Assembly: GCF_004917065.1 (NCBI RefSeq)
Contig: NZ_SSYA01000003.1
Coordinates: forward strand, 186,001 to 250,000
Source: Geomonas ferrireducens
Lineage (GTDB): Bacteria; Desulfobacterota; Desulfuromonadia; Geobacterales; Geobacteraceae
Direction: 5' to 3'
Length of the DNA: 64,000 bases
Part shown: in pieces, positions 1 through 64,000 of the stretch
Layout of the letters: each line of letters opens with the position of its first letter
How positions within the stretch are numbered: the first letter of the stretch is position 1
The notes under the pieces: generated by a model
The model's database searches: none
Told to the model about the DNA's origin: nothing
The model's input: the letters and a program-made list of their open reading frames with translations, nothing else
Translations under genes and position numbers: made by a program

Positions 1-1
1 C

Positions 2-385
2 GCCATCCGCCACGACTGCGACAGTTTCTCGACCCACCACGGGGTGAACGTCCGCTTTTCCGCCCATGGACTGGAAGGGGTGCGCCTCCCCCATGAGGGT
101 GAAATCACCCTGTACCGGGTATTCCAGGAGGCGCTGCATAACGTGGTGAAGCACGCGCGGGCAAGCGAGGTGGCCATAAGCCTCGTCGTTTCCCACCCGG
201 TGCTCAGGATGCGCATCACCGACAACGGCAGGGGATTCGATCCCGCTCGCGCGGTCCCCGCCGGAAAAGCGGGGCTCGGGCTCGTCGGCATGGCCGAGCG
301 GGTCGAGCTTTTAAACGGCTCCTTCGAGCTCACCTCCCGCCCCGGGAAGGGGACGCGTATCGCCGTGGAGATTCCCATCGCCTAG
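2..385 (+). CDS. sensor histidine kinase, C-terminal part (cut by window start)
   Basis: The reading frame is open from base 2, so the gene begins before the window; 127 residues are visible. They form a HATPase_c domain of the NarL/DegS-type kinase class: an N-box-like stretch EALHNVVKHARA, then a G1 box DNGRGFDP and a G2 box GLGLVGMAERV. The domain binds ATP and phosphorylates a His in the missing DHp domain. The NarL-type response regulator 41 bp downstream is the likely partner, so the two form a two-component system in one operon. The input signal cannot be told because the sensor half is outside the window. Confidence 0.9.
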   Translation, partial: AIRHDCDSFSTHHGVNVRFSAHGLEGVRLPHEGEITLYRVFQEALHNVVKHARASEVAISLVVSHPVLRMRITDNGRGFDPARAVPAGKAGLGLVGMAERVELLNGSFELTSRPGKGTRIAVEIPIA

Positions 386-426
386 CGCCCTCGCGGCGCC
401 GGCTTCAATTCGAGGAGGTTTTTTGC

Positions 427-1101
427 ATGGAAGGAAAAAGCAGGGTCATCATCGTTGACGATCACCCCCTGTTTCGTGAAGGGGTGAAGGGGCTTGTGGA
501 GCGAACCTCCGAGTACACCTGCATCGGTGAAGCGGGAAGCGGCGCCGAGGCGCTGGCGCTGGCCAGGGAGCTGAAACCCGAGCTCATGACCATGGACATC
601 TCGCTTCCAGATGTAAGCGGCATCGAGGCGGTGCGCCAGATCATGCGCGAGGTCCCGTCGGTGAAGATCCTCATGCTGAGCATGCATCCCAAATTCGAGT
701 ACGTGGCCGAGGCCCTGAGGGCCGGAGCGCGCGGCTACGTGATGAAAGAGGCGACCAGTACCCGACTAGTGGCCGCCATGGACGCCCTGCGGCGCGGCGA
801 GTACTTCCTGGACGGGCAGGTCTCGCAGGACATCGTGGCGAACCTGGGGAATTCCGGTCAGGGGGAAGCCACGGTGTGCGACGAACGGTACGCGCTTTTG
901 TCCCCCAGGGAGCAGCAGGTGATGCGACTGGTCGCCGAAGGCGGGGTGATACGACAGATAGCGTCGGATCTGGGGCTCAGCGTGAAGACGGTTGAGAACC
1001 ACCTCACAAACCTCATGAAGAAGCTCGATGTGCACAGCAGGATGGAACTCGTGCGCTATGCGGCGCGTCTTGGGGTTATCGATCTGGAGCAGTGGAAATA
1101 G
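427..1101 (+). CDS. NarL/FixJ-family response regulator
   Basis: This 224-residue transcription regulator has a receiver domain (about 5-122; acidic pair DD near 11-12, phospho-acceptor D in TMDISLPD, Lys in YVMKEAT) and a C-terminal LuxR-type helix-turn-helix (about 155-215, with SPREQQVMRLVAEG and LGLSVKTVENHLTNLMKKL). The receiver would be phosphorylated by the kinase upstream, promoting dimerisation and DNA binding. The start is supported by a GAGGAGG ribosome-binding site. The gene ends just before a hairpin shared with the convergent NHL gene. Target genes are unknown; the family often controls respiratory or stress genes. Confidence 0.93.
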   Translation: MEGKSRVIIVDDHPLFREGVKGLVERTSEYTCIGEAGSGAEALALARELKPELMTMDISLPDVSGIEAVRQIMREVPSVKILMLSMHPKFEYVAEALRAGARGYVMKEATSTRLVAAMDALRRGEYFLDGQVSQDIVANLGNSGQGEATVCDERYALLSPREQQVMRLVAEGGVIRQIASDLGLSVKTVENHLTNLMKKLDVHSRMELVRYAARLGVIDLEQWK

Positions 1102-1115
1102 GTAGGAAGTTAGAG

Positions 1116-1153
1116 GGCCCTGCCGGCAGAGGATGGTCGCTGCCGGCAGGGCC
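1116..1153. terminator. hairpin between convergent genes, probable bidirectional terminator
   Basis: A perfect 13-bp stem (1116-1128 with 1141-1153) and a 12-nt loop lie between the stops of the response regulator and the NHL lipoprotein gene. No good U-run follows on either strand, so the termination role rests on its position. Confidence 0.55.
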
Positions 1154-1163
1154 ATAGCGGTTG

Positions 1164-2381
1164 TTACAGCTTTGCGGTTGCGTCTTTCTTGCCCTGCTGA
1201 TCCTGCATTTCCTGCTGTCTCTTGCGTTCCTTGAGGATCTCCTGGGCCTTGTGCTCCCTTTCCTCCGCCGCCTTGCGGTATGCGGCATCGTAGTCGACCC
1301 CCTTCAGCTTGCCAAGCCCGTAGACCCCGATCTTGTTCTCGCCGAACTGGTTCGCCACGAAGATCACCTCGGAGAGTTCGAAGTCCTTCTGGGCCAGTTT
1401 CTGGAAATAGTCCAGATCCCTTTTGCTGATGGAGATGTCGCTGGGGAGGTTCATCCCCCCGACCGGAAGCTTCGCCGAGCCGAAGTAGCCCAACAGGCGC
1501 CCCTTGTCGCTGAAGATCTGCACGTTCTGGTGCCCGGAGTCGACCACGTAGACGTAGCCGTTCTCGTCCGTGGCAATCCCCTTCGGACGGGCGAACTGCC
1601 CCATGCCGTCGCCGAACTTGCCGAAGGTGCCGAGGAAGTGGCCGTCGCGGTCGTAGGAGGTCACCGTCCCCCTGCCGGCGTTGGTGACCCAGAGGACCCC
1701 TTTGTCGTCGAGGCTCATCCGGGTGGGGAGGCACAGGGACTGGTTCGGGTCGTCCATCTTTCCGATCTCGCGGATCTGCGCTCCCGTCATCGGGTTCAGC
1801 ACGCGGATCACGGATTTCCTCGTGTCGAGCACGTACAGGTTCTCGTCATCGACCGCGATGTCGGTCGGCGTGAAGCCTAAGTCCCCTCCGATGGATTTCA
1901 GGTACTCACCGTTGTTGTCGTAGATGAGGACCTCCTTGCGTTCGATGTCGGACGCGAACACGAAGCCCGTGCTGTCCACGGCAACGCCTACCGGTTTCTT
2001 CAGCTTGCCCATCCCGTCGTTCCCCTTTAGCTGTTCCATCTTCTTGTTGGGGAGGTCCACGACGAAGAGCTGACCGGCGATGTCGGTCACGTAGAGCTTG
2101 CCGTTTTTGGTGGTGATACCGCTGGGCTTTATGATCCTGCTCACCTTCTGCTCTTCCTGTTTGCCGAAAGAGACGAGCGACACCGTGTCGGCGGAGCTCC
2201 CTGTTACGTCGGCGGAGTTGCTGAAGCTGGTCAGGTACTGGAGCCTGGGAAGGTTCGGAGCGGGAGGGAAGAATACGGGGCCGTGGCTTTGCTGGGTCGG
2301 ACCGGTCGCACAGCCGGCGGTTAGGGTGAGAACGGAGGCAGCGAGGAGCGCTACTGCGGAACGAAAAAGACGACCATGCAT
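1164..2381 (-). CDS. NHL-repeat (6-bladed beta-propeller) lipoprotein
   Basis: The start at 2381 follows AGGAG by 8 bases and gives a 405-residue protein with a lipoprotein signal: a hydrophobic stretch ending in LTAGC, with Cys near residue 24. Upstream in-frame codons would place about 34 unlikely residues before the signal peptide. The body carries repeated NHL motifs (for example PVGVAVDSTGFVFASD, PKGIATDENGYVYVVD) expected to fold as a beta-propeller on the periplasmic or outer face of the envelope. A charged helical tail with KAAEEREHK and KERKRQQEMQ closes it. It lies 86 bp downstream of a tetraheme cytochrome gene in the same direction; NHL proteins next to c-type cytochromes are common in Geobacter, so a structural or partner role in extracellular electron transfer is an inference. 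Confidence 0.87.
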   Translation of the reverse strand: MHGRLFRSAVALLAASVLTLTAGCATGPTQQSHGPVFFPPAPNLPRLQYLTSFSNSADVTGSSADTVSLVSFGKQEEQKVSRIIKPSGITTKNGKLYVTDIAGQLFVVDLPNKKMEQLKGNDGMGKLKKPVGVAVDSTGFVFASDIERKEVLIYDNNGEYLKSIGGDLGFTPTDIAVDDENLYVLDTRKSVIRVLNPMTGAQIREIGKMDDPNQSLCLPTRMSLDDKGVLWVTNAGRGTVTSYDRDGHFLGTFGKFGDGMGQFARPKGIATDENGYVYVVDSGHQNVQIFSDKGRLLGYFGSAKLPVGGMNLPSDISISKRDLDYFQKLAQKDFELSEVIFVANQFGENKIGVYGLGKLKGVDYDAAYRKAAEEREHKAQEILKERKRQQEMQDQQGKKDATAKL

Positions 2382-2428
2382 GTCTTGTACTCCTGTTTCT
2401 GTGTTGCTGTTGCCTGCTTCTCTATTTT

Positions 2429-2458
2429 TACCGTCCCGGGGTCGCCCCCGGGACGGTA
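2429..2458 (-). other. strong intercistronic hairpin between cytochrome and NHL genes
   Basis: Two 13-base arms (2429-2441 and 2446-2458) pair perfectly around a 4-base loop. There is no U-run on the minus strand, so it is more likely an mRNA-stability or differential-expression element inside the operon than a full terminator. Confidence 0.5.
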
Positions 2459-2467
2459 GCCTGCTTG

Positions 2468-3172
2468 TTACTTGTCGTGGCACATCACGCAGAACTGCGA
2501 GTTCAGCTGCTTCTCGTAGAGGAACGCGGTGTCCTTGTTGTCCTTGTTGTGGACGTCGTGGCAGGAAGCGCAGGTCATGAGCATCTGCCCTTTGCCGTTG
2601 TTGAAGCCGAGGGTGGTGATCGCCTGGTTGTTGAGCGTGCTGTTGTTCGGGGCCTTCAGGTCAGCCCTGATGCCGGGGTCGGTGGTGTGGATGTTGGTCA
2701 GGTCGAACCCGATCGGGTGGTCGTTGGAGAGGTCGGAGAACTTGCCGATGGCGATGTCGCCGAAGCCGTCAGCGGTGATCTTGCCGCCCAGAGCGGTGCC
2801 GGTGTTGCCGTAGTGCTGGTCGACTGCGATGACGCCGTCATGGCAGCTCATGCAGAGGCGGCTCGGGCCTGCGAGCGGGTCGCCTGCGATGGTGCTGTTG
2901 AAGGTCACGGACTCGTACGGAGCGAAGCTCGTGTCAACGTTCACTTTGTGGGACCAGAGCGGGTTGTAGTCGAGCTCGGTAGCCTCGACCTTGTGGTGCG
3001 GGGTGTGGCAGAAGGCACAGACGCGGCCCTGGGAATCCGGTGCGGCACCAGAGAGCATGTTCATGTCGTGCTTGGAGCCGACTACCCCGCCGCCGTCGGC
3101 AGTGTAGCCGTAGGCGAGAGAGGCACCGAGGGTGAGACCGGCAATGGCGGTCAGGATGGTGATCTTCTTCAT
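2468..3172 (-). CDS. periplasmic tetraheme c-type cytochrome
   Basis: The 234-residue product begins with a Sec signal peptide (MKKITILTAIAGLTLGASLA, cleavage near AYG) and carries four CXXCH heme-attachment motifs: CAFCH, CMSCH, CASCH and, at the very C-terminus, CVMCH. Extra His residues (HTPHHK, SNDHPIG, HDVHN) can serve as distal ligands. It should be exported, matured by the cytochrome c machinery and carry electrons in the periplasm or at the outer membrane. The start at 3172 follows GGAGG by 11 bases; a longer reading frame upstream lacks a signal peptide at its N-terminus. A sigma-54-type promoter candidate lies about 120 bp upstream, and the NHL lipoprotein gene follows. Confidence 0.93.
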   Translation of the reverse strand: MKKITILTAIAGLTLGASLAYGYTADGGGVVGSKHDMNMLSGAAPDSQGRVCAFCHTPHHKVEATELDYNPLWSHKVNVDTSFAPYESVTFNSTIAGDPLAGPSRLCMSCHDGVIAVDQHYGNTGTALGGKITADGFGDIAIGKFSDLSNDHPIGFDLTNIHTTDPGIRADLKAPNNSTLNNQAITTLGFNNGKGQMLMTCASCHDVHNKDNKDTAFLYEKQLNSQFCVMCHDK

Positions 3173-3594
3173 AGAGAGTTTTCCTCCGTCTTTTTCATTG
3201 AATGTAGAAAAGTTTTCAGCTTGCCTACGCAATGCTGCGGCTCTCTTCCGCTGCACCTGCCGACATGCCTCCCCCCCAGGAGACGCGCCGGTTGCCAAGC
3301 GGGATGCAATGTTGGTGCCCGCATCATGCCGTTTTTGCAAGACTCGGTAACCACTGGTGTTTTCCCTTCGTGTGACGGGAGTCCCCGGGAAAGCCGGGGC
3401 GGTTGGGGGGGATTTGCCCCCATCACCCTCGGCGTTGTGGGTGAAATGTCTCACACGGATCGGTGCATCCCGCTTCCCTCAAACCCGTTTGCCCGACTGC
3501 GGCGGGGCTGATGGGGTACTTTCCTCAAGGCGGCACGGGTGGCAAGGTCCTTGCTGTCACGGGAGAGACTATTTAAGAATCCTCGGGAGGTGAC
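3173..3594. other. divergent intergenic region, cytochrome / Sel1 protein
   Basis: This 422-bp GC-rich spacer separates the divergent cytochrome and Sel1 genes. It holds the sigma-54 candidate (3305-3320), a small hairpin with arms 3383-3388 and 3394-3399 around GAAAG, and a G7 run. I saw no coding potential. I looked for a GEMM (cyclic dinucleotide) riboswitch, common before Geobacter cytochrome genes, and did not find its conserved core. Confidence 0.5.
3305..3320 (-). promoter_or_regulatory. candidate sigma-54 (RpoN) promoter of the cytochrome gene
   Basis: On the minus strand the sequence reads GGGCACCAACATTGCA, with the GG and GC doublets exactly 10 bases apart as in the -24/-12 consensus TGGCAC-N5-TTGCA. 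Transcription would begin near 3294, leaving a leader of roughly 120 nt. Confidence 0.5.
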
Positions 3595-4080
3595 ATGAAA
3601 CTTGTAACACTGGCGGCGGCAGCGCTTCTGGCGGCCCTGGCCGCGGCGCCTGCATGCGGGTACGACGGCGTCGACATAGTGCAGCTGAAAAAGCAGGCCG
3701 CGGCGGGAAGTGCCGAGGCCCAATCCCGTCTTGGTGTGCTCTACGCGACCGGGGTGGGGGTCCCCCGGGACGTGCAGGAGGCGGCGCACTGGTATCGGAA
3801 ATCGGCGGATCAGGGGTTCGTCCTCGGGCAGTACAACCTCGCCATGCTTTACCTGCGGGGGGAGGGGCTTGCGGAAGACCCGGTCAAGGGGCGCGAGCTC
3901 CTTTTGAAGGCGGCCGAGCAGTGGCTTCCCGCGGCCCAGTACGATCTCGGCGTTGCGTGTCTCTACGGCGTAGGCGGGGAGAAAAACCGGGACGAGGCGG
4001 AGAAATGGCTGCGCCGCGCCTCGACCCAGGGGTACCGCGCGGCGAAGAAGAAGCTCGAGGAGCTTGCCGACGCGCGCTAG
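3595..4080 (+). CDS. exported Sel1-repeat (TPR-like) protein
   Basis: This 161-residue protein has an Ala/Leu-rich signal peptide (about residues 1-22, ending near PACGYDG) followed by about three Sel1-like repeats of 36 residues, recognised by AQSRLGVLYATGVGV, GQYNLAMLYLRGEG and AQYDLGVACLYGVG. Such repeats form short alpha-solenoids that bind other proteins. The start follows GGGAGG by 4 bases. No partner can be named from context; the next gene is hgcA, 171 bp away. Confidence 0.88.
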   Translation: MKLVTLAAAALLAALAAAPACGYDGVDIVQLKKQAAAGSAEAQSRLGVLYATGVGVPRDVQEAAHWYRKSADQGFVLGQYNLAMLYLRGEGLAEDPVKGRELLLKAAEQWLPAAQYDLGVACLYGVGGEKNRDEAEKWLRRASTQGYRAAKKKLEELADAR

Positions 4081-4124
4081 TGGGAGAGATTTAACTTGCC
4101 TGCCTTTGTAAATGCCGCTAAGTA

Positions 4125-4165
4125 AATGGGGGGGATGGCCCGGTGCCGTTTTCCCCATTGCTTTT
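4125..4165 (+). terminator. weak hairpin after the Sel1 gene
   Basis: AATGGGG (4125-4131) can pair with CCCCATT (4153-4159), followed by GCTTTTA. It could end the Sel1 transcript before hgcA; the long loop makes it weak. Confidence 0.3.
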
Positions 4166-4251
4166 AGTGGCGGCATGAAGAGCGGGAGCGCGCATGACTG
4201 TTCGCCCCTGCAGGTAGCGCAGCCTGAGATTAGGGACACAAGGGTGTGCAT

Positions 4252-5412
4252 ATGAAGACGCGACAGTTCAAGAAGATCGAGTTGGCTGCTCCCAAGCGGG
4301 AAAAGGTCTGCACCCCTGCCCAGGACCCCGACGCCCCCCCTTGCTGAGGGCCGCGTACCTCCGCCGGTGGCGGAGAGATCACGGAAAAGGTGCCCGGGTT
4401 CGTGCGCTGGCTCAAGACTGGAGGAGGGCGTGTCCCGCAGGTCACCTCCCGCCTCACCCCGGCCGACCATCTGGGTGCCTGCAAGGCCCGCTGGGGCATC
4501 AACAGGATGCACTTCCTCGTTCCCCCCGGCCTCTACGCGGTGGGCGAGCCCGACGCACAGGCGCCGGTCGTGGTGACGGCGAACTACAAGATGACCTACG
4601 ACATCGTCCGGCGTACTCTTTCCGGGCGCAGCGTCTGGCTCCTCGTGCTGGAGACCTACGGGATCAACGTCTGGTGCGCGGCCGGTAAGGGGACCTTCGG
4701 CACCGGCGAACTGGTGCGGCGTATCGAGGCGGCCAGGCTAAGCGAGGTGGTCGGGCACCGGCGCCTCATCCTTCCCATCATGGGGGCGGCCGGCGTCTCG
4801 GCGCATCGGGTGAAAAAACAGAGCGGTTTCGAGGTGGCCTACGCCTGCGCCTACGCCGCCGACCTCCCCGAGTACCTGGACAACGGCCAGGTCACCACGC
4901 CTCGCATGCGCGAGCTCTCCTTCAACTGGTACGACCGACTGGTCCTGATACCGGTGGAACTGGTTCTCGTGGTGAAGTCGATCGCCCCGGTTGCGGCCCT
5001 CGTCTTCCTCGCCGGCTGGCTCCTCTTCGGGAGTGCCGCCGCAACCGCCGCGACCCTTGCCTTCCTGGGGGCGGTCTTCACCGGGGTGGCGGTCGGGCCG
5101 GCACTCCTTCCCCTGCTTCCCTCGCGCAGCTTCGCCGTCAAGGGGGCCTTTGCCGGGCTTGTCTACTGCGCCCTGCTCCACCTTTTTTGCGGGGGGAACG
5201 GGTGGGGGGTGACGACGACGCTGGCCGCTTTCCTCGCCCTGCCTGCGGTCTCCTCCTTCTACACCTTGAACTTCACCGGCTGCACCACCTACACCTCGAA
5301 ATCCGGGGTGAAAAAGGAGATGCGCCTGGGGCTTCCGGTCATGGCGGGGGCGCTTTGCGCCGCGCTCTTGGTCCTTATCGCCGGCCGGGTGCTCACCTGG
5401 GGGATGTCATGA
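4252..5412 (+). CDS. hgcA: HgcA, corrinoid membrane protein of mercury methylation; probable selenocysteine at codon 32
   Basis: HgcA transfers a methyl group from its corrinoid cofactor to Hg(II). The signature cap-helix motif INVWCAAGKGTFGTGEL is present; its Cys is the expected lower Co ligand. It is followed by a C-terminal membrane domain of about five hydrophobic helices. An ATG at 4252 with AAGGGTG 7 bases upstream opens a frame continuous with the hgcA body except for one TGA (4345-4347). Read through, the N-terminus has ...DPDAPPC-U-GPRTSAGGG..., giving 386 residues. A 7-bp hairpin with loop GGU starts 11 nt after the TGA, as a bacterial SECIS should. The conservative alternative is a GTG start at 4390 (340 residues), which has only a distant GGAG 14 bases upstream. 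HgcA identity is nearly certain; the selenocysteine is an inference. Confidence 0.93.
4345..4375 (+). promoter_or_regulatory. in-frame UGA plus SECIS-like hairpin in hgcA
   Basis: The UGA at 4345-4347 is followed by a perfect 7-bp stem (4359-4365 with 4369-4375) closing a GGU loop at 4366-4368, 18 nt after the UGA. A short spacer, a small apical loop and G in its first positions are the known marks of bacterial SECIS elements recognised by SelB. Confidence 0.65.
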
Positions 5413-5702
5413 AAGGATTCAGGTACCTGGCATCGGTGGTGACGCTCGAACTGAGCCCTCCGCTTTGCGTCGGCTGCGGCAGGTGCGTCGAGGTTTGTCC
5501 GCACCAGGTGTTCCGCATCGAGGAGAAAAAGGCGGCCCTTGCCGACCGCGACGCCTGCATGGAGTGCGGCGCCTGCGCCCTCAATTGCCCGACGTCCGCC
5601 ATCAAGGTGGACGCAGGGGTCGGGTGCGCGAGCGGCCTCATCAACGAGTGGCTGAGGGAGAAGAAGCTCCCCGGCTTGAAGGGGTCGGGTTGCTGCGAGT
5701 AG
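5409..5702 (+). CDS. hgcB: HgcB, 2[4Fe-4S] ferredoxin partner of HgcA
   Basis: This 97-residue ferredoxin overlaps the hgcA stop (ATGA), so the two are translationally coupled. It has two cluster motifs, CVGCGRCVEVCP and CMECGACALNCP; the second carries the ECGAC variant typical of HgcB. The extra C-terminal Cys pair (GCC, two residues from the end) matches the Cys tail thought to handle Hg(II). HgcB is the electron donor that reduces the HgcA corrinoid to Co(I) and may pass mercury to it. Length and order match known hgcAB pairs. Confidence 0.95.
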   Translation: MKGFRYLASVVTLELSPPLCVGCGRCVEVCPHQVFRIEEKKAALADRDACMECGACALNCPTSAIKVDAGVGCASGLINEWLREKKLPGLKGSGCCE

Positions 5703-5721
5703 CGGCGCCCCAGGCTCCGGC

Positions 5722-5749
5722 TTGACTATCCAAACCGGTCTGTTAAAAC
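5722..5749 (+). promoter_or_regulatory. candidate sigma-70 promoter of the DUF1540 gene
   Basis: TTGACT (5722-5727), 16 bases, TAAAAC (5744-5749), about 37 bp before the start codon. Confidence 0.4.
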
Positions 5750-5785
5750 TCCCCATGCGCGAAGGGGGCCGAAAGGAGACAGACT

Positions 5786-6082
5786 ATGGAAAAGCAGATG
5801 GTCAAGATCACTTCCTGCAACGTTACGCAGTGCGCCTACAACAAACACAATTCCTGCCACACGCTCGCCATCACCGTTGGCGGTCCCGGTGACACCTGCC
5901 CCGAGTGCGATACCTTCATGCAGGGCAGCCAGAAAGGGGGCATCATCGATGTCCAGGGGGGCATCGGGGCCTGCAAGGTGGAGACCTGCAGTTACAACCA
6001 GTCCCTCGAATGCACCGCCTCCGCTGTTGATGTCGGCATGCACGAATCGCATCCCGACTGCTTTACCTACAAACCTAAGTAA
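5786..6082 (+). CDS. DUF1540 Cys-rich protein (two repeats)
   Basis: The 98 residues hold two DUF1540 repeats, each with a leading Cys, C-x-YN and a later Cys: CNVTQCAYN...C...TCPEC (about 11-42) and CKVETCSYN...C...DC (about 63-92). With nine Cys in all it is expected to bind a metal, probably Zn or Fe. The function of the family is not known. The start follows AAAGGAG by 7 bases. Its position directly after hgcAB may be chance, since it has its own promoter candidate. Confidence 0.85.
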   Translation: MEKQMVKITSCNVTQCAYNKHNSCHTLAITVGGPGDTCPECDTFMQGSQKGGIIDVQGGIGACKVETCSYNQSLECTASAVDVGMHESHPDCFTYKPK

Positions 6083-6151
6083 CCATCGTCGCGGCGCTTC
6101 CACGTGAACCGGCCCCCTTCCGCATACCTATTGCAGCACGCGCCGCGATCG

Positions 6152-6180
6152 TTAGACTTTTCCCCGCCATCGTGTATCTT
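6152..6180 (+). promoter_or_regulatory. candidate sigma-70 promoter of the small ferredoxin gene
   Basis: TTAGAC (6152-6157), 17 bases, TATCTT (6175-6180), 40 bp before the start codon. Confidence 0.45.
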
Positions 6181-6219
6181 TTACCCGTTTTGATCATGGC
6201 AAGCGCGAGGGGGGAGACC

Positions 6220-6408
6220 ATGGGGAGCGAGCCGTACGTGGATCAGGAGATATGTATAGGATGCGGGCTTTGCGTCAGCATCGCGCCGGAGGTGTTCCGG
6301 CTGAACGAAAGCGGCGTCTCCGAGGTCTACGCCAATGACCCGGGGGAACGTGAGAAGGTACAGCAGGCGATAGACAGCTGCCCGGTCAACTGCATCAGCT
6401 GGCGCTAG
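6220..6408 (+). CDS. small monocluster [4Fe-4S] ferredoxin
   Basis: This 62-residue ferredoxin has CIGCGLC (three ligands) and a distant CPVNC supplying the fourth, with no second cluster motif. This arrangement and length match the small Fer4 ferredoxins that act as soluble electron carriers. The start at 6220 is chosen because GGGGGAG lies 3-9 bases upstream; an upstream ATG at 6172 would add a hydrophobic N-terminus not typical of the family and would overlap the promoter candidate. The gene lies 21 bp before a small unknown gene and probably shares its transcript. Confidence 0.87.
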   Translation: MGSEPYVDQEICIGCGLCVSIAPEVFRLNESGVSEVYANDPGEREKVQQAIDSCPVNCISWR

Positions 6409-6429
6409 GCACCGGGAGGGGAGGGGGCG

Positions 6430-6696
6430 ATGACGAACGAGCTGCGGGACGAGAGGCTGAGGGAGCTGGCCGAGAGCAACTACGTGATGCTGAAGCAGAC
6501 CTACTGCTCGATGCGGCAGCTCAAGGATCTGGTGGACCGGCTCCACGAGCGGTACCTCCAGCAGGGGACCACCTTCGAGATGGATGCGGTGAGCGCGCTC
6601 AAGCTGACCGCCGATGGCGCTTTCGAGGAACTGGAGCGTTACCTGCGCCCGGAATGCGACCCGGACAGCGCCGACGACAAGGCCCGGGCCGAATGA
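6430..6696 (+). CDS. small protein of unknown function
   Basis: I do not recognise this 88-residue protein. It is acidic and predicted helical, with a conserved-looking core (ESNYVMLKQTYCSMRQLKDLVDRL, given here only as residues 15-38) and an acidic tail. A very strong GGAGGGGAGGGGG leader supports its start. It lies 21 bp after the ferredoxin gene and just before a strong terminator, so it is the last gene of that transcript. Confidence 0.7.
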   Translation: MTNELRDERLRELAESNYVMLKQTYCSMRQLKDLVDRLHERYLQQGTTFEMDAVSALKLTADGAFEELERYLRPECDPDSADDKARAE

Positions 6697-6717
6697 GCAA
6701 GGCGCCCGTTTGCATGG

Positions 6718-6749
6718 AAAAAGCCCGCCGTTACGGCGGGCTTTTTTTT
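6718..6749. terminator. bidirectional Rho-independent terminator
   Basis: AAAAAGCCCGCCG (6718-6730), TTA loop, CGGCGGGCTTTTTT (6734 on), with an 8-T run on the plus strand and A5 on the other arm. It serves the 6430 gene and the convergent rubrerythrin-like gene. Confidence 0.92.
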
Positions 6750-6768
6750 GTCCTGAACCTTATTTTCG

Positions 6769-7248
6769 CTACAGCTCCCTTAGGTTGCTGAACTCGCCCC
6801 ATTCCAGGTAGGTCCTGGGCGTCTCCACGAAGGAGTAGATGTTCTCGATCTTCTCAAGATGCCGGCGCTCTTCCGCCGCCAGCACCTTGAGGGTCCTGCG
6901 GGTCTTCCGGTCGGGGGCCGCGGCCGCCAGTTCCTCGTAAAAGCGGATGTCCCGCTCTTCGTTTTCCACCGCGAAACGGTACAGGTTCGGATCCCGCTCG
7001 CACTCATCCAGGAGTTCACGCTGGCTGAGAAGCGGCCTAAAGCTGCAGGCTCCATGGTTGAGCCCCGTCACCGCTCCCCCTTCCATCCGTTTTTTCAGCC
7101 TCAACAGCCTGCTTTTGTGCTCCTCTTCCGAGGCGGCCAGCATGGAGAAGAGCATCTTCATCTCAGGCTCCATGGCCTCCTCCTTCAATCCCTCGTAATA
7201 TTCCCTCGTCTCTTCCTCTATCTTGATCGCGCAATCGAAAACGTTCAT
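6769..7248 (-). CDS. rubrerythrin-like / ferritin-like diiron protein
   Basis: The 159-residue product is a four-helix ferritin-like protein. It has paired Glu/His motifs in helices I-II (EEETREYYEGL and SEEEHKSRLLRL) and III-IV (NEERDIRFYEELA and EERRHLEKIE), which give the ExxH-type diiron ligands of the rubrerythrin group. It has no rubredoxin domain. Members remove peroxide or buffer iron under oxidative stress in anaerobes. The start at 7248 follows AGGAGG; a -10-like TATAAT sits at 7296-7301 on the minus strand. Which substrate it handles is not shown by the sequence. Confidence 0.85.
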   Translation of the reverse strand: MNVFDCAIKIEEETREYYEGLKEEAMEPEMKMLFSMLAASEEEHKSRLLRLKKRMEGGAVTGLNHGACSFRPLLSQRELLDECERDPNLYRFAVENEERDIRFYEELAAAAPDRKTRRTLKVLAAEERRHLEKIENIYSFVETPRTYLEWGEFSNLREL

Positions 7249-7450
7249 CGTGTTCCTCCTTTTGCCGTGACAGTGCTCCAACCTGTCCATGCTTAATTAT
7301 ACCAAAACGAGCGCGATTAATGATAGATCAACGGCCTGTTGTGAGATGAGGTAAACACGGTGGAAAAGCTGGCGTGATTGAGGTATCTTTGTCCTCCACC
7401 GCGGCCGTGGCCGCGCAAAAGAGCAATTGCATCATCGGGAGGTCCCTTTC

Positions 7451-7975
7451 ATGGCACAGGAAGAAAAAAAGGAGCCTTGGCTCAACTATCTCGCCCTCAC
7501 CACCGTGGTCTTGGCCGTTTGTGCCACCCTGGCCACCTTCAAGGGGGGCGGCTATTCAACCCGGTCCATCCTGGTGCAGAACCAGGCCTCGGACCAGTGG
7601 GCCTTCTACCAGGCCAAGAGCATCAAGCAGTCGCTGGCCGAGATGGACCGCGGCCTTTTGGAGCGCGAAGCGCACCGCGCCGGGCAGGCCGATCCGATGC
7701 TGGCGGCGGGCCTTAAGGGCAACGCCGATCGCATCGCCAAGTACGAGCAGGAAAAGGCGAAGATAAAGGAAAAGGCGGAGCAGCTGGAAAAGGAGCGGGA
7801 CGAGGCCCAGCGCCACGGGCGCCCGTTCGGGGTGGCAGTCATCTTCCTGCAGGTCGCCATCCTGCTCTCGTCGATCGCCGCTTTGTTGAAAAAGAAGTAC
7901 GTCTGGGTCACCGGGGTCTCGGTTGGCCTCATCGGTCTCGTCGAGTTCGCGAACGGCTTCCTCCTATTCATGTAA
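7451..7975 (+). CDS. DUF4337 family membrane protein
   Basis: The 174 residues have one N-terminal membrane segment (about 15-32), a charged coiled-coil region (about 55-120, rich in KAKIKEKAEQLEKERDE), and two C-terminal membrane segments. This is the layout of DUF4337, whose role is not known. GGGAGG is 10 bases before the ATG at 7451. Confidence 0.8.
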   Translation: MAQEEKKEPWLNYLALTTVVLAVCATLATFKGGGYSTRSILVQNQASDQWAFYQAKSIKQSLAEMDRGLLEREAHRAGQADPMLAAGLKGNADRIAKYEQEKAKIKEKAEQLEKERDEAQRHGRPFGVAVIFLQVAILLSSIAALLKKKYVWVTGVSVGLIGLVEFANGFLLFM

Positions 7976-8036
7976 GGGGACTTCCGCCGGAGTTAAGGAG
8001 TGCGGCAGCGCGGGCCTTGAACCGGGAGGAGGGAAA

Positions 8037-9083
8037 GTGCAGTTTTCATCCGGACAACTCTGCGCCGTTCTTGCAGCCGTCCTGTTCGGCGTGTCGCCTG
8101 TCTTCTGCAAGCTCGTCATAGGTGAGATGTCGCCGGCCCTCCTCGCCGGGCTTCTCTACCTGGGTTCCGGGCTCGGGCTGCAGGTGGTGCTCCTCGTACA
8201 GAAGAAAAGCTCACTTCACGAACTGCGCGGGCTCTCCCTGCGGCATCGGCTGAAGTTGGCCGGCGCCGTGGTCGCTGGAGGCGTCATCGCCCCGGTCTGC
8301 CTAGCCTTCGGCATCAAGCATGGCACCGCCTCCGAAGTGTCGCTGCTTCTAAACCTGGAGACCGTCGCCACCACCCTCATCGCCTGGCTCGTTTTCAGGG
8401 AGTACATAGGTCCATACGTCTGGTCCGGCAAGGTGCTCATCTTGGGCGGGGCGTGCCTCGTGGTCCTGAAGGCGCAGGGGGGGCTCGCCTTTTCCCTGCC
8501 TGGACTCCTGGTGGTAATCGCCTGTATCTTCTGGGGGATCGACAACAACTTGACCCGCGACGTCGATGAGATCTCCTCCACGGTGCTCGCCTCGGTGAAG
8601 GGGCTTTGCGCCGGTGCCTTCTCCGTGCTCCTCGCCCTCTTATTCCCCGGTGGGGCGGTCATGGCGGGACAGGTGCTTGGGGCGATGTCGATCGGCGCCG
8701 TGAGCTACGGGCTGAGCCTCGTTCTTTTCGTCGAGGCGCTGCGCAGGATCGGTGCCGCCAGGACCGCGACCTTCTTCTCCGTGGGACCCTTCTTCGGGAC
8801 GCTCCTGTCGGTGGTCCTTTTGGGGGAGCGCCCTCCCGCTGCCTACTGGGTTGCCACCGCACTCATGCTTTCCGGGATCTTCCTGCTCTACTTCGAGGTG
8901 CACTGCCATCGCCACACCCATGAGGAACTGGCGCATGCCCATCCCCACGTGCACGACGAGCATCACTTGCACGAGCACGAAGAGGGGGAGGAAGACGAAC
9001 CGCACCATCACTTGCACGTCCACCATCCCGTGACCCACTCCCACGTCCACGCACCCGACCCGCACCACCGGCACGGGCACTGA
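8037..9083 (+). CDS. EamA/DMT-family transporter with His-rich tail
   Basis: The start is a GTG at 8037 directly after GGAGGAGGG; the 348-residue protein has ten membrane helices in two EamA repeats, the normal plan of drug/metabolite transporters. What is unusual is the tail of about 60 residues (from about 288) with more than 20 His in runs such as HAHPHVHDEHHLHEHEE and HHHLHVHHP. Such tails bind Zn, Ni or Co in other transporters, so metal-linked transport or metal gating is a fair inference. The gene ends one base before the convergent TauE/SafE gene. Confidence 0.87.
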   Translation: MQFSSGQLCAVLAAVLFGVSPVFCKLVIGEMSPALLAGLLYLGSGLGLQVVLLVQKKSSLHELRGLSLRHRLKLAGAVVAGGVIAPVCLAFGIKHGTASEVSLLLNLETVATTLIAWLVFREYIGPYVWSGKVLILGGACLVVLKAQGGLAFSLPGLLVVIACIFWGIDNNLTRDVDEISSTVLASVKGLCAGAFSVLLALLFPGGAVMAGQVLGAMSIGAVSYGLSLVLFVEALRRIGAARTATFFSVGPFFGTLLSVVLLGERPPAAYWVATALMLSGIFLLYFEVHCHRHTHEELAHAHPHVHDEHHLHEHEEGEEDEPHHHLHVHHPVTHSHVHAPDPHHRHGH

Positions 9084-9084
9084 G

Positions 9085-9468
9085 CTACAGCCAGCCAAGC
9101 CGCTTCGATGCGCCGTAGACGAGGTAGATGCCGAGGCCGGTAAGGAAGACCCCGAACATGAGGCGCAAATGCGGTCCCTTCATCTGGTTGGCGAGGTACG
9201 CCCCCATCCACGCCCCGACCAGCATGGTCGCCGCGATGAGTAGCGCCGCCTTTATGTCCACGTTGCCGTGCCGGTAGTACTCGAGCGCCGCGGCGAGCCC
9301 TATGGGGGGGAGCAGGACTGCGAGGCTCGTGCCGGTCGCGCGGTGCTGGGAAAAGCCCGCCCAGTACACCAGCGCGGGGACGATGACGATTCCTCCCCCC
9401 ACCCCGAAAAGCCCCGACGCCACCCCACCGCATATCCCGATAATGCAAAATAACACCCATTGAGGCAT
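9085..9468 (-). CDS. TauE/SafE-family permease, half-size
   Basis: The 127 residues hold one TauE/SafE repeat of about four helices, with the family motif GVASGLFGVGGGIVIVP near the N-terminus and RATGTSLAVLLPP in the loop. Full-length members (about 250 residues) carry two repeats; half-size members probably dimerise. The family exports sulfite or sulfonates, or takes up small anions. The start at 9468 follows GGGAGGGGG; an upstream in-frame codon lacks one. Confidence 0.83.
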   Translation of the reverse strand: MPQWVLFCIIGICGGVASGLFGVGGGIVIVPALVYWAGFSQHRATGTSLAVLLPPIGLAAALEYYRHGNVDIKAALLIAATMLVGAWMGAYLANQMKGPHLRLMFGVFLTGLGIYLVYGASKRLGWL

Positions 9469-9603
9469 GTGTTCCCCCTCCCTGTGCTGACTCATTAGTC
9501 CCCGGCACAACCGCCTTTGAGAGTACCAGATGCGGTGACCTTTTCACCTCCGTGCATGCAGCCACCTACCGCGCGCACATCGGTTTGGTTGGAAAAATAA
9601 AAT

Positions 9604-9630
9604 TAAAGTTTGTAAATTTGTATCCGATAT
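9604..9630 (+). promoter_or_regulatory. candidate FliA (sigma-28) promoter of the chemoreceptor gene
   Basis: TAAAGTTT (9604-9611), 11 bases, TCCGATAT (9623-9630). This matches the flagellar consensus TAAAGTTT-N11-GCCGATAA in 14 of 16 positions. Confidence 0.7.
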
Positions 9631-9701
9631 CCCACCCATGCTCTTGAAACTGCGCGGGAGCGGCCGGCGTCCGCGCACCACGACAAAGCCAGGGAGGGTA
9701 T

Positions 9702-11729
9702 ATGTCGCTCGCTTCGAGGTATTCGTTGGCAACCAAGTTGGGAGTGGGGCAGGGGGTGGTGATCATCGCCGTTATGGCGGTTCTGACCGCGGTCATCACC
9801 GCCGCTGTGAGCAGGCGGGTCACCGGGGACGCCGAACAAAACCTCGCGCAGCAGACCGAACTACTGGTAAGCTCCATCTCTTCCTATCAGGGCGCGCTCA
9901 GCGACGGTGCCGTGAAACTAGGCGACCTCTTCCGCTCCGGTTTCCCCGGAAGCTTCGAGGTGGACCACTCCAGCACGGTCAGGACCGGAGAACGGGAGAC
10001 CCCGGTGATGCTTTCCGGCACCACGGTGCTGAACGGGAACACCGGGATCGTCGACCGCTTCACCAAGGCGACCAGGGGCGTCGCCACCGTCTTTGTCAGA
10101 AGCGGCGACGATTTCATCCGCGTCGCCACCTCTCTTACCAAGGAGGACGGCAGCCGCGCCCTCGGGACCACGCTCGACCGCAACCACCCCGCCTATCGGC
10201 GCCTTCTTAACGGCGAGGACTTCACCGGCAAGGCGACCCTTTTCAACAAGGACTACATGACGCGCTACCTGCCGCTTAAGAACGGACAGGGGAGGGTGAT
10301 CGGGACACTGTTCGTCGGGCTCGATTTCACCGACGGCCTGAAGGCGCTCAAGGAACGGTTCAAGGGGACCGTGGTGGGTAAATCCGGTTACGCCTTCGCG
10401 CTGGAGGCGAAAGAGGGAGCGGACCAGGGGAAGATGGTGATCGAGCCAGGAAGTGCCGCGGCACTTCCAGCAGAGGTCGGGAAGTCGGTCCGGGATATGG
10501 TGCTCAGGAAGTCGGGGGTGACCCGTTACGCCGCGGCCGGGACGGGGGAGGAGAGGGTTCTTTTCTTCCGGTACTTCCCCGAGTGGAACTGGATCGTATG
10601 CATCGGCGCCGCCGATGAAGAGCTCCACGCCGTGGCCCACGTGGTGCGAACCACCGTTGTCGGGTCGATCGCCGTTGTTTGCCTCCTGCTTGTCGGCGTA
10701 TCCACCCTGCTCGTGCGCCGGTGGGTGACCCGCCCGGTTGTGCGCCTGCTCGACGGGACCGCCCGCTATGCCGCCGGGGACTTTGCCTCGGTGATCGAGG
10801 TGGCGGCGGACGGGGAAGAGCCGGTGGATGAAGTGGAGCGCCTCACCAGGGGGGTGGATGGCATGGCGCTTTCGCTCAGGCGGATCCTGGTCCGGGTGGC
10901 GGACTCCGCCAGTGAGGTGAGCGCGGCCGCGGCACAGGTGAGCGCTTCGGCCGAGCAGATCGCGACCGGCGCGGACGAGGTGGTGGGCAGGACCGCAGGT
11001 GTTGCGACCGCCGGGGAGGAGATGTCGGCAACCTCCAACGACATCGCCCAGAACTGCCAGATGGCGGTTGAGGAGGCCCAGCGGGCGACGCAGTCGGCGC
11101 ATAGCGGCATGGAGGTGGTGGGGAGAACGGTTGCGGTGATGGACCAGATCGCCGCGAAGGTGCAGGAGTCGACGGCGACCGTGGCGAGCCTCGGCGCGCG
11201 CAGCGACCAGATCGGGGAGATCATCGGTACCATCGAGGACATCGCGGACCAGACGAACCTCCTGGCGCTGAACGCCGCCATAGAGGCCGCCCGTGCCGGG
11301 GAGCAGGGGCGCGGCTTCGCCGTCGTCGCCGACGAGGTGAGGGCACTCGCCGAGCGGACCACCAGGGCCACCCAGGAGATCGGGGTGATGATCAAGGCGA
11401 TCCAGGCGGAGACCAAGGACGCCGTTGCGGTGATGGATCAGGGAGTGCAGGAGGTGAAGGCCGGGACCGACGAGGCCTCCCGCTCGGGTGCCGCGCTCGC
11501 CGGAATCCGGGAGCGCATCGAGGCCTTCACCATGCAGATAAACCAGATCGCCACGGCGGCCGAGGAACAGACCGCCACCACCTCCGAGATCTCGCAGAGC
11601 CTCCTGCAGGTGACCGACGTGGTGCAGGGGACGGCGTCGTCGGCTCGCGAGTCCGCCGTCGCCGCAGCACAGCTAAACGGCACCGCGCAGGAGTTGCAGC
11701 GCCTGGTCGGCCAGTTCCGACTCGCCTAA
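9702..11729 (+). CDS. methyl-accepting chemotaxis protein with periplasmic Cache domain
   Basis: The 675-residue receptor has an N-terminal membrane anchor (about 18-38), a large periplasmic Cache_3/Cache_2-type sensor (about 40-305), a second membrane segment (about 310-330), a HAMP domain and a long cytoplasmic coiled coil. The signalling tip is classical: [20 protein letters not shown] then [17 protein letters not shown]. The tip binds CheW and CheA. The Cache domain probably binds a small organic acid or amino acid; the ligand is unknown. The start follows GGGAGGG. A FliA-type promoter upstream ties it to the flagellar regulon. Confidence 0.94.
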
Positions 11730-11828
11730 TGCGCCGGCATCACGTGAGCGCGCCGTTGAAACGTAGACCATCGAAGGTAGCACTTTCCAGCCGCTGCATC
11801 TGAACACCCCCCGGATGTCTATAGTTGT

Positions 11829-11873
11829 TTGACACAGAAAACTGTATATGGTATTGAAGTACGCAAATACCAT
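11829..11873 (+). promoter_or_regulatory. promoter with overlapping operator upstream of the IclR-type regulator
   Basis: TTGACA (11829-11834), 17 bases, TATTGA (11852-11857). The -10 overlaps a perfect 8-bp inverted repeat, ATGGTATT (11848-11855) and AATACCAT (11866-11873), spaced 10 bases. This layout suggests autorepression. Confidence 0.6.
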
Positions 11874-11923
11874 TATATTGGTTTCGTGGAGCAGCTACGG
11901 GGGGCGTTCAGAGGAAGCGGGCC

Positions 11924-12697
11924 ATGAAAAAGGGGAAGGAAAAAACAGACTTCAACCGGAGCGTCATCCGGGCGCTCGACGTTCTGGAGCAGTTCCTCGG
12001 GGATGATCACGAGATCAGCTTGACGGAGTTGAGCCGGCGCCTAAGGCTGCCCAAAAACAACATATTCCGGTTGCTGGCCACGTTGGAACTGCGCGACTAC
12101 CTCGGTAAGGACGCGTTGACCGAGCGGTACCACCTTGGCTTCAAAACGGTCGAACTCTCCCAAAAGGCCTTCAGGCAGCGAGGGCTCGGAAGGTCGCGGG
12201 CGGTGATGGAGCGGCTGGTCTCCGCCTGCAATGAAACCGCCTGCGTCTCCATCATGTCCGACTACAGCGTGATCAACCTTGATGCCGTGCAGTGCGATCA
12301 TAACCTGCGCGTCATGCCTCCCCTCGGCGTGCAGCTCCCCGCCTACTGCACCGCGCCGGGCAAATCCCTCCTGGCCCACTTCGCCGAAGACGCCATCGTC
12401 AGGTACGCCTCCACCAACAAGTTTGAAAAGCACACCCCCCACACCATCGTCGATCCGGAGCGCTGGAAGCATCAACTGCGGTTGATCGCCCAACAGGGGT
12501 ACGCGGTCGAGATGGAGGAATTGAACGAAGGCGTGACCAGCGTCGGTGCGCCGATCCGCGACTACACCTCGCGCGTCATCGGTGCGCTCAGCATCCTGGG
12601 ACCTTCGCAGCGTTTCCCGCTCGAGCGGATGGAGCGGGAACTGGTGCCGTTGTTGAAACAGGGCGCCGCCGACATCTCCGCGAGGTTCGGTTATTAA
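11924..12697 (+). CDS. IclR-family transcriptional regulator
   Basis: The 257 residues start with a winged helix-turn-helix (about 10-70; ISLTELSRRLRLPKNNIFRLL) and end with an IclR effector-binding domain (about 85-255; typical LPAYCTAPGKSLLAH and GYAVEMEELNEGVTSVGAPI). IclR proteins bind small metabolites, often aromatic or acetate-derived. The MoxR/VWA genes 58 bp downstream are candidate targets, in addition to its own promoter. Confidence 0.92.
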   Translation: MKKGKEKTDFNRSVIRALDVLEQFLGDDHEISLTELSRRLRLPKNNIFRLLATLELRDYLGKDALTERYHLGFKTVELSQKAFRQRGLGRSRAVMERLVSACNETACVSIMSDYSVINLDAVQCDHNLRVMPPLGVQLPAYCTAPGKSLLAHFAEDAIVRYASTNKFEKHTPHTIVDPERWKHQLRLIAQQGYAVEMEELNEGVTSVGAPIRDYTSRVIGALSILGPSQRFPLERMERELVPLLKQGAADISARFGY

Positions 12698-12755
12698 ACG
12701 CCCGGTTGCACGACGGGAACGCACGGTGCCGATTGGCATCCCGAAAGGAACAACC

Positions 12756-13613
12756 ATGACGGAAACGAAATTTGCCGGAACAGAATCCTACATCGCGACG
12801 GACGACCTGAAACTCGCTGTCAACTCGGCGATGGTTTTGGGGCGGCCGCTGCTGGTGAAGGGTGAGCCGGGAACGGGCAAGACCATGCTCGCGGAGGAGG
12901 TGGCCCGCGCCCTAGACATGCCGCTTTTCCAGTGGCACATCAAGTCCAGCACCAAGGCCCAGCAGGGGCTTTACGAGTACGACGCGGTCTCGCGCCTGCG
13001 CGACTCGCAGCTTGGCGATGCGCGGGTGCAGCAGATCGCCAACTACATCGTGAAGGGGAAGCTCTGGGAGGCTTTCGAATCGGAGCGGCAGGCCGTCCTT
13101 CTGATCGATGAGGTGGACAAGGCGGACATCGAGTTTCCGAACGACCTGCTGCGAGAACTGGACCGGATGGAGTTCTACGTCTATGAGACGAAGGAACTGG
13201 TGCAGGCGAAGCACCGCCCGGTCATCATCATCACCAGCAACAACGAAAAAGAGCTGCCCGACGCCTTCCTGCGCCGCTGCTTCTTCCATTACATCCGCTT
13301 TCCGGACCGGGAGACGCTGGAGAGCATCGTCTCGGTGCATCATCCGGACCTGAACCGGACCCTGGTGAAGGAGGCGCTGGAGGTGTTTCTTGGGGTCCGG
13401 GAGATGCCCGGGATGAAAAAGAAGCCGTCGACCTCCGAGCTTCTCGACTGGCTGAAGATCCTGGCCGCGGAAGGGGTATCGCCGCAGGCGCTGCAGGCAG
13501 CAGCAAGGGAGAGGGGAATGCCTCCCCTGCACGGGGCGCTCCTGAAAAACGAACAGGATCTGCAGCTGTTCAATGCATCGTCCCGGCGCGTCGGCCTGGG
13601 ATTCAGGGGCTGA
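12756..13613 (+). CDS. MoxR-family AAA+ ATPase
   Basis: The 285-residue ATPase has Walker A GEPGTGKTM (about 37-45), Walker B VLLIDEVDKAD (about 114-124), sensor 1 IITSNNEKELP and an arginine finger in FLRRCFF. MoxR proteins work with VWA-domain partners to insert metals or remodel enzymes. Close homologues sit beside CoxE in carbon monoxide dehydrogenase and related clusters. The start at 12756 follows AAAGGAAC; the gene ends 4 bases before the VWA gene. Confidence 0.9.
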   Translation: MTETKFAGTESYIATDDLKLAVNSAMVLGRPLLVKGEPGTGKTMLAEEVARALDMPLFQWHIKSSTKAQQGLYEYDAVSRLRDSQLGDARVQQIANYIVKGKLWEAFESERQAVLLIDEVDKADIEFPNDLLRELDRMEFYVYETKELVQAKHRPVIIITSNNEKELPDAFLRRCFFHYIRFPDRETLESIVSVHHPDLNRTLVKEALEVFLGVREMPGMKKKPSTSELLDWLKILAAEGVSPQALQAAARERGMPPLHGALLKNEQDLQLFNASSRRVGLGFRG

Positions 13614-13617
13614 AAAC

Positions 13618-14796
13618 GTGCTGATCGAATTCTTCCTGGGGCTTAAGCGGGCCGGAGTGCCGGTCACGCTGTACGAGTTCCTCACCCTGCTCGAGGCTTT
13701 GGAAAAGCGCCTAGCCTTCGGCGACGTCGAGGAGTTCTACGATCTTTCCCGCCTCATCCTCGTGAAGAACGAGGTCAACTACGACAAGTTCGATCGCGTC
13801 TTCATGGGGTTCTTTCAGGGGGCTATTTTCGCGGCTGATGAGTTCTTCCCCGAGATCCCCGAGGAGTGGCTCCGCAAGATAAAGGAGAAATTCCTCTCCG
13901 AGGAGGAAAAACGCCAGATCAAGGCGCTGGGAGGGCTGGACAAGCTCCTGGAGACCCTGAGAAAGCGGCTCGCCGAGCAGAAGGAGCGCCACCAGGGGGG
14001 GAGCAAGTGGGTCGGCACCGGCGGCACCTCCCCCTTCGGCGCCTATGGCTACAACCCGGAGGGGATACGGATCGGCCAGGCGGAGTCGCGCCACCGTCGG
14101 GCGGTTAAGGTCTGGGACAAGCGTGAATTCCGCAACCTGGACGGCTCGGTCGAACTCGGCACCCGAAACATGAAGATGGCCCTGCGCCGGGTGCGCGATT
14201 TCGCCCGCGAGGGGGCACGGGAGGAGCTCGACCTTCCCGGCACCATCCGGGCCACCGCCAACAACGCCGGCTGCCTGGATCTGCGCATGGTCCCGGAGCG
14301 GCACAACAAGGTGAAGGTGCTTTTACTGCTGGACGTGGGAGGGTCGATGGATCCGCACGTCGACGGTTGCGAGCAGCTCTTCTGCGCGGCCCGCAGCGAA
14401 TTCAAGCACCTGGAGCATTTCTACTTCCACAACTGCGTCTATGAAAAGCTCTGGCACGACAACCGGCGCCGTCATCAGCATCACCTCCCCACCTTCGACC
14501 TGATGCACCACTTCGGCCCGGACTGGAAGTTGATCTTCGTCGGAGACGCCACCATGGGGCCCTACGAGATCGAGTGGCCCGGCGGGAGCGTCGAGCACGA
14601 GAATGCGGAAGCGGGTTCGGTATGGATGTCCCGGCTGCTGGCCCAGTACCCGCGAGCGGTCTGGCTGAACCCGGCGCCGCAACGCGAGTGGGAGTTCAGC
14701 GCATCGGTCCGCATCATCCGTCGCCTGATGGGAAACCGCATGTTTCCCCTGACCCTTGACGGGGTGGGGGCGGCGGTGGAGTTGCTGAACAGGTAA
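13618..14796 (+). CDS. VWA-domain CoxE-like protein, MoxR partner
   Basis: This 392-residue product starts with GTG at 13618, four bases after the moxR stop, so the two are coupled. The N-terminal half is the helical CoxE region; the C-terminal half (about 235-390) is a von Willebrand A fold. The metal-site motif reads DVGGSMD, where the canonical DxSxS has Ser in the middle, so the MIDAS is partly altered. MoxR/CoxE pairs act as chaperones that load or activate metalloenzymes; no client enzyme is encoded nearby. Confidence 0.87.
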   Translation: MLIEFFLGLKRAGVPVTLYEFLTLLEALEKRLAFGDVEEFYDLSRLILVKNEVNYDKFDRVFMGFFQGAIFAADEFFPEIPEEWLRKIKEKFLSEEEKRQIKALGGLDKLLETLRKRLAEQKERHQGGSKWVGTGGTSPFGAYGYNPEGIRIGQAESRHRRAVKVWDKREFRNLDGSVELGTRNMKMALRRVRDFAREGAREELDLPGTIRATANNAGCLDLRMVPERHNKVKVLLLLDVGGSMDPHVDGCEQLFCAARSEFKHLEHFYFHNCVYEKLWHDNRRRHQHHLPTFDLMHHFGPDWKLIFVGDATMGPYEIEWPGGSVEHENAEAGSVWMSRLLAQYPRAVWLNPAPQREWEFSASVRIIRRLMGNRMFPLTLDGVGAAVELLNR

Positions 14797-14817
14797 CGCG
14801 AGCCACAGGAGATCGTC

Positions 14818-15933
14818 ATGCGAGCATACGCCGGATTCGAACAGGGTCCCATCCGTCCCCCAAGCGAGGCAGAAAGCCTTCTCATCCGCGTGAACCGGAA
14901 CTGCCCCTGGAACCGTTGCACCTTCTGCTCACTCTACAAGAAACGGAAGTTCTCCATCCGTCCGCCTGTGGACGTCATCCGCGACATCGACTCCATTCAT
15001 CGCTTCACGGAGAAGATAGCTGCGGGGGAACCGCTTCAGTCGCTGGTCGGGAACCGGCAGGAGGTGATGGCGGCCTGGAGCTGGTACTGTTCGGGAATGG
15101 AGTCGGTATTCCTGCAGGACGCCGACTCCCTCACCTACCGGCCTGAGCACCTCGCGCGGATCCTTCGCCACCTGAAAGAGCGGTTTCCGGAGGTGAAGAG
15201 GATCACCTGCTATGCGCGCTCCGCAAGCCTCGCCCGCACCCCGGACACCGCCCTTAGAGAGCTCGCCGCGGCGGGGCTGAACCGTATCCATGTCGGGATG
15301 GAGACCGGCTCCGACACGCTTCTCAAGCTGGTGCAAAAGGGAGGGAGCAAAAAGGAGCAGATCGTGGCGGGCCTGAAGGTGAAGGGGGCAGGGCTGGAGC
15401 TCTCCGAGTACTTCCTTGCCGGGCTTGGCGGGACGGAGCTTTCGCGGGAACACGCCGAGGAGAGCGCCGAGGTGATCAACAGGGTCAATCCCGACTTCAT
15501 CCGCTTCAGGACGCTTCACATCCTGGAGGGAGTGGAGCTCTTCCCTGCAAGCGGCGGCGTCTTCCGCTTTGCGCCGGACCTGGTGCTCGCGAGGGAGATC
15601 CTCACCTTCCTGGAAGGTCTCGACGGCATCACCAGCTCGGTCAGAAGTGACCACGGCTATAACCTCTTCCAGGAGCTGAACGGCGCCTTCCCCGGCGGCA
15701 AGGAGCGAATGACCGCGGTGCCGAGGAGGTTCCTAGAGTTGGAGCCGGAGCAGCGGATGCTTTTCCAGGTGGGTAAGCGGACGGGGCACCTGCTGCGGCT
15801 GGACCAGTTGAAGGAGGCGGAGCGGGTTGCTGCCGTACGCGACATCTGCCTGCAAAACGGCGTCACTCCTGCCAATGTCGATGAGCGGATGCACGAGTTG
15901 ATGCAGGAGAGGATGAGAAGAGGGATCTTTTAA
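14818..15933 (+). CDS. radical SAM protein of unknown substrate
   Basis: The 371-residue protein has the cluster motif CPWNRCTFC near residue 29 (a CX4CX2C spacing rather than CX3CX2C), then the expected barrel motifs DADSLTYRPEHL, IHVGMETGSDTLLKLVQKGG and EYFLAGLGG. These resemble the Elp3/B12-binding-like radical SAM group, but no B12 domain is present. It lies 21 bp after the CoxE gene with CAGGAG before its ATG, so it may be transcribed with the MoxR pair. Confidence 0.87.
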   Translation: MRAYAGFEQGPIRPPSEAESLLIRVNRNCPWNRCTFCSLYKKRKFSIRPPVDVIRDIDSIHRFTEKIAAGEPLQSLVGNRQEVMAAWSWYCSGMESVFLQDADSLTYRPEHLARILRHLKERFPEVKRITCYARSASLARTPDTALRELAAAGLNRIHVGMETGSDTLLKLVQKGGSKKEQIVAGLKVKGAGLELSEYFLAGLGGTELSREHAEESAEVINRVNPDFIRFRTLHILEGVELFPASGGVFRFAPDLVLAREILTFLEGLDGITSSVRSDHGYNLFQELNGAFPGGKERMTAVPRRFLELEPEQRMLFQVGKRTGHLLRLDQLKEAERVAAVRDICLQNGVTPANVDERMHELMQERMRRGIF

Positions 15934-16283
15934 AGAAAAAATGCCAGTCGCCCATTCGCACGTGTTTGGCCTGGTGCCGTCGCGAGGAGGAGATGTTTGA
16001 GGAGCTGTTCGTCCGGCAGACCACCGGGTACGGTGTTGCGAAGCCGGCCAAACACTGAGCGTTCCTTCCAGCGGTCCCGGTTGCCAGACACTCAATTCCC
16101 GATATGCTCATTAGCAATGCAGCAGCAAAACTTTGTGTCGTCAGAGAGAACGTCCCCTCCCCCCGAAGGGGGGAGGCTGGGAGGGGGGAAGATGGAGCGT
16201 ACGCCCGCTCCCCCTCCCTGACCCTCCCCCTCCGGGGGAGGGGAACCACCGGCACGGAAAGTTTTTAATATCGGGAGGGGAAC
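15934..16283. other. intergenic region with repeat hairpins
   Basis: This 350-bp spacer holds two C/G-rich hairpins (see repeat at 16153) and, before them, a possible gene relic. An ATG at 15993 after GAGGAGGAG opens a 21-codon frame reading MFEELFVRQTTGYGVAKPAK and a final His, and ends at 16058. I do not recognise it as a gene. Confidence 0.4.
16153..16245. repeat. paired C/G-rich palindromes (dispersed repeat type)
   Basis: Two perfect 9-bp hairpins lie about 58 bp apart: arms 16156-16164/16168-16176 with loop GAA, and 16222-16230/16234-16242 with loop TCC. The short-loop CCTCCCCC/GGGGGAGG type resembles dispersed intergenic repeats of GC-rich genomes. Confidence 0.55.
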
Positions 16284-17066
16284 ATGGAACTGGAAAACCT
16301 GTTGCTGGAAGTGACGGACCGCATCGCCACTGTAACGATCAACCGCCCCGCGGCCATGAACGCCATGACCCGGGGGACCCTTGAGGAACTAGAATGCGTG
16401 GTTGCCGAGATCGAGCGCGACTCCGAGATCAGGGCAGTCATCGTTACCGGGGCGGGGGCGAAGGCGTTCGTAGCGGGTGCCGACATCGCCGTTATGCGTG
16501 ACATGATCTCGGCCGAGGCGCGGGAGCTGGCGCTGTTGGCGCACCGCATTTACGCGGCCATGGAGGCTTCCTCGAAGCCCTTTATCGCCGCCGTCAACGG
16601 CTACGCCCTTGGCGGCGGGTGTGAACTTGCCCTCGCCTGCGACATCCGCCTCGCCTCGCAAAACGCCAAGTTCGGCCAGCCCGAGATAAACATCGGTATC
16701 CTCCCCGGCTTCGGCGGCTCTCAGCGACTGCCGAGGCTTATCGGCAAGGGGAGGGCACTGGAGATGATCCTGACCGGAGAGATGATCGATGCGGAGGAGG
16801 CGCTGCGCATAGGGCTCGTGAACCGGGTGGTACCTCAGGAGGAACTGCTTGAAGAGGCGCGTAAGCTGGCGGCGAAGATCGCCTCCAAGGGACGCGTCGC
16901 CACGAGGCTTTGCAAGGAGGCGGTCGTGCACGGCATGGAGATGGACCTTGCGCGTGCCTGCTTCTACGAGGCGGAGCTCTTCGGCTACAGCTTCTCGACC
17001 TTTGATCAGAAGGAAGGGATGGGTGCGTTTTTGGAGAAGCGGCCGCCGGTGTTTCAGGACCGTTGA
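16284..17066 (+). CDS. enoyl-CoA hydratase / crotonase family protein
   Basis: The 260-residue protein has the crotonase oxyanion-hole segments [11 protein letters not shown] and [13 protein letters not shown] and both catalytic Glu residues of enoyl-CoA hydratase (E in [10 protein letters not shown] in [15 protein letters not shown]). It would add water to 2-enoyl-CoA, probably crotonyl-CoA, in beta-oxidation or butyrate-type metabolism. The start follows GGGAGGGG. No other beta-oxidation gene is adjacent; the convergent neighbour is a thioesterase. Confidence 0.9.
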
Positions 17067-17088
17067 CAGGCGGAGAGGGCGAGTGGGA

Positions 17089-17523
17089 TCAGGCGCTTCT
17101 CTTGATCACGAAGAGAGCGCGGAACTCGGCGACCCTGGTCTCGCCGTTGTAGATGTCGGCCTCTCCGGCGATCTTCCTCTCGCCCTGACGCGCGGCACGC
17201 GCCTCGGCTCGGACCGTTCCCTCTTGTACCGGGGCGAGGAACTTCAGGTTCATCTCTACGGTGACGAAGTCGGTCCCCTCGGGGACCATGCTTTTGATGG
17301 CGATTGCAACGGCGGTGTCGGCGATCGCGGTCACCGCGCCGCCGTGCATGAGCCCCTTCCCCTGCGCGAGCTTCACCTTGAACGGCATGCTTAGTACGGC
17401 GCGGCCATCCCTCGCCTCGTCGATCCGCATCCCCAGGTATTCCTCGAAAGGGGCGCAGGCGATCCATCCCGGTAGCCGGAACCCCGGCCGTTCAGCGCTT
17501 ACCAGCTCCTCGTAGTCGTACAT
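17089..17523 (-). CDS. PaaI-type hotdog-fold thioesterase
   Basis: The 144-residue single hotdog domain has the PaaI/4HBT signature GKGLMHGGAVTAIADTAVA, with HGG at the helix start and a downstream acidic residue. Such enzymes hydrolyse acyl-CoA or aryl-CoA thioesters, usually as tetramers. It is convergent with the crotonase gene (22 bp apart) and follows the GT61 gene on the same strand. Confidence 0.88.
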   Translation of the reverse strand: MYDYEELVSAERPGFRLPGWIACAPFEEYLGMRIDEARDGRAVLSMPFKVKLAQGKGLMHGGAVTAIADTAVAIAIKSMVPEGTDFVTVEMNLKFLAPVQEGTVRAEARAARQGERKIAGEADIYNGETRVAEFRALFVIKRSA

Positions 17524-17543
17524 CTATCGGTTTCCCCCGTTCG

Positions 17544-18668
17544 TCATCTCTCCCCACCGCCGCACATGTTCAGCACCTCGTCCATGGCTTTCTCGTCGAT
17601 CCGGTGCCCGGTGTCGCAGACGACGTGGCGGTACTCCAGGGCGCGGCTGAAGCTGAGCCAGGCGTAGCAGTCGAGGATGTAGTTATTGGCGAAGATCTCG
17701 ATGACGCGGCACCCCGGCTGCGACCAGACCACATTGGCAAGGCCGGCTCCGTGCGTCCCCACCACCATCTCCGCCTCGTGAAAGACCCGTATCTGCTCTG
17801 CGAAGGAAAGCTCCTCGCAGTGGAGGATGGTGAAGCCTATCTCCTTCAGCCGCTTTTCGAGCAGTTCCTCTCCGGCGAGCCGCCGCCTGCTTTTCCTCCT
17901 CGAGACGTAGAGCCTGACGCCTCTCCCGGTACGCGGTCGAGCCCCGTCTGCCGTTACCTTCTCCTTGACCGTGCTGTGCAGCAGGGCGATCACCTGGGGA
18001 TCGGTGAATTCCGGCTGGGTGTGGTACTGCGGCACCACCAGTCGCTCGACCCGCACCGGCCCCGGGCAACGGATGAAGCGCTTCTTCGCGTCGGTGCCGA
18101 GCGCGGTGAAAAGCCCTTCGCTCACGTAGCGCGGCACTTCCTCCGGGAGCACGATCTTCACCTCGGGGAACATGGCAACCGTGAACAGCAGGTTCGGCAG
18201 CACCTCCATGAGCCAGTGAAAGTAGTTCGCGGGATGGCAAACCACCACCGGCTCCGCGCTCGCAAGTGCGGTCACCGGCAGGAGCGGCTCGTGCAGCATG
18301 TCTCCCCAGTCCATGATGCGGCGCAGGGAACCGACGCTCTCCTCGATGATCCGGTTCCCGATCCAGGCCATGCCGGAGAAGGGGGAAACCGTGGCGTCCT
18401 TTAGCAGGTAGAGCTTGCGCCTGTTGAAGACCGCCTCTGTTCTTATGAAGGGGGGATACGCGACGCCGGTCTCGTGTTTCACGATGCGCGCGTCGGTGAC
18501 CGGGATGATGTCGAGGATGTGCCTGCGGATGTTCGGGAGGTAGGATGCCTTCTCAAGCGACTCGATGCTCGATTTCGGCATCTTGCCCACCACCGGCCCG
18601 AGCAGGTCCCTTGAGATGAAACGCAAAAGCTGCTGGCGCCTTTTTGCCGTTTTCTCGCTTGCCTTCAT
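17544..18668 (-). CDS. glycosyltransferase family 61 protein
   Basis: The 374 residues match GT61 (DUF563) proteins. An N-terminal region contains the segment HPANYFHWLMEVLPNL, and the C-terminal half has the donor-site motifs YVSRRKSRRR, FAEQIRVFHEAEMVVGTHGAGL and SQPGCRVIEI. No signal peptide is seen, so it probably acts in the cytoplasm on a surface glycan; the sugar is unknown. It lies 3 bases after the RelE-like gene. Confidence 0.87.
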   Translation of the reverse strand: MKASEKTAKRRQQLLRFISRDLLGPVVGKMPKSSIESLEKASYLPNIRRHILDIIPVTDARIVKHETGVAYPPFIRTEAVFNRRKLYLLKDATVSPFSGMAWIGNRIIEESVGSLRRIMDWGDMLHEPLLPVTALASAEPVVVCHPANYFHWLMEVLPNLLFTVAMFPEVKIVLPEEVPRYVSEGLFTALGTDAKKRFIRCPGPVRVERLVVPQYHTQPEFTDPQVIALLHSTVKEKVTADGARPRTGRGVRLYVSRRKSRRRLAGEELLEKRLKEIGFTILHCEELSFAEQIRVFHEAEMVVGTHGAGLANVVWSQPGCRVIEIFANNYILDCYAWLSFSRALEYRHVVCDTGHRIDEKAMDEVLNMCGGGER

Positions 18669-18671
18669 CGT

Positions 18672-19007
18672 CTAGAGCCTGTTCGCCTCGTTCTTGTGGT
18701 AGACGTCGAAGAAGATGACGCTGTTGTCGGAGACCTCGGAGCAGAAGCCGCATTGGGAGTGAAGCTTGTGCCCTTCCTTGCGGCAGAGCTCGCACCAGTG
18801 ATAGATGAGCCGGTAGTCGCGCCGCCCCACGTATTTCTTCAGGCGGCCTTGGTACTCGCCGTGCATCCAGCCGTCGGCGTCGCTCGGGTTTAAAAGGAGC
18901 CGGTCGATGACCGACTGGATGCGCGCGTGACCGGGCGGGTCGTGCTTCTCGATCTTCGCGATCTTCGTCTTGAAGGAAGGGGTGGCGAAAAAACTAAAGG
19001 GCGTCAT
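18672..19007 (-). CDS. RelE/ParE-like protein with inserted Cys knuckle, no antitoxin seen
   Basis: The 111 residues match the RelE toxin fold (SFKTKIAKIEKHDPPGHARI, RLKKYVGRRDYRLIYHW, VIFFDVYHKNE). Between two strands there is an insertion with CELC and CGFC 11 residues apart, a possible zinc site not found in RelE itself. No antitoxin-sized gene is adjacent on either side, and the next gene downstream is GT61. It may be a solitary toxin homologue or a non-toxin RNA-binding relative. The start follows AGAGG. Confidence 0.7.
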   Translation of the reverse strand: MTPFSFFATPSFKTKIAKIEKHDPPGHARIQSVIDRLLLNPSDADGWMHGEYQGRLKKYVGRRDYRLIYHWCELCRKEGHKLHSQCGFCSEVSDNSVIFFDVYHKNEANRL

Positions 19008-19099
19008 AACGACCTCTTCGGCATCGGGCGGCTCCTGGAGCCGTCGGGGATTTTCCTGACGTGCGGCCGGCCCGATGCTAGCACACCGTATCGCTTCTT

Positions 19100-21214
19100 T
19101 CAATGGCCTCCCTGCAGCCTGAAGGCGCCGGTTCCCTCCCGCAGGACGCCGACCTGGCCGGTAAGCTCCGCCGCCCCCGCCTCGAGAAGCGCCGCGGCCT
19201 GCAGGCAGCGGTCCGCATCGGCGTTGATCTCGGCCACCGCCGCAGCGATCTGGGTGCTCTCCTGGGCCTGCACCGCGCAGGCCTTTTCGATCTTCTGCGA
19301 CATGTCTGAGACGTCCATGATCGAATTCGAGATGTCGCGCCCCACCTTGCTCTGCTCGCGGGTCGCCCACTGGAACTGCGCGGCCAATTCCTTCATCTGC
19401 TCCGAGGCAACCATGATCGCCTCCTTGGCGCCGGACTGCTCCCTGATGGCGCGCTCGATCCGCTCGGTCATGTCGGTCACCCGGTCCATCGCCTCCCTGA
19501 TGAGGCTCGTCCCCTTCGCCTGTTCCGCCGTGGCCCGCGCGATGCCGCTTATGTGGCTTCTCGCGGTGGATACGCCGCTCACGATCTTTTCGAGGGCGTC
19601 ACCGGAGCGTGAACTGAGCTCCTCTCCCGCCGCGATGCGCTGGTCCGTCTCCTTGAGCGCGTTCACCGCCCGCTCGGTCTCCTCCTGCACCCCGGCGATC
19701 AGGCCGGCTATTTCGCTCGTGGAGCGGGCGGTGCTCGAGGCGAGCATCTTGATCTCCTCGGCGACCACCGCGAAAGCCTTGCCGTGCTGGCCGGCCTGGG
19801 CCGCGATGATGCTTGCGTTCAGCGCGAGGAGCGAGGTCCTCTTGGCGATGTCGTCGATCACGGAAGATATCGCCCCGATCTCGTGCGTCCTCGCGGTGAG
19901 CGTCGCGATGACCTGGTTGGTGACCCCGGATGAGGCGCGGATCTCGCTTATCCCCTGGCGCATCGCCCGTACCGCCTCGACCCCCTTGAGGGCGTCTTGT
20001 TCCACGACCTCCGCCACCTCTGCGGTGAGCACGGCGTTTCCCTTCACCGTGTTGGTGGCCGCTTCCATCTCCAGGATCGATGACGCCGTCGACATGGAGG
20101 AGGAGACGAGTGCCACGGTGTGATCGCCGATTTCGCCGCTGGCCGTTGCGCTCTGCATGATCGAGGCGGTCACCTCGGCGATCAAAGAGGTGAGTCTCTC
20201 CGCATTCAGGGCGACCTCCTCCGTCGTCGCCGTCATCTCGAGGATCGATGCGGAGGACTCCGACGCCGCCCGGGCGAGTCGCTGCGTTTCGTTCTCGATC
20301 TCCTCTGCCTTGCCGGCGATGGTCGCAACGTAGGAGGACGTCTCGATAACTTTGCCCTGCTGGCGACGCGCGGCCGCCACAGCACCCGCGGCTTCTGCGG
20401 AGAGGTCGGTCGATATTCCCTGTACGCTTTCCGCGGACCCGCTCACCCTGCTGATCATGTCGCGCAGCTCGGTCACCATGGCCCGCAACGACTCGAGGAG
20501 CTTACCGGCCTCGTCGCCTCCACCCGCTGGAATCGCCACGGTGAGGTCCCCCGTCGCCACGGCCTCGGTGATGGAGACCGCCTTCTTCAGTGGGGCGAGC
20601 AAAAGGCGTGTGAACCAGGCGGCGATGCAGCTGGCGAAGAGGGTGAAGGCGACTGCCAGGGCGATCACCGTGGTTCGCGTGTGTTCGAAGGACTGGAGGA
20701 AATCCGCGGTCTTCACCCCTACGTATAAAGCGCCGATCACCTGGCCGCTGTTGTCACGGATCGGATCGTAGGCGGTGAAGTAGGGGGTGTTGAGGATCGG
20801 CGCGACGCCCCGGTACCCTTCCCCCTTCTTAAAGAGAGCATCATAGGCGGGACCCTCGAGCCTTGTCCCCACCGCTCGGCTGCCGTCCTCCTTCACTACG
20901 TTGGTGGCCACCCTCACGTCATTCATGAAGATGGTGGCCGTCCCGCCGCAGATCTTCGCCACCTTGTCGGGAAGTTCGTTGTTGCCGTTCAGGACGCAGT
21001 CCCCAGCCATCAGGCGGTTCCCCTCGACCCGGAAGGCTCCCTTTTGCCTGAGCAACTCCCAGAAGGTGTTGATCCTGCTTTCCTGTGACGCAGTGGCCAC
21101 GCGCACCATCTCCCGCCTCATCTTGGTCAGGGAGACGTACGTGGTGACGCTTACCGCGGTAATGACGATGGTGACGGTCAGTATGGTGCCCTTCTTTACG
21201 ATGCTCAAATTCAC
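19100..21214 (-). CDS. methyl-accepting chemotaxis-like protein with single Cache domain
   Basis: This 704-residue receptor begins with a GTG (21214) after AAGGA. It has a membrane helix (about 8-28), a periplasmic single-Cache domain (about 35-185, with NNELPDKVAKICGGTATIF and NTPYFTAYDPIRD), a second membrane helix (about 190-212), HAMP, and a long signalling coiled coil. The tip is divergent: TSLLALNASIIAAQAGQ then HGKAFAVVAEEIK, where classical receptors have [11 protein letters not shown] and RGFAVVA. It may therefore belong to a separate chemosensory array of the kind common in Geobacter. Confidence 0.92.
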   Translation of the reverse strand: MNLSIVKKGTILTVTIVITAVSVTTYVSLTKMRREMVRVATASQESRINTFWELLRQKGAFRVEGNRLMAGDCVLNGNNELPDKVAKICGGTATIFMNDVRVATNVVKEDGSRAVGTRLEGPAYDALFKKGEGYRGVAPILNTPYFTAYDPIRDNSGQVIGALYVGVKTADFLQSFEHTRTTVIALAVAFTLFASCIAAWFTRLLLAPLKKAVSITEAVATGDLTVAIPAGGGDEAGKLLESLRAMVTELRDMISRVSGSAESVQGISTDLSAEAAGAVAAARRQQGKVIETSSYVATIAGKAEEIENETQRLARAASESSASILEMTATTEEVALNAERLTSLIAEVTASIMQSATASGEIGDHTVALVSSSMSTASSILEMEAATNTVKGNAVLTAEVAEVVEQDALKGVEAVRAMRQGISEIRASSGVTNQVIATLTARTHEIGAISSVIDDIAKRTSLLALNASIIAAQAGQHGKAFAVVAEEIKMLASSTARSTSEIAGLIAGVQEETERAVNALKETDQRIAAGEELSSRSGDALEKIVSGVSTARSHISGIARATAEQAKGTSLIREAMDRVTDMTERIERAIREQSGAKEAIMVASEQMKELAAQFQWATREQSKVGRDISNSIMDVSDMSQKIEKACAVQAQESTQIAAAVAEINADADRCLQAAALLEAGAAELTGQVGVLREGTGAFRLQGGH

Positions 21215-21674
21215 CTGTGATCCTTGTCGTAACTTTGAAAGCGGCAGTTGCCGGTATAAGAGTGGGGTATTGTCGTGCAGAAAAAGCTTTTTGATAAATT
21301 GTGCACCATTAACTATTTCACTTGATGAAGATCATGACGCAGATTGTAATGCACTATTCAGTAACGTGATTTTAAAATTACGTATATATCACACGCCGAA
21401 TAACAAAATAAAGCGCGATCCGAGTGTTTAACGTATACGGTATCTCGCCTGTAACTAACTGTCAGTCAGTATGATTTTTCAATAACAGGTGTCGGCTGGT
21501 CAATAACTTCTTACATGACGAAACGAAGGAGCACTACGGGGTGGGGAAGGTACTAAGGTTCTTTAGGGGATTCCGGTAACGGGAGTGCAGTTGTCGACGA
21601 AGCACTGTACGAGCACAAGGTCCCCCCATTTGCGAAGGGGGAGCCTGGGGGATTTGATTTGAGGGGGGCCTAAC
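21215..21674. other. intergenic region, AT-rich, with a dispersed repeat
   Basis: This 460-bp spacer separates the second chemoreceptor gene and the LysE gene, both on the minus strand. Bases 21280-21520 are notably AT-rich and should hold the chemoreceptor promoter. The end nearest the LysE gene holds a copy of a repeat also found at 25700. I see no coding potential. Confidence 0.45.
21598..21667. repeat. dispersed intergenic repeat, copy 1
   Basis: CGAAGCACTGTACGAGC is followed by a C-rich/G-rich hairpin with loop ATTTGCGAA. A second copy with the same order is at 25700-25757. Confidence 0.6.
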
Positions 21675-22301
21675 TCAGGGGCTGCTTCTTCTCAGGCATC
21701 CGAGGGAGATCCCCGCCGCGATGAGAGAGGCTCCGGCCGCGCAGCGCAGCAGTCGGGAGACGCCCGAACCGACGCCGCAGCGACCTAAGCGCGCGGAAGA
21801 CGCGGCGTAGATGATGAGCACACATGAAGCGGTGGAGAGGTGTATGAGCGCAAGCGCGGCAAGTTGGCCGGCAATCGGCTCGCCCGTCGTCACGAACTGC
21901 GGGACGAGAGATCCGAAGTACAAAAGCGCCTTTGGGTTCGCCGCGTGGAGGGCGAAACCACCCAGGAAGGAGCGACCAGTACCGTTGTTGGCAGTGGCAG
22001 CCTGCCGCGCCAGCGAAGCGGAGAGCCCCGAAAGTACGATCCGCACGCCGAGGTAGACCAGGTACACGGCACCGGCCCATTTCATTATGGTGAACAGTCG
22101 GTAAGATGCGGCGAGTATCGCGGAGAGCCCCGTTACGGAAAGGACGATATAGAAGGCGTCGGCGGCAAGGATGCCGAGTGCGGCCGGAAGTCCCGAGCGC
22201 ATCCCCCCGCGCATCCCCTGCGTCGTCACGTACAGGACGGCGGGACCGGGGATGGCGGTTGACGCCAGTGAGACCAGAAAGAAGAGGGTGAGCAGTTTCA
22301 T
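21675..22301 (-). CDS. LysE/RhtB-family amino acid exporter
   Basis: The 208 residues form about six membrane helices with the family motifs IPGPAVLYVTTQGMRGGMRSG near the N-terminus (the PGP...G-RSG block), ILAADAFYIVLSVTGL and FALHAANPKALLYFGSL. The family exports amino acids such as lysine, homoserine or threonine. The start at 22301 has only a weak ribosome site, but lies 13 bp after the upstream gene stop, consistent with coupling. Confidence 0.87.
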   Translation of the reverse strand: MKLLTLFFLVSLASTAIPGPAVLYVTTQGMRGGMRSGLPAALGILAADAFYIVLSVTGLSAILAASYRLFTIMKWAGAVYLVYLGVRIVLSGLSASLARQAATANNGTGRSFLGGFALHAANPKALLYFGSLVPQFVTTGEPIAGQLAALALIHLSTASCVLIIYAASSARLGRCGVGSGVSRLLRCAAGASLIAAGISLGCLRRSSP

Positions 22302-22314
22302 CACAGCACGCTCG

Positions 22315-22545
22315 TCAGTATTCCTTCGGGGGCTCGACGTAACCGCACTCGGGGTTTTCCTGGAGGTGGACAAAATGCGCGATGTGCTTGTCGCCCGCAG
22401 CGCGCGGTCGGACCGGTTTGCCGCACTTGTCGCATTCGAAAAGAAGAGAGTACTTCTGTTCTGCCGTAGCGCCGTCGCGTATGGCGAGCGCTTTGTCCAC
22501 GCTGATGATGTGGCCGAAGAACTTGCACTGCAATGCCATGCCCAT
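22315..22545 (-). CDS. small Cys-containing protein of unknown function
   Basis: I do not recognise the family of this 76-residue protein. It has CDKCGKPVRP and a later NPECG, plus an early Cys and HIAHFVHLQ, so a zinc-ribbon-like metal site is likely. Start 22545 follows AAGGAG by 7 bases. It is part of a minus-strand run of small genes with the LysE gene, 13 bp after it. Confidence 0.65.
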   Translation of the reverse strand: MGMALQCKFFGHIISVDKALAIRDGATAEQKYSLLFECDKCGKPVRPRAAGDKHIAHFVHLQENPECGYVEPPKEY

Positions 22546-22712
22546 TTCCTGCTCCTTCACAAACTCGTTCAGTTTTTTCGGGTGGATAGCCCGGTGCTGC
22601 GAGCCATGCTCCCACCGGAACACCGCCTCTCCCGAAAAAGGGACGGCAGCCCCCCCGGAAAGCTAGAACAATGTATTATTTTTCGTTGGCATTGTCAACG
22701 GCTGTCACTCGC

Positions 22713-22994
22713 TCAGTTCCGATAGAAGTCCATGAACTGGTTTCTCAGCCGCTCATCCGGGTTCTGCTCGTAGAACTCTTCTTCCGTGAAGGAGAAGCGG
22801 TACCCGGCGACGTACTCCGACACGATCCGGTAGGCCGCGTTTATCAGGCGGATCCTTTCCGGGTCCCCCTGCGCACCGGCATCGGGATGATGGCACTTGA
22901 CCAGCTCCCGGTGCCGGGCCTTTATCTCTCCCAGCGTCGCCCGCTCCCCCAGCCCCAGTATCCGCAGCGCCTCCTGCAAGTCCGCGTAGGTCAT
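22713..22994 (-). CDS. small J-domain protein
   Basis: Residues 4-70 of this 93-residue protein form a J domain (LQEALRILGLGERATLGEIK, then the HPD tripeptide in CHHPDAGAQGD). There is no Gly/Phe region, zinc finger or substrate-binding domain. The HPD loop stimulates DnaK ATPase, so it would direct Hsp70 to a special client. It lies 1 bp after the CGGC-protein gene and is probably co-transcribed with it. Confidence 0.87.
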   Translation of the reverse strand: MTYADLQEALRILGLGERATLGEIKARHRELVKCHHPDAGAQGDPERIRLINAAYRIVSEYVAGYRFSFTEEEFYEQNPDERLRNQFMDFYRN

Positions 22995-22995
22995 G

Positions 22996-23325
22996 TCAGT
23001 GCGTCCAGTCGATGATCTTTACTTCGGGCCCGACCTTCGCTTCCACTGCCGCCTTCATGGCAGCGAAGTGAGGGCAGGGGTAGCCGATGGGGTTTCCCTT
23101 CTTCATGCAGGAAGCGAAGACGATACCCTCCGCTCCGCGATCCACCATCATCTTGGCCCGGGTGACCGCCTTCTTTCCGGAACAGCCGCCGCAGGACAGA
23201 AAGCCAACGATCTCGACGGGGCCAGTTTCCTCGAATGCCTGCGTGCCTTCGCCGGCCACCTTGAAGTCCACCGTTCCCGGGCACATATCCTCAGTCAATT
23301 GACAACGAATGATTCCCACCTTCAT
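22996..23325 (-). CDS. CGGC-domain protein
   Basis: The 109 residues contain the name-giving LSCGGCSGKKAV and further Cys residues (IRCQ, EDMCPG, FASCMKKG, YPCPHF), the pattern of CGGC-domain proteins, which are thought to bind metal or act in redox chemistry. Function is not established. One base separates it from the genes on both sides (J-domain and methyltransferase). Confidence 0.83.
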   Translation of the reverse strand: MKVGIIRCQLTEDMCPGTVDFKVAGEGTQAFEETGPVEIVGFLSCGGCSGKKAVTRAKMMVDRGAEGIVFASCMKKGNPIGYPCPHFAAMKAAVEAKVGPEVKIIDWTH

Positions 23326-23326
23326 G

Positions 23327-23959
23327 CTATTTCTCCTTGCCGTTCTTTATCGTCTTTACGACCGCGAACCCGCCACGCCCATGCCCTTCGCTGACGGACA
23401 ACCCGGCGGGAGCCGGCAAAAGGGTCTGCCGGTAAGAGAACCCCGAGAATCCCGCCTCGGTCAGAAGCGCTTCAAGCTCGGCCGCGCTGCGAAAGGTAGC
23501 TTCGCGGTAGAAGTCGCTCCCGCTTTTTTCCCGCTCATAGCTTTCCCCAAGCGCACTCTCCCGGTCGATGAACCCTATGATGAGGGAGCCACCCGGCTTC
23601 AGTACGCGCCGTACCTCGGCCAGCACGCGTGAGACGTCCTCTACGAAACAGAGCACGGTGACGATCACCGCGTAGTCGAAGCAGGCATCCGGCAGCGGGA
23701 GGGCTTCCGCCGTCCCTGACAGAACTTCGATCCCCCGTTGCCGCGCAAGCTGCGCCATTCCCGGTGAAGGCTCGACGCCCAAGGCGATACCGAGCGGTGC
23801 CGCGAAGCGGCCGGTCCCGACGCCGATCTCCACGCCGCTTCCCTGCGCCGGGACGAGTTCCCGCACTGCCGCCAACTCCGCCTGATAGATGTCGACGTGC
23901 CTGTCGAACCAGGCGTCGTACTCCGCGGGATGGCGGTCGAACGCATTCATTTTTGCCAT
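23327..23959 (-). CDS. class I SAM-dependent methyltransferase
   Basis: The 210-residue Rossmann enzyme has motif I VEIGVGTGRFAAPLG, an acidic motif II (LGVEPSPGM), motif III-like LPLPDACFDYAVIVTV and the post-motif VRRVLKPGGSLIIGFIDRE. The substrate is unknown; the layout is that of UbiE/Methyltransf_11. Start 23959 is chosen, with 23950 as a possible second start; a ribosome-binding site is poor for both. Confidence 0.85.
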   Translation of the reverse strand: MAKMNAFDRHPAEYDAWFDRHVDIYQAELAAVRELVPAQGSGVEIGVGTGRFAAPLGIALGVEPSPGMAQLARQRGIEVLSGTAEALPLPDACFDYAVIVTVLCFVEDVSRVLAEVRRVLKPGGSLIIGFIDRESALGESYEREKSGSDFYREATFRSAAELEALLTEAGFSGFSYRQTLLPAPAGLSVSEGHGRGGFAVVKTIKNGKEK

Positions 23960-24079
23960 GACCTTCGCCTTGCTCTCGGCTTCACGATCTCTCCTTCGTT
24001 CAACCGGCAATCCCTCCGGTTACATTCGGATATTTAGATATCATCCGGTCAAGCGCGGGGCAAGGGAAAAGAGGCGGGG

Positions 24080-24304
24080 TCAGCGGCTCCGCAAGACGGC
24101 TTCCAGCGTCGCGTCGATCTCGGCCAACACCTCGTCTGGCAAGCGCTCTATGTGCACGATCCGCTGCACGAGATCGGCCTGGACGAAGTCGGGGAGGAGC
24201 TTCACGATCTCGCCGGCATCTTGCGCCGGGAGACGGGCTAAGAGGACCGCCATGGTCTGCGGCTGTTCCTGCAGCAGCTTTTTCGCTATGGCTCGATAGT
24301 TCAT
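24080..24304 (-). CDS. stand-alone FliG middle-domain-like small protein
   Basis: The 74 residues look like one FliG_M armadillo-like module: EQPQTMAVLLARLPAQDAGE, then IVKLLPDFVQADLVQRI and ERLPDEVLAEIDATLEAVL. FliG itself is about 330 residues, and its middle domain contacts FliM through an EHPQ motif; here the start of the domain is EQPQ. GGAGCAGAGC before the ATG supports a real gene. It lies between the MFS and methyltransferase genes. Its role, perhaps as a switch-complex modulator or adaptor, is unknown. Confidence 0.7.
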   Translation of the reverse strand: MNYRAIAKKLLQEQPQTMAVLLARLPAQDAGEIVKLLPDFVQADLVQRIVHIERLPDEVLAEIDATLEAVLRSR

Positions 24305-24343
24305 GCTCTGCTCCTTTGCGGCGGGGCTTCCGTCCGCTCAGCA

Positions 24344-25537
24344 TCACACAAGCTCGGCCTCCCGGCGTGGCGCGTTCTTGAGGAAAAGCGCCGCGAGCAG
24401 GGGGAGGGTTAAAAGGAATGCGTAGAAGAGGAAGTAAAAACTGCGCGCCACGCCCGCCGCGTCGGCCAGCTTTCCCACCAGCGGACCGCTCACCACGAAG
24501 AGAAGCCGGAAGGAAACCGACTGCAGGGAAAGTGTTGCCGCGCGGTTGACGCTCGTCGACTCCTTCTGGGTGTGGGACAGCATCATCGGCCCCCTGAAAC
24601 CACGCATGCAGGTCAGAAGGTAATAAAAGAGGAATCCCCAGATCCCGCCGCTCAAACCAAGCCCCAGATAACCGACGGCGACCAACCCCAGGAAGAGAAG
24701 GACCATGCCGCGGTCCCCCAGGCGGTTGTGCAGCCGGTGACTTGCCAGGGCGCAAAGCGCGACGGTCAGGTTCGCGCCGGCCCATACCGGCCCAAACCAG
24801 GTGACCGGCACGCGGGCGTGCTGCATGTAGGGTTGGATCAGCCAGACCGGGTAAAAGGAGGCGACCCCCAGCACCGTGTTGAGGAGGATGGTGTAGCGCA
24901 GGTGACGGTTCTCCCTGAAGGCATAGCGGGCCGTGGCGACCGCCTCGGCGAGATGCGAGCGCTGCGGCGCATGCTCGCGCGGCGTTTCCGTGAGCCGTGA
25001 GGTGACCAGGAGCCCGGCCCCCCATACCGCGACCTGCAGGACGAAGGGGAGCCTCGGCTCGAAGGCGTAGATCACGCCGGCCATCACCGCTCCGGCTGCC
25101 TCGCCGATCTGGGCGAAGCCGTGCATGCGCCCCTGGTGCCGGGCATAAGAATGCTCATCCCCCTGCGCGCGCAGCGTCTCATACAGAAGGGCGCTGTCCG
25201 AGCCGCTTATGAAGGAGAGCGACATCCCGAGGGTGATCTCCGCCAGCAGCACGGTAGTGAAGGAGTTCGCATAGATGTAGATGCCCCAGCCTGCCATGCC
25301 AAGGGCCGCAGAGATGTTGAGGGCGCAGCGGTAGCCGACCCGGTCGCTTATGTAACCCGCGGGGTAATCGAGTGCCAGGGTCGCCACCGAGAAGATGCTC
25401 TGCAAAAGCAGGATCTGGGTCAGCGACAGGCCGATGTGGTCCTTCCAGAAGAGGGTGATGATCGCCATCGGAAACAGCATCATCTGCAGGAAGGAGAAGA
25501 CGTACAGTTTTCCTATGTTACCGGATAGACTTTTCAT
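24344..25537 (-). CDS. MFS transporter
   Basis: The 397-residue protein has about 12 membrane helices, a conserved MFS loop 2-3 (DYPAGYISDRVGYRCALNIS) and a central loop with TETPREHAPQ. It fits a drug or metabolite exporter of the MFS_1 type, with no substrate clue. The start at 25537 is preferred to an upstream ATG because the earlier 33 residues are polar and not membrane-like. Confidence 0.85.
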   Translation of the reverse strand: MKSLSGNIGKLYVFSFLQMMLFPMAIITLFWKDHIGLSLTQILLLQSIFSVATLALDYPAGYISDRVGYRCALNISAALGMAGWGIYIYANSFTTVLLAEITLGMSLSFISGSDSALLYETLRAQGDEHSYARHQGRMHGFAQIGEAAGAVMAGVIYAFEPRLPFVLQVAVWGAGLLVTSRLTETPREHAPQRSHLAEAVATARYAFRENRHLRYTILLNTVLGVASFYPVWLIQPYMQHARVPVTWFGPVWAGANLTVALCALASHRLHNRLGDRGMVLLFLGLVAVGYLGLGLSGGIWGFLFYYLLTCMRGFRGPMMLSHTQKESTSVNRAATLSLQSVSFRLLFVVSGPLVGKLADAAGVARSFYFLFYAFLLTLPLLAALFLKNAPRREAELV

Positions 25538-25699
25538 CACAGCATCCGTACCCGCTCGCGTGCGAATTTGCAAGGAGATTATGGAGGATCGGCGGCCTCC
25601 CTCGATCGTTGCGAGCACGAATCTGTTGACATTCAAGAAGTTGTATATATATGATTGGGCAACGGAAGTACCGGGGGGGAATAAGAAGCACTGGTCCCC

Positions 25700-25757
25700 A
25701 CGAAGCGCTGCATGAGCCTGACGTCCCCCCCTTTGCGAAGGGGGGACAGGGGGGAGC
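25700..25757. repeat. dispersed intergenic repeat, copy 2
   Basis: CGAAGCGCTGCATGAGC is followed by an 8-bp perfect hairpin, arms 25723-25730 and 25740-25747, with loop CTTTGCGAA. It is the same order and near-identical core as the copy at 21598-21667. Confidence 0.62.
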
Positions 25758-25784
25758 TAGGAAGGACAGTTCTACGGGAGGGGC

Positions 25785-25877
25785 ATGGCAGTTCTTATCT
25801 TCATCATGTGCTGCATCTGGCTTGCGATCGCGCTTATAGCGCTATTCTGCAAGTCAGATTGCTTCACCAGGTGGTAG
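25785..25877 (+). CDS. 30-residue hydrophobic small protein
   Basis: A start at 25785 directly after GGGAGGGGC gives a 30-codon frame: a single membrane segment (about 2-22, MAVLIFIMCCIWLAIALIAL) and a short tail with Cys and basic residues, ending at 25877, 8 bases before the next start. The ribosome-binding site is good and the composition is that of small single-pass membrane proteins. Not recognised. Confidence 0.55.
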   Translation: MAVLIFIMCCIWLAIALIALFCKSDCFTRW

Positions 25878-25885
25878 GGGGCGTC

Positions 25886-26563
25886 ATGGAGGCGTTACAC
25901 GAGAAGATGGAGACCTGCTGCAGGGAGCTTCGGTCCGCACCGCTCCGCGTACGCCGCCTGATCGGCCTGCAGCGGGTGACTCCGGTCGCCATCGAGGTGC
26001 CCGCGTGGTACTTCCGGCTTGAAGAGGCACCCGGTGCGTACCTGCTGGAGTGTGTCGGTGCCGGGGAACTGGGTGGGAAGGGGAGCGTTTCCCTGGCCGG
26101 AAATTTCACGGTCCGTTTTTTCCCGACCCCCGGGGTGACACCGGTCGTGCTGAGCAGGAAGGAGTGCATCCTGCGCAGAAGCCGGGCCTTCGACGGGGAC
26201 GGCTTCCCCCGCCCGGAGTACCTGGAGCTGATCAGAAGACGCGACTATTTCGCCGCCGGGGATATCTCCATCATCTTCCCGCCGCGTGGCGGTGCGCTGT
26301 TTCACCTCAATGAGGATGACCGTTCCGGCGCGGGCTCCGATCTGTTTCACACCCTGGTCCGCATGTTCGTCTTTCATCTGCATAGCACTCCGGCCGTCTG
26401 GACCGCGGGCACGGGATGGCAGGCGATCTCCTTTCTTCCCGCTCCACATCTAAACGGCGGTGCAGTCCGCGAGCCGCTCCCAGTCTGGCAGGAAATCCTT
26501 GTCGCACGGGCACGGGAAGCGGGTGAGGACTCCCCCGACTGCCGGACCGCCTCCCCTTGTTGA
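25886..26563 (+). CDS. protein of unknown function
   Basis: Start 25886 (ATG after GGGGGCGTC) gives 225 residues with no signal peptide and no membrane segment. A mixed alpha/beta pattern is visible (ETCCRELRSAPLRVRRLIGL, PVAIEVPAWYFRLEEA, GDISIIFPPRGGALFHL), but I do not recognise it. It is directly downstream of the 30-residue membrane protein, probably on one transcript. Confidence 0.65.
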   Translation: MEALHEKMETCCRELRSAPLRVRRLIGLQRVTPVAIEVPAWYFRLEEAPGAYLLECVGAGELGGKGSVSLAGNFTVRFFPTPGVTPVVLSRKECILRRSRAFDGDGFPRPEYLELIRRRDYFAAGDISIIFPPRGGALFHLNEDDRSGAGSDLFHTLVRMFVFHLHSTPAVWTAGTGWQAISFLPAPHLNGGAVREPLPVWQEILVARAREAGEDSPDCRTASPC

Positions 26564-26631
26564 CGCCCACATGCAAAGATGCTAGGGTTGGGGACCGTAA
26601 CGACTAAAAGATTCGAGGAAAACATAGCCGT

Positions 26632-26739
26632 GATCTCAACCCGTCTTTTTCATGCCACCCTTTTTACCCGCCTGACCGCAGCCGCGTTGCTGCGCGGTCT
26701 CGCACGTTCTATGTCGGTGCCGGAGGGAAGGGTTTAGCT
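26632..26739 (+). CDS. possible 35-codon leader reading frame before rnk
   Basis: GTG at 26632, with CGAGGAAAAC upstream, opens a short frame (ISTRLFHATLFTRLTAAALL and on) that ends at 26739, before a strong terminator at 26765 that sits 24 bp ahead of the rnk start. This order (leader frame, terminator, gene) is that of an attenuator, but no amino acid is clearly enriched. Confidence 0.3.
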
Positions 26740-26764
26740 TTTATCGTACAGACCAACACCAAGA

Positions 26765-26796
26765 CCCCCGCCGGCATGAGCCCGCGGGGGTTTTTT
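26765..26796 (+). terminator. Rho-independent terminator upstream of rnk (possible attenuator)
   Basis: CCCCCGC (26765-26771) pairs with GCGGGGG (26784-26790), followed by TTTTTT. It lies only 24 bp before the rnk start codon, so rnk is either read through or has its own promoter. Confidence 0.8.
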
Positions 26797-26819
26797 ATTG
26801 CCCGAAAAAGGAGAAGAAA

Positions 26820-27248
26820 ATGAAGCAAAGCGGAAAGGGTAGACAGATATTCATCACGGAGTTCGACCTGGAGCGTCTTGAGGAGATGATCAGCAGTGTC
26901 GAGCAAAGGTCGTCGCGCGACGGCAGATATCTCGCGGAACTGGAGCAGGAACTGACGAGAGCGGAAGTGGTCCCCTCCGCGGGCATCCCCCCGGACGTCA
27001 TAACCATGAACTCGCGGGTGCGTCTGCAGGATCTCGATTCCGGCGAGGAGTTGGAGTATACCCTCGTGTTCCCGCCCGACGCCGATCTGGAAAAGGGGAA
27101 GATATCGGTGCTCGCCCCGGTAGGGACCGCGCTGATAGGCTACCGTGCCGGCGACCGCATCGCCTGGGCGGTGCCCGGCGGAAAGAAGAAGCTGAAGGTG
27201 AAGAAGGTCCTCTACCAGCCTGAAGCGTCGGGAGATTTTCACCTGTAA
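26820..27248 (+). CDS. rnk: Rnk/GreA-C-terminal-domain protein
   Basis: The 142 residues begin with a helical hairpin arm (about 15-50) and end with a GreA/GreB C-terminal FKBP-like fold (about 55-140: MNSRVRLQDLDSGEELEYTL, PVGTALIGYRAGDRIAW, VPGGKKKLKVKKVLYQPEA). Rnk resembles Gre factors but has a shorter coiled coil and binds RNA polymerase near the secondary channel. Length is close to E. coli Rnk (136). AAAGGAG precedes the ATG. Confidence 0.87.
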   Translation: MKQSGKGRQIFITEFDLERLEEMISSVEQRSSRDGRYLAELEQELTRAEVVPSAGIPPDVITMNSRVRLQDLDSGEELEYTLVFPPDADLEKGKISVLAPVGTALIGYRAGDRIAWAVPGGKKKLKVKKVLYQPEASGDFHL

Positions 27249-27307
27249 CTGCGGTCAGAGCAAGCCCCGCCGGAGGCGCAGTCCCGGCGGGGCATGGCCC
27301 GGATGGG

Positions 27308-28216
27308 TCAGGCGGTGAGGCGTGTCAGCCAATAGACGGCGGGGATGGTTCCGAAAGAGAGGATGATGCCTATCCCTATCATGGCCACGGCGAGGTCGGC
27401 CTCCATCCCGGCAACGACGGCGAGCGCACCGGCCGTCACCATAGGCGGCATGGCCGCTTCGAGGATCGAAACGTCGACCACCATGCCGGCAACCCCCGCC
27501 ATCCGGCAAACGAGGAGGGCGATGAGCGGTGCCGCCGCGAGCTTCAGCGACAGCCCGAAGGCAAGCGGCCCGAGCACCCGGCGCGGCAGTCTGAGCCTCA
27601 TCTGCAGGCCGATCGCCGTCATGACCACGGGGACGAGGGTTAGAGAGACGTTTTGCAGCGCCTGGGCGAGCTTCTCCGGGTAAGGGAAGGCGCGGGCGAC
27701 CAGGCCTACCAGCAGGGCGATGGTGGGCGGGAAGAGAAGCATCTTGCGCACCATCGCCGAGAGGCGCACCGACCCGTCCTTGCCGTACAGGGCGAGAATC
27801 ATCGAGCCATAGGTCACCATGATGATCATGGTTCCCAACTGGTCGTAGATGATGAGGTAGGGAAGGCCCGCCGCCCCGAAGAAGGCCTGGACCATCGGGA
27901 CGCCGAGAAACGAGGTGTTGCCGAGCGGCACCACGAGGAGCAGCACCCCAACCGATGCACGATCCCAGCGCCACAGCCGCGCCGCGCCGAGGACAGCGGC
28001 CACCGACAAGAAGAGCATCCCCCACGGCACGAGCGCGGCGGTGATGATGTCGCGCGAGAAGACGATCTGCGGCACCTTGAGGAGGATAAGCGCCGGCAGC
28101 GACACGTAGAGGGCGAACATGTTCAGTACCTGTGCCGAGTCCTTCGGGAAGGCCTCGAGACGGCGAAAGAGCATCCCGAGCAGTACGAACACGCCGATGA
28201 TGATGAAATTTTCCAT
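27308..28216 (-). CDS. AEC-family permease (auxin efflux carrier family)
   Basis: The 302-residue protein has about ten membrane helices in two five-helix repeats and the family motifs LYVSLPALILLKVPQ and PLGNTSFLGVPMVQAFFG, and near the end DVSILEAAMPPMVTAGALA. Bacterial AEC members transport malate, malonate or other small organic acids. The start is placed at 28216; AGGAG lies 12 bases before it. Confidence 0.87.
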   Translation of the reverse strand: MENFIIIGVFVLLGMLFRRLEAFPKDSAQVLNMFALYVSLPALILLKVPQIVFSRDIITAALVPWGMLFLSVAAVLGAARLWRWDRASVGVLLLVVPLGNTSFLGVPMVQAFFGAAGLPYLIIYDQLGTMIIMVTYGSMILALYGKDGSVRLSAMVRKMLLFPPTIALLVGLVARAFPYPEKLAQALQNVSLTLVPVVMTAIGLQMRLRLPRRVLGPLAFGLSLKLAAAPLIALLVCRMAGVAGMVVDVSILEAAMPPMVTAGALAVVAGMEADLAVAMIGIGIILSFGTIPAVYWLTRLTA

Positions 28217-28253
28217 TCCTGCCTGATTCTCCTGCAATGCCGCAACCGGCAAC

Positions 28254-28901
28254 TCAGATCCGGTTCACGTCTATCATCGCCTCGCCCATGACGTACTCCG
28301 TCTTCGCGTCCCGGGACGCTTCGGCCAGTCGCGCCACGATGCGGCGGATCTTGTCCAGCTCAAGCTGCATGTCCGACAGGTGCGCACGGACCTTTTCCTC
28401 ATCGCTGACATCGCGGGAGGCGAGGCGAAGGTGCCAGAGGATCGCAGTGAGCGGGTTGTTGAATTCGTGGCTTATCGCTACCGCCATTTCCCGCAGCAAC
28501 TTGAGCCTTTCGAGCTCCAGGGCCATCTGCTTCTCCCGCCTTGAAGCTAGGTGCAGTGAGACGCGCGCCAGGAGTTCCTCGGGATGGAAAGGCTTCACGA
28601 TGTAGTCGTCCGCTCCTGCCTCGAACCCCTTCACCTTTTCCCCTCCGGAATCGCAGCCGGTGAGGAATATGATGGGGATCTCGCGCGTCCTCGCATCGCC
28701 TTTCAACTGCCGGCATACGTCATAGCCGTTCATCCCCGGCAGGTTCACGTCGAGCAGAATCAAGTCCGGGGGCATTTCCATCACGGCGGAGAGCGCCGAT
28801 GCGCCGTTTTCTTCCACCGTGACCTCATATGCGCCTTCCAGGATGTCGCGCAGATGGGCCTGCGACACCTTGCTGTCTTCTACGGCGAGTATCTTTTTCA
28901 T
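28254..28901 (-). CDS. receiver domain fused to a HisKA-like domain without an ATPase
   Basis: The 215 residues hold a receiver (about 2-118: acidic ED near 7-8, phospho-acceptor D in LILLDVNLPGMNGYDV, Lys in YIVKPFHPEELLA) followed by a HisKA dimerisation helix pair (about 130-200) with an intact H-box AISHEFNNPLTAIL. No HATPase_c domain follows; the stop is natural. It could pass phosphate on like an Hpt domain or heterodimerise with a full kinase. GGGAGCG precedes the start. It lies upstream of the AEC gene on the same strand. Confidence 0.85.
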   Translation of the reverse strand: MKKILAVEDSKVSQAHLRDILEGAYEVTVEENGASALSAVMEMPPDLILLDVNLPGMNGYDVCRQLKGDARTREIPIIFLTGCDSGGEKVKGFEAGADDYIVKPFHPEELLARVSLHLASRREKQMALELERLKLLREMAVAISHEFNNPLTAILWHLRLASRDVSDEEKVRAHLSDMQLELDKIRRIVARLAEASRDAKTEYVMGEAMIDVNRI

Positions 28902-29098
28902 AGGCGCTCCCGAAAGACCCGATTTTCCGCTAGGCCAAGTACCATTTCATAAAAAGGGGCGTTTGCCAATGCAAAAAAGTCCGATGGTCAAGTGACTCTC
29001 GCTGGGGGACCGGCGCGTTGGAATAAAGGGAACGGCTGGGTCGGTCGGTACGGGCAGCGCCGAGACTTTTGCAAAGGCTGGAAAAGTGGGGGAAGAAA

Positions 29099-29130
29099 AA
29101 AGGAGAACCCGCCGCCGCGGGTTCTCCTTT
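29099..29130. terminator. bidirectional terminator
   Basis: A 14-bp perfect stem (29099-29112 with 29117-29130), loop CGCC; on the minus strand it is followed by a T-rich run. It ends the lipoprotein gene transcript. Confidence 0.85.
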
Positions 29131-29166
29131 AAGGTCTCTTGCGGGTGCTGTGGAGCTGTCAGGTGT

Positions 29167-29613
29167 CTAGATCTCCGGAGCGTAGCGCTTCTCGCACTCT
29201 GTTTTGAGTTTCAGGTACTCATCCTTTGAGATGGTCCCTGCTGCCAATTTGGAGTCAAGCGTGGCAATCTCTTTGTTGCGTTTCTTCTCCACCACCGAAA
29301 CCGTGCTCATGTAGTTGAGCGTTTCGGCACCGTTGTAGCCGCTGACCGGGTCCCATACCACGGATATCGGCCAGCAAAGCAGGTTGACGATGCCTATGCC
29401 GTAGTTCCTGGTATAGAAGGAGCCACCCCCAGGAAGAATGCCCAGCCATGCCGCGGTAGCGGGATCCTTCTCCTGGACCGCTAGTCCGTTGTTGCGGTAC
29501 CACTTGAGTTCCGCCTTTTGTGGTCCGCTCAGCTCCGTGGCGCAACCGGCGAGCACCGCGAGCAGCAAGATCACCGCTGTCGTCATTGAGGCAACTGTCC
29601 CTTTAGATCTCAT
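29167..29613 (-). CDS. small lipoprotein of unknown function
   Basis: This 148-residue protein has a lipoprotein signal ending in LAVLAGC (Cys about 24). A hydrophobic stretch follows (GIGIVNLLCWPISVVWDP), with a charged tail whose KLAAGTISKDEYLKLK resembles a SHOCT-type oligomerisation motif. It should sit on the outer membrane or inner-membrane face. The start at 29613 follows AGGAGGGAC. No neighbour gives a functional clue. Confidence 0.78.
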   Translation of the reverse strand: MRSKGTVASMTTAVILLLAVLAGCATELSGPQKAELKWYRNNGLAVQEKDPATAAWLGILPGGGSFYTRNYGIGIVNLLCWPISVVWDPVSGYNGAETLNYMSTVSVVEKKRNKEIATLDSKLAAGTISKDEYLKLKTECEKRYAPEI

Positions 29614-29940
29614 GATCGTCCCTCCTTTTCCGATTTCGGTGCGGCAAAAGGGTGCCGGGTTTTCAGACCCGGTCGACGCCCCTTATTGCTTAAAGTCGGG
29701 GAGATCTGTATCAGTGGAGCAGCGCCTTGTATCTGGCAATGACCAAAGAGGACCATGCATCACAGACCTCTGTCAAAAGAGTATGTCTTAGTGAGATGAA
29801 GTCAAGCGACTTGATGTATGAAAAGGACGGTAAGCTTTTGATTACCGACATGAATCGCAGAGGGTGGGGCAGGAGATGGCATCAGGCCAGACGGCAAAAA
29901 CCGGAGCTCCTCTGCGAGAGGCTCCGGTTTTTGCATCCGG
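29614..29940. other. intergenic region
   Basis: This 327-bp spacer lies between the GDSL gene and the lipoprotein gene, both on the minus strand. It holds the GDSL terminator (29896-29932) and, nearer the lipoprotein gene, its promoter region. A weak 73-codon frame on the plus strand runs through the hairpin and is not believed. Confidence 0.45.
29896..29932 (-). terminator. Rho-independent terminator of the GDSL esterase gene
   Basis: Arms AAAAACCGGAGC (29896-29907) and GCTCCGGTTTTT (29921-29932) pair perfectly; the arms themselves supply the A/U tracts on both strands. Confidence 0.88.
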
Positions 29941-30900
29941 TCACTTGACCAGCTCAGACAGCGCCCGTTGCGCGATGATGGAATGCACCTTCTCCGTTGG
30001 ATGTATGCCGTCCCAGAAGAGGAAGGTGTTGGGATTGCTACAGGCGTAGGGGGCGAAGCCGGGCGTGACGCAGGTGGCGTCGACGACGCTGAGTCCGAAT
30101 TCGGCCGGGTTGCCGGCGACCTCTGTCAGCGTGCTGAAAAAGTCGACCCTTACCACCTCCATGTCGGCGAGCTGGGAAGACATCGAGGTCACTAGGTAGT
30201 CGAGCAGGTAGTTGTAGTATTGCGACATCTGGCGGGCTGCGGTAGCCGCTCCCGGCATTATTTTGTCGGTAGCGATGAGCGCCGGGGTAAGAGAGAGATC
30301 CGGAGCGAAACACACCAGGAATTTCCTGGCTCCGGCGTTGTAAAGGGCGGTGATGTTTGACTGTATCGACGATATCGCCTGATTGATGACCCCGGGATCC
30401 TGCGCCTCGATGGCGTCCCTTATGTCATTGCCTCCAAACTCAATGACATAAAGGGCATCTGCCGGGGCGTGGCCGCCGAAAACGTTGAGGAAGGTGGTTA
30501 CCTCGTAGGTCATGGTCGCCTTTTCTGCCCTGTCGCCTGCCCTGGCCCCGCCGATTGCGTAGTTGGTAGCGGCGCCACCGAATTCGCGGAAGGCCGGACG
30601 GGTGTTGCCCGAAAGCGAGAGCTGACGTGCCAACTGCTCGATCCAGGTCATACCGTTGCTGAAGTGGTGGCCGCCTCTTGCGTACGGCCTGTCGGGAATC
30701 AGGAGCTCGTCGAGGAACTGGTAGGGAGGTGTGTTTGCCATGCCGGAGATGGCAAACGCGTTGCCGGGGTCGGAGAGGCTGTCGCCGAACACGATGATCC
30801 GGTTGAACGATGTCTGTGCCCCGGCCCACGCAGGTACCATGAGTAACAAGACCAGAAAAAGCCCAAGTGTTGCCTGCAGTTTGGGACGAATCGTTGCCAT
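29941..30900 (-). CDS. secreted GDSL/SGNH-family esterase
   Basis: The 319-residue enzyme has a Sec signal peptide (about 1-28, cleavage near AGAQ) and the four SGNH blocks: GDSLSDPGNA (catalytic Ser), the block II Gly in GGAATNYAIGGARAG, FGGNDIRD (Asn) and DGIHPTEKVH (Asp-His). It hydrolyses ester or acyl bonds outside the cytoplasm, with unknown substrate. No autotransporter domain follows. The start follows AAAGGAGG. Confidence 0.92.
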   Translation of the reverse strand: MATIRPKLQATLGLFLVLLLMVPAWAGAQTSFNRIIVFGDSLSDPGNAFAISGMANTPPYQFLDELLIPDRPYARGGHHFSNGMTWIEQLARQLSLSGNTRPAFREFGGAATNYAIGGARAGDRAEKATMTYEVTTFLNVFGGHAPADALYVIEFGGNDIRDAIEAQDPGVINQAISSIQSNITALYNAGARKFLVCFAPDLSLTPALIATDKIMPGAATAARQMSQYYNYLLDYLVTSMSSQLADMEVVRVDFFSTLTEVAGNPAEFGLSVVDATCVTPGFAPYACSNPNTFLFWDGIHPTEKVHSIIAQRALSELVK

Positions 30901-31086
30901 AGAATCCTCCTTTTGAGTGACTGCTTATGATAGCAACCAGAGATCAATCTGCTTACGCCGCCTACCCTCCTTTTTGCAGGTGCAATGAGTGCAAGTCTAT
31001 GACTTTTAGTTCTTCCTGCAACTTTCCCTGATACAGCAAGCCCACATCTTTTCTCCGGTCCGCCTGAGGCGGCACCACTTCCGTCC

Positions 31087-32352
31087 CTAGTTCGCCCCAC
31101 GACCTGCCAGCCAAACCCCGGCTGCAGTCAGCATCGTTTCGATTCCGGTGCGCAGGGTCGGGTGCAAGGCGGGCGCCCAAAACGGCGAGTGAGGGCCTGG
31201 CAGTTGCTCGATCTCACCCGCCTGCAACGCCTTGTCGTACAGTTCCGGCGCGCACCCCCCCACGAACCAATAGGTGTAGGGGGAGTTCCAGGCTTTTCCG
31301 AAACGTCCGAAGTCCTCGCTGGCCCCTTGTGCCGGCATCTCAACGAACCGCTCTCCGAAGTAATCTTGAAAGGCCTCCCTTATCTTTCTGGTCGTCTCGG
31401 CGTCGTTCACCGTCAGGGGGAAGTTGTTGATTTCCTCAAAGGCGGGATCTCTCGGCGCGTTGGACGCGCGTGCCTCGGCGACGCAGATCCGTTTTATCGC
31501 CTGCAGTACATGGTTGCGCACCGCTTCGTCCGTGGTCCGGACGTTCAGCTTCAGGCAGGCTTCGGCGGGGATGATGTTCTCGGCGGTTCCGGCGTGAAAC
31601 TCACCGACGGTCACCACCGTCTGTGTCTGCGGTGCGATCTCGCGGCTGACGATGGTTTGCAGCCGCAGCACCGCGGAGGCTGCCATCACGATGGGATCTA
31701 TGCCGTTTTGCGGCATTCCGCCATGGGCGCCTTTGCCGAAAAAGCGCACCAGCAGGCTGTCGCCGGACGTCAGGACTTGACCAGCTCGGCATCCAACCGT
31801 CCCTGCGCGGCATTGCAGCATGTGCTGCCCCATGATGACGTCCGGGCGCGGGAAGCGCTGGGTCATGCCGTAGTCGAGCATCGCCTGCGACCCTTGGCCG
31901 GTCTCTTCCGCCGGCTGGAATACGGCCATGAGCGTGCCGCGCCAGGAGTCGCGCGCGAGCGACAGCACCGTTGCCGCACCGGTCAGCCAAGTCGTGTGCA
32001 TGTCGTGGCCGCATGAATGAGCCACAGGGACCGTTTCTCCTTTTTCGTTCGCTACCTCGATGCGGCTCGCATAGTCGAGCCCCGTCTCCTCCTTCATCGG
32101 TACGGCGTCCATGTCCGCGCGCAGCATGACCGTGGGGCCGGCCCCGTTTTCCAGTACACCGACGACACCGGTGGCGCCGACCTTTTCCGTCACCTTGAAG
32201 CCGGCTTCATGCAACTTCCCGGCGATGATCTTAGACGTGCGGAGTTCTTGCATAGGGAGCTCCGGATGCTGGTGCAGATCCTTATAGAGATCCTCCACCA
32301 TAGGCAGAACCGCTTCAACCGTTTTCAAAAGTCCATCGACGAACTGCGACAT
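31087..32352 (-). CDS. M20-family amidohydrolase
   Basis: The 421 residues have the metal ligands of M20D/AbgA-type hydrolases: HQHPELPMQE near the N-terminus, HSCGHDMHT, PAEETGQGS and later the dimerisation domain (GKGAHGGMPQNGIDPI). Such enzymes remove amide-linked groups from N-acyl amino acids or indole conjugates. The start follows GGAGGGAAC. No signal peptide is present, so it is cytoplasmic. Confidence 0.9.
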   Translation of the reverse strand: MSQFVDGLLKTVEAVLPMVEDLYKDLHQHPELPMQELRTSKIIAGKLHEAGFKVTEKVGATGVVGVLENGAGPTVMLRADMDAVPMKEETGLDYASRIEVANEKGETVPVAHSCGHDMHTTWLTGAATVLSLARDSWRGTLMAVFQPAEETGQGSQAMLDYGMTQRFPRPDVIMGQHMLQCRAGTVGCRAGQVLTSGDSLLVRFFGKGAHGGMPQNGIDPIVMAASAVLRLQTIVSREIAPQTQTVVTVGEFHAGTAENIIPAEACLKLNVRTTDEAVRNHVLQAIKRICVAEARASNAPRDPAFEEINNFPLTVNDAETTRKIREAFQDYFGERFVEMPAQGASEDFGRFGKAWNSPYTYWFVGGCAPELYDKALQAGEIEQLPGPHSPFWAPALHPTLRTGIETMLTAAGVWLAGRGAN

Positions 32353-32581
32353 GTTCCCTCCATTCCTACGGCAATGCTTGCAAGGTTACCATAAACTCAA
32401 CATCTGAGTCAGAGCACCTCCGTTACATCGCTTCTCCAGACGGGGGGGCGGCACAGTTCTATTACTGACCACCATTTCTCCTCAGCAGGTTTGGGGCGGG
32501 CGGAAGTTGACGTTTGTATCGCTTGACGGCATGGGATAATTTGATAAATTGGTAAAAATTAATCTTAAAGGGAGGAGAGAA

Positions 32582-33235
32582 ATGAACGCTTCGGACCGAT
32601 TCCTGATGAACCACGCCGCTATGGCCCCCTTGCAACTGGCGACATGGCTCAACGATGCCGCCACATTGCAGGACGCACATTCCAAGATCAGCACACAGAT
32701 CGACCATTGGGTGCCGTGGTCCCCGCAATTCAGGAGCCACAAAGAGAGTATCGAGAGTGAATTACAAAAAGCTCTGGCGCTTGACGTGCGCACGACGAAA
32801 GAACTCCAGGCGGCCATCTCGGCGGCGGTCGACGACGTGAATATAAACGCCGCCTACCTGGTGATCAGGGCGAAGTGTGAGAAAGACGAAGCTTGGCTCC
32901 ACAACAACGGATATACCCTGAAAGAAAAAGCGAAGAGGGTTTACGACAGGCCGGTTTCCACCTCTTCCCTGGCCCTTAGAGTGAAAAACGGGCCGAATGC
33001 CGGGCAAGTCATCCTCAGTTGGACCAGAGATCCCGGGGCAGGTTCCTATCAACTGCAGATCTGTAAGGGGCATCCGCAGGGGGAAGAGTCGTTTGTGGAT
33101 TACGCGTACCTGACGAAAGTTCGGACCACAGCTGACAGCCTCGAGCGCGCAAGCTGGTATTACTTCAGAATAAGGAGTGTCGGGAACAACGAAAACGGCC
33201 CTTGGAGCGAGGCCGTCGGCATCATCGTGACCTAA
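32582..33235 (+). CDS. protein with C-terminal fibronectin type III-like domain
   Basis: The 217 residues lack a signal peptide. A helical N-terminal half (to about 130) contains two charged helices, and the C-terminal half (about 135-217: VILSWTRDPGAGSYQLQI, DSLERASWYYFRIRSV, NGPWSEAV) is a fibronectin III-like sandwich. The start follows GGGAGGAG. Role unknown. Confidence 0.72.
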   Translation: MNASDRFLMNHAAMAPLQLATWLNDAATLQDAHSKISTQIDHWVPWSPQFRSHKESIESELQKALALDVRTTKELQAAISAAVDDVNINAAYLVIRAKCEKDEAWLHNNGYTLKEKAKRVYDRPVSTSSLALRVKNGPNAGQVILSWTRDPGAGSYQLQICKGHPQGEESFVDYAYLTKVRTTADSLERASWYYFRIRSVGNNENGPWSEAVGIIVT

Positions 33236-33257
33236 CCTGCAAAAAAATCCGGCTAAC

Positions 33258-33298
33258 GGCCGGTCCCGTGGATGCGAGACCGGCCCCGCCTCTTTTTT
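33258..33298 (+). terminator. Rho-independent terminator after the FnIII gene
   Basis: GGCCGGTC (33258-33265) pairs with GACCGGCC (33278-33285), followed by CCGCCTCTTTTTT. Confidence 0.8.
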
Positions 33299-33385
33299 CC
33301 GACCCCTCCCACGGCTTAAACCGACGAAACGCATCGAAGACGTGGGGATACGCTTCCCCGCAGCATGGATGACAAACTTTACGCA

Positions 33386-33794
33386 GCGATAGTGAAGCGC
33401 ACCGCGGAGATCGCAAACTCCGCGCCGCGATAGCGAAGTGCGCTGCGGAGATCGCAAACTACGCGCGGCGATAGCGAAGTGCATCGCAGAGATCGCAAAC
33501 TCCGCGCGGCGATAGCGAAGTGCGCCGCAAAGATCGCAAACTCCGCGCGGCGATAGCGAAGTGCGCCGCAGAGATCGCAAACTCCGCGCGCGATAGCGAA
33601 GAGCGCCGCAAAGATCGCAAGCTCCGCGCGGGGATAGCGAAGTGCGCCGCAGAGATCGCAAACTCCGCGCGGCGACAGCGAAGTGCGCCGCAGAGATCGC
33701 AAACTCCGCGCGGCGATAGCGAAGTCCGCCGCGAAGATTGCAAACCCCGCGCAGCGATCGCGAAGTTCGTGGCACAGGTCGTAAATCTCGCCCC
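33386..33794. repeat. ten-copy 41-bp tandem repeat
   Basis: Units begin at 33386, 33427, 33468, 33509, 33550, 33590, 33631, 33672, 33713 and 33754. They are spaced 41 bp except one 40-bp step (single-base deletion). A unit starts GCGATAGCGAAGTGCGCCGC and continues AGAGATCGCAAACTCCGCGC. Each contains both GCGAT and ATCGC, so neighbours can form hairpins. Because 41 is not a multiple of 3 the unit reads through all frames, so the open frames across it are not coding. Confidence 0.93.
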
Positions 33795-34068
33795 TGAGTT
33801 AGCGACGTGCTGCATGTATGGCAACACGCCGACAGCACGCACCAACTGCGCGACCGGTTCCTCTGAACAACAACACGTTGAGACCCCGTTTCGTACAAAA
33901 TTGCTGTAATTTCAACAATGCTTCCGTCTTTGTAGTAAATATTTAATGTTGTAATGCCTGTATGATCTGTTGTATTGAAATATCTTTACTTCGTTCGACC
34001 TATATCCACGAAGCTGCGGATGTGGGGGGGACGTTGGTATGAATTTCGATGTAAGAGGAGACTGCTAC

Positions 34069-34902
34069 ATGAAGAAAATGATTACGGCGGTACTGGGGGG
34101 AGTGCTTCTGACTGCGGCAACGGCCCATGCGGAGCACAAACTGCTCGTCACGGAGGTTCTCGATAAGAGCCAGGTTGAGGCACAGGCGCAGTTCGAGTAT
34201 TCTCACGCAAGCGGCGACGTGAAAGGCGCTTTAGAATCAGGCAAAATTTTTACGAACACGACGGAATCCATCTACTCCCTCGGTCTCGGCCTTGGGCACG
34301 GCTTGGAAGTGTCCGCCTCCATGCCGTACGTATTCAGCGAGCGTGTGAAGGTGCAGGTTGACGGACTCGAGCCCGAGTATGAGAAACGGGACGGCTTCGG
34401 GGACTTCGCACTCCAGGCGAAATATCGCCTGCTCGGTGGGGAGGAGCAACCGGTCACCGTCGTTGCGGGCCTGGGCCTTAAATTCGACACGGCAGGCAAC
34501 GATGACGCCGGCACCGGCACCACCGACGTGAGCCCCTTTATCGCCGCGAGCACCAACCTGGGTGACCATAACACTCCCTATGCCATCTATCGCGCCACCA
34601 TCCGCAATCACGGGGAGCAAGACACCCACACCATTTCGTTGGGCCTGGAGAAGGAACTCAACCACACGGTGACCCTCGACGCGAAGATCGACGCCAATTT
34701 CAACACCTCAACGAGCAATCTGACAGCCAATGAGGAGTTCAACTTTGAACTCGCCAGCTACATCCAGATGGCGCACAACCTCTATCTGCTTCCGAGCGTT
34801 TCCTACGTAATCGCCACCGACCAAAAGGAAAAGAATCTGGACATCCGCCTCGAATCCATGGACGGTTACCGCGCCGGGCTTTCCCTGTATTACCTCTTCT
34901 AG
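34069..34902 (+). CDS. outer-membrane beta-barrel protein
   Basis: The 277 residues have a signal peptide (MKKMITAVLGGVLLTAATAHA) and alternating amphipathic strands (HGLEVSASMPYVF, GFGDFALQAKYRL, VTVVAGLGLKF, TISLGLEKEL), ending in LYYLF, the aromatic C-terminus needed for barrel insertion. It belongs to the transporter/porin-like group of about 12-14 strands; substrate unknown. The start at 34069 follows GAGGAG. A terminator follows at once. Confidence 0.85.
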   Translation: MKKMITAVLGGVLLTAATAHAEHKLLVTEVLDKSQVEAQAQFEYSHASGDVKGALESGKIFTNTTESIYSLGLGLGHGLEVSASMPYVFSERVKVQVDGLEPEYEKRDGFGDFALQAKYRLLGGEEQPVTVVAGLGLKFDTAGNDDAGTGTTDVSPFIAASTNLGDHNTPYAIYRATIRNHGEQDTHTISLGLEKELNHTVTLDAKIDANFNTSTSNLTANEEFNFELASYIQMAHNLYLLPSVSYVIATDQKEKNLDIRLESMDGYRAGLSLYYLF

Positions 34903-34927
34903 CAGGAAGGAAGAATCAGGTAGTAGC

Positions 34928-34965
34928 CGCCCGCTTCAGAACATGCTGAAGCGGGCGTTTTTTTT
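34928..34965 (+). terminator. Rho-independent terminator of the barrel gene
   Basis: CGCCCGCTTCAG (34928-34939) and CTGAAGCGGGCG (34946-34957) pair perfectly, followed by eight T. Confidence 0.93.
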
Positions 34966-35118
34966 AGCACCGCTGATCACTCATTACCTCGAGGTCTTAC
35001 ATTGCATGGCTTAGCTGGTATAGACTAATTGCTTCACTCACAAGTGGAAAATCTACCTTGTTGTACGCTGAGGTGTAGGGGGGGGCATCAGGGAGGAAGT
35101 GAATCGAGGGACTGGTTC

Positions 35119-35166
35119 GAAAACGAAAAGGGGGGCGCACATATTTGCGGCCCCCCTTCGTTTTTT
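35119..35166. terminator. bidirectional terminator, nrdJ side
   Basis: AAACGAA-AA-GGGGGG pairs with CCCCCC-TTCGTTT around a loop (35137-35149) and is followed by T runs on the plus strand; the minus-strand flank also supplies a T run for nrdJ. Confidence 0.85.
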
Positions 35167-35239
35167 GCTACTTCTTTTTTACTCTTTGCTCGGCGCGTCC
35201 TTTTAAGACCCCTCGCAATTATCTCCTTCAACTACCTCG

Positions 35240-37471
35240 CTACGCGCACTCGGAGTAGCCGCAGACGCGGCAGACGGCGCAGCCGCCTTCGTGCTCCACG
35301 ACGCCGCCGCACTCGGGGCAGGCGCCTTTCTCGAAGGCGGGAGCTTCGATGACTTCACCATGGCCGGTGATCGCCAGGTGCGACTGGATCGCCTTGGCGA
35401 CGGCGTCGGCGCAGGAAAGGATCTTGTTGTCGCCGAAACCGCTCGGGCTGTGGCAGGAGATGCCGAGGAGCTGCTTCACTACCTGGCGTGCCTGCACGCC
35501 GCTTCTCCAGGCAAGCGATACCATGCGCCCGATCGCCTCGGACTGGCTCGCGGCGCAGCCGCCGGCCTTGCCCATGGTGGTGAAGACTTCGAAGAGGCCG
35601 GTGGCGTCCTCGTTGATGGTGATGTAAAGCGGGCCGCAGCCGGTCTGCATCTGGTAGGTCCACCCCTTGAGCGCCTTCGGACGCTCGCGCTTGCTGCGCT
35701 TTTCTTCCGCGGTCATCGCTGCCACGACCTTCGGCTCTTCCTTCTTGCCGACGGAGAGAACCTGCTCGTCGCGGGAGCCGTCACGGTAGATGGTGACCCC
35801 CTTGCAGTTCAGCTCGTAGGCGAGACGGTACACCTTCTCGACGTCTTCGATGGTCGCTTCGCGCGGGAAGTTCACCGTCTTCGATACGGCGTTGTCGGTG
35901 TGACGCTGGAAGGCGGCCTGCATGGTGATGTGCTCTTCCGGGGTGATGTCGTGAGCGGTCATGAACACGTCGCGTACGTCATCGGGGATCGCGCTGATGT
36001 CCTGCACGGTGCCGTGCTCGGCGATCCGCTGCATCAGCTCGTCGCTGTAGAAGCCCTGCTCCTTGGCGATTTTTTCGAAGAGCGGGTTCACTTCGACCAG
36101 GATGTTCTTGTCCATCACCTGACGCACGAAGGAGACGGCGAAGAGCGGCTCGACGCCCGAGGAGGCGTTGGCGATGATGGAGATGGTCCCGGTCGGCGCG
36201 ATGGTGGTGACTGTGGCGTTCCTGACCGGTGCGGCGCCGGGGAGGTCGTACATGCTCCCCTTGAAGTTCGGGAACGCACCGCGGATTTTCGCGAGCTCGC
36301 GGGAGGCGGCGTGCCCTTCATCGTTGATGAACTGCATCACCTTCTCGCCGAGCTCGACGGACTCCTCGGAGCCATAGGGGATGCCGAGCAGGATCAGCAT
36401 GTCGGCCCACCCCATGACGCCAAGGCCGATCTTCCTGTTCGAGCGGGTCATCTCGTCGATCTGGGGTAAGGGGTAGTTGTTCACCTCGATGACGTTGTCG
36501 AGGAAGTGCACGGCGCTCTTCACCGTCTCCTTCAGCTTGTCCCAGTTAACCTTGCCCCCCGCGACCATCTTGCCGAGGTTGATGGAGCCCAGGTTGCAGG
36601 ATTCGTAAGGGAGCAGCGGCTGCTCGCCGCAGGGGTTGGTCGACTCGATCTCGCCTATGTGCGGGGTCGGGTTGTCCTTGTTCAGACGGTCGAGGAAGAT
36701 GATGCCCGGCTCGCCGTTTTCCCAGGCCTGCTTCACGATGCGCGCGAACACCTTCCGGGCGTTTTGGCTGCCGGCCGGCTTCTTGTCGCGCGGGTTCATC
36801 AGGGTGTAGTCGCGGTCCGCGTCGACCGCCTTCATGAACTCCTCGGTGATGCCGACCGAGATGTTGAAGTTGTTCAGCTGGCGCTGGTCGTTCTTGCACA
36901 TGATGAAGTCCATGATGTCGGGATGGTCGACACGCAGGATCGCCATGTTCGCACCGCGGCGGGTGCCCCCCTGCTTGATGGTCTCGGTGGCGACGTCGAA
37001 GACGCGCATGAAGGAGAGCGGGCCGCTGGAGATGCCGGTGGTGGACATGACCACGTCGTTCGCCGGACGCAGGCGGGAGAAGGAGAAGCCGGTGCCGCCG
37101 CCGGACTTGTGGATGAGCGCTGTGTGCTTGACCGATTCGAAGATCTCCTCCATGCTGTCGCCCACCGGAAGCACGAAGCAGGCGGAGAGCTGCCCAAGCT
37201 CGCGACCCGCGTTCATCAGGGTCGGGGAGTTCGGGAGGAACTCGAAGTTGGTCATCATGGCGTAGAACTTGTCGGAGAGCGCGGAGAGGTCGGCTTTCTT
37301 GTCGAAGACGGCGTCGGCCTGGGCGATCGCGGTCGCCACGCGACGGAACATGTCGGCGGGGGTCTCAAGAGGCTTGCCTGACTGGTCCCTCTTCAGGTAG
37401 CGCTTCTCTAGTACGGTCTGTGCGTTCTTGGTGAGGCCCGGGATCTGTCCCTTTTCGGCGGTCTTCTTCAT
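35240..37471 (-). CDS. nrdJ: adenosylcobalamin-dependent (class II) ribonucleotide reductase
   Basis: The 743-residue enzyme makes deoxyribonucleotides using a cobalamin-derived radical, suiting an oxygen-variable lifestyle. It shows the class II motifs FLPNSPTLMNAG, SACFVLPVGDSMEEIF, HKSGGGTGFSFSRLRP, the active-site Cys-containing NPCGEQPLLPYESCNLGSI (with the Asn, Cys and Glu), PTGTISIIANASSG, and a C-terminal zinc ribbon (CPECGG...CRVCGYSEC) carrying the redox Cys pair. AAGGAGAAC lies 9-10 bases before the start. It implies the cell makes or takes up cobamide, as HgcA also needs. Confidence 0.95.
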   Translation of the reverse strand: MKKTAEKGQIPGLTKNAQTVLEKRYLKRDQSGKPLETPADMFRRVATAIAQADAVFDKKADLSALSDKFYAMMTNFEFLPNSPTLMNAGRELGQLSACFVLPVGDSMEEIFESVKHTALIHKSGGGTGFSFSRLRPANDVVMSTTGISSGPLSFMRVFDVATETIKQGGTRRGANMAILRVDHPDIMDFIMCKNDQRQLNNFNISVGITEEFMKAVDADRDYTLMNPRDKKPAGSQNARKVFARIVKQAWENGEPGIIFLDRLNKDNPTPHIGEIESTNPCGEQPLLPYESCNLGSINLGKMVAGGKVNWDKLKETVKSAVHFLDNVIEVNNYPLPQIDEMTRSNRKIGLGVMGWADMLILLGIPYGSEESVELGEKVMQFINDEGHAASRELAKIRGAFPNFKGSMYDLPGAAPVRNATVTTIAPTGTISIIANASSGVEPLFAVSFVRQVMDKNILVEVNPLFEKIAKEQGFYSDELMQRIAEHGTVQDISAIPDDVRDVFMTAHDITPEEHITMQAAFQRHTDNAVSKTVNFPREATIEDVEKVYRLAYELNCKGVTIYRDGSRDEQVLSVGKKEEPKVVAAMTAEEKRSKRERPKALKGWTYQMQTGCGPLYITINEDATGLFEVFTTMGKAGGCAASQSEAIGRMVSLAWRSGVQARQVVKQLLGISCHSPSGFGDNKILSCADAVAKAIQSHLAITGHGEVIEAPAFEKGACPECGGVVEHEGGCAVCRVCGYSECA

Positions 37472-37706
37472 AACGTTTCGTTCTCCTTGGATAAATTATC
37501 ATGTCGCCATGCGAATCGCTTAATACCACATTTAGTGGGCGGCGAGAAATAAACCACAAGATGTATGACGAAGTCAAGCGTTAATAGATTAAAATTTCGG
37601 GCCATCATAAAAAACGAAATTGCCGGTGTTTACACCTAAGGAGCATTTACAACGGGAGCCTCGCTGTGTTATTAATGACGGGTTAATTTTTCCTCCCGGA
37701 GCTTCC

Positions 37707-38777
37707 ATGAGCCAGTGTGATTGCAATAGCCAAAAGGAGTCGCTTGAGTCCCAGGTAAAGGGGCTAAAGGATCTGATAGAGGTCGCCAAGGCCGTCGTCT
37801 CTACGCTGGATCTGGACACGGTGCTGCAGGCGATCCTGACGAGCGCCATGCGGTTCGCCGGCACCCCGGCGGGGAGCGTCGCGCTCTACTACGACGCGAG
37901 GCGCGAGCTTAGCCTGCATGCGCACTCGGGGCTCACCGCGGATTTCGTGAAGAAGGAGCGCTGGGAGGTGACCCCCGGAGGGCTCACCGAGCAGGTGCTT
38001 CTGGCCGGCGAGATCTTTTATATCGAGGACACCCAGCAAACCCCGTTCTTCAAGAACCCGATCGCCCTGAAGGAAGGGATCCGCTCGCTTGTGTGCGTCC
38101 CGCTCGTCTTCCAGGAGCGCATCGTCGGTATCCTTTATCTGGATGACTTCGAACCGAGATGTTTCGATCGTGATAAGTTGAACCTCCTCTCGATCCTTGC
38201 GTCCTTCGCCGCGATGGCGATCCACAACGCGACGTTGCACAAGCGGACCAAGCTTCTCGCCATTACCGACTCGCTCACCGGGCTGCACAACCACCGCTAT
38301 TTCAAGCAGTACTTCCGGCAGGAGATGGCGCGCGCGAAGCGCTACCACAAGCCGTTCTCCATCATCATGATGGACGTGGACGACTTCAAGAGTTACAACG
38401 ACAGCTTCGGCCACGCCACGGGCGACCGGCTCCTCGAACTCATGGGGGATTTGATCCTGCAGACGATCCGTTCGGTCGACGTCGCGTTCCGCTACGGAGG
38501 CGAGGAGTTCATCGTGCTTTTACCGGAGACCCGCCTGGACCAGGCGATCCTCGCTGCGGAGCGTCTGCGTGACAGCGTGCAGCAGGGGACCGCAAAGAGG
38601 CCCGTTGACGGGGCGAGCCGCGGCGTCACCGTGAGCATCGGCGTTGCGAGCTACCCGGACAACGCGGACAAGATGGACGAGCTGTTCAACATAGTCGACT
38701 CCCTGCTCTACCTGGCCAAGCGCCGCGGCAAGAACAAGGTCTATCACCAGGAAAGCCTGCAGATCCCAAAAAAATGA
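37707..38777 (+). CDS. GAF-GGDEF diguanylate cyclase
   Basis: The 356 residues hold a GAF sensor (about 25-180) and an active GGDEF domain (about 190-350) with YGGEEF in the catalytic turn and an inhibitory I-site RSVD exactly five residues before it, so the enzyme makes c-di-GMP and is product-inhibited. The start follows GGAGCTTCC. Its stop overlaps the next start (ATGA), coupling it to the beta-helix protein. Confidence 0.92.
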   Translation: MSQCDCNSQKESLESQVKGLKDLIEVAKAVVSTLDLDTVLQAILTSAMRFAGTPAGSVALYYDARRELSLHAHSGLTADFVKKERWEVTPGGLTEQVLLAGEIFYIEDTQQTPFFKNPIALKEGIRSLVCVPLVFQERIVGILYLDDFEPRCFDRDKLNLLSILASFAAMAIHNATLHKRTKLLAITDSLTGLHNHRYFKQYFRQEMARAKRYHKPFSIIMMDVDDFKSYNDSFGHATGDRLLELMGDLILQTIRSVDVAFRYGGEEFIVLLPETRLDQAILAAERLRDSVQQGTAKRPVDGASRGVTVSIGVASYPDNADKMDELFNIVDSLLYLAKRRGKNKVYHQESLQIPKK

Positions 38778-39883
38778 AGAGATATCACATACTACTTATT
38801 CACGGGCTGCTTCTGGCGGCCCTTTTTTGCCACCAGGCCGCGGCCGCCGATACTCCGTCCACCGCCGCGCCGTCCGCACCCGCTTCTGCTCCCGTTCCCG
38901 CTCCCGAGCGTGTCGAGGCGCCGTTCAAGCCGCAGAGCACCTTTGCCGATCGCGTTCTCGCCGAGGACACCGTCTGGAAGGGGGAGGTGCTTGTCGAGGG
39001 GGCGGTGACCGTGGCGCCACAGGCGACGCTCACCGTCGAGCCGGGGACCTTGGTCCGCTTCAAGAAAGGGGCGGGGGAACCGGTCCTCGTGGTGCAGGGA
39101 CGGCTGGTCGCCTCCGGAAGCAAGGAGGAGCCGATCCGTTTCTCTTCGCTCTTCGCGGCGCCCTCTGCCGGTGACTGGCAGGGGATCGTCCTTCTCGGCA
39201 GCGACAAGAACAACCTTCTGGAAAACTGCCGCATCGAAGGGGCGGCGACCGGGGTCGAGGCGCTTTTCGCGAACCTGACCCTGAAGGGGGTGCGTGCCGA
39301 GCGCAGCGCCACCGGGATGCGTTTCCAGGATGCGCTTCTCACCATGGAGGGAGGGGGAGCCTCCGACTGCGACACCGGCATGAGCTTTATCCAGAGCGAG
39401 GCGACCGTGCGCGGCGTGAGCGTGGTCGGCAACCGGGTGGGGATCGAGGCGCGGCACACTTCGATCTACCTGCAGGACGTAAGTCTTGCCATGAACCGCT
39501 CCGCCTTTTCCTGCGACAGCTGTCGGTTGAAGCTTGCCGGCGGGGCGGCGCTCGACAACGGCCGCGGCGTGACCCTTTTCGAGACCGAGGGGAGCGTGAC
39601 CGGGGTTAAGCTCGCGAGAAACAGCGACTACGGGCTGTCGCTGACCGGTTCGCGGGTGAGGGTGAGCGACAACGTGATCACCGGCAACGGTGCGCAGGGG
39701 GTGCTCGTTTTCGACGGCTCCGCCGTAGCGTGGGACAACGTGATCTCCGGTAACGCGGGGCATGATGTCTACAACGCAGGCAATGAGGAGTTCCGCGCCC
39801 CCAACAACCGCTGGGGCGAGGGTGGACCAAAGATCTACGACAACGGCGGACGGGGCAGGGTGAACGTGAACCCGAAGAGGTAG
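38774..39883 (+). CDS. exported right-handed beta-helix protein
   Basis: This 369-residue protein begins with a signal peptide (about 1-24, ...CHQAAAADT), a Pro/Ala-rich linker (25-48), and then many short turns of a parallel beta-helix of the NosD/pectate-lyase kind (VEPGTLVRFKKG, NCRIEGAATGVEALFANLTL, VSDNVITGNGAQGVLVFDGS). Such proteins bind or cut polysaccharides or act as surface spines. Overlap with the cyclase gene suggests c-di-GMP-linked surface function; this is an inference. Confidence 0.85.
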   Translation: MKRYHILLIHGLLLAALFCHQAAAADTPSTAAPSAPASAPVPAPERVEAPFKPQSTFADRVLAEDTVWKGEVLVEGAVTVAPQATLTVEPGTLVRFKKGAGEPVLVVQGRLVASGSKEEPIRFSSLFAAPSAGDWQGIVLLGSDKNNLLENCRIEGAATGVEALFANLTLKGVRAERSATGMRFQDALLTMEGGGASDCDTGMSFIQSEATVRGVSVVGNRVGIEARHTSIYLQDVSLAMNRSAFSCDSCRLKLAGGAALDNGRGVTLFETEGSVTGVKLARNSDYGLSLTGSRVRVSDNVITGNGAQGVLVFDGSAVAWDNVISGNAGHDVYNAGNEEFRAPNNRWGEGGPKIYDNGGRGRVNVNPKR

Positions 39884-39887
39884 AGCC

Positions 39888-40076
39888 GTTCAAGGTTCAG
39901 CGTTCAACGTTACGGCTTTGACCTTTGCCGGAAGCAGGGGCGGCGTGGCGGCACGGACCGCTGCACGAGAAAATGATGATAACCGCGCTTATTCGAGCGG
40001 ACATATAGGACCATGAAACAAGTAACGTAAATGCTGCAAGGTTGGCAAACGACACGTTGAACGCTGAACGTTGAAC
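39888..40076. repeat. 189-bp element with 23-bp imperfect terminal inverted repeats
   Basis: Arms 39888-39910 and 40054-40076 are reverse complements with one mismatch. The short TTCAACGTT/AACGTTGAA words recur inside and just outside the right arm. No gene is inside. It has the form of a small non-autonomous element (MITE-like) placed between the beta-helix gene and rph. Confidence 0.55.
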
Positions 40077-40101
40077 GTTGAACCGGTTTTAAAGGAGAGT
40101 C

Positions 40102-40821
40102 ATGACACGCAGAAACGGCCGTGCGGCTGATGCATTGAGGGAAGTTAAAATCACGCGCAATTACCTGAAACACGCCGAGGGCTCGGTGCTGATCGAGTTC
40201 GGGGACACGAAGGTAATCTGCAACGCGACGGTCGAGTCGAAGGTCCCTTCCTTCCTGAAAGGGAAGGGGACGGGCTGGGTCACCGCGGAGTACTGCATGT
40301 TGCCGCGGGCAACGCACACGAGAAACCAGCGTGAGTCGGCAAAGGGAAAACTCTCCGGACGCACCCACGAAATCCAGCGCCTGATCGGCAGGTCGCTGCG
40401 CGCGGTGGTCGACTTGGAAAAATTGGGCGAGCGCTCCATCCTCATCGACTGCGACGTGATCCAGGCCGACGGCGGCACTCGCACCGCTTCGATCACCGGT
40501 GCTTACGTCGCGCTGGCCGACGCCCTGCAGACCCTGGTCGACGCCGGGGAGCTCTCCAAGAGTCCGCTGCGCGAGGCGGTCGCCGCGGTGAGCGTCGGCA
40601 TCGTCGACGGCACCCCCTTCCTCGACCTCGACTACCCGGAGGATTCGAGCGCCGAGGTGGACATGAACTTCGTGATGACCTCTTCGATGCGTTTCGTCGA
40701 GGTGCAGGGTACCGCCGAGGCGGAGCCTTTCACCCTCGACCAGATGGACGCCATGCGCGGCCACGCCATGCTGGGGCTCACCCGTCTCTTCGAGATCCAG
40801 AAAGAGGCGCTTCAGGCATGA
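40102..40821 (+). CDS. rph: ribonuclease PH
   Basis: The 239-residue exoribonuclease has the phosphorolytic core ([71 protein letters not shown]). It trims tRNA 3' ends using phosphate and acts as a hexamer. AAAGGAG precedes the ATG. It overlaps the rdgB start by four bases, the usual rph-rdgB pairing. Confidence 0.96.
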
Positions 40822-41411
40822 AAGAACTCCTGGTCGCATCGGGAAACAAGGGGAAACTGCGCGAGTTCGGCGAACTGTTGCGCGGCGTGGTGGATACCAT
40901 CCTCTCGCCTGCTGACTTCCCCGATCTCCCGGACGTCGTGGAGGATGGGGCGACCTTTGAGGAGAACGCGATAAAGAAGGCGCTCTCCGCGGCGCGTTGC
41001 ACCGGGCGGCCGGTTCTTGCCGACGACTCGGGGCTCTGCGTCGATTATCTCGGCGGACGCCCCGGCGTCTACTCGGCGCGCTTCGCCGGTGAGGGGGCGA
41101 CCGACGCCGACAACAACGCACTCCTGCTGCGTGAGCTCGCGGGCGTTCCCGCCGAGAAGAGGGGCGCTGCGTTTCACTGCGTCATAGCGCTCTGCCTTCC
41201 CGACGGAACCTGCCGGACCTTCGACGGCGCCCTTGCCGGGGTGATCCTGGAGGCCCCGCGGGGGGAGGGTGGCTTCGGCTACGATCCCCTCTTCATGGTG
41301 CCGGAGTACGGGCAGACCTTCTCCGAGCTTCCCATGGAGATCAAGAACGCCATCAGCCACCGCGGACGCGCCATGCAGATGCTCAAAGAGGCGCTCACGC
41401 AAAGCCGCTAG
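40818..41411 (+). CDS. rdgB: XTP/dITP pyrophosphatase (RdgB/HAM1)
   Basis: The 197 residues show the HAM1 motifs [18 protein letters not shown] (near the N-terminus), [26 protein letters not shown] and [15 protein letters not shown]. The enzyme removes non-canonical purine triphosphates from the nucleotide pool. It overlaps rph (ATGA). Confidence 0.95.
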
Positions 41412-41443
41412 GGCGCACACAACGGCCAAAGAACCAAGGCTTT

Positions 41444-41542
41444 AACGCAAAGACGCCAAGGCGCGGAGACGCAAGGAAGGCAGGATTGGGGGGCTTTTTG
41501 CGATTTCATCTTTGCGCCTTTGCGGCTCCGCGTCTTTGCGTT
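41444..41542. repeat. 99-bp element with 13-bp perfect terminal inverted repeats
   Basis: AACGCAAAGACGC (41444-41456) matches the reverse complement at 41530-41542; internal words (GGCGCGGAGACGCAA, TTTGCGCCTTTGCGG) extend the pairing imperfectly. It sits between rdgB and the tRNA promoter. Confidence 0.6.
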
Positions 41543-41594
41543 GAAGGGGGGGGTAAACGGCTCCGATAAAATCTTGGCGGGGATAAAAAAGGTG

Positions 41595-41623
41595 TTGCGC
41601 GGCTCCAGAGGCTATGCTATAAA
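41595..41623 (+). promoter_or_regulatory. promoter of the tRNA cluster
   Basis: TTGCGC (41595-41600), 17 bases, TATAAA (41618-41623), placing the start of transcription about 8 bases before the first tRNA. Confidence 0.7.
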
Positions 41624-41637
41624 CGTGCTTCTTGAAT

Positions 41638-41715
41638 CGGGGTGTAGCGCAGCCTGGCTAGCGCACCTGCCTTGGGAGCAGGGGGCCGGAGGTTCGAATC
41701 CTCTCACCCCGACCA
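41638..41715 (+). tRNA. tRNA-Pro (anticodon UGG)
   Basis: Acceptor arms CGGGGTG and CACCCCG pair fully; the anticodon stem is CCTGC/GCAGG around CTTGGGA. The T arm holds GGTTCGAATCC. The discriminator is A, and CCA is encoded. Confidence 0.95.
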
Positions 41716-41737
41716 CTCAATTGCAGGCTTTACTTCT

Positions 41738-41814
41738 GCGCCTGTAGCTCAGTTGGATAGAGCAACGGCCTTCTAAGCCGTAGGTCAGAGGTTCGAACCC
41801 TCTCAGGCGTGCCA
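41738..41814 (+). tRNA. tRNA-Arg (anticodon UCU)
   Basis: Acceptor GCGCCTG pairs with CAGGCGT (one G-U); anticodon stem ACGGC/GCCGT around CTTCTAA; T loop TTCGAAC; CCA encoded. Confidence 0.95.
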
Positions 41815-41825
41815 CAACTGAATAT

Positions 41826-41902
41826 GGTGGGTATGGTGAAGCGGTTAACACAAACGACTGTGACTCGTTCATACGTGGGTTCGAATCCCACTACCCACCC
41901 CA
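41826..41902 (+). tRNA. tRNA-His (anticodon GUG), likely island attachment site
   Basis: The anticodon loop is CTGTGAC; the extra 5' G (41826) pairs with C73, the identity mark of tRNA-His. The acceptor is GTGGGTA/TACCCAC and CCA is encoded. A tyrosine recombinase gene starts 89 bp after it. Confidence 0.95.
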
Positions 41903-41990
41903 AATAAATCGTAACCTGTTGTTTCTGCAGGTGACCTTTAAAGGCTTGCTTCCGAATTAGCCCCATTGTGGACTACAGGAGTAAGCCTTT

Positions 41991-43811
41991 ATGCGTTTCA
42001 GCTATCTGGTTCAAAGAGGCACAACTTTCTATTTCCAGTGCAGAATCCCCACCGATGTTAAGTGTCACTTTCCCTGCACACAAATTAAGAAATCGCTCAA
42101 GACCTCTAACTGGAAGCACGCTGTTTCCCTTGTGAAGGTGTTGACGGCGAGAACGGAGAGGGTTTTCTTTATGGCGCGTTCAGGTCTACTTACCGCGAAG
42201 GTGATCGAGAGTCTAGTCAAAGAATATTTGGCAACTCTGCTTGATCAAGACAAGGCAGAGCGCTACAGCATTGCCGAAACTCCTCTTGATGCTGCCGTGA
42301 TGCAGATGGGCCAAGATTTCCGTGCACGATACCACATGGACTGCCGGAAAGATTATGAGCTGTTGAACGATGAGACTGGTGAGATTGAGGAGGTCTCTGG
42401 CGCTCGAAACCTCGCCTCCTATTACCGAGTGCTCGCCTCGCGGTATATGGAGCAGGCGCGCAAGCAGGACTATTCCGAAATAGCGCCTACTGCATCTGCG
42501 CTTTTAGCGTTAGAAAATGTCCAGGCATCAACAAGCTCGCCGGAATTTAAGATGCTGTGCGATGCCTTGCTTGCGAAGGAGATCGAGGCCAACGAAGTGC
42601 TTGCGCAAAGGGCAGAACGCGGCTTGAGCAACCCCTATGACGGTGGGTCCGCAACTGTCGCCCCTCGCCGTAAAAGGCTGAGTGCACTGATTAACAAGTA
42701 CTCTGAGGTTCATAAAGAGAACTGGGACAGGGACAGCAAAAGGAAGATGGATAACCATTTTGAAAAAATTCTAGAGCTTACCGGCAATCCCTACACAGAT
42801 GAGATTAACCAGGATATGCTCGTTCGTCTCTTTGCAAACTTGGAGATATACCCGACGTTCCGCAGCCATCCTCACATGCAAGGCCTGACCTTGGAGCAAT
42901 GTCAGGAACACCCCAAATACAAGCCTCTTGGCTCAACGACCTTAAAACAAATTTGGTTTGCGCTAGGGGGATTACTGACATACGGCAGTGAAAGTGGTGA
43001 GTATGGCATCGCTAGAAATTATTGTAGCGACAAGGTGTTCACCGTTAAGAAGAAGGTTCATAAGAAAAAACGAAATGATACTTTGAAGCGGTTGCCATAC
43101 AACCGCAACGATACTCAGCGCCTTATCAACGAGCTGGGGGCAATGAGTATGAGGCGCAAGAAACTCGACCCACACATGCTCTGGATTCCGTTAATAGGGT
43201 TGTATAGCGGGATGAGGGAAGAAGAAATATGTCAACTTTACTGTGACGATTTCATGGTCGTCGATGGACTTGATTGCTTCAGGCTACGGGACTATGAACC
43301 ACGACACCAAAGTGTTAAGAACGAACAAAGTCGGCGCACTATTCCCATTCACCCTACACTTTTAGAATTAGGGCTTATGGACTTCATAGCTTCAAGGCGC
43401 AAGTTGAAATATAGTCGGCCTTGGGAGGGCGGTACTACACGAAAAGTGTTTTACTATGAAAATTCAGACAGTTATTCGCACTACTTTGAAAAATGGTACA
43501 ATGGCACGTTTAGGAAGTATGTGATCGTTGACGAAGAAGAACGAGCAAAGAAACCATTCCACTCTTTACGGCACACATTCATAAACTGGTTTTTCCAGAA
43601 CGTGAGGTCGCAAGACCGGGACAACTCCGCTGTTAAGGGGCTGGTAGGACACCTTGAGTCAGAGGAGCAGAGAATGATCGCTGCTTTGCTGCAGGGAATA
43701 ACCTGGGAGACCTATAGCCAAGAGCTAAACCCCGTGCCCATGATGGAGACACTGAAGCTGCTGGATTATGGTGTTGATCTTACCCCTTTAAAGCTGCCGT
43801 TGACGTGGTAA
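41991..43811 (+). CDS. site-specific tyrosine recombinase (integrase)
   Basis: The 606-residue integrase is long, with an N-terminal arm and SAM-like core-binding region (to about 380) and a C-terminal catalytic domain. Visible catalytic residues are Arg in GLYSGMREEEICQL, the HxxR pair in FHSLRHTFINW, a GH-containing VGHLESEEQ and the nucleophile Tyr in WETYSQEL. AGGAG sits before the ATG inside an 8-bp inverted repeat (41940-41947 with 41983-41990) that could control translation. Its position next to tRNA-His indicates it integrates the island there. Confidence 0.92.
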   Translation: MRFSYLVQRGTTFYFQCRIPTDVKCHFPCTQIKKSLKTSNWKHAVSLVKVLTARTERVFFMARSGLLTAKVIESLVKEYLATLLDQDKAERYSIAETPLDAAVMQMGQDFRARYHMDCRKDYELLNDETGEIEEVSGARNLASYYRVLASRYMEQARKQDYSEIAPTASALLALENVQASTSSPEFKMLCDALLAKEIEANEVLAQRAERGLSNPYDGGSATVAPRRKRLSALINKYSEVHKENWDRDSKRKMDNHFEKILELTGNPYTDEINQDMLVRLFANLEIYPTFRSHPHMQGLTLEQCQEHPKYKPLGSTTLKQIWFALGGLLTYGSESGEYGIARNYCSDKVFTVKKKVHKKKRNDTLKRLPYNRNDTQRLINELGAMSMRRKKLDPHMLWIPLIGLYSGMREEEICQLYCDDFMVVDGLDCFRLRDYEPRHQSVKNEQSRRTIPIHPTLLELGLMDFIASRRKLKYSRPWEGGTTRKVFYYENSDSYSHYFEKWYNGTFRKYVIVDEEERAKKPFHSLRHTFINWFFQNVRSQDRDNSAVKGLVGHLESEEQRMIAALLQGITWETYSQELNPVPMMETLKLLDYGVDLTPLKLPLTW

Positions 43812-44069
43812 CTGAATGTTATGTAACGTAAAATTCCCCTCCACGGGTCGGTGCGGCCCATTTCTAGAATGAGTTTCCAGAATCAATTACGAAGGCCGGG
43901 TGGGATGGGCACTCGAACGTAAAAAGAAAGGTATGTAAGCCCCGTCACCTCTATCATGGGTAAGCAATCCCCAAACGCGCTTTTGGAAGTCGATCTCATT
44001 GCGCCTGCCGCCCCCACCTCTGAGGATCGCTTGTAGAGGGTGTTTAGGATTGGGTGAGGGGGGGAGGCC

Positions 44070-44843
44070 TCAATCAGAAGGTGTCCGGCTTAGGACTTGA
44101 TACTTAGGATTGCCAGGGACTCGCTTAGCAGCTTTCTTGTTGCCAAAAAGGGAGCTGAGCAAGCAGTTCTGCGCTTCGACGCGCAAATCATGAATGTAAC
44201 TACTCAAGTCCATGTTCACTTCAGTGCAGGCTCTTGAGAGAACTTTCATAGCGGAAAGCGCTTCTTTATCAGGCATAGGTGGACACACCACTTTTGCACC
44301 ACCAAACTTATGTCTATCTGATTCCTCTATGTCAACCGGTAGAAACTGTAGCGCTAGACTGTTAAATTGGTTGGTCACGCCGTTAAGTTTTTTGCCAGTT
44401 TTAGATATTTCCTCTTTCATTCCATAGAACTCTGTAAATGCAATTTCATATTTATCCATCACTCCGATTACACCTGACAGCGTCCTGAGAATTTCTTGCT
44501 GATCGAACACAAGAGTAGGATACCGCTGGAGGATCGGATAAGAAGACTCAGTTTTCCCCTCTAACACCGCCTTTTGATCCTCGACTATTTTCATCTCGAA
44601 GAAAGATGGAAGTGTCAACACGGTAGCGTGTGCCTTTGACAAAGCAGACTCGCACATCTCTATCTTGTCCGCTATCTCTTTATAGATCGTCAGATGCAAC
44701 TCATCCAACTTGTTCGTCCGTTGGGCCAGGATCGTCTTTGCGAACTGCCGATTAATCTGCCAGGCTGCGATACCCACTGTAACAGGCACCATCAGGAGGG
44801 TAATAATCCAAGAATGTTTGTCCAACATCTCAAAAAACGACAT
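44070..44843 (-). CDS. membrane-anchored protein of unknown function
   Basis: The 257-residue product starts at 44843 after GGAAAGGGAAAC. One N-terminal membrane helix (about 12-30, SWIITLLMVPVTVGIAAW) is followed by a long, mostly helical cytoplasmic part. I do not recognise it. It is the only minus-strand gene in this part of the island and is divergent from the resolvase across the repeat-rich region at 44945-45064. Confidence 0.65.
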   Translation of the reverse strand: MSFFEMLDKHSWIITLLMVPVTVGIAAWQINRQFAKTILAQRTNKLDELHLTIYKEIADKIEMCESALSKAHATVLTLPSFFEMKIVEDQKAVLEGKTESSYPILQRYPTLVFDQQEILRTLSGVIGVMDKYEIAFTEFYGMKEEISKTGKKLNGVTNQFNSLALQFLPVDIEESDRHKFGGAKVVCPPMPDKEALSAMKVLSRACTEVNMDLSSYIHDLRVEAQNCLLSSLFGNKKAAKRVPGNPKYQVLSRTPSD

Positions 44844-44944
44844 TGAGTTTCCCTTTCCAGGTGTTAGGTGTGGCAGACATAACTCCGGCAGCAACCTACG
44901 CTATACAGCCTTTTGCTTGATATGTCCACTTTGCTACACATCGG

Positions 44945-45064
44945 ATGTGTAAAAACGGTATACCGTTAGGCCACGTTTTATGTACACACTTTTTATGTGT
45001 AAAAACGGTCCTTGTTATATTTTGTTGACACGCTGACTGAATGGTCTTAGAGTGTTTTTACACA
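44945..45064. repeat. repeated sites upstream of the resolvase (putative res/operator region)
   Basis: ATGTGTAAAAACGGT occurs at 44945-44959 and again at 44995-45009 (50 bp apart), and an inverted related copy AGTGTTTTTACACA is at 45051-45064. The first copy runs on to the palindrome ACGGTATACCGT. Such spaced sites are typical of serine-resolvase res regions and of autoregulation. Confidence 0.6.
45025..45053 (+). promoter_or_regulatory. promoter of the resolvase gene
   Basis: TTGACA (45025-45030), 17 bases, TAGAGT (45048-45053); the -10 overlaps the third repeat site, so the resolvase probably represses itself. Confidence 0.6.
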
Positions 45065-45086
45065 CTTTGTTGACTGGAGGGGATCA

Positions 45087-45647
45087 ATGGGACGGGTAAT
45101 CGGTTACAAGCGGGTAAGCAGCCTGGAGCAGAATCTGGAGAGACAACTTGAAGGCGTTGAGCTTGACGTTGAGTTCCTGGAGAAGAAGAGCGGAAAAGAC
45201 AGGGAGCGGCCTGAGCTGCAGAACCTGCTGAAAACTGCCTGGAAAGGCGACCACATCATGGTCCACTCCATCGACCGTCTTGCACGCAACATGGTTGACC
45301 TGCTGGGTATCGTGAAAGAGCTGGTAAACCGGGGCGTGAAGATCACCTTCGTCAAGGAAGGGTTGACCTTCACCGGGGATGAGAACGACATCTTCAAGAA
45401 CCTAATGCTGAAGATGCTGGGTGCGTTTGCAGAGTTTGAACGTGACCTGAGCAAGTCCAGGCAACGCGAGGGGATCGAACTGAAGAAGGCTGCAGGCGGG
45501 TACAAGGGGAAGGGCCGTAAGAAGTCGATCACCGATGAGATGGTGGCGAAGATCAAGGAGCGAGTGACGGCAGGCGAGAAGAAAACCAAGATCGCGGCAG
45601 ACTTGGGCATCTCCCGGGAGTCGATATACAAGCTGCTGAAGGCGTAG
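45087..45647 (+). CDS. serine recombinase (resolvase/invertase family)
   Basis: The 186 residues begin with the catalytic domain (GYKRVSSLEQNLERQL, nucleophile Ser near residue 11-12; HSIDRLARNMVDLL with the Arg pair) and end with an HTH (about 145-184, GRKKSITDEMVAKIKERVTA, KIAADLGISRESIYKLL). Length and layout match Tn3-type resolvases. AGGGGATCA lies before the ATG. It can resolve dimers or invert DNA of the island. Confidence 0.92.
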   Translation: MGRVIGYKRVSSLEQNLERQLEGVELDVEFLEKKSGKDRERPELQNLLKTAWKGDHIMVHSIDRLARNMVDLLGIVKELVNRGVKITFVKEGLTFTGDENDIFKNLMLKMLGAFAEFERDLSKSRQREGIELKKAAGGYKGKGRKKSITDEMVAKIKERVTAGEKKTKIAADLGISRESIYKLLKA

Positions 45648-45779
45648 TACCGAGGGGCTGGGTAATTCCCGTGCCTTTGTGCCGCCAGGGCTACGAAGGT
45701 AGACTTTATTTTGTTGCTCACCTTGACTGTTCCTCACAGCGTTACTATTTTTATCGAACATTTCAACGAGGAGGTGGCT

Positions 45780-46073
45780 ATGGGACAGGCAAAGAAAGAG
45801 TTGGAGGACCACGAAGCCAAGATTGAAGAAGCGAGGATGTACTGCAAGAACCTTGGTGCCATCAAAGAGTGTGACATCCACGAAGGGGAGTACAGAGACA
45901 CCTTACAGTATACCAAATACGAGGAGCTGACAGACGACATCCTCACCCACTACCCCGATGCCATAGAGACTTTTTCTGATCGCGACGACCTGGTGGAATG
46001 TGTAACGGATGTGATGACTACGACTGGGGATGATGACTGTGGCTACTGTGCGCGCTACAAGGAGGATGACTAA
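45780..46073 (+). CDS. small acidic protein of unknown function
   Basis: This 97-residue, strongly acidic protein starts after GAGGAGGTGG. It contains seven Cys spread along its length (YCKNLG, KECDIH, VECVTD, DCGYC and others) but no recognised motif. Its stop overlaps the next start (TAATG), so the two are coupled. Confidence 0.6.
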   Translation: MGQAKKELEDHEAKIEEARMYCKNLGAIKECDIHEGEYRDTLQYTKYEELTDDILTHYPDAIETFSDRDDLVECVTDVMTTTGDDDCGYCARYKEDD

Positions 46074-46393
46074 TGAAAGAGAAGGAACCAAGGATCATCC
46101 AGATAATACCGGCGGCAGGCTGGTATGCAGTATATGGTGAGGGAACCCCTGCAGAGGAACGGTCGCCACTTGCGTGCTGGGCGCTGACCAGCGACGGGGA
46201 GGTGATCGGACAGGTTCCGATTGAGAACTGCATAGACAACGCGGAGGATTTCAACAATTTTAGCAGGTATCGGCATGAGTCAGAGAGACCTTCAACGGAG
46301 CAAGACTCTCAACTAACTGAAGAGGAGCTTGCTGCAAAGAGAGCCTATGAGGAAGAGGCGGTTGCTGCCGCTGAAAAAGCACTAGGTCTATAA
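46073..46393 (+). CDS. small protein of unknown function
   Basis: The 106 residues have a beta-rich N-terminal half (IIQIIPAAGWYAVYGEG, WALTSDGEVIGQVPIEN) and an acidic helical tail with EEELAAKRAYEEEAV. Not recognised. Overlaps the preceding gene by one base, so it is co-expressed with it. Confidence 0.6.
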   Translation: MKEKEPRIIQIIPAAGWYAVYGEGTPAEERSPLACWALTSDGEVIGQVPIENCIDNAEDFNNFSRYRHESERPSTEQDSQLTEEELAAKRAYEEEAVAAAEKALGL

Positions 46394-46436
46394 ATTTCCT
46401 AATACAGTCTGAACATCATCCACGAGGAGAGCATTG

Positions 46437-46847
46437 ATGGAACACACTTTCAGGAGCCTGTGCGTAAGGCGTGCAGAATGCGGACGAGTAGAAGACATGG
46501 TAAAGAGCAAGTTGCACAACTTTCTGATCCCTACCCTTGCATCGATGTTGCAGTGCGGGGCTGACCTCCTAAAGGTCGAGGACTTAGCTTTTTCCCGCGT
46601 GGACGGAAAGGTTCTGGGAGCGTTCGACATCTCAATTAAGCTTCTTGACCCGATGACAAGCAACAGGCTAGATACGGCGACATTGACCGGGTTGCATGCT
46701 TCTGCCACCTCTGTAAGTGGTCCTGTCTTACTGGAACGTACAGGGTTTGAGAGTGCACCGTTTGCTCTTGGTGACCGGCTATCAGCGATCCTGGAGGACG
46801 CGATAGGAGAATATGCCAAAAATCTCGTACCCCCTCCAGGGGCGTGA
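46437..46847 (+). CDS. small protein of unknown function
   Basis: The 136-residue protein starts with ATG at 46437 after GAGGAGAGC. Nothing recognised; an N-terminal CVRRAECG could be a weak metal site. It continues the row of small genes after the resolvase. Confidence 0.55.
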   Translation: MEHTFRSLCVRRAECGRVEDMVKSKLHNFLIPTLASMLQCGADLLKVEDLAFSRVDGKVLGAFDISIKLLDPMTSNRLDTATLTGLHASATSVSGPVLLERTGFESAPFALGDRLSAILEDAIGEYAKNLVPPPGA

Positions 46848-46940
46848 GATGGTGATGCCTTACCGAACAATCGGGGAAGTTCCCAATGGAACGACCTATA
46901 CCATAGATTAGATAGAGCCTACCCTGCGAGGACGTGTGCA

Positions 46941-47348
46941 ATGAGGCTTCCTTCGGACCTGGAGATACTACGGCATATTTACGATACCTACCTGGAAGGC
47001 TTTCGCTCGTTTGATCCAGAGAACGCCACTAGGGGCAGCCGAACGTATGTTCCCATTGATATTCGGCAGATTGCTACAGACTTGGAGACTGACCCCTATA
47101 TTCTGTTTGGACGGCTGTACTATCACCTGGATCACAAATATCGGTATACTCAAGAGGATGGCTCGCTTGTGTTTCTGTTCCTGTTCAGTGCTGGAGAAGA
47201 TATACAAGCAAGGCACAGCATCCACTTCCCGTATCTCGCAAGCGTGGTATCTGAAAAGACGGTAGAAGATACACGAAGCAAAACAGCGATAGTGCTCTCC
47301 CTCCTGTCTCTGGGAGTTGCCATAGCATCCTTGTTCATCAAGCGATGA
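46941..47348 (+). CDS. small protein with C-terminal membrane anchor
   Basis: The 135 residues begin with a predicted winged-helix-like stretch (DLEILRHIYDTYLEGF, DIRQIATDLETDPYILFGRL), perhaps DNA-binding, and end in one membrane helix (SKTAIVLSLLSLGVAIASLF) plus IKR. Tail-anchored layout. A strong terminator begins at its stop. Confidence 0.6.
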   Translation: MRLPSDLEILRHIYDTYLEGFRSFDPENATRGSRTYVPIDIRQIATDLETDPYILFGRLYYHLDHKYRYTQEDGSLVFLFLFSAGEDIQARHSIHFPYLASVVSEKTVEDTRSKTAIVLSLLSLGVAIASLFIKR

Positions 47349-47390
47349 CGGCAAAAGCCGCGCCCGATCAACGAGCGCGGCTTTTGCCGT
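47348..47390 (+). terminator. Rho-independent terminator of the small-gene operon
   Basis: Arms 47348-47363 and 47375-47390 form a 16-bp perfect stem (GGCAAAAGCCGCGC type) without a T-run after it; the stem itself is A/T rich at its base. Confidence 0.75.
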
Positions 47391-47850
47391 CCCCCCCCCT
47401 TCCGCCTACAATCTGCCTCCACGTACCACCATACAGCCTGCCTCAAGGTAGGGGCACCATCCTTCCGCAACTGGGACAGGGAAGGCTCTCTGGTCAACTT
47501 CGTGGATGGCCTGAACTTGCACCGCAGTCACCTTACCGCGAGCCAGAAACCAGCGGTCCCCCTGGAGGTACGCATTAGAGGCGAAGGAGCGGCAGAGGTG
47601 GAAGAGGCAACAAGAAGGAAAAATCCCTAATCGAGGAGACTATCGCCAGGGAAGGGCGAAGAGGATCGAGCTGTCAAGATGACGGCCACGGAAGCTATAC
47701 GGGAGGTGATGCCGCGAGGCACACAAACAGAAAACGCCTCACCTAGTCCATCGGGTGTGGCGTTGTCGTTTGGGACGAAAAAGCTCTGCTTCTCTGCTTC
47801 ATGAGCACCGAAGCAGTCTCGGCCTTTTGGGAACCTCTAAGCCATCAGCT
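47391..47850. other. non-coding or decayed region with a ParB-like relic
   Basis: This 460-bp stretch between the terminator and the XRE gene has no intact gene. It holds the ParB-like remnant at 47463-47630; the rest seems decayed. Confidence 0.5.
47463..47630 (+). pseudogene. ParB/replication-protein-like remnant
   Basis: A 55-codon open stretch without a start codon reads FRNWDREGSLVNFVDGLNLH then RSHLTASQKPAV. The SLVNFVDGLNLHRSHLTASQ part closely resembles the helix that precedes the HTH in ParB-like and plasmid proteins (pattern SLNLHRRHLTESQR). The frame then ends, so it is a broken piece of such a gene. Confidence 0.5.
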
Positions 47851-48189
47851 TCAATTTTTGCGAGTGAGATTCGATACGATCTCAAGTACGCTACCACGCA
47901 AAGATTCTGGCACCTGCTTGAATGCCTTGAGCAGTCCCATCTCCTCTTCGGAAAGGCGATACACAGTTAGAGAGGATTCCTCAAAGAAGGCCGATGCTGG
48001 TACGTCTAGAATGCCAGCGAGTTGCTGCAATCTCGTAAGGTTTACCTTGGTCGTTCCCTTTTCGTACTTCTGGACCTGTTGAAAAGTAATCCCCAACTTC
48101 TCTGCGAGCTGTTCCTGGGTGAACCCCGCCAGCAGCCGAAACTCCCTTATTTTTTTACCGATAGCAGCGCTGTCCTGAACTGTATGCAT
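47851..48189 (-). CDS. XRE-family transcriptional regulator
   Basis: The 112-residue regulator has an HTH_3 domain at about 10-65 (REFRLLAGFTQEQLAEKLG, ITFQQVQKYEKGTTKVNLTR) and a short helical tail. The start at 48189 avoids a long upstream extension of non-protein-like composition. The region upstream contains a perfect inverted repeat (48267-48290). It is divergent from the two ImmA/IrrE-like genes, the typical XRE-peptidase arrangement of mobile elements. Confidence 0.85.
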   Translation of the reverse strand: MHTVQDSAAIGKKIREFRLLAGFTQEQLAEKLGITFQQVQKYEKGTTKVNLTRLQQLAGILDVPASAFFEESSLTVYRLSEEEMGLLKAFKQVPESLRGSVLEIVSNLTRKN

Positions 48190-48266
48190 ATTTTTAGCCC
48201 TTTGGGAGGGAGCATACAGCTGCAAGGTTGTGGGTGCCACGCACAAGTGGTAGATGTTGCCGTTGA

Positions 48267-48290
48267 TTATACAGCCAATAGGGTGTATAA
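48267..48290. promoter_or_regulatory. operator-like inverted repeat
   Basis: TTATACA (48267-48273) and TGTATAA (48284-48290), spaced 10 bases, lie between the divergent XRE gene and the 48392 gene. Confidence 0.55.
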
Positions 48291-48391
48291 AGCTGATTCG
48301 CCCCCAACGGGTAGCTCCCATTTGAAGGGAATCTGCGGACACGGTATTTTAGCAGTTGTTCGGTCGTGCTCAATAATCGGGTTGGTGCTCA

Positions 48392-49291
48392 ATGGATAAG
48401 AAAATAGAACTGAGGCAGAACAAGCCTACCATGCAGGCTTATAATGACGTAGTTGAGGCATATAACAGTTGTAATGATCCGATTTACCAGATGACCAAAG
48501 CATCTGCAGAAACCATAATGAAAGCTATCAATGATAATTTTTATTGCAAAAAAGCAAGTCATTACAGAAGCATTCTTTATGATTCAATGCTTGCTGTTGG
48601 AATGATTCCAGTTAATCCTGAAACAGGCAAACCATACATTTTGCGAGATACTGCCAATTTATTAGCAAATAAGACAAATAAATCTGTCGAATTAGTTAGA
48701 TCGATTGGCAAGTTCTACCAAAATGTTAGATATATGATTGAAGATTATGAACGCCCTGCCCGCCCGACGTATTTGACTCTAGAAAATTTGAGTGCTCTTA
48801 AAAATTCAGCTCCAAATGATCTAAAATGGTATCAAATGGTAACAGAACTTGAACTATATGCTAGAAATAACAATATTCTTAGACAGCAAATAGGGGCCAA
48901 GATTACAATTAATGGCAAGGCCCCTGACGAGCAGTGTAATGTCTTTATCAACTTTCTTGCAAAGAAGCACCCAGTTGACAAAGAGATAGTCTATGTCTTT
49001 GAAAATCTTGACTACATCTCCTTAAATGGTCGTACCGGAACCGCTGTCATGGTGGCCTCTAACGTAGGCCCTGTCAAGATCAGGGTAGCAGCTCTGGCGA
49101 TCAAGGCTAATATTGGTCTCAGAGGAGTTCTCCGAGCTTTGGCCCGTGAATATTGTCATGCCCTCCAGGAGTACCGAGACGGCCTGAATTATAAAGACCG
49201 CTTTGACATGAAGCTGATATTGGCTGCCGAACGTTTCAGTGAAGCAGAAATTGATGCTGCGATAGAAGCTGGATTACTCACTCTCGGTTGA
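48392..49291 (+). CDS. ImmA/IrrE-like peptidase paralogue with degenerate zinc motif
   Basis: The C-terminal part (about 186-299) is a paralogue of the next gene: KKHPVDKEIVYVFEN, VGPVKIRVAALAI, then AREYCHALQEYRDGL. Its HExxH motif reads REYCH, with Arg252 in place of the first metal His, while Glu253 and His256 remain. The first half (about 1-180) is unique, not recognised, and unusually AT-rich. It looks like a gene fusion or a domain that recruits a pseudo-peptidase. Such proteins usually cleave or sequester repressors; here the catalytic site is damaged. Confidence 0.6.
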   Translation: MDKKIELRQNKPTMQAYNDVVEAYNSCNDPIYQMTKASAETIMKAINDNFYCKKASHYRSILYDSMLAVGMIPVNPETGKPYILRDTANLLANKTNKSVELVRSIGKFYQNVRYMIEDYERPARPTYLTLENLSALKNSAPNDLKWYQMVTELELYARNNNILRQQIGAKITINGKAPDEQCNVFINFLAKKHPVDKEIVYVFENLDYISLNGRTGTAVMVASNVGPVKIRVAALAIKANIGLRGVLRALAREYCHALQEYRDGLNYKDRFDMKLILAAERFSEAEIDAAIEAGLLTLG

Positions 49292-49389
49292 CATAAAGTC
49301 GGGGATTCGATGGCATAATTCGCAATAAGTCGTCAGTCAACCAACCAGTCACAGGCAAAAGCTCCGGCGCACACCCGTAGGAGATTTAG

Positions 49390-49785
49390 ATGGTCGAGAT
49401 CAAGGGCAACCCCGCAGACATAGCTCGTACATTCATAGCTTGGCTATCCGAGAAGCACCCGGTGGCCAAGGACGTGGTCTATGTTTTCGAGGAGAAAGAG
49501 TACATCAGGTACGGTGGCACCAACAATAAGGGTGTCGCGTACTACAATGAGACCGGCCCGGCAAAGATCAGGATCGCGAACGTCATCACCCAGAAGAAGT
49601 ACGGTCTATTCTTCCACCTTCGGACCCTCGCTCACGAATATCGGCACATCCTCCAGCGCTACCGCGACAACCTGACCTACCGGGGAGGTCACGACCAGGC
49701 CCTTGAGATAGATGCCATCGAATTTGCCAACAAGGAGGTTTACGCCGCGCTTGAGGCCGGAATCGTTGATGTTACCCACTATTAG
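49390..49785 (+). CDS. ImmA/IrrE-like zinc metallopeptidase
   Basis: The 131 residues hold an intact HExxH motif, AHEYRHILQRY (H82, E83, H86), and a downstream E-rich helix LEIDAIEFANKEVYA with Glu106 and Glu111 positioned like the third ligand of ImmA/IrrE (pattern E...EAN.FA). Close sequence match to the preceding gene's C-terminal part shows a duplication. With an XRE regulator divergent upstream, a role in relieving repression by cleaving the regulator is an inference. The start follows GTAGGAG. Confidence 0.68.
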   Translation: MVEIKGNPADIARTFIAWLSEKHPVAKDVVYVFEEKEYIRYGGTNNKGVAYYNETGPAKIRIANVITQKKYGLFFHLRTLAHEYRHILQRYRDNLTYRGGHDQALEIDAIEFANKEVYAALEAGIVDVTHY

Positions 49786-50109
49786 CAGTGGCTATCACTA
49801 TGAACAAGCGTGCACAAGCGAAACCCACAAAAAAAAATTGACAGATTCGGAAAGTCGTGTTCTTCTAAAATAGTATCATGGGCGCCGCGTTGAGGCTCAC
49901 CCCCCCCCCTCACACACACAAGTCACCCGAGGCGTGGCACATCAAAATCGAAGGTATCGTGGAGCGCCACCGCAAATGGCGCTCTTTCTATTTCTAAAGT
50001 ACTAGTAATCGCTTCCGTTGTAGCGGCATAAATAACTGCAAACGTAAGGCGTGAGAAGCTGAAAAGCACACTCAGGCCTTTTTGCGTTCAAAATCCAAGA
50101 GGAGGTCAA
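49786..50109. other. intergenic region with terminator
   Basis: This 324-bp spacer has a terminator at 49962-49995 and a C9 run near 49903, with no believable gene. Its far end holds the ribosome-binding site of the 28-codon frame that follows. Confidence 0.5.
49962..49995 (+). terminator. Rho-independent terminator
   Basis: GAGCGCCA (49962-49969), loop CCGCAAA, TGGCGCTC (49977-49984), then TTTCTATTTCT. Confidence 0.75.
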
Positions 50110-50196
50110 ATGTTGAGGTGTTCCAGTTTTACCGTGCAGTTGAATGTTTCTTGTCAGGTAGCGCCAACCGTGCAGACGGGGGTGCGTTTTGCTTAA
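50110..50196 (+). CDS. 28-codon reading frame overlapping the peptidase start
   Basis: ATG at 50110 after an excellent AGAGGAGG site gives a 28-residue frame (MLRCSSFTVQLNVSCQVAPT and on) that ends at 50196, eight bases past the TTG start of the next gene. It probably serves as a translation-coupling leader; a functional peptide is possible. Confidence 0.45.
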   Translation: MLRCSSFTVQLNVSCQVAPTVQTGVRFA

Positions 50197-50908
50197 ACCC
50201 GTGTTTACGAAAGAGCATCGTTATGAGGTCTGTGTGCACGAAGCTGCACATGCTGTAGTTCATGCATTAGTAGGCACATACGTTCATAGCCTAGAAGTTC
50301 ACCCTTTGGACGTTGAGATGGGAAGTTCCTTCAAAAGTATGGGGGAAGAACCGCTTGAAGCGGCTGGAGTTTGTCGTACAAGTCGAAATCCGGTATGGAG
50401 ATTCCTGGAGTGGGATCAGGAGGAGTATTATATGAAGTCAGACGTTGATGGGTTCAGAGCCTACACAAAAATGATAGGGACCAATATTCCGAATGGTAGG
50501 AACGTGACAAGGCAGCTACGTCGGGAAATGCGAGGCTGGGTTTGTGCGGTAATAGCAGGGGATATTGCCACCCAGATTCTTGAGGGGGTAAAGGAAGGCG
50601 AGATTTACCTTGATTCTGCTGATGAAGAGTTTCCTTGCGACATTGACAAGGCATACGGTATATGTGGATTGCTTCCTTTCCGGTTTAGCAAAGAATTTGA
50701 TAACTTGGCTGAACAGACAGAGAGGATTTTGAGAACGCCAGAGGTATGGGGGAGAGTGTTGAATCTTGCAAACTTGCTAGAGGACAAGGGAGTTGTCGGA
50801 GAAGAGGAGATGATACCTTTTTTACCCCATCGCCTAAGCGATTGGCCCAAGGCTCCTCACCGGCAGACTGCAGCATCACTGCAACCGGAGTTCAAGCTCG
50901 CGGCGTGA
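50189..50908 (+). CDS. stand-alone FtsH/M41-like zinc peptidase domain
   Basis: The 239 residues begin almost at the catalytic helix: YEVCVHEAAHAVVHALVG, with HEAAH at residues 17-21, as in M41 peptidases. Later the segment VCAVIAGDIATQILEG followed by SADEEFPCDIDKAYGIC matches the M41 stretch that carries the third, acidic zinc ligand. There is no AAA+ ATPase domain, so any substrate unfolding would need a partner. The start is placed at TTG 50189, coupled to the 28-codon frame; GTG 50201 is possible. Confidence 0.65.
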   Translation: MLKPVFTKEHRYEVCVHEAAHAVVHALVGTYVHSLEVHPLDVEMGSSFKSMGEEPLEAAGVCRTSRNPVWRFLEWDQEEYYMKSDVDGFRAYTKMIGTNIPNGRNVTRQLRREMRGWVCAVIAGDIATQILEGVKEGEIYLDSADEEFPCDIDKAYGICGLLPFRFSKEFDNLAEQTERILRTPEVWGRVLNLANLLEDKGVVGEEEMIPFLPHRLSDWPKAPHRQTAASLQPEFKLAA

Positions 50909-50986
50909 TTCTCATGGAGACAACTACGAGTATCAAGAAGAGGTGCATTTTCTAAACCATAGCCGCTGTCAGCCCCGACACGACGT

Positions 50987-51030
50987 ACAAAGCCCTGCCA
51001 TGGAAGTTCATGGACCAGGGCTTTGTTGTA
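50987..51030 (+). terminator. terminator-like hairpin after the M41-like gene
   Basis: ACAAAGCCCTG (50987-50997) pairs with CAGGGCTTTGT (51016-51026), extended inside by CCATG/CATGG; TTGTA follows. Confidence 0.7.
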
Positions 51031-51111
51031 TCTGAGTTCACCTTTACCCCGCAGCGAAGAGCCTGCGGTCTAGGAACAGAAGCGTAACCAATCTAACCAG
51101 AGGAGGATAAC

Positions 51112-51504
51112 ATGCAGCAAGAGTTTAAATTAGTAATGTCAGCAGTCGCTGAAACGGGAAGGATTTATCGAGAGCTACGGACACAGATGGATTTCCACCA
51201 TGCAGCCATAGAACTGTGGCGCGACATAATAGGTCCCGCCAAGGAAGGTACTGCCTTGGCTTGGAAACTAAGTAGTCGGTGGGGCGTGAACGGGCTAGGG
51301 AGTGAGAAATTTAATGGTATGGCATTCCAGACGATTGTCGAGGCATACCGCCGTACCCTTGGCTACGAGCCTGGTTCGGTAGAAGGTGTCTCCGAAAATG
51401 AGCTTTGGTTTGATGTTTCTGAAATCACCCCGCATCAGCTATTGCAGATACTTGGGAATGGTCCGATCTACCTCGCCTTTAGGTGGTCCCGTGCACTACA
51501 GTGA
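51112..51504 (+). CDS. protein of unknown function
   Basis: The 130 residues are mostly helical (RIYRELRTQMDFHHAAIELW, MAFQTIVEAYRRTLGYE), with no recognised family. AGAGGAGG precedes the ATG. The stop overlaps the start of the polymerase-like gene by 14 bases, so the two are co-expressed. Confidence 0.6.
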   Translation: MQQEFKLVMSAVAETGRIYRELRTQMDFHHAAIELWRDIIGPAKEGTALAWKLSSRWGVNGLGSEKFNGMAFQTIVEAYRRTLGYEPGSVEGVSENELWFDVSEITPHQLLQILGNGPIYLAFRWSRALQ

Positions 51505-52879
51505 GTTTGATAACTCAATGCCGCTAAATGTAGACCTCGACACGGATAACGACAGCTTCAAGGAGCTATTTCAACAGATAGAGGCTGACGTGAGTCCAGC
51601 CTTTGATCCGAAGAAGTATCTCTACGGAAGATATTCTCCGCACCTCAAGTTGGTCCTTCTCAATTTACTGCGCGCTTTCCGACAAAACAGAGGGCGATAT
51701 GTCGCCTATCATCGCAGCAGGAAGTGGTTCTATCCTCAAAGGGTGGGGGCACAAGGGGTGAAACTCAGTTACGAGCCAATGATGAAGATTGTGGAAGCCT
51801 TGGCTGATAAGAGGTATATCGAGACCAAGCGAGGCGTTCATTTCAAAAATCGCAGTAGCATCTCCCGAATGAGAGCTACTGACAAGCTCCGTAAGCTATT
51901 ACAGGCTGCTCGGGATACTTTCCCCGACGAGAACACAATCGTTCTTTCAAATATTGAAGGGGATCGCATCTCGTACCAGGAGACCCAGGAAACCAGACGA
52001 ATGCGCGCGAATCTAGAGAAGATCAACCAGCGCCTCGAACATCATTTCATCGGTCTTTACGTCCCGGATGATCAGGATAAGGCCATCGCGAAGAAGCTCT
52101 TGAAGAAGAAGCTGGCCCTCGACTGCAGTAAGGTCAGGCTTCACCGCAGCTTCAATAGGGGGTCCTTCGATCTCGGAGGAAGGTTTCATGGTGCTTGGTG
52201 GATCACCCTCCCGAAAGAGTTCCGCCCTTTCATCCGAATAGACCACGAGGAGACGGTTGAACGGGATTTCACCGGGACGAGCATAAACCTCGCATACCTT
52301 GCTCTTTGCTTGGACCTACCTACGGACGACGTGTACATGATGCCGGAGGTGACACACGAGAGAGGGCGGGATTTCATGAAGGACATAGCGCAAGCTATAC
52401 TGAATAGTTGCGACCGTGGGACTGCAATCAAAGCCATACAATCTGAGCTTAACCGAGGCGGGAGCGTCCACATTCCTTTAACCGCAGAGGAGGTTCTGGA
52501 CAGGTTCGTCCTGAAGCACGCGCCGATCCGACACATGTTCTTGAGAGATGCCGGCCTCAGCCTTCAGCGGCGCGAGGCCGATCTGGCCGAGGCGATCCTG
52601 CTGCGTTTGGCAGATAAGGGGATACCTGCGCTCCCCGTTCACGATGCATTCCTGGTGAAGAAGTCGGACGCCAACTACCTGGAAACTACCATGATCGAAG
52701 AGGTAAAGGTGCGATACGGGAGGCCGCTGCCTTTCAAAGCCGGGAAAAAATCGCCGCTCGAATTTCTTCACCTCGGAGGGGAGGATGAACGGGTGAGGTA
52801 CGCCGGATACTTTCAGTATTGGGATGAATGGCTGCAGGAGCATCCCTTGGCTTCTGACGGAATTGTTATGGCTGGGTGA
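51491..52879 (+). CDS. protein with family-A-polymerase-like palm motifs
   Basis: GTG at 51491 after AGGTGG gives 462 residues. I read three motifs that look like polymerase A, B and C: GAWWITLPKEFRPFIRI then VERDFTGTSINLAYLALCL (Asp259), GRDFMKDIAQAILNSCDRGT (a Lys-containing B-like helix), and IPALPVHDAFLVKK (His384-Asp385), the HD of motif C. They are in the right order and spacing for a palm domain. I recall similar proteins in integrative elements, where they are often left unnamed. The N-terminal 200 residues are helical and unrecognised. Function (replication, repair or primer synthesis) is inference. Confidence 0.5.
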   Translation: MHYSEFDNSMPLNVDLDTDNDSFKELFQQIEADVSPAFDPKKYLYGRYSPHLKLVLLNLLRAFRQNRGRYVAYHRSRKWFYPQRVGAQGVKLSYEPMMKIVEALADKRYIETKRGVHFKNRSSISRMRATDKLRKLLQAARDTFPDENTIVLSNIEGDRISYQETQETRRMRANLEKINQRLEHHFIGLYVPDDQDKAIAKKLLKKKLALDCSKVRLHRSFNRGSFDLGGRFHGAWWITLPKEFRPFIRIDHEETVERDFTGTSINLAYLALCLDLPTDDVYMMPEVTHERGRDFMKDIAQAILNSCDRGTAIKAIQSELNRGGSVHIPLTAEEVLDRFVLKHAPIRHMFLRDAGLSLQRREADLAEAILLRLADKGIPALPVHDAFLVKKSDANYLETTMIEEVKVRYGRPLPFKAGKKSPLEFLHLGGEDERVRYAGYFQYWDEWLQEHPLASDGIVMAG

Positions 52880-52914
52880 ACTCTCGTTCCCTTTTTTCTC
52901 TTCATATAACTAGT

Positions 52915-52947
52915 ACTCAAAGGAGACAATAATGGTCTCTTTTGAGT
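52915..52947. terminator. inverted repeat between convergent genes
   Basis: ACTCAAAGGAGAC (52915-52927) pairs with GTCTCTTTTGAGT (52935-52947), one G-U pair, loop about 7. No U-run follows. It may terminate transcripts from both sides. Confidence 0.5.
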
Positions 52948-53072
52948 CTAGTACAGGTGGGAACCGAGGTGCTAAGGGGGTACAGACTCATGCCGCAATC
53001 TCAAACCTGAGCATGAGCCGCACCCGTCGCTCAGACTGACCATGCCAGGTCATTTACTCGATAAAGTGGTTA

Positions 53073-56051
53073 TCACACCTGCTCAGCTGTCACCACCACG
53101 TCAAACGGCACTCCAAGAGCATCGAAGTGCTTCTGTCCGCAGCGAACCCTGTCGGCTTCGCTCGTGCGCAATTTTAGGAAGTCCCGTGTCCCCTTTGTCT
53201 CACGAACTAGATACAGCGCCTCATCATCATGCTTGACGATTGCCCAGTCGGGATTGTAGGTGCCGACCGGTGTGTCGATCTTAAACCAGCCGGGCAGCTT
53301 AACGAAGAGCTTAATGTCTTCCCGCTCGTCCAGGCGTTTGGCGAACTCGCGCTCCACTTCCGAATCGTAGGAAATGTACTCGTAAACTGACTTCTTGACC
53401 TGCACCGCCGTCAGGTAATTGATCAACTCCTCGTTCTTGAACAGGAGCATCTCCCACTCGGCTTCCGATCCCACCCCGTCGATCTTCTCGTATTTAATGC
53501 CGTCCACCAGCAAGCGGTGCAGTTCGTATTTGAGCACGCCTGCGACGGAATCCAGGAACCGCTGCGGATTGTGGAAGAACTCGCTCAGCCGCCCTGACTC
53601 CTTGAGTATGCGAGTCAGCGTGGAACGAGTTAGTTCCGTTTCGTTTTGCAGATAAGCTAGAATGTCTGGCACGGGATGATCGCCGAACTCAATCTTCTCT
53701 TCGGCCACGCTGACAGCGGTGGCATCAACGCCGCCTTTCTTCACTCCAATCTGTCCAGCGGCAACACGTATAAGTGGGGTCTCAATGCGTTCCATACGTT
53801 TTAGACCGTCAACGGCCCTTTGCACTAGTACTTCGGTTTCAAACTCAACCCGGTATGTAGTCTTAGGCTTGAGGCGGTCCCAAAGAGCCTGGAACTCAGG
53901 GCTTAGGGTCACTTCTTTCTTGAGCTTGTTAGGACCATCGTCCTTGTCCCGACGAATATGCCGCTCTATCTGGTAAGACGACAGAAGGTCGATCACAGCT
54001 GGGGTCAAGTCGCGATACTCCTCTGGAAGGTCCAGTTTGAAGTCCTTTCCTTTTGGATCGAAGGCGGGCAGAATGCGCCCTTCCGCGCTCAGCATCTTCT
54101 GGGTGACCAGAGCAGATTGGATAACCTGCGCGGTCTCCGGTCCGATTGGCACCTCATTGCCGTCGACCACCTGTACCAGCTTCGCGAAGGCGGTCAGCGG
54201 CACCTTGCCAAAAGTCACGCCGCAGTCGTCCTCATACTCCGTCTGGAGTGCACGGGCGAACTCGTCATAGCTCTCGTTGGCCATGACGTACAGCTTGTTT
54301 ATAGATTCATCGAAGACACGGAAGCCGTTCTGGTCTACCGGCAGGCGCAGACCTCGACCGATCTCCTGCCGTTTTTTCACGGCACTCCGGCTTTCGTTAA
54401 GAGTGCAAATCTGGAAAACATTGGGGTTATCCCACCCTTCTCGCAGCGCAGAATGGCTGAAGACAAAGCGCAGCGGTTCGTCCAGGGAGAGCAGAATTTC
54501 CTTTTTTGTCATGATGAGGTTGTAGACTTCGTCATCGGCTTGGGTGTCGCCGCGAGTATCTCTCAATACTCCCTTCTTGTCCTGCGCGAAATAGCCATTA
54601 TGGAGCTTCTCCATAGGCTGTTTTAGCCACTCCAGCTCCTTGTAACGCTCCTCTTTTGCAAGAGCAGTCAGCTCTGCCTCGAAGACTTCGGCGAACTTCC
54701 CCTTAATGGGCTGCCCTTCCCCGTCATAGTCTCGGTAGTTCGCGACACGGTCGATGAAGAAGAGGCTGAGGACCTTAATGCCGTGCTCGCGAACCTGCAG
54801 CTCTTTTTCCAGATGCTTCTTGATGGTGTGCTTGATCTGGGTGCGCCACACATCGGTTCGCATTCCACCGATCTCTTCTCCCAAACGGAGGGTGCGGCCA
54901 TTATTGAAACGGATGAACTCGCTGCCAGGCTCCGCATTAATTTCGGCAACGGAAAACCCATGGGCATAGCAGGCACGCTCGTCTGAGAGAGAGAAGAGGT
55001 CAGCACCATTCTTTACGGTAATTAGCTTCTCTTTTGGGCCGTCGTTGGTCTGAACATGGATGCGCAGCTTGGCCTTGATGCCCTTCTTGTACTCGATCTG
55101 CTCAACCCTGACGAACGCATCATTTGCCGATCCCTCGGAGACGGCACTGGCTACAACAATTTGTTTCACCAGCTTCAGCTCGAACGCACGCACCGGGTCG
55201 AGGCGATAAACCAAGTTGTACGGATTGCGGTGGGTGGCGGAGTAGCGCAGTGTGCAAAGAGGGTTCAGAGCCTTTATCGCCTCCTGCGCCTTATCTGTGG
55301 CGTCAACGCTCTGTGGCTCATCAATAATGACGATTGGCCTGGCGGCCTGAATAAACTCGATGGGCTGGCGGCCGGACAGTTTGTCACTTTCCTTGTAGAT
55401 GACGTTGCTCTTTTGCTCGGCCTCGGTGCCGGTAAAGTTCTTGCGGAAGGCATCTATATTAATGACAAGAATTTGCAGGGTGTTGCTGGTGGCGAACTGG
55501 CGCAGCCGGTTCACCTTCTTTGCATCGTAGACGAAGTGCTCGAAAGGGAGGTTATTGTAGATCGCCTTGAAATGGTCGGCGGTAATCTTGATATTCTTGA
55601 GCACCCCCTCTCGGATCGCGACACTGGGCACTACGATAATAAATTTCTGGAAACCATACCGACTCGACAGCTCGAAGATGGTGCGAAGGTAAACGTAGGT
55701 TTTGCCGGTACCTGTCTCCATTTCAACTGAGAAATGGGGGCAGCGACGGGCTTCGTTAGCCGGAGTGTCAAACAATTCCCACGCTTCCAACGGCGCATCT
55801 AAGCCCGCAACCTCAATGTCGTTGGCGGATTGGATCGCTCTGGTATTGGCAATTAGCTTGTCTTCAGCTAGAAGCAGACGATTCCCCATGCCGAGTTCTG
55901 TCCCGTTCTGCCCCGCAAATAGTCCTTCCATGCTGCCCAAGGTTATAATTGCATACTCCGGTGCACCTTGCGGCTGTCCCTGGAACAGGTTTGTGATGGA
56001 TGCTACAGCGGCAAGTTGGAATGGCTGTTTTGGGTCAAACTGTATCTTCAT
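53073..56051 (-). CDS. type III restriction enzyme, Res subunit (DEAD/DEAH helicase-nuclease)
   Basis: The 992-residue protein has the translocase motifs METGTGKTYVYLRT (Walker A, near residue 110), IVIIDEPQSVDA (motif II), LRYSATH (motif III) and ALREGWDNPN...QEIGRGLRLPVD (motif V-VI). The C-terminal nuclease domain (about 880-990) shows GTYNPDWAIVKHDDEALYLVRETKG, a PD-(D/E)xK pattern, given here by its ends. It cuts DNA after translocating from unmethylated sites as a complex with Mod. It follows mod with a 10-bp gap and is the last gene of the operon. Confidence 0.93.
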   Translation of the reverse strand: MKIQFDPKQPFQLAAVASITNLFQGQPQGAPEYAIITLGSMEGLFAGQNGTELGMGNRLLLAEDKLIANTRAIQSANDIEVAGLDAPLEAWELFDTPANEARRCPHFSVEMETGTGKTYVYLRTIFELSSRYGFQKFIIVVPSVAIREGVLKNIKITADHFKAIYNNLPFEHFVYDAKKVNRLRQFATSNTLQILVINIDAFRKNFTGTEAEQKSNVIYKESDKLSGRQPIEFIQAARPIVIIDEPQSVDATDKAQEAIKALNPLCTLRYSATHRNPYNLVYRLDPVRAFELKLVKQIVVASAVSEGSANDAFVRVEQIEYKKGIKAKLRIHVQTNDGPKEKLITVKNGADLFSLSDERACYAHGFSVAEINAEPGSEFIRFNNGRTLRLGEEIGGMRTDVWRTQIKHTIKKHLEKELQVREHGIKVLSLFFIDRVANYRDYDGEGQPIKGKFAEVFEAELTALAKEERYKELEWLKQPMEKLHNGYFAQDKKGVLRDTRGDTQADDEVYNLIMTKKEILLSLDEPLRFVFSHSALREGWDNPNVFQICTLNESRSAVKKRQEIGRGLRLPVDQNGFRVFDESINKLYVMANESYDEFARALQTEYEDDCGVTFGKVPLTAFAKLVQVVDGNEVPIGPETAQVIQSALVTQKMLSAEGRILPAFDPKGKDFKLDLPEEYRDLTPAVIDLLSSYQIERHIRRDKDDGPNKLKKEVTLSPEFQALWDRLKPKTTYRVEFETEVLVQRAVDGLKRMERIETPLIRVAAGQIGVKKGGVDATAVSVAEEKIEFGDHPVPDILAYLQNETELTRSTLTRILKESGRLSEFFHNPQRFLDSVAGVLKYELHRLLVDGIKYEKIDGVGSEAEWEMLLFKNEELINYLTAVQVKKSVYEYISYDSEVEREFAKRLDEREDIKLFVKLPGWFKIDTPVGTYNPDWAIVKHDDEALYLVRETKGTRDFLKLRTSEADRVRCGQKHFDALGVPFDVVVTAEQV

Positions 56052-56061
56052 GTGTAGTCCC

Positions 56062-57924
56062 TTATACCGTTTTGAAACTGGTGACGCCTTTCGTCTTGAA
56101 AATCTGTACAGCGTTAGCCTTTAGTTGGTCATTTCCGGCAAAGCCTTCATCTAGGCACACAATGCGTTCTGGTCTTGCCTCTGCCATGGCACGAATCAGT
56201 TCCAACGTTAACTGTCGCTCCAAGCAGATGAAGAGGGCACCACCTGCAATAGCATGTACGGTCTTGCCTGCTAGGGAGATTTCTTCAACGCTAGTCGTAA
56301 GAGTGAAGCCGCTTTTGAGAAGGATTTCGTAGAGTATGTCGTCGGCAGTACGACCTTTGCGGATATGCTCTATATGCAATTGGAGTTGTTGCTCCAAGAC
56401 ACCGGCGTCGTGAGGCATAGAGGTATTCCAAGTTGTGAAGTTGGATTCGCTGAGCTTGAAAACCCGAAAACCACGGTCCTGTTTGGTTGCCCCCGCCAAG
56501 TCAAGTTTCCCTGCATCCTCATCATTCAGTTTCTTGATTACTCTCCGTAATCGTTCCTTGGTAATTTCTGCGATAGTTGGGTAGTCTTCACGTTCGGTTG
56601 GTTCGGGAAGTTGGACCAGGATGAACTTCCGATTGCCCCCATCCTGCTTGTTGAGATCGAGAACCGCATGACCGGTAGTGCCAGAACCCGCAAAAAAGTC
56701 GAGAATTACTGCATCCCTATCCTCTACAAGTTCACATATCTTCTTCAGAAGCTTAGTAGGCTTGGGAGTCTGAAAATATGCATCTCCACCGAAGAGTTGT
56801 TTTAATTCGAGACTGGCCTCCTTGTTAGACCCGAAATCTTCATGTTTCCACCAAGTGTTCGGAGTGAGTCCATCTTCAACTTCAGAAAGAAATTTTTTCA
56901 GCATCGGTCTGCCCGTTCCATCTTTTCCGAACGTAATCCTTCCATCAGCTAGCCATTTTTGGTACTGCTCCTGATTGCACCGCCAGAACCTGCCCGGGGG
57001 GGGCAGGAATTTTTCGCCAGTAGGACCAACAATCTCAAATTGCCCTGCTGAGTAAAATTTACCCGCTGACAAGTTTTCAGCTTTCCATGGGCCACGAGCA
57101 TCGCTGTCAAAGTTTTTAAATTTTGCTTTCTGCTCTTCAGTTCGCGCGAAACGCCCCATCGCCGTTTCACCAGTATTTCTCCCATAAATCACTATGTAAT
57201 CATGGGTGTTAGAAATGAATTGAGCGGTCATGTTCGAGGTATATGCCTTCTGCCAGGCAGCACAAGCAATAAAATTTTCCTCTCCGAAAATCTCATTACA
57301 GAGTTTACGCAGGTTTTCAACTTCGTTGTCATCAATACTTATAAATATTACTCCATTTTCCTGCAGTAGGTTCCGTGCAAGATACAACCTGGGGTACATC
57401 ATATTTAGCCATTTTGAGTGAAACCTACCGTCAGCATCAGTATTAGTGCCAAACTTGCGACCTTCCGAATCGACCTGCCCAGTATATTCTAAGTATGTCT
57501 GAAGGCTCTCTGAGAAGTTATCGGGATAGATGAAGTCGTTGCCTGTGTTGTAAGGTGGGTCTATATAGATCATCTTCACTTTGCCGAGGTATGACTTCTG
57601 CAACAATTTTAGCGCCTCAAGGTTGTCTCCCTCGATAACCACATTTTCGCTGGAATCAAAGTTGACGCTTTCCTCACGGCAGGAACGCAGGGTGCCCATG
57701 CTGCCCGTCTGGATGGTCTTGAAGCATTCAGCCTTTCCTGGCCAGTTCATGCCGTAGCGCTCCTTGCCGACATCTACGGCCTCACCAAGTGTCAATTTCA
57801 GAAGGTCAATGTTGAGCTTTCCCCCTTCGGTGCGAATCTCCGGGAAAAGCCGAAGCAACTCCTGCCGTTTTTCTTTAGCAATATCACTTGAAGAAAGGTC
57901 AAGCTTTTCTACCTGTTCAGTCAT
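56062..57924 (-). CDS. type III DNA methyltransferase (Mod), beta class
   Basis: The 620-residue adenine methyltransferase has motif IV DPPYNTGNDF (about 122) before motif I FAGSGTTGHAV (about 409), the beta-class order. The target-recognition region lies between, with GRNTGETAMGRFARTEEQ. It N6-methylates the recognition site and is required by Res for specificity. It is in the same operon as Res, 10 bp before it and 3 bp after the OLD gene. Confidence 0.94.
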   Translation of the reverse strand: MTEQVEKLDLSSSDIAKEKRQELLRLFPEIRTEGGKLNIDLLKLTLGEAVDVGKERYGMNWPGKAECFKTIQTGSMGTLRSCREESVNFDSSENVVIEGDNLEALKLLQKSYLGKVKMIYIDPPYNTGNDFIYPDNFSESLQTYLEYTGQVDSEGRKFGTNTDADGRFHSKWLNMMYPRLYLARNLLQENGVIFISIDDNEVENLRKLCNEIFGEENFIACAAWQKAYTSNMTAQFISNTHDYIVIYGRNTGETAMGRFARTEEQKAKFKNFDSDARGPWKAENLSAGKFYSAGQFEIVGPTGEKFLPPPGRFWRCNQEQYQKWLADGRITFGKDGTGRPMLKKFLSEVEDGLTPNTWWKHEDFGSNKEASLELKQLFGGDAYFQTPKPTKLLKKICELVEDRDAVILDFFAGSGTTGHAVLDLNKQDGGNRKFILVQLPEPTEREDYPTIAEITKERLRRVIKKLNDEDAGKLDLAGATKQDRGFRVFKLSESNFTTWNTSMPHDAGVLEQQLQLHIEHIRKGRTADDILYEILLKSGFTLTTSVEEISLAGKTVHAIAGGALFICLERQLTLELIRAMAEARPERIVCLDEGFAGNDQLKANAVQIFKTKGVTSFKTV

Positions 57925-57927
57925 TGT

Positions 57928-59850
57928 TTAATCCTCTCCGCCTGCAAATTGCAGGATGCTTCTGCAAAGGGTTGCTAAGGTCTGCGACCTCAGGTTTTCT
58001 GCACTCGCTGTAGAAACCCAGTCGGCGATATAGAGGTGGTTCTTGTCCAGACCACGTTCATGGAAATAATGGGTTCGTGCTTCTTCGGTGATTCGTAGAT
58101 AGTCGCCTTCAGGGTAGTCGGCCCTAACAGTGTTGGTGAGGTTCGTCTGCCAGATGGCGTGGTTATCACCCAAGATGTTTGCCGCCGGGAAGGCGTCAGC
58201 AGCGATTCCTAAAAGGTTCATCAAGGCGACATTATCCCTCTCATGCATACCCCGGTGCTGTGGCTTCGCGTCACCGTCAGCATCGAAAATGACGAACACT
58301 GGCAGACCGAACTCGATTGCCATAGCAAGCGGCTGGATGAGTTTGTCTTTCCCGTTCACCGGGATGATGTGACACCCTAGACGCCGGAAATCCGACCACT
58401 GGCCGGACAGGTGCAATTCTGTGGTGAGGTAGGAGATTTCTTCGAGACCTTCTACGAGAATTGGGATGTGCGCGAAGAACATCTCGGCTATACCAGGCTG
58501 AAGCGCTTGATGTATCTTAGCCACAAGGCCCTCGATGGGACGTTGCGGGTCTTCACCTCTAGCTTCTCTTATCCGTTCGCAGAGGGCCTGGAACGTTATC
58601 GAGCTGACAGTGGTCCCGGCACCAGGCTCTCCCTTTCTCACCAGCCGCACATTCTCGAAGCCGTTACCGTTGACAAAGAGTGGTGAGTGGGTTGTAACCA
58701 GAATTTGATTGTTGCCGTGAGCAAGTTCCGAAAAGACCTCTGCAAGGTGCCGAGCCTGAGGTGGATGCTGGTAAAGTTCAGGTTCTTCACACCCCAAGAT
58801 CAAAGTCGGCGCATCTGGCTGCTCCGAACCGGCAAGTTCCTGCAAGAGCGCGAGCAGATAGGAGCGTTGCAGCCCATGCCCCATTCGTGCTAGGTTCCCA
58901 AGGAAATCGCCGTCGCCTGTCTTGATTCCCGCCACAGGCTGCTGCACCGAAACAGCTTTGCTAGGGTCTGAAAGCCACTCCACTCCCAGGCGAACATTGG
59001 GATGTGCCCACGCCTCCAGCCGCCTCTGCAGGGACTGCGAAATATCTGTTAGGCTCTCCTGGTTCCTCTCCAGAAGCTCCTGGTATCTTTCCAGTGCCTC
59101 CGTCCTTAGCCTAGTAAGTTCTGTGTCGAAATTGGTCCGAGCACGGACGGCGCGGGCAATGAGTTTTCCAAGCGCTGTGTTCTTTGACTCTTGTCCTTCC
59201 TCGCCTGCATCCTTCACGGCAGGGACGTATACCCACTGAACAAACGGTGCCAGTTTGCTGGTGCCGCTCACCCCGTAGAAGTTGTCCTCGCTAGGAATCA
59301 GAATGCACCTTTCGGGGTGAGCCGCCTCATAGGTGCGAAGGGCTTCAGCCTTGTCATCCTTTGAGCGCGCGTTGGGCAGATCGGGAAACACCTGCCTCAG
59401 TTGCTCGAAGATCGGGTTAAGTTCACCGGCCTTGGCTCCGGCTTTATCAGCTTCAAAGAAAGGCGCAAATTCAGGCATCGCCAAACGCTGCCCGTAATGC
59501 TTAACCGTCCCGATCCCAGCCGCAGCATCGAATTGCGCCTCGGCGGTAACCACTAATTCATTATGACGCACGTATGCAGACATGGCCTCCACTGCTGCCG
59601 CGCTCAGGTCGTCAAAAGTAATTGTGACCCTAATAGGCTGAGTCGTGTCTTTGCAGAAATAATCCTCCTCGGCAAGCTTCGCCACATCCGTCGCAGAGGC
59701 GTTCTGTTCTCGGAAGAAGACATTTAAGGCGGTAAGAACCGTCGACTTGCCTGCCCCGTTGGGGCCGACGAAACAGGAGTACTGATTGAGGTCTATCGTC
59801 TCATCTTGAAAGCTCCGAAAATTTTCGAGGCGGATTGACTTGATTTTCAT
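57928..59850 (-). CDS. OLD-family ATPase with TOPRIM nuclease domain
   Basis: The 640 residues start with an ABC/RecF-type ATPase (Walker A GPNGAGKST at about 29-37, signature near GHGLQRSYLLALL, Walker B TLILGCEEPELYQHP, and H-loop TTHSPLF) and end with a TOPRIM domain (catalytic Glu in ILVEGLEEISYL, DxD in FVIFDADGDAKPQ). OLD proteins are nucleases in phage defence, either single or paired (Gabija, retron-like). In this operon it lies between mod and the DUF262 gene. Its role beside a type III system is not established. Confidence 0.9.
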   Translation of the reverse strand: MKIKSIRLENFRSFQDETIDLNQYSCFVGPNGAGKSTVLTALNVFFREQNASATDVAKLAEEDYFCKDTTQPIRVTITFDDLSAAAVEAMSAYVRHNELVVTAEAQFDAAAGIGTVKHYGQRLAMPEFAPFFEADKAGAKAGELNPIFEQLRQVFPDLPNARSKDDKAEALRTYEAAHPERCILIPSEDNFYGVSGTSKLAPFVQWVYVPAVKDAGEEGQESKNTALGKLIARAVRARTNFDTELTRLRTEALERYQELLERNQESLTDISQSLQRRLEAWAHPNVRLGVEWLSDPSKAVSVQQPVAGIKTGDGDFLGNLARMGHGLQRSYLLALLQELAGSEQPDAPTLILGCEEPELYQHPPQARHLAEVFSELAHGNNQILVTTHSPLFVNGNGFENVRLVRKGEPGAGTTVSSITFQALCERIREARGEDPQRPIEGLVAKIHQALQPGIAEMFFAHIPILVEGLEEISYLTTELHLSGQWSDFRRLGCHIIPVNGKDKLIQPLAMAIEFGLPVFVIFDADGDAKPQHRGMHERDNVALMNLLGIAADAFPAANILGDNHAIWQTNLTNTVRADYPEGDYLRITEEARTHYFHERGLDKNHLYIADWVSTASAENLRSQTLATLCRSILQFAGGED

Positions 59851-59893
59851 CTACATCCCTCCTGGGTAGTTTCATCAGATTCAACGGAACATA

Positions 59894-61984
59894 TCACAAA
59901 TCACCTACAGGCCCCATCTGTTTCTCCAGCGACTGACGCACCAATCCCATCACATGGGGTAACTCTTCGAGGGAAGAAAATCCAACTTCTACATCGCCGT
60001 TACCCCATCGGCCTACGTTTGACACGTCCTTACATAGGCCATGAGGGTCGTTGATCTCGTGGAATCGAAGATTTAACGATAATCGCAACCTTTTAGCCTG
60101 CGGTACAACATCTACAAAATTCGTCTCAGCCTTAAAAGCAACATAGAGCTTCAAATATTCTTCGGTAACGCACGGGTCAATAGCCAAGACTTCAGCCCGG
60201 AAAGCCTGGAAAAGGTCGCGCATGGTCCCGGAAAGCAAGTGGGGATGATCTTGGATGGTATAGGCACCCGCAGTAGTCTGAGGCTTATATGCCTCCAAGA
60301 CAGATGGGTCAAGTTTTGGAGCAGCCCAGACACCCTTCGCCTGCTCCGCAAGTTTTTCCGCTCGTTCAAGGATCGTGATTTCATTCCACTGCTGAACGGC
60401 TCCTAGCCCTTGGTTTAGGCGCAACGGACTTTGAGCGAATCCCCCGGTCATGTCACGTTTTTGGGGGTAGGGGCGAGCGCTGTATTCCGAGTTATATCCG
60501 GTAAGTGTCAGGTTGCCGAGGGTGTGCAAGTAGGTTTGATGGATGTACTCCCAGTTCGGGCCGAGAGCTTTCCGCCATTCTTCCGTGAGGTTCTCCTTCT
60601 GAGGCATGATATGCTCAATCGTATAGTCCTCAACCAGCACCCGTTCCTTACGACCATGATTTTCCAGACGGCGCAGCCAATAGCTCCTGCTCCAAAAGTT
60701 GTACAGGTCTTTCAAGGTGAGAGCCTTCAGGAACTCATCGTCATTGGGGAACCGGCGATACGAGGGCAGGAGCATGAAGTGTGCTTCAATGCTCTCCAAG
60801 TACCGGTCCTTTTTTAATGACCGGCTGAAGTTAGCGAAGGTCTTGTTCATCGAGTTCGTGGGGATACCGCAAACAGCCCTGCGAAAGACGTAGCTTTCCA
60901 CCAGCCGAGCTGCCTGGAGGAGTTCCTCCTTCGATAGCGTGTCCTGCGTGAAATCGTGATACAGCTCCAGAAGGAAGGGGTACGCTACATCAACCTTCAA
61001 CTCGCGGATGTCTCGGAAAGCTGTTTTGAGGGTAGTGTCTTGCTCAGCGCCCAGCGCTATGGCACAGAAATAAGCGGCAAAGGCGCGAATATCTGCAACC
61101 AAAGACTCGACACTACCGGCCTTAGGTGACCGTGCGAACTCCTTGAACCCCGCATATACCTTGTCCATGTTGGGGATTTTGCCCGTCTTCACCGTGAGGT
61201 AGTGACGCATGAAGGCGTCGAAGTGGTCAGCGTAGGCTTGCTGGCCGAAGTCAACTTCCATTGGTCGCCAATACAGCTCGTAGAGCTTCGTTTGAAGTTG
61301 CGGTTCGAGTCCCATCAGGATAAAGTTGCGGATCAGGTCGGCCTGGCTCAACTCCTTGCCGGTGGAGTTGAGGCTCTCGAAGATCAGTTGGGGATTATCC
61401 TGATCGCGGTTGAGCGAGATGTCCACGATCACAAGCTTTGCCAAACCCTTGCACAATGCTTCCAAGTCGCCCTTTGCTCCCCCAATCCATTCCTTGAACA
61501 GGTTGAAGTTCTCCTCGATGCGCAGCGAGTGTTCCTTGGGCTTCGGGTGTTGGTCGAGCACCGCGATCATAGATGCCTTATCCGTCTGAGAGAGCACGAG
61601 CTTGTATCGCCGTTCCCCATCTTCCAGAGGGTTGAGCAGGTAATAGTTCCTGAGTTTTTTCGCGGAGAAACCATCCAGTGGTTCGGTGTCGCCGAGTGCC
61701 CTAGCCAGGGCCTCGATAAGTAGTGTTACTGTCGTTAAGCGCTGCTGGCCATCTATCACCAAGAGCGGCGACTGGCTGGATACGGAGTAGAGGCCCTTTT
61801 CCACATAGACAATAGACCCTACAAAATGGGCTGAAACAGCCTCATCACGCCCAGCACGGAGAATGTCATCCCAGAGCTGGCGACACTCAGACTCTCTCCA
61901 ACTGTAGGTGCGCTGATAGATCGGTATGAGGAATTGTGGTGACTTCTTTAGGAACTCCAAGAGTTTGGCTTCAGTAGCTTTCAC
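59894..61984 (-). CDS. GmrSD-like DUF262/DUF1524 protein
   Basis: The 696-residue protein (GTG start 61984 after AGAGGTG) has an N-terminal DUF262 domain with YQRTYSWRESECRQLWDD and the nucleotide-binding LLVIDGQQRLTTVTLL. The C-terminal DUF1524 domain has an HNH-type nuclease pattern: EDYTIEHIMPQKENLTEEW, HTLGNLTLTGYNSEYS. GmrSD proteins are type IV restriction enzymes that cut glucosylated or otherwise modified phage DNA. It is the second gene of the operon. Confidence 0.9.
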   Translation of the reverse strand: MKATEAKLLEFLKKSPQFLIPIYQRTYSWRESECRQLWDDILRAGRDEAVSAHFVGSIVYVEKGLYSVSSQSPLLVIDGQQRLTTVTLLIEALARALGDTEPLDGFSAKKLRNYYLLNPLEDGERRYKLVLSQTDKASMIAVLDQHPKPKEHSLRIEENFNLFKEWIGGAKGDLEALCKGLAKLVIVDISLNRDQDNPQLIFESLNSTGKELSQADLIRNFILMGLEPQLQTKLYELYWRPMEVDFGQQAYADHFDAFMRHYLTVKTGKIPNMDKVYAGFKEFARSPKAGSVESLVADIRAFAAYFCAIALGAEQDTTLKTAFRDIRELKVDVAYPFLLELYHDFTQDTLSKEELLQAARLVESYVFRRAVCGIPTNSMNKTFANFSRSLKKDRYLESIEAHFMLLPSYRRFPNDDEFLKALTLKDLYNFWSRSYWLRRLENHGRKERVLVEDYTIEHIMPQKENLTEEWRKALGPNWEYIHQTYLHTLGNLTLTGYNSEYSARPYPQKRDMTGGFAQSPLRLNQGLGAVQQWNEITILERAEKLAEQAKGVWAAPKLDPSVLEAYKPQTTAGAYTIQDHPHLLSGTMRDLFQAFRAEVLAIDPCVTEEYLKLYVAFKAETNFVDVVPQAKRLRLSLNLRFHEINDPHGLCKDVSNVGRWGNGDVEVGFSSLEELPHVMGLVRQSLEKQMGPVGDL

Positions 61985-62028
61985 GGCGGCACCTCTCACT
62001 CATCTCAAAATTGCATCAAATAAATTTC

Positions 62029-64000
62029 TCAGGTCAGTTGCCAACGCAGAACAAATAATGCCTCTTGTTCCATACGGTGCTGCAATTTTGCGCTGATCTG
62101 GTCAAGCACGGCATCCTTCTGCCGGTCAACCTCGCGACTTGCCAAGTCATAAGCCCGCCACGCCTCGTCCCTCTTCGTTTCCAAGGTTCTCACCGCCCGC
62201 TGTCGTTCCAGCTTTTCCGGCAATGTCGGCGCGAGGCGCGCTGCTTTCTTCGCTTCTTTAAGTGCTTCGTCAAGTTCTGCCAGCTCCGCCTTTAAGGATG
62301 TCCGACGATCTTCCGCCCACCGATCCAGTTTATCCATTTCGGCATCGAACCAGACGGTGTTGCGGGCTGTCAACTCCTCCAGTAGCTCCTGGTGCTGGTG
62401 CTTCAGCTCCGCCTCTAGAGCGTTATTTATCTCTGATGGCACGGCGCAGGCCGCTCCCTGCCGGGCAGGGAGGTCGAAGAGTCGGCGACATTCAGCACCG
62501 TCAAGCTGCCTCCCGTCATTTGTTATTCCGGTCAATACAAGTTTGTCTTCAGTCTCCAAGGCGCTTATCGTGAGCCGTGTGCAGGCCAGCCATCCAGCTT
62601 GTCCAACAAGTGGCTCCAAAACAGCGATGTTTTTGCCGCTACCGCTGTAGTTGAACGCCACCTCTGAGGGGGCTACGGAAAGGGCCATGCCTTTACCTAA
62701 TACTTTCTGCGCAAGGGGGTGGCCGACCCGATAAGTATTGGCATCCTCCACCCCCTTTCCCATGCGATAAGGTCCAGGGTGGATGTCTTTGCTGGTAAAA
62801 GGATTTGTATGGAGGGTGAAGCTATAGCTGTCATCTTGGAACAGTGCACAGCCTTTAAGTAGGTGACGGGTGATTTGCCAAAGCAGTTCGTTGAAACGGT
62901 CGAGGACATCGTGGCTCTGAATGCGGACCTTCTCGACCACTTCCTGGTCGAAGTTATCCAGCAGTTTCTCGCGGGCATCTCGCTGTCCGGCAATAATGTC
63001 GGTCTCCAACTCCCGTTGAAGCTGGTCGAACTCGAACTCGATTTGCTCTGGTGTGCGGCATCGTTGGTAGATGGTCGCAATCCTCTTCTCGAAATCAACT
63101 CCCGACTCCACTGCTCCGAGAACCTCATCGCTTGCACCAAAGACCCCGTTGAAGAGCCTGAACTTCTCATCAAGTAGTTCGTAGACCCGCTGGTCGGCGG
63201 CATTGCTCTTGTTGAGGAAGTTCACCACCACCACGTCGAACTTTTGCCCGTAACGATGGCAGCGACCGATGCGCTGCTCGATACGCTGTGGGTTCCAAGG
63301 AAGATCGTAATTGACCACCAAGTTGCAAAACTGGAGGTTGATCCCTTCAGCAGCAGCTTCAGTGGCGATGAGGATGGCGGCATTGTCGCGGAAGTTTTCT
63401 ACCAATGCAGCTCTCATGTCGGCGGTGGGGGACCCGGAGATCCGGTCGGTGCCAGCGTGCTGCGCGAGCCAGCGTTGATAGATAGCCTTGGAAGTTGGAT
63501 CGTTATTGGACCCGCTGAAAAGCATGACCTTGCCAGCAAACTCCGTCTCTTCGAGAAGGTGGAACAGGTAATCTTGGGTGCGACGAGACTCGGTGAAGAT
63601 AACGGCTTTTTGTTGGAGGGTAGCGGCACCTTGGTTTCTTTGGGCCTCGGCGGAAGCGTGGAAACCGCGCCGAAGGGCGGTGAGCAGAACCTCTCCTTTG
63701 GAGTTCCTGGCGATGGAACGTGCCAGCTCGTGGAATTTATGGAGCTGCTCCTTCTCGTGCCGTAGCTCTTCGAGCTGCTCGGGCATCAGACGAGCACGCT
63801 CCTGAGCGGCAGAACCATTTTCGTTCTCTTCCCATTCATCGGCCAGTTCATCTAGTTCCTCCCAATCCTGTGGGAGTTCGTCTGGTGCAGCGTCCACGGA
63901 TAAAGCAGCAGCTTCTGCAGATTCTAGCTTCTGGACGAGACCTTCCAGAGTACCCGAGATGGCAAAGGTGGATGAGGCAAGCAGCTTTCGGAGGATGAGC
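62029..64000 (-). CDS. SNF2-type helicase, C-terminal part (cut by window end)
   Basis: The frame is open to the window end (656 residues visible to base 63999). It covers the second RecA domain of an SNF2/HepA-type helicase (IFTESRRTQDYLFHLL, ILIATEAAAEGINLQFCNLV, WNPQRIEQRIGRCHRYGQ), followed by a long C-terminal region with a coiled coil (about 480-600). The start and Walker A are outside. Such proteins occur with DrmD-like and other defence loci. It is the first visible gene of the minus-strand operon. Confidence 0.87.
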   Translation of the reverse strand, partial: LILRKLLASSTFAISGTLEGLVQKLESAEAAALSVDAAPDELPQDWEELDELADEWEENENGSAAQERARLMPEQLEELRHEKEQLHKFHELARSIARNSKGEVLLTALRRGFHASAEAQRNQGAATLQQKAVIFTESRRTQDYLFHLLEETEFAGKVMLFSGSNNDPTSKAIYQRWLAQHAGTDRISGSPTADMRAALVENFRDNAAILIATEAAAEGINLQFCNLVVNYDLPWNPQRIEQRIGRCHRYGQKFDVVVVNFLNKSNAADQRVYELLDEKFRLFNGVFGASDEVLGAVESGVDFEKRIATIYQRCRTPEQIEFEFDQLQRELETDIIAGQRDAREKLLDNFDQEVVEKVRIQSHDVLDRFNELLWQITRHLLKGCALFQDDSYSFTLHTNPFTSKDIHPGPYRMGKGVEDANTYRVGHPLAQKVLGKGMALSVAPSEVAFNYSGSGKNIAVLEPLVGQAGWLACTRLTISALETEDKLVLTGITNDGRQLDGAECRRLFDLPARQGAACAVPSEINNALEAELKHQHQELLEELTARNTVWFDAEMDKLDRWAEDRRTSLKAELAELDEALKEAKKAARLAPTLPEKLERQRAVRTLETKRDEAWRAYDLASREVDRQKDAVLDQISAKLQHRMEQEALFVLRWQLT

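What the first reader, a model, noticed from the sequence alone, without database searches (positions are those of the whole stretch)
4252..4390. HgcA may be a selenoprotein: in-frame UGA with SECIS-like hairpin
An ATG at 4252 with a good ribosome-binding site opens a frame that runs into hgcA except for one UGA at 4345-4347, placed after Cys (APPC-UGA-G). Directly downstream is a 7-bp stem closed by GGU, 18 nt from the UGA, within the known range of bacterial SECIS elements. The best start otherwise available (GTG 4390) has only a distant ribosome site. A Cys-Sec pair next to a mercury-binding enzyme would be chemically striking: a selenolate would bind Hg(II) much more tightly than a thiol.
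Basis: partly seen in the sequence, partly recalled or inferred. Interest (0 to 1): 0.95.

Follow-up and report, generated by a model that had tools for sequence, protein, structure and literature searches.

The report
Selenocysteine-containing mercury-methylating enzyme HgcA
The gene for HgcA, an enzyme that makes methylmercury, appears to read an internal stop codon as selenocysteine in this bacterium and many relatives; this was already predicted for the HgcA family, and the sequence evidence here strongly supports it.

Summary
ATG 4252 opens a 386-residue frame into hgcA, broken only by UGA 4345-4347 (PPC-UGA-GP). Eighteen nucleotides further on is a 7-bp stem with a GGU loop. Of 149 hgcA loci analysed in the class, 101 carry UGA in the tail, 14 have CCGP, and 34 have other tails with Cys-Cys pairs. 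The hairpin register is kept in 88 of 88 distinct C-UGA-GP sequences but in 2 of 14 CCGP sequences, far above a synonymous-codon null. The genome has selA, selB, selD and tRNA-Sec. No downstream start is conserved. The Sec lies in a tail predicted disordered, just before the corrinoid domain. HgcB is the Cys form. The family claim is already in print: a 2026 review lists HgcA (motif CU), citing Haft & Gwadz 2023, which I could not read. Added here: CCGP forms have a second Cys pair where Sec forms have one Cys (suggestive only), and some relatives have Sec-Cys order or Sec alone. Against: two 99%-complete genomes keep the UGA without detected selA, selB or tRNA-Sec. Sec insertion and mercury binding are untested.

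The parts
4252..5412 (+). hgcA with in-frame Sec codon, 386 residues (stop 5410-5412, overlapping the hgcB start)
   Evidence: NCBIfam NF040863 HgcA_corrinoid 434.7 bits against cut-off 275
4240..4245 (+). Shine-Dalgarno-like AAGGGT upstream of ATG 4252
   Evidence: read; similar G-rich stretches before the ATG in the nearest relatives printed
4309..4311 (+). Cys20 codon, the single upstream tail Cys
   Evidence: single Cys upstream in 77 of 90 C-UGA-GP sequences (Cys-Cys in 2, none in 11); Cys-Cys in 13 of 14 CCGP sequences
4342..4344 (+). Cys31 codon, partner of Sec32
   Evidence: invariant in alignment A2, whose rows were chosen for C-UGA-GP
4345..4347 (+). UGA, selenocysteine codon (Sec32)
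4359..4375 (+). SECIS stem-loop: 7-bp stem 4359-4365/4369-4375, apical loop GGU 4366-4368
   Evidence: bSECIS rule in PMC13188914
4675..4677 (+). Cys142 in NVWCAAGKGTF (its role as the corrinoid-site motif is recalled)
   Evidence: invariant in alignment A2
5409..5702 (+). hgcB, Cys form (GVGC), with a CC pair near the C-terminus
   Evidence: NF040864 128.2 bits against cut-off 99; sequence

Best explanation
hgcA here is a true selenoprotein gene. Translation starts at ATG 4252. SelB with Sec-tRNA-Sec, recruited by the stem-loop 4359-4375, inserts selenocysteine at UGA 4345-4347, and the ribosome goes on into the corrinoid and membrane domains. The gene architecture and its conservation are shown; the insertion itself is inferred from them. 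The Cys31-Sec32 pair sits in a flexible N-terminal arm, about ten residues before the confidently modelled part. Its most likely job (inferred, about 0.6 given that Sec is inserted) is to capture Hg(II) as a selenolate/thiolate ligand and hand it to the methyl-corrinoid site and to HgcB's cysteines, as Cys forms may do with vicinal Cys pairs. The confidence below is for Sec insertion, not for the mercury role.
For: UGA in the N-terminal tail: 17 of 17 named-contig loci with readable upstream DNA (18 found; L020 lacks the region); 101 of 149 loci in the class (some of these are the same genomes as the 17); 38 of 99 loci outside it, my selection from 46 with a nearby TGA. Cys in its place in 14 CCGP loci, of which L044 may not be aligned at the same site. 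Stem: 95.3% of cells paired; 29 cells with both sides changed against 7.0 in shuffles; covariation score 0.240 against 0.154, 0 of 500 shuffles as high. At least 6 of 7 pairs in 88 of 88 Sec against 2 of 14 CCGP sequences; mean 6.67 against a synonymous null of 4.30 (sd 0.12, maximum of 400 draws 4.64); for CCGP 3.57 against 3.42. Coding signature: differences by codon position 132/77/239 before the UGA and 10/21/69 between UGA and the GTG 4390 place, over 33 overlapping pairs. Machinery: tRNA-Sec 74.9 bits, selA 609.9, selB 395.9, selD 359.2 with one in-frame TGA of its own. pLDDT 44-59 over residues 1-40 and 92 at 41-50.
Against: No protein or selenium data. G216 and G227 (99% complete) carry UGA-hgcA but no selA match, and no selB or tRNA-Sec over the cut-off; G216 also has no selD over the cut-off. 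G152 (UGA, 78% complete) likewise shows none of selA, selB, tRNA-Sec. Of five relatives of G216 and G227 that have the genes, selA and selB are neighbours in three (G230, G233, G234), within 5 kb in G222, and on different contigs in G212, so one gap could remove both in some lineages; not shown. selA is missing in 7 of 100 UGA genomes and 7 of 48 Cys genomes (my count), a weak contrast. In one search the number of pairs with a change on both sides (3) is not above shuffles (160 of 500 reach it) nor above slides +2 and +3 (4 and 5). Folding energy beats synonymous shuffles at p 0.05 in only 11 of 90. Against the nearest relative L153, the 31 codons before the UGA show 6 non-synonymous and 4 synonymous codon changes, so that part of the tail is not strongly constrained. 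Outside the class 13 of 61 non-UGA tails show no Cys (at least L192 and L220 of these have no readable tail), so the arm is not needed in every HgcA.
Confidence: 0.95

Rival explanations
1. The UGA is an ordinary stop of a short upstream ORF, and hgcA starts downstream (GTG 4390 or later) by its own site or by re-initiation.
For: A standard-code ORF list gives hgcA from GTG 4390. The frame after the UGA still encodes the whole NF040863 profile. G216, G227 and G152 keep the UGA without detected selA, selB or tRNA-Sec.
Against: The peptide across and after the UGA (PPC-U-GPxTSAGGGxI) is conserved across several families of the class. The first start-type codon after the UGA is scattered, and the first ATG lies 54 codons on, inside the conserved domain, in 64 of 90. 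The site is Cys in CCGP relatives, which mostly lack the hairpin.
Confidence: 0.03
2. The hairpin is conserved only because the peptide TSAGGG is conserved and GC-rich codons pair by chance.
For: The peptide does favour pairing: the synonymous null already gives 4.30 of 7 pairs, and total folding energy is mostly not below synonymous shuffles.
Against: Observed 6.67 pairs is about 20 sd above that null. Other peptides such as TPAVSG and TPTGGG keep the stem with changed bases. CCGP relatives sit at the null. Most of the C-UGA-[PA]P loci have a different sequence but a stem at a like distance.
Confidence: 0.02
3. Sec is inserted, but the Cys-Sec pair is a redox element (helping cobalt reduction, or forming a disulfide or selenylsulfide with HgcB) and not a mercury ligand. 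This competes with the job given in the best explanation, not with Sec insertion.
For: Many known selenoproteins use Sec in redox active sites (recalled; the abstract of PMC13188914 in the listing speaks of antioxidant defence and active sites). HgcB carries its own CC pair near the C-terminus.
Against: The tail is predicted disordered and has no CxxU motif. The 34 'other' Cys tails all hold at least one and mostly three or more CC pairs, which looks like metal-thiolate sites. None of this is decisive.
Confidence: 0.3

Closest known systems
Selenoprotein forms of HgcA (NCBIfam NF040863; motif CU; Haft & Gwadz 2023 as cited in PMC13188914)
   Same: Same family, one Sec in a Cys-Sec pair. The review's table lists motif CU and one Sec; [quoted passage not shown]
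   Different: Nothing that I can show. I could not read Haft & Gwadz 2023, so whether this genus is among their examples is unknown to me.
Selenoprotein form of HgcB (NF040864; motif GVGU; listed in the same review)
   Same: Partner protein in the same operon; also reported with Sec.
   Different: HgcB here is GVGC. In the class set, 139 of 145 HgcB matches are GVGC, 5 have Cys in a variant motif and 1 is cut at a contig end. Outside, 92 of 95 are GVGC, 2 have Cys in a variant and 1 is masked. No UGA was seen there.
Corrinoid/iron-sulfur protein gamma subunit of CO dehydrogenase/acetyl-CoA synthase (PDB 2h9a, 4c1n)
   Same: Corrinoid-binding domain: residues 70-197 match 2h9a_A, E 8.1e-9.
   Different: HgcA adds helices after residue 226 that form the known membrane domain (PMC11588087 passage) and, here, the Sec tail.

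Membership tests
HgcA (NF040863) | Full-length profile match above the curated cut-off | tested here: met
   434.7 bits, cut-off 275, profile 1-324 of 325
HgcA (NF040863) | Conserved Cys motif NVWCAAGKG and C-terminal membrane helices | tested here: met
   motif invariant in A2 except the nearly invariant last G; long helices 226-385 predicted; that they lie in the membrane is inferred
HgcA (NF040863) | hgcB directly downstream | tested here: met
   hgcB 5409-5702, NF040864 128.2 bits, cut-off 99
HgcA (NF040863) | Methylates mercury | not testable with these tools
   needs an assay
Bacterial selenoprotein gene | In-frame UGA with Sec or Cys at the same place in homologues | tested here: met
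   101 UGA, 14 CCGP (L044 perhaps not at the same site), 34 other tails among 149 loci
Bacterial selenoprotein gene | bSECIS: small apical loop with G in its first two positions, 16-37 nt after UGA | tested here: met
   GGU loop 18 nt after UGA; rule in PMC13188914; conserved
Bacterial selenoprotein gene | selA, selB, selD and tRNA-Sec in the genome | tested here: met
Bacterial selenoprotein gene | Selenium found in the protein | not testable with these tools
   needs 75Se labelling or mass spectrometry
Selenoprotein HgcB (GVGU) | UGA in the GVGU motif of HgcB | tested here: not met
   GVGC in the window's hgcB

The most novel reading that the evidence does not exclude
The Sec tail is a selenolate mercury-capture arm, and selenium economises on thiols: one Cys-Sec pair with one upstream Cys (C...CU) does the work of two or more vicinal Cys pairs (CC...CC). 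Where the Sec/Cys state changed on the tree (at least 5, by parsimony 9 times; direction not resolved), the second vicinal pair came or went with it. Mercury-methylating capacity would then depend on selenium supply.
Probability: 0.3. Interest if true: 0.75.

Novelty: already known. Interest (0 to 1): 0.42.

Why it matters
HgcA makes methylmercury, the neurotoxic form that builds up in food webs. If many HgcA proteins carry a selenocysteine in their N-terminal tail, a standard-code gene call loses that tail (here residues 1-46 at least), constructs made from such calls lack it, and methylation by these bacteria may depend on selenium. Natural Sec and Cys forms in close relatives make the role of the tail directly testable.

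Tried and rejected
Minimum-free-energy comparison with synonymous shuffles: too blunt. It is below shuffles at p 0.05 in 11 of 90 C-UGA-GP, 4 of 11 C-UGA-[PA]P and 0 of 14 CCGP, because GC-rich codons fold anyway. A register-specific pair count replaced it. Both are reported.

selA as a discriminator between UGA and Cys genomes: weak. Counted by eye (any match at E 0.001 counts as present) against the forms, selA is missing in 7 of 100 UGA genomes (G107, G152, G193, G207, G209, G216, G227) and 7 of 48 Cys genomes (G010, G015, G046, G132, G224, G240, G248). Of these 14, selB is over the cut-off in 3 (G193, G207, G209) and tRNA-Sec in 7 (G193, G207, G046, G107, G015, and barely G010 and G132). 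None of the three genes was detected in G224, G240, G248 (Cys forms) and in G216, G227, G152 (UGA forms; G152 is 78% complete). For the UGA ones I can only suggest an assembly gap, mis-binning or recent loss. The tRNA search scored only 150 candidates per genome.

Extra vicinal Cys pairs in Cys forms: very different in bulk (Mann-Whitney p 7e-25), but the tree-aware test has 5 independent pairs on supported branches and is not significant (0.0 the same way, 2.6 the other way, 2.4 no difference; median p 0.25). Some CC counts in UGA forms come from DNA that may lie before the true start. Kept as suggestive only.

Sec in HgcB: looked for and not found. Rfam scan of the window at gathering thresholds gave three tRNAs and nothing else. 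A full-text search for HgcA, HgcB, vicinal and N-terminal together returned no paper.

Rows dropped: of the rows listed (150 by my count), G226 (no upstream DNA) was not fetched and G000 was read from the window; matches not listed there were not examined. G172 has two copies, both counted in the 149. From I fetched 99 loci from 97 genomes; over-cut-off partial hits (G404, G418, G304, G293, G503, G353) and sub-cut-off hits were not fetched. Of 46 outside-class loci with a TGA within 45 residues I dropped 8 (L182, L233, L234, L243, L269, L273, L277, L278), whose best stem was at most 4 pairs and whose context looked like an ordinary upstream stop; L250, also with a best stem of 4, was kept for its C-UGA-PPKK context. 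In one search a stem of at least 6 pairs was found in 26 of 46 TGA rows, 0 of 9 TAA/TAG rows and 26.7% of 2673 control windows.

Full report
What is there. The window holds an hgcAB operon; hgcA ends at UGA 5410-5412, overlapping the hgcB ATG at 5409. By standard code the hgcA ORF starts at GTG 4390, but the same frame is open upstream to ATG 4252 except for UGA 4345-4347. Read with UGA as Sec, the protein has 386 residues, with Sec at 32 in APPC-U-GPRTSAGGGEI. It matches NF040863 at 434.7 bits (cut-off 275), and hgcB matches NF040864 at 128.2 bits (cut-off 99). The nearest named relatives are Geomonas edaphica and G. oryzae, 94% identical in the best segment. The stem-loop is 4359-4365/4369-4375 with loop GGU, 18 nt after the UGA. 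A 2026 review gives the bacterial rule as a G in one of the first two loop positions and 16-37 nt (PMC13188914, passages); this one fits.

The genome can make selenoproteins. It has tRNA-Sec (74.9 bits), selA (609.9), selB (395.9) and selD (359.2); selD itself contains one in-frame TGA.

Conservation of the UGA. In named public contigs, 17 of 17 homologues with readable upstream DNA have PPC-UGA-GP; 18 loci were found, one without the region. In the class, 162 of 277 genomes have an hgcA match, 156 over the cut-off. I analysed 149 loci, 148 fetched plus the window: 90 C-UGA-GP, 11 C-UGA-[PA]P, 14 CCGP, and 34 other tails, all with at least one Cys-Cys pair. One of the CCGP loci, L044, may not be aligned at the same site. 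Outside the class 38 of 99 fetched loci have a tail UGA that I judge to be Sec: by my reading, 29 are Cys-Sec, 4 are Sec-Cys and 5 have no Cys directly beside it.

The hairpin is under selection as RNA. On 88 distinct sequences 95.3% of cells pair and 29 cells have both sides changed (7.0 in shuffles); the covariation score is 0.240 against 0.154, reached by 0 of 500 shuffles. With partners slid by 1-3 columns 44-75% of cells pair and the score is 0.06-0.16. The count of pairs with a change on both sides (3) is, however, not above shuffles or all slides. RNAalifold finds six of the seven pairs unprompted. With each protein held fixed and synonymous codons drawn by the gene's own usage, the mean is 4.30 of 7 pairs (sd 0.12); observed is 6.67, and 88 of 88 have at least 6. 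The 14 CCGP sequences show 3.57 against a null of 3.42, with 2 at 6 or more. So the structure goes with the UGA. Total folding energy is a poor test (window p 0.08; 11 of 90 at p 0.05).

The upstream part is coding. In 33 overlapping pairs of related sequences, differences by codon position are 132/77/239 before the UGA and 10/21/69 between UGA and the GTG 4390 place. Window against its two nearest relatives, the stretch before ATG 4252 shows no third-position excess (13/8/10 and 8/10/6). Within ATG-UGA the counts are small: 4/3/5 against L153 (6 non-synonymous, 4 synonymous codons) and 1/0/4 against L166 (1 and 4). The first start-type codon after the UGA is scattered: at codon 15 (the GTG 4390 place) in 20 of 90, at codon 29 in 22 of 90. 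The first ATG is 54 codons on in 64 of 90, inside the conserved domain.

Evolution. On a FastTree tree of 149 HgcA bodies the UGA/Cys state changes at least 9 times, 5 forced by supported branches; direction is not resolved. C-UGA-GP forms have a single Cys upstream of the pair in 77 of 90, Cys-Cys in 2 and none in 11; the nearest is 13 residues away in 46 of the 79 that have one. CCGP forms have Cys-Cys there in 13 of 14. Tree-aware pairing is too thin to be significant.

Structure and mechanism. The model is confident overall (mean pLDDT 84.8), but residues 1-40 are at 44-59 and residues 41-50 at 92. Sec32 is thus in an arm predicted flexible, close to the folded part. That the arm captures Hg(II) is my inference from selenolate chemistry (general knowledge), from the vicinal-thiol arrays of Cys forms, and from the reported importance of HgcB cysteines C73, C94 and C95 (PMC11588087, passages). 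A redox role is not excluded.

Contrary results. G216 and G227, rated 99% complete, keep UGA and hairpin but show no selA, and no selB or tRNA-Sec over the cut-off; G216 also has no selD over the cut-off; G152 (78% complete) likewise lacks the first three. In five relatives of the same genus group as G216 and G227, selA and selB are neighbours in G230, G233 and G234, within 5 kb in G222 and on different contigs in G212, so one gap could remove both only in some. Outside the class 13 of 61 non-UGA tails show no Cys, at least two of them for want of readable tail. HgcB carries no Sec in the 145 and 95 matches seen, although a Sec form is listed in the review.

Literature. The review PMC13188914 (passages seen) lists mercury methylation corrinoid protein HgcA, NF040863, motif CU, citing its references 61 and 63; 63 is Haft & Gwadz 2023. 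[quoted passage not shown] Haft & Gwadz itself is not held. Passages of PMC2398784 and PMC5029168 under the terms tried did not mention this protein. Full-text searches for HgcA with selenocysteine and with selenoprotein gave 3 and 4 papers; of these I opened PMC13188914 and PMC11588087, the others looked unrelated from their listing. Searches gave further listings, from which nothing else was opened.

Verdict. The selenoprotein status of HgcA is already known as a prediction; this work strengthens it by comparative RNA evidence and adds the Sec-for-Cys-pair pattern as a testable lead.

Noticed in passing
L166 and L167 (genome G172); L004 and L014 (Geomonas oryzae S43): Two hgcA copies on different contigs of one genome, identical where compared.
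   Followed up: no
G216 (L090) and G227 (L096): UGA-hgcA with the hairpin in 99%-complete genomes without detected selA, selB or tRNA-Sec; G227's selD lies on the same contig as its hgcA.
   Followed up: partly
L213, L217, L223, L247: Outside the class some HgcA tails have the order Sec-Cys (UGA then a Cys codon) instead of Cys-Sec.
   Followed up: partly
L039, L069, L070, L078, L101 (C-UGA-PPKAPPG group): Tails that combine a Cys-Sec pair with one or more Cys-Cys pairs, with a different SECIS-like stem.
   Followed up: partly
G000:C1:1927695-1928612: selD of the window's own genome carries one in-frame TGA, so it is probably a selenoprotein itself.
   Followed up: no
window 5786-6082: Small Cys-rich protein with two DUF1540 stretches just downstream of hgcAB (PF07561).
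   Followed up: no
window 3595-4080: Sel1-repeat protein upstream of hgcA (PF08238); the name is unrelated to selenium (recalled).
   Followed up: no
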